This document shows positions 1 to 13,021 of a DNA stretch of 13,021 nucleotides, one piece after another. The notes under the pieces were generated by a model, which searched no databases, had not been told where the DNA came from, and saw only the letters and a program-made list of their open reading frames with translations. Location: the NCBI GenBank assembly GCA_012520575.1, contig JAAYOB010000019.1, positions 1 to 13,021 of the forward strand. The letters are read 5' to 3'. Both the position numbers and the translations under genes were made by a program. Position 1 is the stretch's first letter; each line of letters starts with the position of its first letter. This DNA comes from Candidatus Stramentimicrobium fermentans. Its GTDB lineage: Bacteria; Atribacterota; Phoenicimicrobiia; Phoenicimicrobiales; Stramentimicrobiaceae.

Positions 1-126
1 CTGTCTCTTTTCTGTAGCACTTTCCTGGGGTTACCCCCACTGGGCGTTACCCAGCGCTCTGCCCTGTGGAGCTCGGACTTTCCTCAGACTTTTAAAAGCC
101 TGCGATTACCTGATTCACTCCCCCAA
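1..126 (-). ncRNA. rnpB: RNase P RNA, 5' portion (truncated by window edge)
   Basis: This is the catalytic RNA of ribonuclease P, which matures tRNA 5' ends. Read on the minus strand, it shows the near-universal core GAGGAAAGTCC (positions 85-75), followed by GAGCTCC, then AGGGCAGAGCG, and near the window edge AGTGCTACAGAAA, the fourth conserved region. Upstream are the typical GGTAATCGC (110-102) and a short hairpin, CAGGCT-tttaaa-AGTCTG, in the P3 position. The first strand of helix P1 should lie at about 111-126, so the mature 5' end is approximate. The 3' part, including the partner strand of P1, lies beyond position 1. The gene follows the zinc-ribbon gene by about 25 bp on the same strand and may be partly co-transcribed with it. 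A 6-bp hairpin (cccaaa/tttggg, 122-137) overlaps the 5' boundary. It has no T-run and is not a convincing terminator. Confidence 0.93.
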
Positions 127-153
127 ACCTCTTTGGGTCTCTACCGCTATCCC

Positions 154-924
154 TTAAGAAATGGAGTCTTTAGTTATTTCTTTCCACAATAATATTCTAT
201 TACAATTGGGACAAGTTAGCAAGCGGTCGTCCTTCTGCAAATGGTAAATAATATCACTGGGAAGAGAGAGATTACAGCCGGTGCAGATAGAACCTTCAAT
301 TTCTACAATGGCCTCTCCTTTTTTATCATTCCACAATACCAGATATCTATCCATTAATACTTTATCATTTATCTTATCGGCAATGTCTTCTCTTTCTGCT
401 TCCTTTTCCCGAATAAACTTTTTAACCTTATTCTCTTCCAATGCAACCTGTTTTTGTATCTCAGCCAACTGTCCTTGTAATTTTGTTAGTTCTTCCTCTA
501 TAGCGCTTACTTTCAGTTTAAAGCTATCCTCCTCTTCCATAAGCAACAAAAGGTCTTCTTCCACCTCATCACAATCTACCTGTAGCAATTCTATGACTTT
601 TTGAAGTTGTTTCAGTTCTTTAATATCGCTCGTTTTTCCACTATACAACTCACTCTTATGCTTTTCAATCTTATCATTTATAGCTTTAGCATCAATCTCT
701 CTTCTCTTAATCTTTAGCTGCAATTCTTTTAAAACATCTTTTTCAAGTTGTTCTTTTTTTTCTAAGTCCGCAATTTGCCTTTCTTTTTCTTCAACTTGTT
801 CGGGTAATCTGCTCAATACTGTCTTCTCTTCAGCAATCTCATTATCCAGCTTTTGCAGTAATAATAATATGTTAAGTTGCTCTTTTGACAATTTCTTCAC
901 CTCATTAACCCTATGACTACTCAT
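154..924 (-). CDS. C4-type zinc-ribbon coiled-coil protein (CT398/CdsZ-like)
   Basis: A cytoplasmic, mostly helical protein with a long coiled coil (residues about 15-190) and a C-terminal zinc ribbon formed by C214xxC217 and C238xxC241. The segment LYSGKTSDIKELKQLQ (93-108) is a hallmark of the zf-RING_7/CT398 family. Members are widespread; the chlamydial homologue has been linked to type III secretion and RpoN, but a general role is not settled. The length of 256 aa is near the family norm of about 240. The ATG at 924 lacks a Shine-Dalgarno. A TTG at 891 has GAGGTG six bases upstream and would give MSKEQLNILLLLQ, closer to the usual family start, so the true start may be 891. The gene lies downstream of a terminator, so it probably has its own promoter, and it is followed directly by rnpB. 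Confidence 0.88.
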   Translation of the reverse strand: MSSHRVNEVKKLSKEQLNILLLLQKLDNEIAEEKTVLSRLPEQVEEKERQIADLEKKEQLEKDVLKELQLKIKRREIDAKAINDKIEKHKSELYSGKTSDIKELKQLQKVIELLQVDCDEVEEDLLLLMEEEDSFKLKVSAIEEELTKLQGQLAEIQKQVALEENKVKKFIREKEAEREDIADKINDKVLMDRYLVLWNDKKGEAIVEIEGSICTGCNLSLPSDIIYHLQKDDRLLTCPNCNRILLWKEITKDSIS

Positions 925-1019
925 TAGCCAGATATTTTTTAAAGCACTCCGCTCCTCTTGTCAGAGCCGCTTTACAATAATCTCTCTTGCCGGTTTGAAA
1001 AACATATACTTGGCTAAAA

Positions 1020-1057
1020 CAAAAAAGCCTTACTTTATCACTCCATAAAGTAAGGCT
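1020..1057 (-). terminator. Strong intrinsic terminator downstream of the tRNA
   Basis: The sequence forms a perfect 13-bp stem (arms 1026-1038 and 1045-1057) with a 6-nt loop. On the minus strand it is followed by six T residues (positions 1026-1021, the first also usable as a stem base). The orientation fits termination of the tRNA transcript, about 125 nt beyond the tRNA 3' end. It separates the upstream ATPase-yggS-rlmN-tRNA block from the zinc-ribbon gene. There is no T-run on the plus-strand side, so it is directional. Confidence 0.85.
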
Positions 1058-1180
1058 CATTGAAAGCACGGTACCCGTGGTTTAGTCGTTTCTGCTCTTA
1101 ATCTTATCGTCAATTTAGCCCTGCTACCTTTCATACTCTTGTCTAAGAAAATTTTACTTTAAAAATAAGGAATAATTAAT
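1058..1180 (-). other. tRNA trailer between tRNA and terminator
   Basis: This stretch separates the tRNA 3' end from its terminator on the same strand. No reading frame or known RNA family is recognised. It holds one small hairpin, CACGG-GTA-CCGTG (1079-1067), nine bases before the terminator stem. The GGGTACCGTG there loosely resembles the end of a T-box antiterminator, but there is no room for a T-box stem I or specifier loop, so that call is not supported. It may simply be a trailer removed during tRNA maturation, or a small by-product RNA. Confidence 0.3.
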
Positions 1181-1256
1181 TGGTGGGCCCACCCGGTTTC
1201 GAACCAGGGACCGGCCGGTTATGAGCCGGCTGCTCTACCAGCTGAGCTATGGGCCC
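1181..1256 (-). tRNA. tRNA with CAU anticodon (elongator Met or Ile2)
   Basis: The minus strand folds as a complete cloverleaf. The acceptor is GGGCCCA/TGGGCCC, the D stem is GCTC/GAGC, the anticodon stem GCCGG/CCGGC closes the loop CTCATAA, and the T arm CCTGG/CCGGG carries TTCGAAA. A discriminator A and an encoded CCA (1183-1181) finish the gene. The anticodon is CAU. The stem lacks the three consecutive G:C pairs of initiator tRNA, so this is not tRNA-fMet. It is either elongator tRNA-Met or tRNA-Ile2, which becomes AUA-reading after lysidine modification by TilS. The sequence alone does not settle this by eye. It lies 44 bp after rlmN and is served by its own promoter. Confidence 0.95.
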
Positions 1257-1276
1257 TACAAAAATTCTACTCTAAA

Positions 1277-1304
1277 AGTATAACAGATAACAATTTAAAG
1301 TCAA
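1277..1304 (-). promoter_or_regulatory. Promoter for the CAU tRNA, overlapping the rlmN stop codon
   Basis: On the minus strand, TTGACT (1304-1299) and TATACT (1282-1277) are separated by 16 bp. A TGT precedes the -10 hexamer, making it an extended -10. Transcription would start about 7 nt downstream, leaving a leader of roughly 14 nt before the tRNA 5' end at 1256. The -35 hexamer contains the rlmN TGA stop codon. Both hexamers match the sigma-70 consensus in five of six positions. Confidence 0.7.
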
Positions 1305-2413
1305 GAAATTCTATTACTAAATTGCCTCCTCAACTGTCCGCAGGCTGCGGCAATATCTTGCCCCTTAGAATATCTTACGGTAACCGGAATATAACTTTTC
1401 TTTAAAACCCTTTGAAAGGACAATACAGCTGCTTCTTCTGAAGGGAAAAGAATAAAACTATTGTTACCAAGATTAGGAATAGGATTATAGATAATCAGAT
1501 TTACTTTTGACTTAAAATCAGAGATCAGAGAACATAATTTTTTAGCCTGCTCTTTAGAATCATTTATTCCTTTTAACATTAGATATTCAAAGGTTATTTG
1601 GCGATTTTTCTTTTCGGTATATTGTCGGCAGGCGGCTATTAATTTTTTTATGGGAAACTGCCTGTTAACCGGCATTAAAAAAGTTCTTGTTTTATCATCT
1701 GCCGCATGCAAAGAGACAGAAAGTTCAACCTGAAGAGGATTTTCCGCTAATCTCTTAATACCCGGAATTATACCACAGGTAGAAATAGTCATCCTTCGGG
1801 CACCTATATTGATACCCCTCTCATCGTTAATAATGCCAATGGCTTTCATTAGCCGAAAATAATTATTAAGCGGCTCACCCATTCCCATAAAAACAATATT
1901 ATTGACCTGCTTGCCGGTAATTTGCTGTACCGATATTAATTGCCCGACAATCTCACCTGCTTTTAGATTTCGGGTAAAACCATCCTTTCCACTGGCACAA
2001 AAAAGGCAATGCCAGGGACAGCCTATCTGGGTAGAAATACAGATGGTATTTCTTTTTTTACTTGGAATAAGAACAGACTCAACAAAATGGCCGTCATTGA
2101 GCTTGAAAAGAAATTTTAGGGAGCCATCTTTCGATTCCATTTTTTTCATACAATCGAGGGCAGTAAGTTGAAAAAGGGATTCTAATCTATTTATTAAGTC
2201 TGAAGGAACATTACTCATTTGCCGGAAACAGTCTACTTTTTTAAGATAAAGCCAACTGTAAATCTGTCGGGCACGATAGAGGGGAAGTCCTTCCCGGATT
2301 ATTATTTTTTCTAACTCTTCATAGGATAATCCTCTGATATCACTCTTCCTGTCCATAATCCGTTTTGTCTTTTTCCCCTTTTTGGGTTCAGGAGATTTTA
2401 TTAAATCAGCCAT
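1301..2413 (-). CDS. rlmN: 23S rRNA (A2503-C2)/tRNA (A37-C2) methyltransferase RlmN
   Basis: A radical SAM enzyme that methylates C2 of A2503 in 23S rRNA and of A37 in some tRNAs. Numbered from the ATG at 2413, the protein has 370 aa and shows DIRGLSYEEL (25-34), the radical SAM cluster C132xxxC136xxC139, FMGMGEP (175-181), SVSLHA (232-237), and the C-terminal catalytic cysteine in AACGQL (C358), which carries the transient methyl group. The frame is open to a TTG at 2440, but that start has no ribosome-binding site. The ATG at 2354-2356 (MDRKSDIRG) is another possible start and gives 351 aa, close to the usual length. The basic segment PKKGKKTKR (10-18) would belong to the longer form. The gene lies 122 bp downstream of the yggS-like gene and is probably co-transcribed with it. 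Confidence 0.95.
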   Translation of the reverse strand: MADLIKSPEPKKGKKTKRIMDRKSDIRGLSYEELEKIIIREGLPLYRARQIYSWLYLKKVDCFRQMSNVPSDLINRLESLFQLTALDCMKKMESKDGSLKFLFKLNDGHFVESVLIPSKKRNTICISTQIGCPWHCLFCASGKDGFTRNLKAGEIVGQLISVQQITGKQVNNIVFMGMGEPLNNYFRLMKAIGIINDERGINIGARRMTISTCGIIPGIKRLAENPLQVELSVSLHAADDKTRTFLMPVNRQFPIKKLIAACRQYTEKKNRQITFEYLMLKGINDSKEQAKKLCSLISDFKSKVNLIIYNPIPNLGNNSFILFPSEEAAVLSFQRVLKKSYIPVTVRYSKGQDIAAACGQLRRQFSNRIS

Positions 2414-2535
2414 TAAAGTAATTCTACTCTCAATCTGCAATATTTATATTTTTAAACATATCTTCCATCCCCTCAAAACCTTCCATCATCTCCCGCAGCC
2501 CTTTAACAAAATAATTTTTCTCAATCCGATTACCA

Positions 2536-3243
2536 TTAATATTTGCAAGCAGTTTCTCTGGGACCGAATATGGCTGTACCAATTCGCACCACATTGGCAC
2601 CCTCCTCAATAGCAACCTGGTAGGAATCGGTCATACCCATAGAGAGATATTTCATATTTACCCGTTCTAATTCCAGGCCATTAATCCAATCAAATAATTC
2701 TCTGGTCTGGCGGAAATATTGGCGAAACTCTTCCTGCTTGGCTGAAAATGGTCCCATGGTCATCAATCCTTCCAGACGGATATGTTTAAGACGTGAGATG
2801 TCCACTACTATTTTTTCTAAAAATTCTTCGAAATCATCATGTTCCTCAGGCTTAAGACCGGATTTAGAGAGCTCACTGCCAATGTTTATCTCCAGCATTA
2901 TGGGAATAGTCTCTTTCCCGGCATTTTCCACACGTTTATCAATGGCTTTCGCTAAATCTAATGAGTCTACCGTCTGAATGTAATCAAAAATAGGCAAGGC
3001 TTTATTGATTTTATTTTTTTGTAAATGTCCCAACATATGCCAGTTAACCTTTTCGATTAACTCCTTGCTCAAAGCCAGCCTTGTTGCCTCTGCTTCCTGA
3101 ACATAATTTTCACCGATATCAGTTGCCCCTGCCCGAATGACTTCCTCCAGCTCCGCTGTGGTTCTGGTCTTCGCAGCAACCACAATTTTGACCTGTGGAG
3201 GTATTTCTGCCCTTATTTTCTTATAATTTTCCGTAATAGACAT
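2536..3243 (-). CDS. yggS: YggS/PLPBP family pyridoxal-phosphate homeostasis protein
   Basis: A single-domain TIM-barrel protein that binds pyridoxal 5'-phosphate and buffers the free cofactor in the cytoplasm; no enzymatic reaction is established for the family. Numbered from the ATG at 3243 (235 aa), K25 in VVAAKTRT is the PLP lysine, IGENYVQE (43-50) and WHMLGHLQKNK (68-78) are family signatures, and SMGMTDSY (201-208) and RIGTAIFG (220-227) form the phosphate-binding end. Length is typical. A GTG at 3261 would add six hydrophobic residues (MLVLII). Neither start has a well-spaced Shine-Dalgarno; AAGGG lies 17 nt before the ATG. The gene sits 40 bp after the HerA-like ATPase gene, in the same direction. 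In many bacteria yggS neighbours division or proline genes, so the ATPase partner here is less common. Confidence 0.93.
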   Translation of the reverse strand: MSITENYKKIRAEIPPQVKIVVAAKTRTTAELEEVIRAGATDIGENYVQEAEATRLALSKELIEKVNWHMLGHLQKNKINKALPIFDYIQTVDSLDLAKAIDKRVENAGKETIPIMLEINIGSELSKSGLKPEEHDDFEEFLEKIVVDISRLKHIRLEGLMTMGPFSAKQEEFRQYFRQTRELFDWINGLELERVNMKYLSMGMTDSYQVAIEEGANVVRIGTAIFGPRETACKY

Positions 3244-3283
3244 AATAATTAATACTAACACCCTTTTTATTTAAATATTTATT

Positions 3284-5692
3284 TTATCTCGATTCCCAGA
3301 GCAACCCGGCGGTTATATCAAAAATATCACCTTTTTTTGGTTTAATGCTTATGGTTTCAATACTATAGTTCTCAATATTATACCGGACTGATATCTTCTC
3401 GATATCCTGTTTCAATTCCTCTTCCAGTTTTTTTATGTTGCCGCTTAATTCTTCAATCTTTTTCTTTACCAGCTCTACGTCCTTTTTTTCTTTTAAAATC
3501 CGGCTGGCTCTGTTTAAACCTGTAACACCGGTGTTCAGGGTTCCTACTTTAGTCCTGCCTAACAAGACACCCAATACACTGGAACCCAAAGTTAGGGCAC
3601 TCTGGGTAGTTATAGCTTTAACATCCGCCTCTTCTTTTTCCAGTTTTTCCTGCAGTTTTAGATAATCATTCTCTAATTTTTCTTCTTTTTTGGTGTACTG
3701 TTCAGTTAACTTTTCCACAGCTTTGTCTCTTTCTTCTCTAATGAGATCTGACATGCGAGATTTAAAATCGGCAAGTTCTTCTCCCGGTTTTGATAACAGT
3801 TTGAGCTGTCTATTATTAAAAAGCTCAATCCTGGTATTGTCATAGAGATAATTCTTGAACTTTTCTTCTATCCTTTTCGTATCTTTCATTTTTTCTAAAA
3901 AGGGAGGCAACATGGTGAAGCGGGCATTTTCAAATGGCTTCAGGTCATAACTGGTAATATCATCATTATTAGGAGCCGCACCTTTAAGGTTCAACTCTAT
4001 CATATCCGGCTCCACGGGAATCTTAAGAGATACTACTTGCTGTTCATCAATATTTTTTGTTTCATTATAAAATCTTACCTTACCCTTGAGTATAATACTG
4101 GGTTGGTAAGCGATATCCTCCTCAAACGGCGGTTGATGCAGGAAATATTGTTTTATTTTATCCGATAAAAATGGTTTTACTATTTCGACCTCCGGTTTTA
4201 TCTCTTTCTCTTCCGGTACCACCGGCGGCAAGTCAAAAGAATCTTCGTGCATCGGAACTGCCTTTTCAAGCACTGTTAACTTTTCTTCCATTAGTTTATT
4301 TATTTCTTGTGTCGTAAGGGGTCCTCTCAGATAGGATAATACCCATCTTGTTTCAAATAAAGGAAGGGTGTCTAAATGGGCACTTTTCAGCAGAAAAGTA
4401 CGTTTTTTCATATTAGCAAGTAAATTATCTACTGCACTCTTGTCCAGTGCGCCAATATCGCTCTTAGAAAGACCATCTATTACCTTATCCCGGTCCTGTT
4501 TGGTCTGCAATCTTCCCAAAAACCAGCTGCCGATATTAGATAGCCCTTTGTAATCTAAATCTATTGGGTTTTGAGTGGCAAGTACTACCCCTACCCCATA
4601 AGCTCGAGCTTGTTTTAAGAGAATAAGCATCGGTTTTTTAGAAGGTGGGCTGGAAGTTGCCGGGAAAAAGCCGAATATTTCATCCATATAAAGAATAGTA
4701 CGCAATGCCGGTGTCCCGCTCTGTTCTCTCATCCAGCTTATATATTTATTTAAAAAAAGTGTGACAAAAAACATCTGCTGATTGTAGTCTAAATGTGCCA
4801 GAGAAAGGATGCTTACTCTGGGTTTACCGTTTTCGGTATAAAGAAGGTTCTGTATATCTAACCTCTCGCCTTCTAACCACATGCTAAAACCGGGACTGGA
4901 TAAAATATTATTTAGCAGCATAGCCAGTTCAAGCCTTTCCTTTTGAGGATAGAAGGTATTTAAGCTTAATACCCCTATTTTTTCAAAGGGCGGATTGGTA
5001 ACATAGCCTATCAGTTCTTCTAAGGTCAGGCTGATACTCTTCTTCCAAAAATGAGAAAGTAGGGCTGCTAACAGAATATATTCTTTACTGGTCAAGGCAT
5101 CTGCCTTGATATTAACCAGGGAAAGAAGCCCTGTTACGGTTGAATTAATCATAGCAGAATAGGTATCAGGGTCCTCCATCACTTCTTGAGCCGGCACCTC
5201 TAAACTGCTTAATACTGATAGGGGTACACCTGACTTGCTGCCGGGTGTATATATGGTAAAATCCGCGTTACTTTTTAAAATATTGATTCTTTCTTTGTTC
5301 TGTCGGAAGCTTTCTAATCCTTTCTGCCAGTTGCGAGCTACCTCCTGAGAGTATTGAGCAGGAGTCAAACCTTTATTCTCGGCCTCCATTGGGTCAATCC
5401 ATTCCTCAAAATCAGCTGCTCTTAATTCCGGAAAAGCCAATAGGAGATTCCCCATATCTCCTTTAGGGTCCAGAATAATAGAGGGAATATTATCGATAGT
5501 TGCCTCTTCTATTAGAGCAATTCCCAGACCGGTCTTCCCGCTTCCGGTCATACCTATAATAGCAGCATGGGTAGTCAAATCTTTTGATTTATAAAGAAAT
5601 AAGTCGTCGGTAGTTTGATAAGTCTTAACATCAACATCTTTCCCTAAATAAAACAGGCCTAATTTTTCATATAATGAAATATAATCCTCCAT
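3284..5692 (-). CDS. HerA/DUF87-type ATPase with split coiled-coil tail
   Basis: A large cytoplasmic P-loop ATPase of the HerA-FtsK superfamily, annotated in many bacteria as a DUF87 or DUF853 ATP-binding protein. It has 802 aa. Walker A is GMTGSGKT (47-54), ILDPKGDM (73-80) follows as in HerA, Walker B is ILYMDE (333-338), LATQNP (371-376) is the sensor-like strand, and FLGRLQTKQD (391-400) probably provides the arginine contact. Residues about 480-500 form an acidic, proline-containing linker. The C-terminal half has two coiled-coil arms (about 640-693 and 733-768) flanking a glycine-rich hydrophobic stretch (698-725). Archaeal HerA works with NurA in end resection, but no NurA gene is seen here, so a DNA-translocation role is inference. 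ATG 5692 has GAGGAAGGG five bases upstream. It is the first gene of the probable operon with yggS and rlmN. Confidence 0.88.
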   Translation of the reverse strand: MEDYISLYEKLGLFYLGKDVDVKTYQTTDDLFLYKSKDLTTHAAIIGMTGSGKTGLGIALIEEATIDNIPSIILDPKGDMGNLLLAFPELRAADFEEWIDPMEAENKGLTPAQYSQEVARNWQKGLESFRQNKERINILKSNADFTIYTPGSKSGVPLSVLSSLEVPAQEVMEDPDTYSAMINSTVTGLLSLVNIKADALTSKEYILLAALLSHFWKKSISLTLEELIGYVTNPPFEKIGVLSLNTFYPQKERLELAMLLNNILSSPGFSMWLEGERLDIQNLLYTENGKPRVSILSLAHLDYNQQMFFVTLFLNKYISWMREQSGTPALRTILYMDEIFGFFPATSSPPSKKPMLILLKQARAYGVGVVLATQNPIDLDYKGLSNIGSWFLGRLQTKQDRDKVIDGLSKSDIGALDKSAVDNLLANMKKRTFLLKSAHLDTLPLFETRWVLSYLRGPLTTQEINKLMEEKLTVLEKAVPMHEDSFDLPPVVPEEKEIKPEVEIVKPFLSDKIKQYFLHQPPFEEDIAYQPSIILKGKVRFYNETKNIDEQQVVSLKIPVEPDMIELNLKGAAPNNDDITSYDLKPFENARFTMLPPFLEKMKDTKRIEEKFKNYLYDNTRIELFNNRQLKLLSKPGEELADFKSRMSDLIREERDKAVEKLTEQYTKKEEKLENDYLKLQEKLEKEEADVKAITTQSALTLGSSVLGVLLGRTKVGTLNTGVTGLNRASRILKEKKDVELVKKKIEELSGNIKKLEEELKQDIEKISVRYNIENYSIETISIKPKKGDIFDITAGLLWESR

Positions 5693-5775
5693 TTTTTCCC
5701 TTCCTCTTTCTTTACCATTTCTAATATAGTTTAATTTTATTCCTTTTCTAAAGCCTCAATTTAAGACTTGTTTTA

Positions 5776-5804
5776 ATTATACCAATTAGTTCAGTGATTG
5801 TATA
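5776..5804 (-). promoter_or_regulatory. Extended -10 promoter for the ATPase-yggS-rlmN unit
   Basis: On the minus strand, a perfect TATAAT (5781-5776) is preceded by TGG, forming TGGTATAAT. Seventeen bases upstream is TATACA (5804-5799), a four-of-six match to TTGACA. The predicted start at about 5769 gives a leader of roughly 77 nt to the ATG at 5692, which has a good Shine-Dalgarno. Confidence 0.65.
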
Positions 5805-5833
5805 TTAAACCAATTGCCAAAAAGATTACTTAT

Positions 5834-5871
5834 GCTATGGCAAACTTCCTGCTACAAAGCAGCTATGGCAA
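5834..5871. repeat. 10-bp direct repeat GCTATGGCAA, two copies
   Basis: Exact copies lie at 5834-5843 and 5862-5871, 28 bp apart, between the divergent promoters of the HerA-like ATPase gene and the DUF6305-like gene. An 8-bp palindrome GCTATAGC lies further on at 5919-5926. The copies could be binding sites for a regulator acting on one or both genes, or chance. The 5693-5994 interval otherwise holds only the two promoters; no reading frame or RNA gene is recognised in it. Confidence 0.35.
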
Positions 5872-5876
5872 TATTT

Positions 5877-5905
5877 TTTAAAATTGTTTGTTTTTGTGTT
5901 AGAAT
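5877..5905 (+). promoter_or_regulatory. Candidate promoter for the DUF6305-like gene
   Basis: TAGAAT (5900-5905) is preceded by TGT, giving an extended -10, and 17 bp upstream lies TTTAAA (5877-5882), a weak -35 (four of six). Transcription from about 5912 would leave an 80-nt leader before the ATG at 5995. An alternative -10, TATAGT, lies at 5905-5910. Confidence 0.4.
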
Positions 5906-5994
5906 ATAGTTAGTTTTTGCTATAGCTGAGTTTTTATCCTCAACATGTTACACGCCCTATGCAATTAATTAAAAATATGTAAGGAGGCAGGATT

Positions 5995-6570
5995 ATGAGT
6001 AACATAAATAGTAAAAAAATATTATTGCAGATACTATTAGTCTTATTCTGTGTGCTGATTGTAACAGGAACTTCTTTTGCAGGAGAAGAAAACCCACCGG
6101 TTCTAATAACCTCCATTGGACAAAGTCCGGATGGCAGGATGATTAATATCCTGGCACCCCGATTAGAGGTTTCGGCAGCCTTCGAGCAGTTAGCTTCCCC
6201 TGAAATTGTAAAAAACTTCAAAATAGTAATTGCGGTAGTTGGAGGCAGTTCTAAAGGGTTGGGTGCTGCGGGAATAGATAAAGATGAAGAATTAGCCAGA
6301 GCAAAGGCTTTGATTGAGGAAGTCAAAGCTCAGGAAATCCCTTTTTTAGTCATGCATGTAGGTGGGGAAGCAAGAAGAGGTGCTCTTTCTGATGCTTTTT
6401 TAGATGAGGTGGTGCCCTATGCTGACCATCTCATCATTGTAGAATCGGGTAATCCGGATGATTATTTTACTAAAATGAGTCAGGAGTATAAAATTCCATT
6501 AGAGAGTGTAGAAAAGATTGCTGACACCGGTGAACTGTTCAAAGCTTTTGTGAAAGAACATTTAGAGTAA
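5995..6570 (+). CDS. Secreted DUF6305-like protein of unknown function
   Basis: A 191-aa exported protein. The first 29 residues form a classical signal peptide: positive start (SKK), hydrophobic core ILLQILLVLFCVLIV, and cleavage site SFA before GEE. The mature part, about 160 residues, looks like a compact alpha/beta domain with alternating strands (PPVLITSIGQS, FKIVIAVVGGSSKGLG, IPFLVMHVGGEARRG, ADHLIIVESG) and helices. The layout recalls a small Rossmann-like fold, and GGSSKGLGAAG (78-88) is a glycine-rich loop. From memory it resembles the uncharacterised DUF6305 family; this was not searched. The ATG follows AAGGAGG (5981-5987) at good spacing. It converges on the hydrolase-permease operon, so a shared pathway, perhaps as a solute-binding or accessory protein, is inference only. 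Confidence 0.8.
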   Translation: MSNINSKKILLQILLVLFCVLIVTGTSFAGEENPPVLITSIGQSPDGRMINILAPRLEVSAAFEQLASPEIVKNFKIVIAVVGGSSKGLGAAGIDKDEELARAKALIEEVKAQEIPFLVMHVGGEARRGALSDAFLDEVVPYADHLIIVESGNPDDYFTKMSQEYKIPLESVEKIADTGELFKAFVKEHLE

Positions 6571-6584
6571 AGTATTATTCTATT

Positions 6585-6640
6585 AAAAAACCGGGGTTGA
6601 GCTCAAATTGTTACTATTCTCTGCTCAACTCCGGTTTTTT
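6585..6640. terminator. Bidirectional intrinsic terminator
   Basis: A 12-bp stem with one G-U pair (arms 6591-6602 and 6623-6634) is flanked by A6 on the left and T6 on the right, which lengthen the stem to 18 pairs. The loop has 20 nt. The T-run exists on both strands, so it can end the DUF6305-like transcript (plus) and the hydrolase transcript (minus), which converge here. Confidence 0.88.
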
Positions 6641-6677
6641 ATTTATTAATATAATATGTTAGTGAGTTACTGAGCAC

Positions 6678-7805
6678 CTATAGGGAAGGCAGCAGATAGT
6701 TCCCATACCCCTGTTCCATCAACTCATAATAATCCGGTACTCCATGGTATACCACAGCCTGTTCCGGCCATAGCATATTCATATTTTCAACTAGCATCTT
6801 GGTAGCAGTCAGATGTCTTCCAACCCTCTCCTCGATAGGATGACCATTCTCATCATAAGGAACGTACAATCTCCCCAACTCAGCAGCTTTCACATACATC
6901 TTATCCTTACCCGTTAAAACTAAGGCTTCATCGGTTTTTCCTCTTATTCTTCCTTGACTGGCATTTGCTGTTTCCATCAGAATTGCCAAGGTATCACTAT
7001 AATCACCCCATTCGCGATGGGTTAAGCCCCGAAAAGATGGCGGGGATATTTCCAAGCTATAGTCTAAATCTTCCATCTGTAAATCCAAAACAGCAATGCT
7101 AGCTAAATCTATTGCTCTTTCGTGAGCTACAATAGCATTAATAACAGGGTATTCCGGTGATGCTTCGTGTAAATCAATTGATAAGTCAGAGGCTTCTTGT
7201 CTGATAACTTCCATAATTCCATAACATATCTGTTCAGTATAGTTTCCTTCAGGATCCCCGGGATATCCCCGATTAAGGTTTCTGGTTTCAGAACCGGAGA
7301 GAGATTGTCCAAATTGATTAATATAAATATCCGGGTCAGGCCATTGATGTATAGGGTTAGTAGCACGTGAGCCATAACGGAATACTCTTACCCCTCCCCC
7401 GGCTGTTTCAAAATGGATCTTACGGGGCGAAGCTTCCTGCGGGTCATTATGCGAAAAACCGCTGAGATTGGCTTGTGGTATTACAATAATTCTGCCTTGA
7501 GTTACTACGGCATTCTCAATTAATAAGACAGCCGAAAGCAAAGAGGATGGCTCATTAGGATGGGTGCCGCCCAATACCATAACCGTTCCTCCCGGTTCCC
7601 CGCTTTCTAAAAAGTAAATAGTGGTATCACAATACTCCCCTTTTAGTTTGGGGAAGTAATCGCTCAGCCGGGCAGTTCTGGTTACACTTGGGCCCGGGAT
7701 AATTAAGTCAGGTTTCCATTGGTCGACAAATTCCAAGCCGGCTGCTACTATAACAAAGGCAGCGAAGATTAATAAAAAGATAGCTATTTTTTCATTTTTT
7801 TTCAT
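6678..7805 (-). CDS. AstE/AspA-like (M14-type) zinc hydrolase with membrane anchor
   Basis: A zinc-dependent deacylase/carboxypeptidase-like enzyme of the succinylglutamate desuccinylase/aspartoacylase family. Numbered from ATG 7805 (375 aa), the zinc ligands are H82 and E85 in GGTHPNEP (79-86) and H213 in IDLHEASP. RNLNRGYPG (175-183) supplies the substrate carboxylate-binding arginines, and E278 in LMETAN is the likely catalytic glutamate. Residues about 7-24 form one hydrophobic helix after KKNEK, acting as a signal peptide or anchor that would place the enzyme outside the cytoplasm. Classical AstE and AspA are cytoplasmic, so this location is notable. AAGAGGGT lies about seven bases before the ATG; a TTG at 7823 overlaps it and is unlikely. 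It is the last gene of the transpeptidase-permease operon and ends at a terminator. The substrate is not predictable; an N-acyl or gamma-glutamyl amino acid is plausible. Confidence 0.85.
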   Translation of the reverse strand: MKKNEKIAIFLLIFAAFVIVAAGLEFVDQWKPDLIIPGPSVTRTARLSDYFPKLKGEYCDTTIYFLESGEPGGTVMVLGGTHPNEPSSLLSAVLLIENAVVTQGRIIVIPQANLSGFSHNDPQEASPRKIHFETAGGGVRVFRYGSRATNPIHQWPDPDIYINQFGQSLSGSETRNLNRGYPGDPEGNYTEQICYGIMEVIRQEASDLSIDLHEASPEYPVINAIVAHERAIDLASIAVLDLQMEDLDYSLEISPPSFRGLTHREWGDYSDTLAILMETANASQGRIRGKTDEALVLTGKDKMYVKAAELGRLYVPYDENGHPIEERVGRHLTATKMLVENMNMLWPEQAVVYHGVPDYYELMEQGYGNYLLPSL

Positions 7806-7847
7806 TGGTAACCCTCTTTTCAACCTTAGATTATCATCAGAAAAAAA

Positions 7848-8000
7848 TTATTTTATCATAAACAGTCTCAGCACAAAAGGGATAATTACAAAGACAGAGG
7901 TTAGCTGATTCCAAATATCTTCTTCTTTAAACATATCTAATATAACTAAGGTTGTAAAAAATAAGATGATTAAGCGGTAGGTTAAAGTAATAATAAACAT
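7848..8000 (-). CDS. 50-aa two-helix membrane microprotein
   Basis: A short reading frame fills the gap between the permease and hydrolase genes. It starts at ATG 8000, 24 bp after the permease stop, and ends at TAA 7848, 42 bp before the hydrolase ATG. GGGAG and AGAAGG lie just upstream of the start. The peptide begins MFIITLTYRLIILFF and has two hydrophobic stretches, residues 2-22 and about 34-50, separated by an acidic turn (DMFKEEDIWNQ, 22-32), so it should be a helical hairpin. I recognise no family. DctQ, the usual small partner of DctM, is about 160 aa with four helices, so this is not an ordinary DctQ. It could be a small accessory subunit of the permease. Its fit into the operon supports it as real, but the length leaves doubt. 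Confidence 0.6.
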   Translation of the reverse strand: MFIITLTYRLIILFFTTLVILDMFKEEDIWNQLTSVFVIIPFVLRLFMIK

Positions 8001-8024
8001 CCTTCTTTCTCCCTTTTCAGCAAA

Positions 8025-9302
8025 TTATAGCAATATTTTAGCCAGAGCATTGGCGAAAATCATAATTACTATGCTCCAAACCGCAGTAACGATTGCCGGT
8101 AACACACAATATTTTAAAACTTTAAAATAATTTTTCTCACCTACAATCTGCGCTGCAAATATACCTGCAAGCGCGGTTGGAGGCATTAAGTCTCCTAAAG
8201 CGGCTAATTGTGAAAGCGCAGCTACAGTAATTACCGGGTTGCTCTCCAGTAAAGCCAGTGCAAAAGGTACTCCCAAGACTGAAGCTGAGCCATAGGCAGA
8301 TACGGCACCAAACAGCGGTATACTGAGCGCTATCCCTAAATATAAGAGATACGGCGGTAAACTCAAACAATTAATTACAATATAGCCCCTAACCCCGGTT
8401 AGAGTCATAACCTGAATAAACATACCTACGCCCATCAGAATTCCTAAAACGGGTAAGGCGTCATGGACCGCTTCCTGGGAAATCTTCAGGAAATTGAACT
8501 TCTTCCCGGAAAATATTCCTACAATAGCAGCTAATAGAAAGTAGACCGGCATTCCCAGGGTGGGAAACAATTTTGGTAAAAAGGCTTCTCTTACCATAAA
8601 AACCACTAGAACAATAGTAGGTAAAAATAATCTTATCCCAAAATCTGCCAGGTATGAATCGGGCAGATTGTCCTTTATCTTCTCAAAATTAAAAACTTTC
8701 AGATATTTTCTGCTTAGAAAAAGACTGGTAGCAATAATCAAAGGAACAGTAAGTACTAATAAGGGTAAAGTAAAACCGATATAGGGTAAATCGATTCCTC
8801 CCCCGATAATTAAGGCATTAACATTAACAGGTGGAGCCGCCTCACCAAAGACGGCAGCCATTGCAACCACCGCTGCCGTTATTTCTTTCGGTAAACCCAT
8901 ATAGATTAATACCGGAGATACCAGAACGCCCGCAGTTAAAACAGCAGCGGTTGAGGAACCGGTAATCATGCCGGGAAAAACAACTATGAACGATAGACCA
9001 ACAATCAATAAGGCCGGTTTTGAATAGTATTTTTCAATCAGCCAACGGGTTATGGTATCCATCATTCCATTGTATTGCACCACTTTCATAAAGATCATGG
9101 CAGTAGCAATTACTAAAATAGTATTGAGATAATTAAAAGCACCCTCTATAAGATGCCGTATAGGAACACCAAAACCTGCTACTAAACAACCGGAAATGGC
9201 AGAAATCGCCATGGCTATCCCCACCGGTAGTTTAAATTTAAAACAGCAAACGGCAAATATTCCTACCATTACTACAAAATAGAGTAATTCAATGCTTAAC
9301 AA
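8025..9302 (-). CDS. TRAP-type large permease subunit (DctM-like)
   Basis: A 425-aa integral membrane protein with about 11-12 hydrophobic segments, the usual size for a DctM permease of the ion transporter superfamily. It shows the expected twofold internal repeat. The first half has TGSSTAA (114-120) and EAAPPVNVNAL (154-164); the second has SAYGSASVLG (335-344) and GDLMPPTALAG (370-380). These paired small-residue and PP hairpins form the substrate and sodium sites in characterised relatives. It would import a carboxylate or amino-acid-derived substrate across the inner membrane. No DctP binding protein or normal DctQ subunit is encoded nearby. The start is TTG 9302, chosen because GGGGGAGG lies eight bases upstream. 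It follows the transpeptidase gene after an unusual hairpin and precedes the microprotein. Confidence 0.85.
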   Translation of the reverse strand: MLSIELLYFVVMVGIFAVCCFKFKLPVGIAMAISAISGCLVAGFGVPIRHLIEGAFNYLNTILVIATAMIFMKVVQYNGMMDTITRWLIEKYYSKPALLIVGLSFIVVFPGMITGSSTAAVLTAGVLVSPVLIYMGLPKEITAAVVAMAAVFGEAAPPVNVNALIIGGGIDLPYIGFTLPLLVLTVPLIIATSLFLSRKYLKVFNFEKIKDNLPDSYLADFGIRLFLPTIVLVVFMVREAFLPKLFPTLGMPVYFLLAAIVGIFSGKKFNFLKISQEAVHDALPVLGILMGVGMFIQVMTLTGVRGYIVINCLSLPPYLLYLGIALSIPLFGAVSAYGSASVLGVPFALALLESNPVITVAALSQLAALGDLMPPTALAGIFAAQIVGEKNYFKVLKYCVLPAIVTAVWSIVIMIFANALAKILL

Positions 9303-9328
9303 TAATGTATCCTCCCCCTCTTTAGGTA

Positions 9329-9372
9329 ATAAGGATGGTTCTCTTTAAAAGGATAAAGAGAACCATCCTTAT
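9329..9372. repeat. 18-bp intercistronic hairpin between transpeptidase and permease genes
   Basis: A perfect inverted repeat (arms 9329-9346 and 9355-9372, core AAGGATGGTTCTCTTT) with an 8-nt loop starts 16 bp after the transpeptidase stop codon. On the minus strand the sequence after it is ATTACCTAAAG, with no T-run, and the permease Shine-Dalgarno follows about 10 bp later. It is therefore not a standard intrinsic terminator. It probably protects the upstream mRNA from 3' exonucleases or tunes expression between the two genes. Confidence 0.75.
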
Positions 9373-9387
9373 CTAAAATATGGTATT

Positions 9388-11088
9388 CTAATAACCGATA
9401 GCTATACCATCACGTCTTGAATCACCACCGCCGAAGAGAACACCATCTACCATCATTATGCCTTGGGCTCCGCCGAAATAAAGGTCATGAGCGCCTCTTA
9501 TTTCTACTGTATTCCCCAATAGTGTTAGTGCTTCCACTGTCAACGCAGGAATTCGGCTTTCCACATAAATAGGCCTAGGTTCGCCACCGGAAGAAAAACC
9601 ATGCATTCTTGGTGCTTCAATGGCCTCATCCATCCCCATTCCAAAATCGATAACATCGGAGATAATCTGCGCCATAGCAGTGAAAATTCTGGTTGCACCG
9701 GGTGAACCTAACACCATAAAGACTTCACCGTCTTTTTCCAGAATAGTAGGAGACATGCTGGATAAGGGTGTTTTGCCGGGTTCAGGGGCATTGGGAGATG
9801 CCGGATTAGTAGAAAAGTCATCCATCTCATTATTCATAATAATCCCGACACCGGGAACAATTACTCCTGACCCAAAAAAGTAGTTGATAGTTTGACTTAG
9901 GGCAACGGCATTACCCTCTGCATCCATTACCGAAATATGGGTGGTGCTTTCATGCTCAAAGATACCCGGTTCTCCGGCTTCAATTTTCATTCTTGGGTTA
10001 GTCACGTCAATCTGGTCAGCCAAAAATTTCCCATACCCTTTAGAGGTCAGCCCCTTTAGAGGTATATCCGTAGCAAAAATAGGATCAGCCATATATTTTG
10101 CTCTATCGGCAAAGACCAGCTTCATGGCTTCATTTAAAACTGAAATATGGGTGGGTCCTAAATAATTCATACCGGCAATATCAAAGTTTTCCATGATGTT
10201 CAAAATCTGAATTAAATGTGTACCGCCTGAACTGGGTGGAGGCATAGAATAAATATCATACCCTCTATAACTTCCCGTTACCGGTTCATGTCGGTACAGT
10301 TTGTAGTTCTTCAGATCTTCCAGGGTCATAATGCCGCCGGCTGCCTGTACCGCATCAACAATCTTCTGACCCAGCTCTCCGCCATACAGATAATCGATTC
10401 CTTTATCCATTATCTCTCTATAAGTTGCGGCAAGATCTTTCTGTACCAGCATATCACCGGTTTCCAGTGGCAGACCATCTTTGAGATAGGCAATGGCAAA
10501 GGGATCATTCCAATTAACTAACTTATCGTAATTATTCTTAATCATATCACTGAAAGTTTCAGTAATTTCAAAACCATTTTCCATGTAGAGCACGGCAGGG
10601 GTCATTACATCCTTTAAGCTCATTGTGCCGAATTCATCAAGAGCGGTCTTTAAGCCCATCAAAGTACCGGGAACCGCAACTGCTTTTCCGCCTTCTACAG
10701 TCCATTTTTCTGCTTTAGCCTGTTCAGAATCATACATATCCTTGGTCGCAGCACCGGGGGCACGCTCTCTGTAATCCAATACAACAATCTCACCGGTCTC
10801 TGCAAAACGAATGACCATGAAGCCTCCGCCGCCGATACCGGATGCATTCGGTTCTACCGCATTCAAGGCAAAGGCAGTAGCGATAGCCGCATCAATGGCA
10901 TTGCCGCCCTTTTTTAATATTTCCACACCGGCCTCAGCTGCTAATGGATGGGCAGCTGCTACCATACCATGTGCAGCAATAGCATCCTGCGGTGCATGCC
11001 TATCTTGAGCAATAACGGCTAATGAAGAAACCAAAACGATTATCAATACTGAACAAAAGATGGTAATTCTTTTAAATTTTAATTTCAT
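9388..11088 (-). CDS. ggt: Gamma-glutamyltranspeptidase (secreted, autoprocessing)
   Basis: An Ntn-hydrolase precursor of 566 aa that cleaves itself into large and small subunits and hydrolyses or transfers gamma-glutamyl groups from glutathione and similar compounds. Residues 1-27 form a signal peptide (core ITIFCSVLIIVLVSSLAV, cleavage near IAQ). R109 in RERAP matches the glutamate-binding arginine. T382 in ESTTHISV is the nucleophile and the new N terminus of the small subunit. N402, E421 and D424 (NNEMDDF) and PLSSMSPT (441-448) line the pocket; E421 replaces the glutamine of E. coli. The lid between MDDFS and PLSSM is about ten residues shorter than in E. coli. The oxyanion-hole motif reads GSPGA instead of GSPGG. 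AAAGGAA lies six bases before the ATG. It is the first sure gene of the operon with the permease and hydrolase. Confidence 0.95.
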   Translation of the reverse strand: MKLKFKRITIFCSVLIIVLVSSLAVIAQDRHAPQDAIAAHGMVAAAHPLAAEAGVEILKKGGNAIDAAIATAFALNAVEPNASGIGGGGFMVIRFAETGEIVVLDYRERAPGAATKDMYDSEQAKAEKWTVEGGKAVAVPGTLMGLKTALDEFGTMSLKDVMTPAVLYMENGFEITETFSDMIKNNYDKLVNWNDPFAIAYLKDGLPLETGDMLVQKDLAATYREIMDKGIDYLYGGELGQKIVDAVQAAGGIMTLEDLKNYKLYRHEPVTGSYRGYDIYSMPPPSSGGTHLIQILNIMENFDIAGMNYLGPTHISVLNEAMKLVFADRAKYMADPIFATDIPLKGLTSKGYGKFLADQIDVTNPRMKIEAGEPGIFEHESTTHISVMDAEGNAVALSQTINYFFGSGVIVPGVGIIMNNEMDDFSTNPASPNAPEPGKTPLSSMSPTILEKDGEVFMVLGSPGATRIFTAMAQIISDVIDFGMGMDEAIEAPRMHGFSSGGEPRPIYVESRIPALTVEALTLLGNTVEIRGAHDLYFGGAQGIMMVDGVLFGGGDSRRDGIAIGY

Positions 11089-11129
11089 ATTATTTCCTTT
11101 CTATTTTCTGTAATCTATTGTTACCAAAA

Positions 11130-11414
11130 CTATTCTTTTTCTCTCCCACCTCCAATCAACCTGATTAGCATAATCCGGTTAAATATTCGTGTAGCACAAG
11201 TTATGGTTATAGTATTCTCTAAGAGACCGACAGCCTGGGCTGCAAGCTCCCATCTTTGATTTTCTGCAACTGCATTAAAAAGATTAATCTTAGTGGGGAA
11301 ATATTTATTAGATAGTTTGGACAATTTGGCTTTAAATTCCCCAAACGATTTATGGTGAGTTTGTTGCGTAAGGTAAGATAAGAATAGTATTAATTGAAAA
11401 ATACTTATTATCAC
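11130..11414 (-). CDS. Doubtful 94-aa reading frame in the ggt leader
   Basis: A frame on the same strand as ggt that ends 41 bp before the ggt ATG. The peptide begins MIISIFQLILFLSYL, a hydrophobic stretch, and continues with a soluble part including ENQRWELAAQAVGLLENT. I recognise no family. The start would be GTG 11414, which has no Shine-Dalgarno and lies only about 8 nt after the predicted transcription start. It may be a real small protein, a decayed gene, or just an open stretch in a long untranslated leader. Confidence 0.2.
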   Translation of the reverse strand: MIISIFQLILFLSYLTQQTHHKSFGEFKAKLSKLSNKYFPTKINLFNAVAENQRWELAAQAVGLLENTITITCATRIFNRIMLIRLIGGGREKE

Positions 11415-11478
11415 TGATTAACATATTAATAATAACACATTTCTATTAAATCGGCAATTATTTAAACGGTTAATCAGT
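11413..11478. repeat. Inverted repeat flanking the putative ggt promoter
   Basis: ACTGATTAAC (11413-11422) and its exact reverse complement GTTAATCAGT (11469-11478) lie 56 bp apart centre to centre, with the putative promoter between them. One arm falls at the predicted transcription start and the other just upstream of the -35. This is a layout expected for paired operators. No regulator gene is seen nearby. Confidence 0.4.
11429..11457 (-). promoter_or_regulatory. Candidate promoter for the ggt-permease-hydrolase operon
   Basis: On the minus strand, TTGCCG (11457-11452) and TATTAT (11434-11429) are 17 bp apart, and TGT precedes the -10. Transcription from about 11422 would leave a leader of roughly 330 nt before ggt. 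The 11089-11615 interval otherwise holds the doubtful 94-aa frame, the inverted repeat and the ThiF-like gene's promoter side; 11480-11600 is pyrimidine-rich with no recognised element. Confidence 0.4.
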
Positions 11479-11644
11479 TAATGATTTCCGGTTTTCTGTT
11501 TTCCGTTATCAGCGTAAAACTCTTAACCTCTTTTGTATTTTCTGTAATAAACCAACTCGTAATTTTATGTATTTCTCCGGTAAAAGATTGGCGGATTGAT
11601 TGACTGTATTTCTGTTTGGCAGTCTGTATTTTCTTTCTCCAACT

Positions 11645-11653
11645 TGTTATAAT
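11645..11653 (+). promoter_or_regulatory. Extended -10 element upstream of the ThiF-like gene
   Basis: TGTTATAAT is a perfect extended -10. The -35 region 17 bp upstream (TGTATT, 11625-11630) is poor, which extended -10 promoters can tolerate. If used, transcription starts near 11660, beyond the TTG 11616 and ATG 11652 candidate starts of the downstream gene. Confidence 0.5.
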
Positions 11654-11687
11654 GTTAAGGAGTCAATCTCCTAAATTTCAATTAAAA

Positions 11688-12560
11688 ATGGCAGCGATGG
11701 TTAGAGAAATTACCGCACTGAAAAAAGAATTAGGACAATTAAAAAAATCTCTTTCAACGGATGAGGATACATCCCCTATAATTTCAATTAACGAGATAAC
11801 GAATCTTGCCCAAAAATATAAATTATCAGCAAAAGAGATTGAAATAGCTTCTTTGAAAGAAGGGATAATTCCTATTCGTTATAAAAGAAATTTTAACACC
11901 TTGAATTTCACAGATCAGATAAAATTACTCAGTTCAAAGGTGGCAGTAATCGGCTGCGGCGGGTTGGGAGGAAGTATTATAGAATTGTTGGCTCGATTAG
12001 GAATAGGAACCATAATAGCAGTCGATGGCGATACTTTCAGTGAAAGCAATCTTAATCGCCAACAGCTATGCATTGAAAATTGCTTAGGCCGACAAAAAAC
12101 ACAAACCGTCATCGATAGAATTAAAGCAATCAATTCCGGTATAGAAGTAATTCCTTATTGTCAATTTGTTGATGAGAAAAATATTTCTAAAATAATTGAA
12201 GATGCTGATATTATTGTCGATGGATTGGACAATATTCCTGCTCGCTTTATGGTAGAAAATGCCTGTAAAAAGCTAAAAATTCCTTTTATTCATGGTGCTG
12301 TCAGCGGGCTGCAGGGACAGGTTGCCACCATCTTTCCTGAAGACGTAGGTTTAACAGCTATATACGGTCCCCTGCAAAAGTATCACCAAGAGACAGCCGA
12401 AAAGCCGGTCAGCGTACTCTCCGTTACCCCTTCTTTAATAGCTTCACTGCAAGTAACCGAAGTACTCAAGGTATTATTGCAGAGAGGAAAACCCTTGAGA
12501 AACAAACTCCTTTTAATCAATTTAGAAAATTCCGGCTTTGATATAGTGAAGATTAACTAA
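11688..12560 (+). CDS. ThiF/MoeB/HesA-like E1-type adenylyltransferase
   Basis: A cytoplasmic enzyme of the E1-like superfamily that activates the C-terminal glycine of a ubiquitin-like sulfur carrier (MoaD or ThiS type) as an acyl-adenylate. From ATG 11688 (290 aa) it has a short charged helix (KKELGQLKKSL), then the segment EGIIPIRYKRN typical of this subgroup, the nucleotide loop GCGGLGG (residues 90-96), the acidic strand VDGD, SNLNRQ with the catalytic arginine, and DGLDN with the metal/ATP aspartate. It lacks the two CxxC pairs of the MoeB zinc site and any rhodanese domain. The frame is open upstream to ATG 11652 and TTG 11616. I prefer 11688 because an extended -10 overlaps 11652; no candidate has a well-spaced Shine-Dalgarno. 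No sulfur-carrier or cofactor gene is adjacent, so the pathway (molybdopterin, thiamine or cysteine) is unknown. Confidence 0.85.
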   Translation: MAAMVREITALKKELGQLKKSLSTDEDTSPIISINEITNLAQKYKLSAKEIEIASLKEGIIPIRYKRNFNTLNFTDQIKLLSSKVAVIGCGGLGGSIIELLARLGIGTIIAVDGDTFSESNLNRQQLCIENCLGRQKTQTVIDRIKAINSGIEVIPYCQFVDEKNISKIIEDADIIVDGLDNIPARFMVENACKKLKIPFIHGAVSGLQGQVATIFPEDVGLTAIYGPLQKYHQETAEKPVSVLSVTPSLIASLQVTEVLKVLLQRGKPLRNKLLLINLENSGFDIVKIN

Positions 12561-12809
12561 AACTAATGTATAAAAGCGGACTTCAAAAGAATTCTAAAAG
12601 AAGCAGTAGGACTCTGTTTAGAAGAAATAACTCCTGAAGAAAAAACTTTTACGGAATTTATTGCATTCAACATATTGAGGTAATTGCATGAATAGCATTA
12701 AACCGGTCGATGTTAAAACCATGGAAAAAGCGTTGTTTTCCCGACTAGTTTTTTCCGGCAACTAAATGCCAACGACGAATAAATGTTTTATACTTACAAT
12801 ATCATCTCT
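12561..12809 (+). pseudogene. Possible decayed gene or small frames after the ThiF-like gene
   Basis: Between two convergent genes lies a stretch with protein-like segments but no normal gene. In the ThiF frame, after two close TAA codons, 12570-12683 reads 37 residues including ILKEAVGLCLEEITPEEK and then stops; it has no start codon. A second frame, ATG 12688 to TAA 12765, encodes 25 residues beginning MNSIKPVDVKTMEKAL and has GAGGTAA six bases upstream. The first segment has the composition of a real helical protein, so a broken gene is plausible. I cannot name the parent family. No terminator with a T-run is visible for either flanking gene. Confidence 0.3.
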
Positions 12810-13021
12810 CTATTTAATAACTTGTTCAATCTTTTCAAAAATAACCGATTTCACTCTGCCCAGTTTCTCTTCTGCTTCAGCCCGATCTTCTCCTACCAAG
12901 GACATATAAATCTTTATCTTCGGTTCGGTCCCGGAAGGCCGTATGGCATACCAGGAACCATCCCGGAAAAAGCATTTCAAAACATCGGATTGGGGAATAT
13001 CAATTATCTCTGCCCTCTTCA
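12810..13021 (-). CDS. Phosphoglucomutase/phosphomannomutase, C-terminal end (truncated by window edge)
   Basis: The last 70 codons of an alpha-D-phosphohexomutase, which interconverts hexose 1- and 6-phosphates. The visible part is the C-terminal domain IV with the phosphate-binding signature IRPSGTEPKIKIY, preceded by FRDGSWYA and followed by a helix ending KIEQVIK at the TAG stop (12812-12810). The catalytic serine, metal loop and sugar loop lie outside the window. The signature alone cannot separate phosphoglucomutase (pgm) from phosphomannomutase/phosphoglucosamine mutase (manB, glmM). The gene converges on the ThiF-like gene. Confidence 0.92.
   Translation of the reverse strand, partial: KRAEIIDIPQSDVLKCFFRDGSWYAIRPSGTEPKIKIYMSLVGEDRAEAEEKLGRVKSVIFEKIEQVIK

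What the first reader, a model, noticed from the sequence alone, without database searches (positions are those of the whole stretch)
7848..8000. Unlisted 50-aa membrane hairpin protein inside a transporter-hydrolase operon
A short frame with a Shine-Dalgarno and tight spacing (24 and 42 bp) fits exactly between the DctM-like permease and the AstE/AspA-like hydrolase. It encodes two hydrophobic helices joined by an acidic turn. DctM permeases normally need a DctQ partner of about 160 aa and a DctP binding protein, and neither is here. The microprotein may be a minimal partner or regulator of an orphan permease. The frame and spacing are seen; the function is inference.
Basis: partly seen in the sequence, partly recalled or inferred. 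Interest (0 to 1): 0.65.

Follow-up and report, generated by a model that had tools for sequence, protein, structure and literature searches.

The report
Tiny membrane partner of a transporter-hydrolase pair
A 50-residue, two-helix membrane protein that databases leave unnamed is a real gene, found in every intact copy we saw of a three-gene set with a transporter and an outward-facing hydrolase, often beside genes for poly-gamma-glutamate, so it is probably a small working part of that transport system.

Summary
ORF 7848-8000(-) is a real gene. Its Atribacterota homologues (70-82% identical) show dN/dS of about 0.1 and an intact frame. A profile of the family finds it in at least ten phyla, always between a DctM-like permease and a membrane-anchored AstE/AspA-like hydrolase. 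Of 124 distinct copies, 120 have both partners on the same strand; the other 4 lie at contig ends. In 436 genomes from three samples, permease and miniprotein occur together in 67, neither occurs in 368, and one has only a deletion-fused permease stub. Y8, P41, L44, R45 and K50 are nearly invariant. Pfam and NCBIfam have no family for it; RefSeq calls a Cetobacterium copy 'hypothetical protein'. The miniprotein is not DctQ by size, helix number or profile. Best reading: an obligate small membrane subunit of a permease-hydrolase module that trims gamma-glutamyl material outside the cell and imports the product. Co-occurrence, order, selection and topology are shown or computed; physical contact, substrate and transport direction are inferred.

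The parts
7848..8000 (-). miniprotein gene, 50 aa, two-TM hairpin (family of 47-52 aa)
   Evidence: ORF; homologues in the same gap in 79/79 judgeable loci; dN/dS about 0.1; profile A3
8009..8013 (-). Shine-Dalgarno GGGAG, 8 nt before the ATG
   Evidence: sequence
7938..7997 (-). TM helix 1 (residues 2-21), with invariant Tyr8
   Evidence: hydropathy and conservation; helix in the model
7854..7901 (-). TM helix 2 (residues 34-49) with the motif I-P-[LF]-x-L-R-x-[LF]-x-[IV]-K
   Evidence: conservation; helix in the model
8025..9302 (-). DctM-like (IT-superfamily) permease, 425 aa
   Evidence: Pfam DctM PF06808, 33.7 bits against cut-off 23.8; predicted fold matches ArsB, NaDC, VcINDY and TRAP M, Z 18-23
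6678..7805 (-). AstE/AspA-like zinc hydrolase with N-terminal membrane anchor (ATG 7805; alternative TTG 7823)
   Evidence: PF24827; HxxE...H invariant in A5; predicted fold close to Csd4/M14, Z 21.6
9388..11088 (-). gamma-glutamyltransferase with signal peptide, first gene of the cluster
   Evidence: TIGR00066, 537 bits; GGT near 62 of 80 triads
5995..6570 (+). DUF6305 protein with N-terminal anchor, a regular neighbour of the triad
   Evidence: PF19823; 51 of 80 loci; Rossmann-like model, pLDDT 94

Best explanation
The 50-aa protein is an obligate small membrane subunit of a three-part permease-miniprotein-hydrolase module. The hydrolase and GGT, both facing outward, cleave gamma-glutamyl material (poly-gamma-glutamate or a related gamma-glutamyl peptide) at the cell surface. 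The DctM-like elevator permease takes up the released anionic product. The miniprotein, an N-in/C-in helical hairpin, packs against the permease scaffold, and may also hold the hydrolase's anchor helix next to it. Shown or computed: the gene is real, under purifying selection, always in the order permease-miniprotein-hydrolase, and present or absent together with the permease. Inferred: physical contact, the stabilising or docking role, the substrate and the direction of transport.
For: Co-occurrence: 61 relatives, 130 Synergistota and 245 Clostridia give 67 both, 368 neither, 0 miniprotein alone, 1 permease stub (G179); Fisher p about 7e-79 without correction for relatedness. Copy numbers agree genome by genome, up to five sets. 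120 of 124 distinct copies are flanked by both partners on one strand, the rest at contig ends. Median spacing is 15 and 13 nt, as in translationally coupled subunits. TRAP-fused paralogues of the permease lack it. Invariant Tyr and Arg, near-invariant Pro, Gln, Glu and Lys. Positive-inside charges +1.05/+0.22/+1.99 point to N-in/C-in, the topology reported for SiaQ (PMC9971032). Partial distance correlation ties it more to the permease (0.44) than to the hydrolase (0.21), in 97% of bootstraps. Setting: GGT in 62 loci, PgsB in 32, PgsW-type in 27, PgsC in 23; annotated order GGT-DUF6305-permease-hypothetical-hydrolase-pgsB-pgsC-pgsW in Cetobacterium somerae. PghP, a known gamma-PGA hydrolase, is a carboxypeptidase-A-like zinc enzyme (PMC4497714), the fold class of this hydrolase.
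Against: No contact is shown: model coordinates could not be read, and the read-through single-chain model imposes an artificial linker. If the permease is C-out like SiaM, that linker conflicts with an N-in miniprotein. In L073 and L085 a gene is inserted between permease and miniprotein while miniprotein and hydrolase stay adjacent, which favours the hydrolase as the closer partner. Related IT carriers (VcINDY, ArsB) work without such a subunit. No substrate data.
Confidence: 0.58

Rival explanations
1. It is mainly a partner of the hydrolase: a membrane chaperone, anchor or export helper for the AstE/AspA-like enzyme; the permease is only a metabolic neighbour.
For: When a gene is inserted (L073, L085) or the gap is long (L069, L111), it lies upstream of the miniprotein, which stays next to the hydrolase. 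Full-length hydrolases pair with it 1:1.
Against: The hydrolase has its own N-terminal anchor. Short AstE2 hydrolases have no such partner. Evolutionary distances track the permease more.
Confidence: 0.18
2. It is a CapE/PgsE-like small subunit of the poly-gamma-glutamate synthase encoded in the same cluster; CapE is 47 aa, the commonest length here.
For: Same size class, and PgsB/PgsC lie in the same operon in many loci; CapE of 47 aa is needed for polyglutamate capsule (reference cited in PMC4497714).
Against: It follows the permease and not the synthase: genomes with five triads have one PgsB; G005 and G022 have the triad without a PgsB hit, and G009, G016, G050 and G052 have PgsB without the triad. 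It always sits between permease and hydrolase, never beside PgsC. Sequence comparison with PgsE was not done.
Confidence: 0.08
3. It regulates the permease under particular conditions, like AcrZ or MgtS, rather than being a fixed subunit.
For: Small membrane proteins that tune transporters are well known (PMC7267776, PMC10710835, found); a histidine kinase/response regulator pair lies near some loci.
Against: It is never lost from intact modules over ten phyla, always in the same operon position at stoichiometric spacing; regulators of this kind are usually encoded apart and patchily kept (general knowledge).
Confidence: 0.12
4. The frame is a leader or translational-coupling element whose peptide does not matter.
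For: Short, and tightly spaced between two genes.
Against: dN/dS about 0.1 and invariant residues over deep divergence, with DNA freely variable.
Confidence: 0.01

Closest known systems
TRAP transporter small subunit DctQ/SiaQ (PF04290)
   Same: Small membrane partner encoded beside a DctM-fold permease; predicted N-in/C-in, as for SiaQ
   Different: Two helices and 47-52 aa against four helices and about 160 aa; no profile similarity; encoded after the permease; no DctP
TRAP large subunit DctM and DASS/ArsB carriers (IT superfamily)
   Same: The permease has this predicted fold
   Different: Distant sequence (33.7 bits to DctM); partners are a miniprotein and a hydrolase
CapE/PgsE of the poly-gamma-glutamate synthase
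   Same: Size, and frequent presence in a pgs cluster
   Different: Tracks permease and hydrolase rather than PgsB/PgsC
Small partners of secondary transporters (SSS small subunits such as YjcH with ActP; KdpF; AcrZ)
   Same: The general idea of a tiny TM subunit in the operon of, or bound to, a transporter (recalled, not tested)
   Different: Other transporter families; no shared profile in Pfam or NCBIfam

Membership tests
DctQ (PF04290) | about 130-position four-TM domain recognised by the Pfam profile | tested here: not met
   no DctQ hit for 15 members; hhalign against 24 DctQ, probability 0.3; two TM, 47-52 aa
DctQ (PF04290) | N-in/C-in small subunit bound to the M scaffold | tested here: inconclusive
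   N-in/C-in by charge; binding not testable here
TRAP transporter (DctPQM) | large permease of the DctM family | tested here: met
   PF06808, 33.7 bits over cut-off 23.8; fold match to SiaM and IseQM
TRAP transporter (DctPQM) | DctP solute-binding protein and DctQ encoded with the permease | tested here: not met
   no DctP-type or DctQ-type cluster recognised among the recurrent neighbours in 80 loci; DctQ genes of this genome lie on other contigs
CapE/PgsE | about 47-55 aa membrane peptide in a pgs/cap operon | tested here: met
   47-52 aa; PgsB within the fetched flanks in 32 of 80 loci
CapE/PgsE | occurs with the PgsBC synthase | tested here: not met
   five triads to one PgsB; triad without PgsB and PgsB without triad both seen
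CapE/PgsE | sequence similarity to CapE or PgsE | not tested
   no PgsE record was fetched
AstE/AspA (PF24827), for the neighbouring hydrolase | HxxE...H zinc site | tested here: met
   H88, E91 and H219 invariant in 12 diverse members

The most novel reading that the evidence does not exclude
An unrecognised tripartite transporter type that parallels TRAP: a DctM-fold permease, a 47-52 aa hairpin in place of DctQ, and a membrane-anchored hydrolase in place of the solute-binding protein, so that an enzyme and not a binding protein feeds the carrier with gamma-glutamyl products.
Probability: 0.3. Interest if true: 0.85.

Novelty: new variant of a known kind. Interest (0 to 1): 0.62.

Why it matters
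This miniprotein family sits in cultured anaerobes (Clostridium, Cetobacterium, Fusobacterium, Acetomicrobium, Pyramidobacter) and in many uncultured phyla, yet no model in Pfam or NCBIfam recognises it. It marks a module that links gamma-glutamyl cleavage outside the cell to a carrier, next to PgsB/PgsC genes whose role in anaerobes is little studied. It gives a concrete test of how small a carrier's accessory subunit can be, and a profile (A3) that annotators could use at once.

Tried and rejected
Pfam and NCBIfam for the miniprotein: no hit above cut-off; VirB3 at E 0.16 is chance. Solved-structure sequence search with the permease and miniprotein profiles: nothing. DctQ homology by hhalign: none. 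Natural fusions: 'open frames' of 224-268 aa around some copies were seen, and the one checked was an unrelated upstream frame (L182); no fusion found. Apparent exceptions without the miniprotein (L073, L085, L108, G214, G212, G202) proved to be insertions or contig ends. Structural matches of the miniprotein alone were not sought. Literature searches gave no paper on this gene order.

Full report
WHAT WAS CHECKED. The frame at 7848-8000(-) is as described: ATG at 8000, TAA at 7850-7848, 50 residues, a GGGAG 8 nt upstream, 24 bp after the permease stop and 42 bp before the hydrolase ATG at 7805. The genes on this strand are, in order of transcription, a gamma-glutamyltransferase (9388-11088), the DctM-like permease (8025-9302), the miniprotein, and the AstE/AspA-like hydrolase.

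IS IT A GENE. In near relatives (permease 85-90% identical) the same gap holds a 48-50 aa homologue that is 70-82% identical. Synonymous changes are close to saturated while protein change is low: dN/dS is 0.05-0.18 where it can be computed, and pN/pS is 0.24 in this frame against 0.65 and 2.08 in the shifted frames. A scan of one genome per bacterial and archaeal species with the permease alignment returned 80 loci at 49-90% permease identity. In 77 the profile finds the miniprotein directly after the permease, and in 2 more after an inserted gene; the last is cut by the contig end. Record titles name Atribacteria, Bacillota, Synergistota, Fusobacteriota, Aminicenantes, Calditrichota/KSB1, Melioribacteraceae, Spirochaetota, Bipolaricaulota, SAR324 and Dethiosulfatarculus.

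HOW STRICT IS THE LINK. Whole genomes were searched separately for miniprotein and permease. 61 genomes around the window: 13 with both (one copy cut by a contig end), 48 with neither. 130 Synergistota: 52 with both, 77 with neither, and one (G179) with a permease stub only. 245 Clostridia: 2 with both, 243 with neither; there not every first-look candidate was scored. Copy numbers match genome by genome, up to five sets per genome. In G179 a deletion joins permease residues up to about 69 in frame to hydrolase residue about 86 and removes the miniprotein with most of the permease; this is a remnant or an assembly error. Apparent mismatches in G202, G212 and G214 are contig ends. Of 124 distinct miniprotein sequences in the loci held, 120 have permease upstream and hydrolase downstream on the same strand, and the other 4 touch contig ends. 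Fisher's p of 7e-79 ignores relatedness; the independent argument is the recurrence over ten phyla and between diverged paralogous sets in one genome (L173, L183).

WHAT IT LOOKS LIKE. The family is 47-52 aa in the main group and up to 60 in distant sets. Tyr8 and Arg45 are invariant in the main group; Pro41, Leu44, Lys50, Glu26 and Gln32 (numbered on this copy) are over 94% conserved. Both halves are strongly hydrophobic. Net charge is +1.05 before, +0.22 in and +1.99 after the hairpin turn, so N-in/C-in by the positive-inside rule. No coordinates were available, and the artificial linker could force a wrong side of the membrane, so no contact is claimed.

THE PARTNERS. The permease passes the DctM cut-off weakly. 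Its modelled fold aligns with ArsB (Z 23.0), NaS1 and NaDC3, TRAP M subunits (SiaM, Z 20.3; IseQM, Z 20.3) and VcINDY. The hydrolase domain aligns with Csd4 (Z 21.6) and M14 carboxypeptidases, keeps HxxE...H and has an N-terminal hydrophobic anchor.

THE SETTING. Neighbour clustering over the 80 loci gives GGT in 62, DUF6305 in 51, PgsB (TIGR04012) in 32, the poly-gamma-glutamate system protein PgsW (TIGR04332) in 27, PgsC (TIGR04011) in 23, a second, shorter AstE-type hydrolase in 14, and a kinase/regulator pair in about 10. Flanks are limited to 5 kb, so these are lower bounds. In the Cetobacterium somerae plasmid p1 the annotated order is ggt, DUF6305, TRAP large permease, hypothetical protein (WP_023050537.1, the miniprotein), succinylglutamate desuccinylase, pgsB, pgsC, pgsW (translation). 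In the window's own genome PgsB lies on another contig. Among the 61 relatives 11 of the 13 triad genomes have PgsB; in Synergistota all 17 genomes with a PgsB-like hit have the triad. PghP, a phage gamma-PGA hydrolase, is a carboxypeptidase-A-like zinc enzyme (PMC4497714), and polyglutamate production is on record for Fusobacterium nucleatum (title in the reference list of PMC4497714).

WHAT IT MOST LIKELY DOES. The evidence fits a fixed part of a permease-hydrolase module that handles gamma-glutamyl material. SiaQ in TRAP transporters is thought to extend the scaffold of the elevator so that it works as a monomer (PMC9971032); the miniprotein may do the same with two helices, or seat the hydrolase next to the carrier. 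Distance matrices of 114 triads tie the miniprotein more to the permease (partial r 0.44) than to the hydrolase (0.21; 97% of bootstraps), a weak hint. Insertions in L073 and L085 separate it from the permease and not from the hydrolase, a hint the other way.

WHAT IT IS NOT. It is not DctQ. It is unlikely to be a CapE/PgsE equivalent, because it follows permease and hydrolase and not PgsB: five sets to one PgsB in G138, G145 and G161, and sets without PgsB. It is not a leader peptide.

LIMITS. No expression, binding or transport data; direction of transport and substrate are inferred; many genomes are metagenome-assembled; the literature search covers open-access papers only.

Noticed in passing
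window 5995-6570; 51 of 80 loci (cluster 3): DUF6305 is a regular neighbour of the triad, usually between GGT and permease. Its model (pLDDT 94) is a Rossmann-like alpha/beta fold behind an N-terminal anchor, with conserved GGSSKGLGAAG and MHxGGxxRRGxLSD motifs and no clear structural relative (best Z about 10).
   Followed up: partly
L257 (G179:C11:45511-46545): Permease residues up to about 69 are joined in frame to the hydrolase from residue about 86, with the miniprotein gone; GGT lies downstream. A deletion remnant or an assembly error.
   Followed up: partly
Synergistota genomes such as G161:C21:13284-14102: A divergent PgsB-like ligase (E 1e-31 to 1e-38, below the NCBIfam cut-off) occurs only in genomes with the triad; perhaps a PgsB subfamily that current models miss.
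   Followed up: no
L036, L040, L042, L045, L089, L109 and others: A second, shorter AstE/AspA-type hydrolase lies directly between the triad and pgsB in about 14 loci, without a miniprotein of its own.
   Followed up: no
L073 3336; L085 2626-4009: In KSB1/Calditrichota one gene is inserted between permease and miniprotein; the miniprotein stays next to the hydrolase.
   Followed up: partly
L027 (G001:C70:1562-2287): A decayed permease copy with 13 stops in a genome of the window's own genus; no miniprotein hit beside it.
   Followed up: no
L033 (JAQVEM010000072.1): A contig filed under an Actinomycetota MAG is 88% identical to the Atribacterota permease and has the same gene order; probably a binning error.
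   Followed up: no
L196 1472-2535: In Cetobacterium somerae plasmid p1 two genes annotated as chromate transporters and a kinase/regulator pair sit between two GGT genes upstream of the triad.
   Followed up: no
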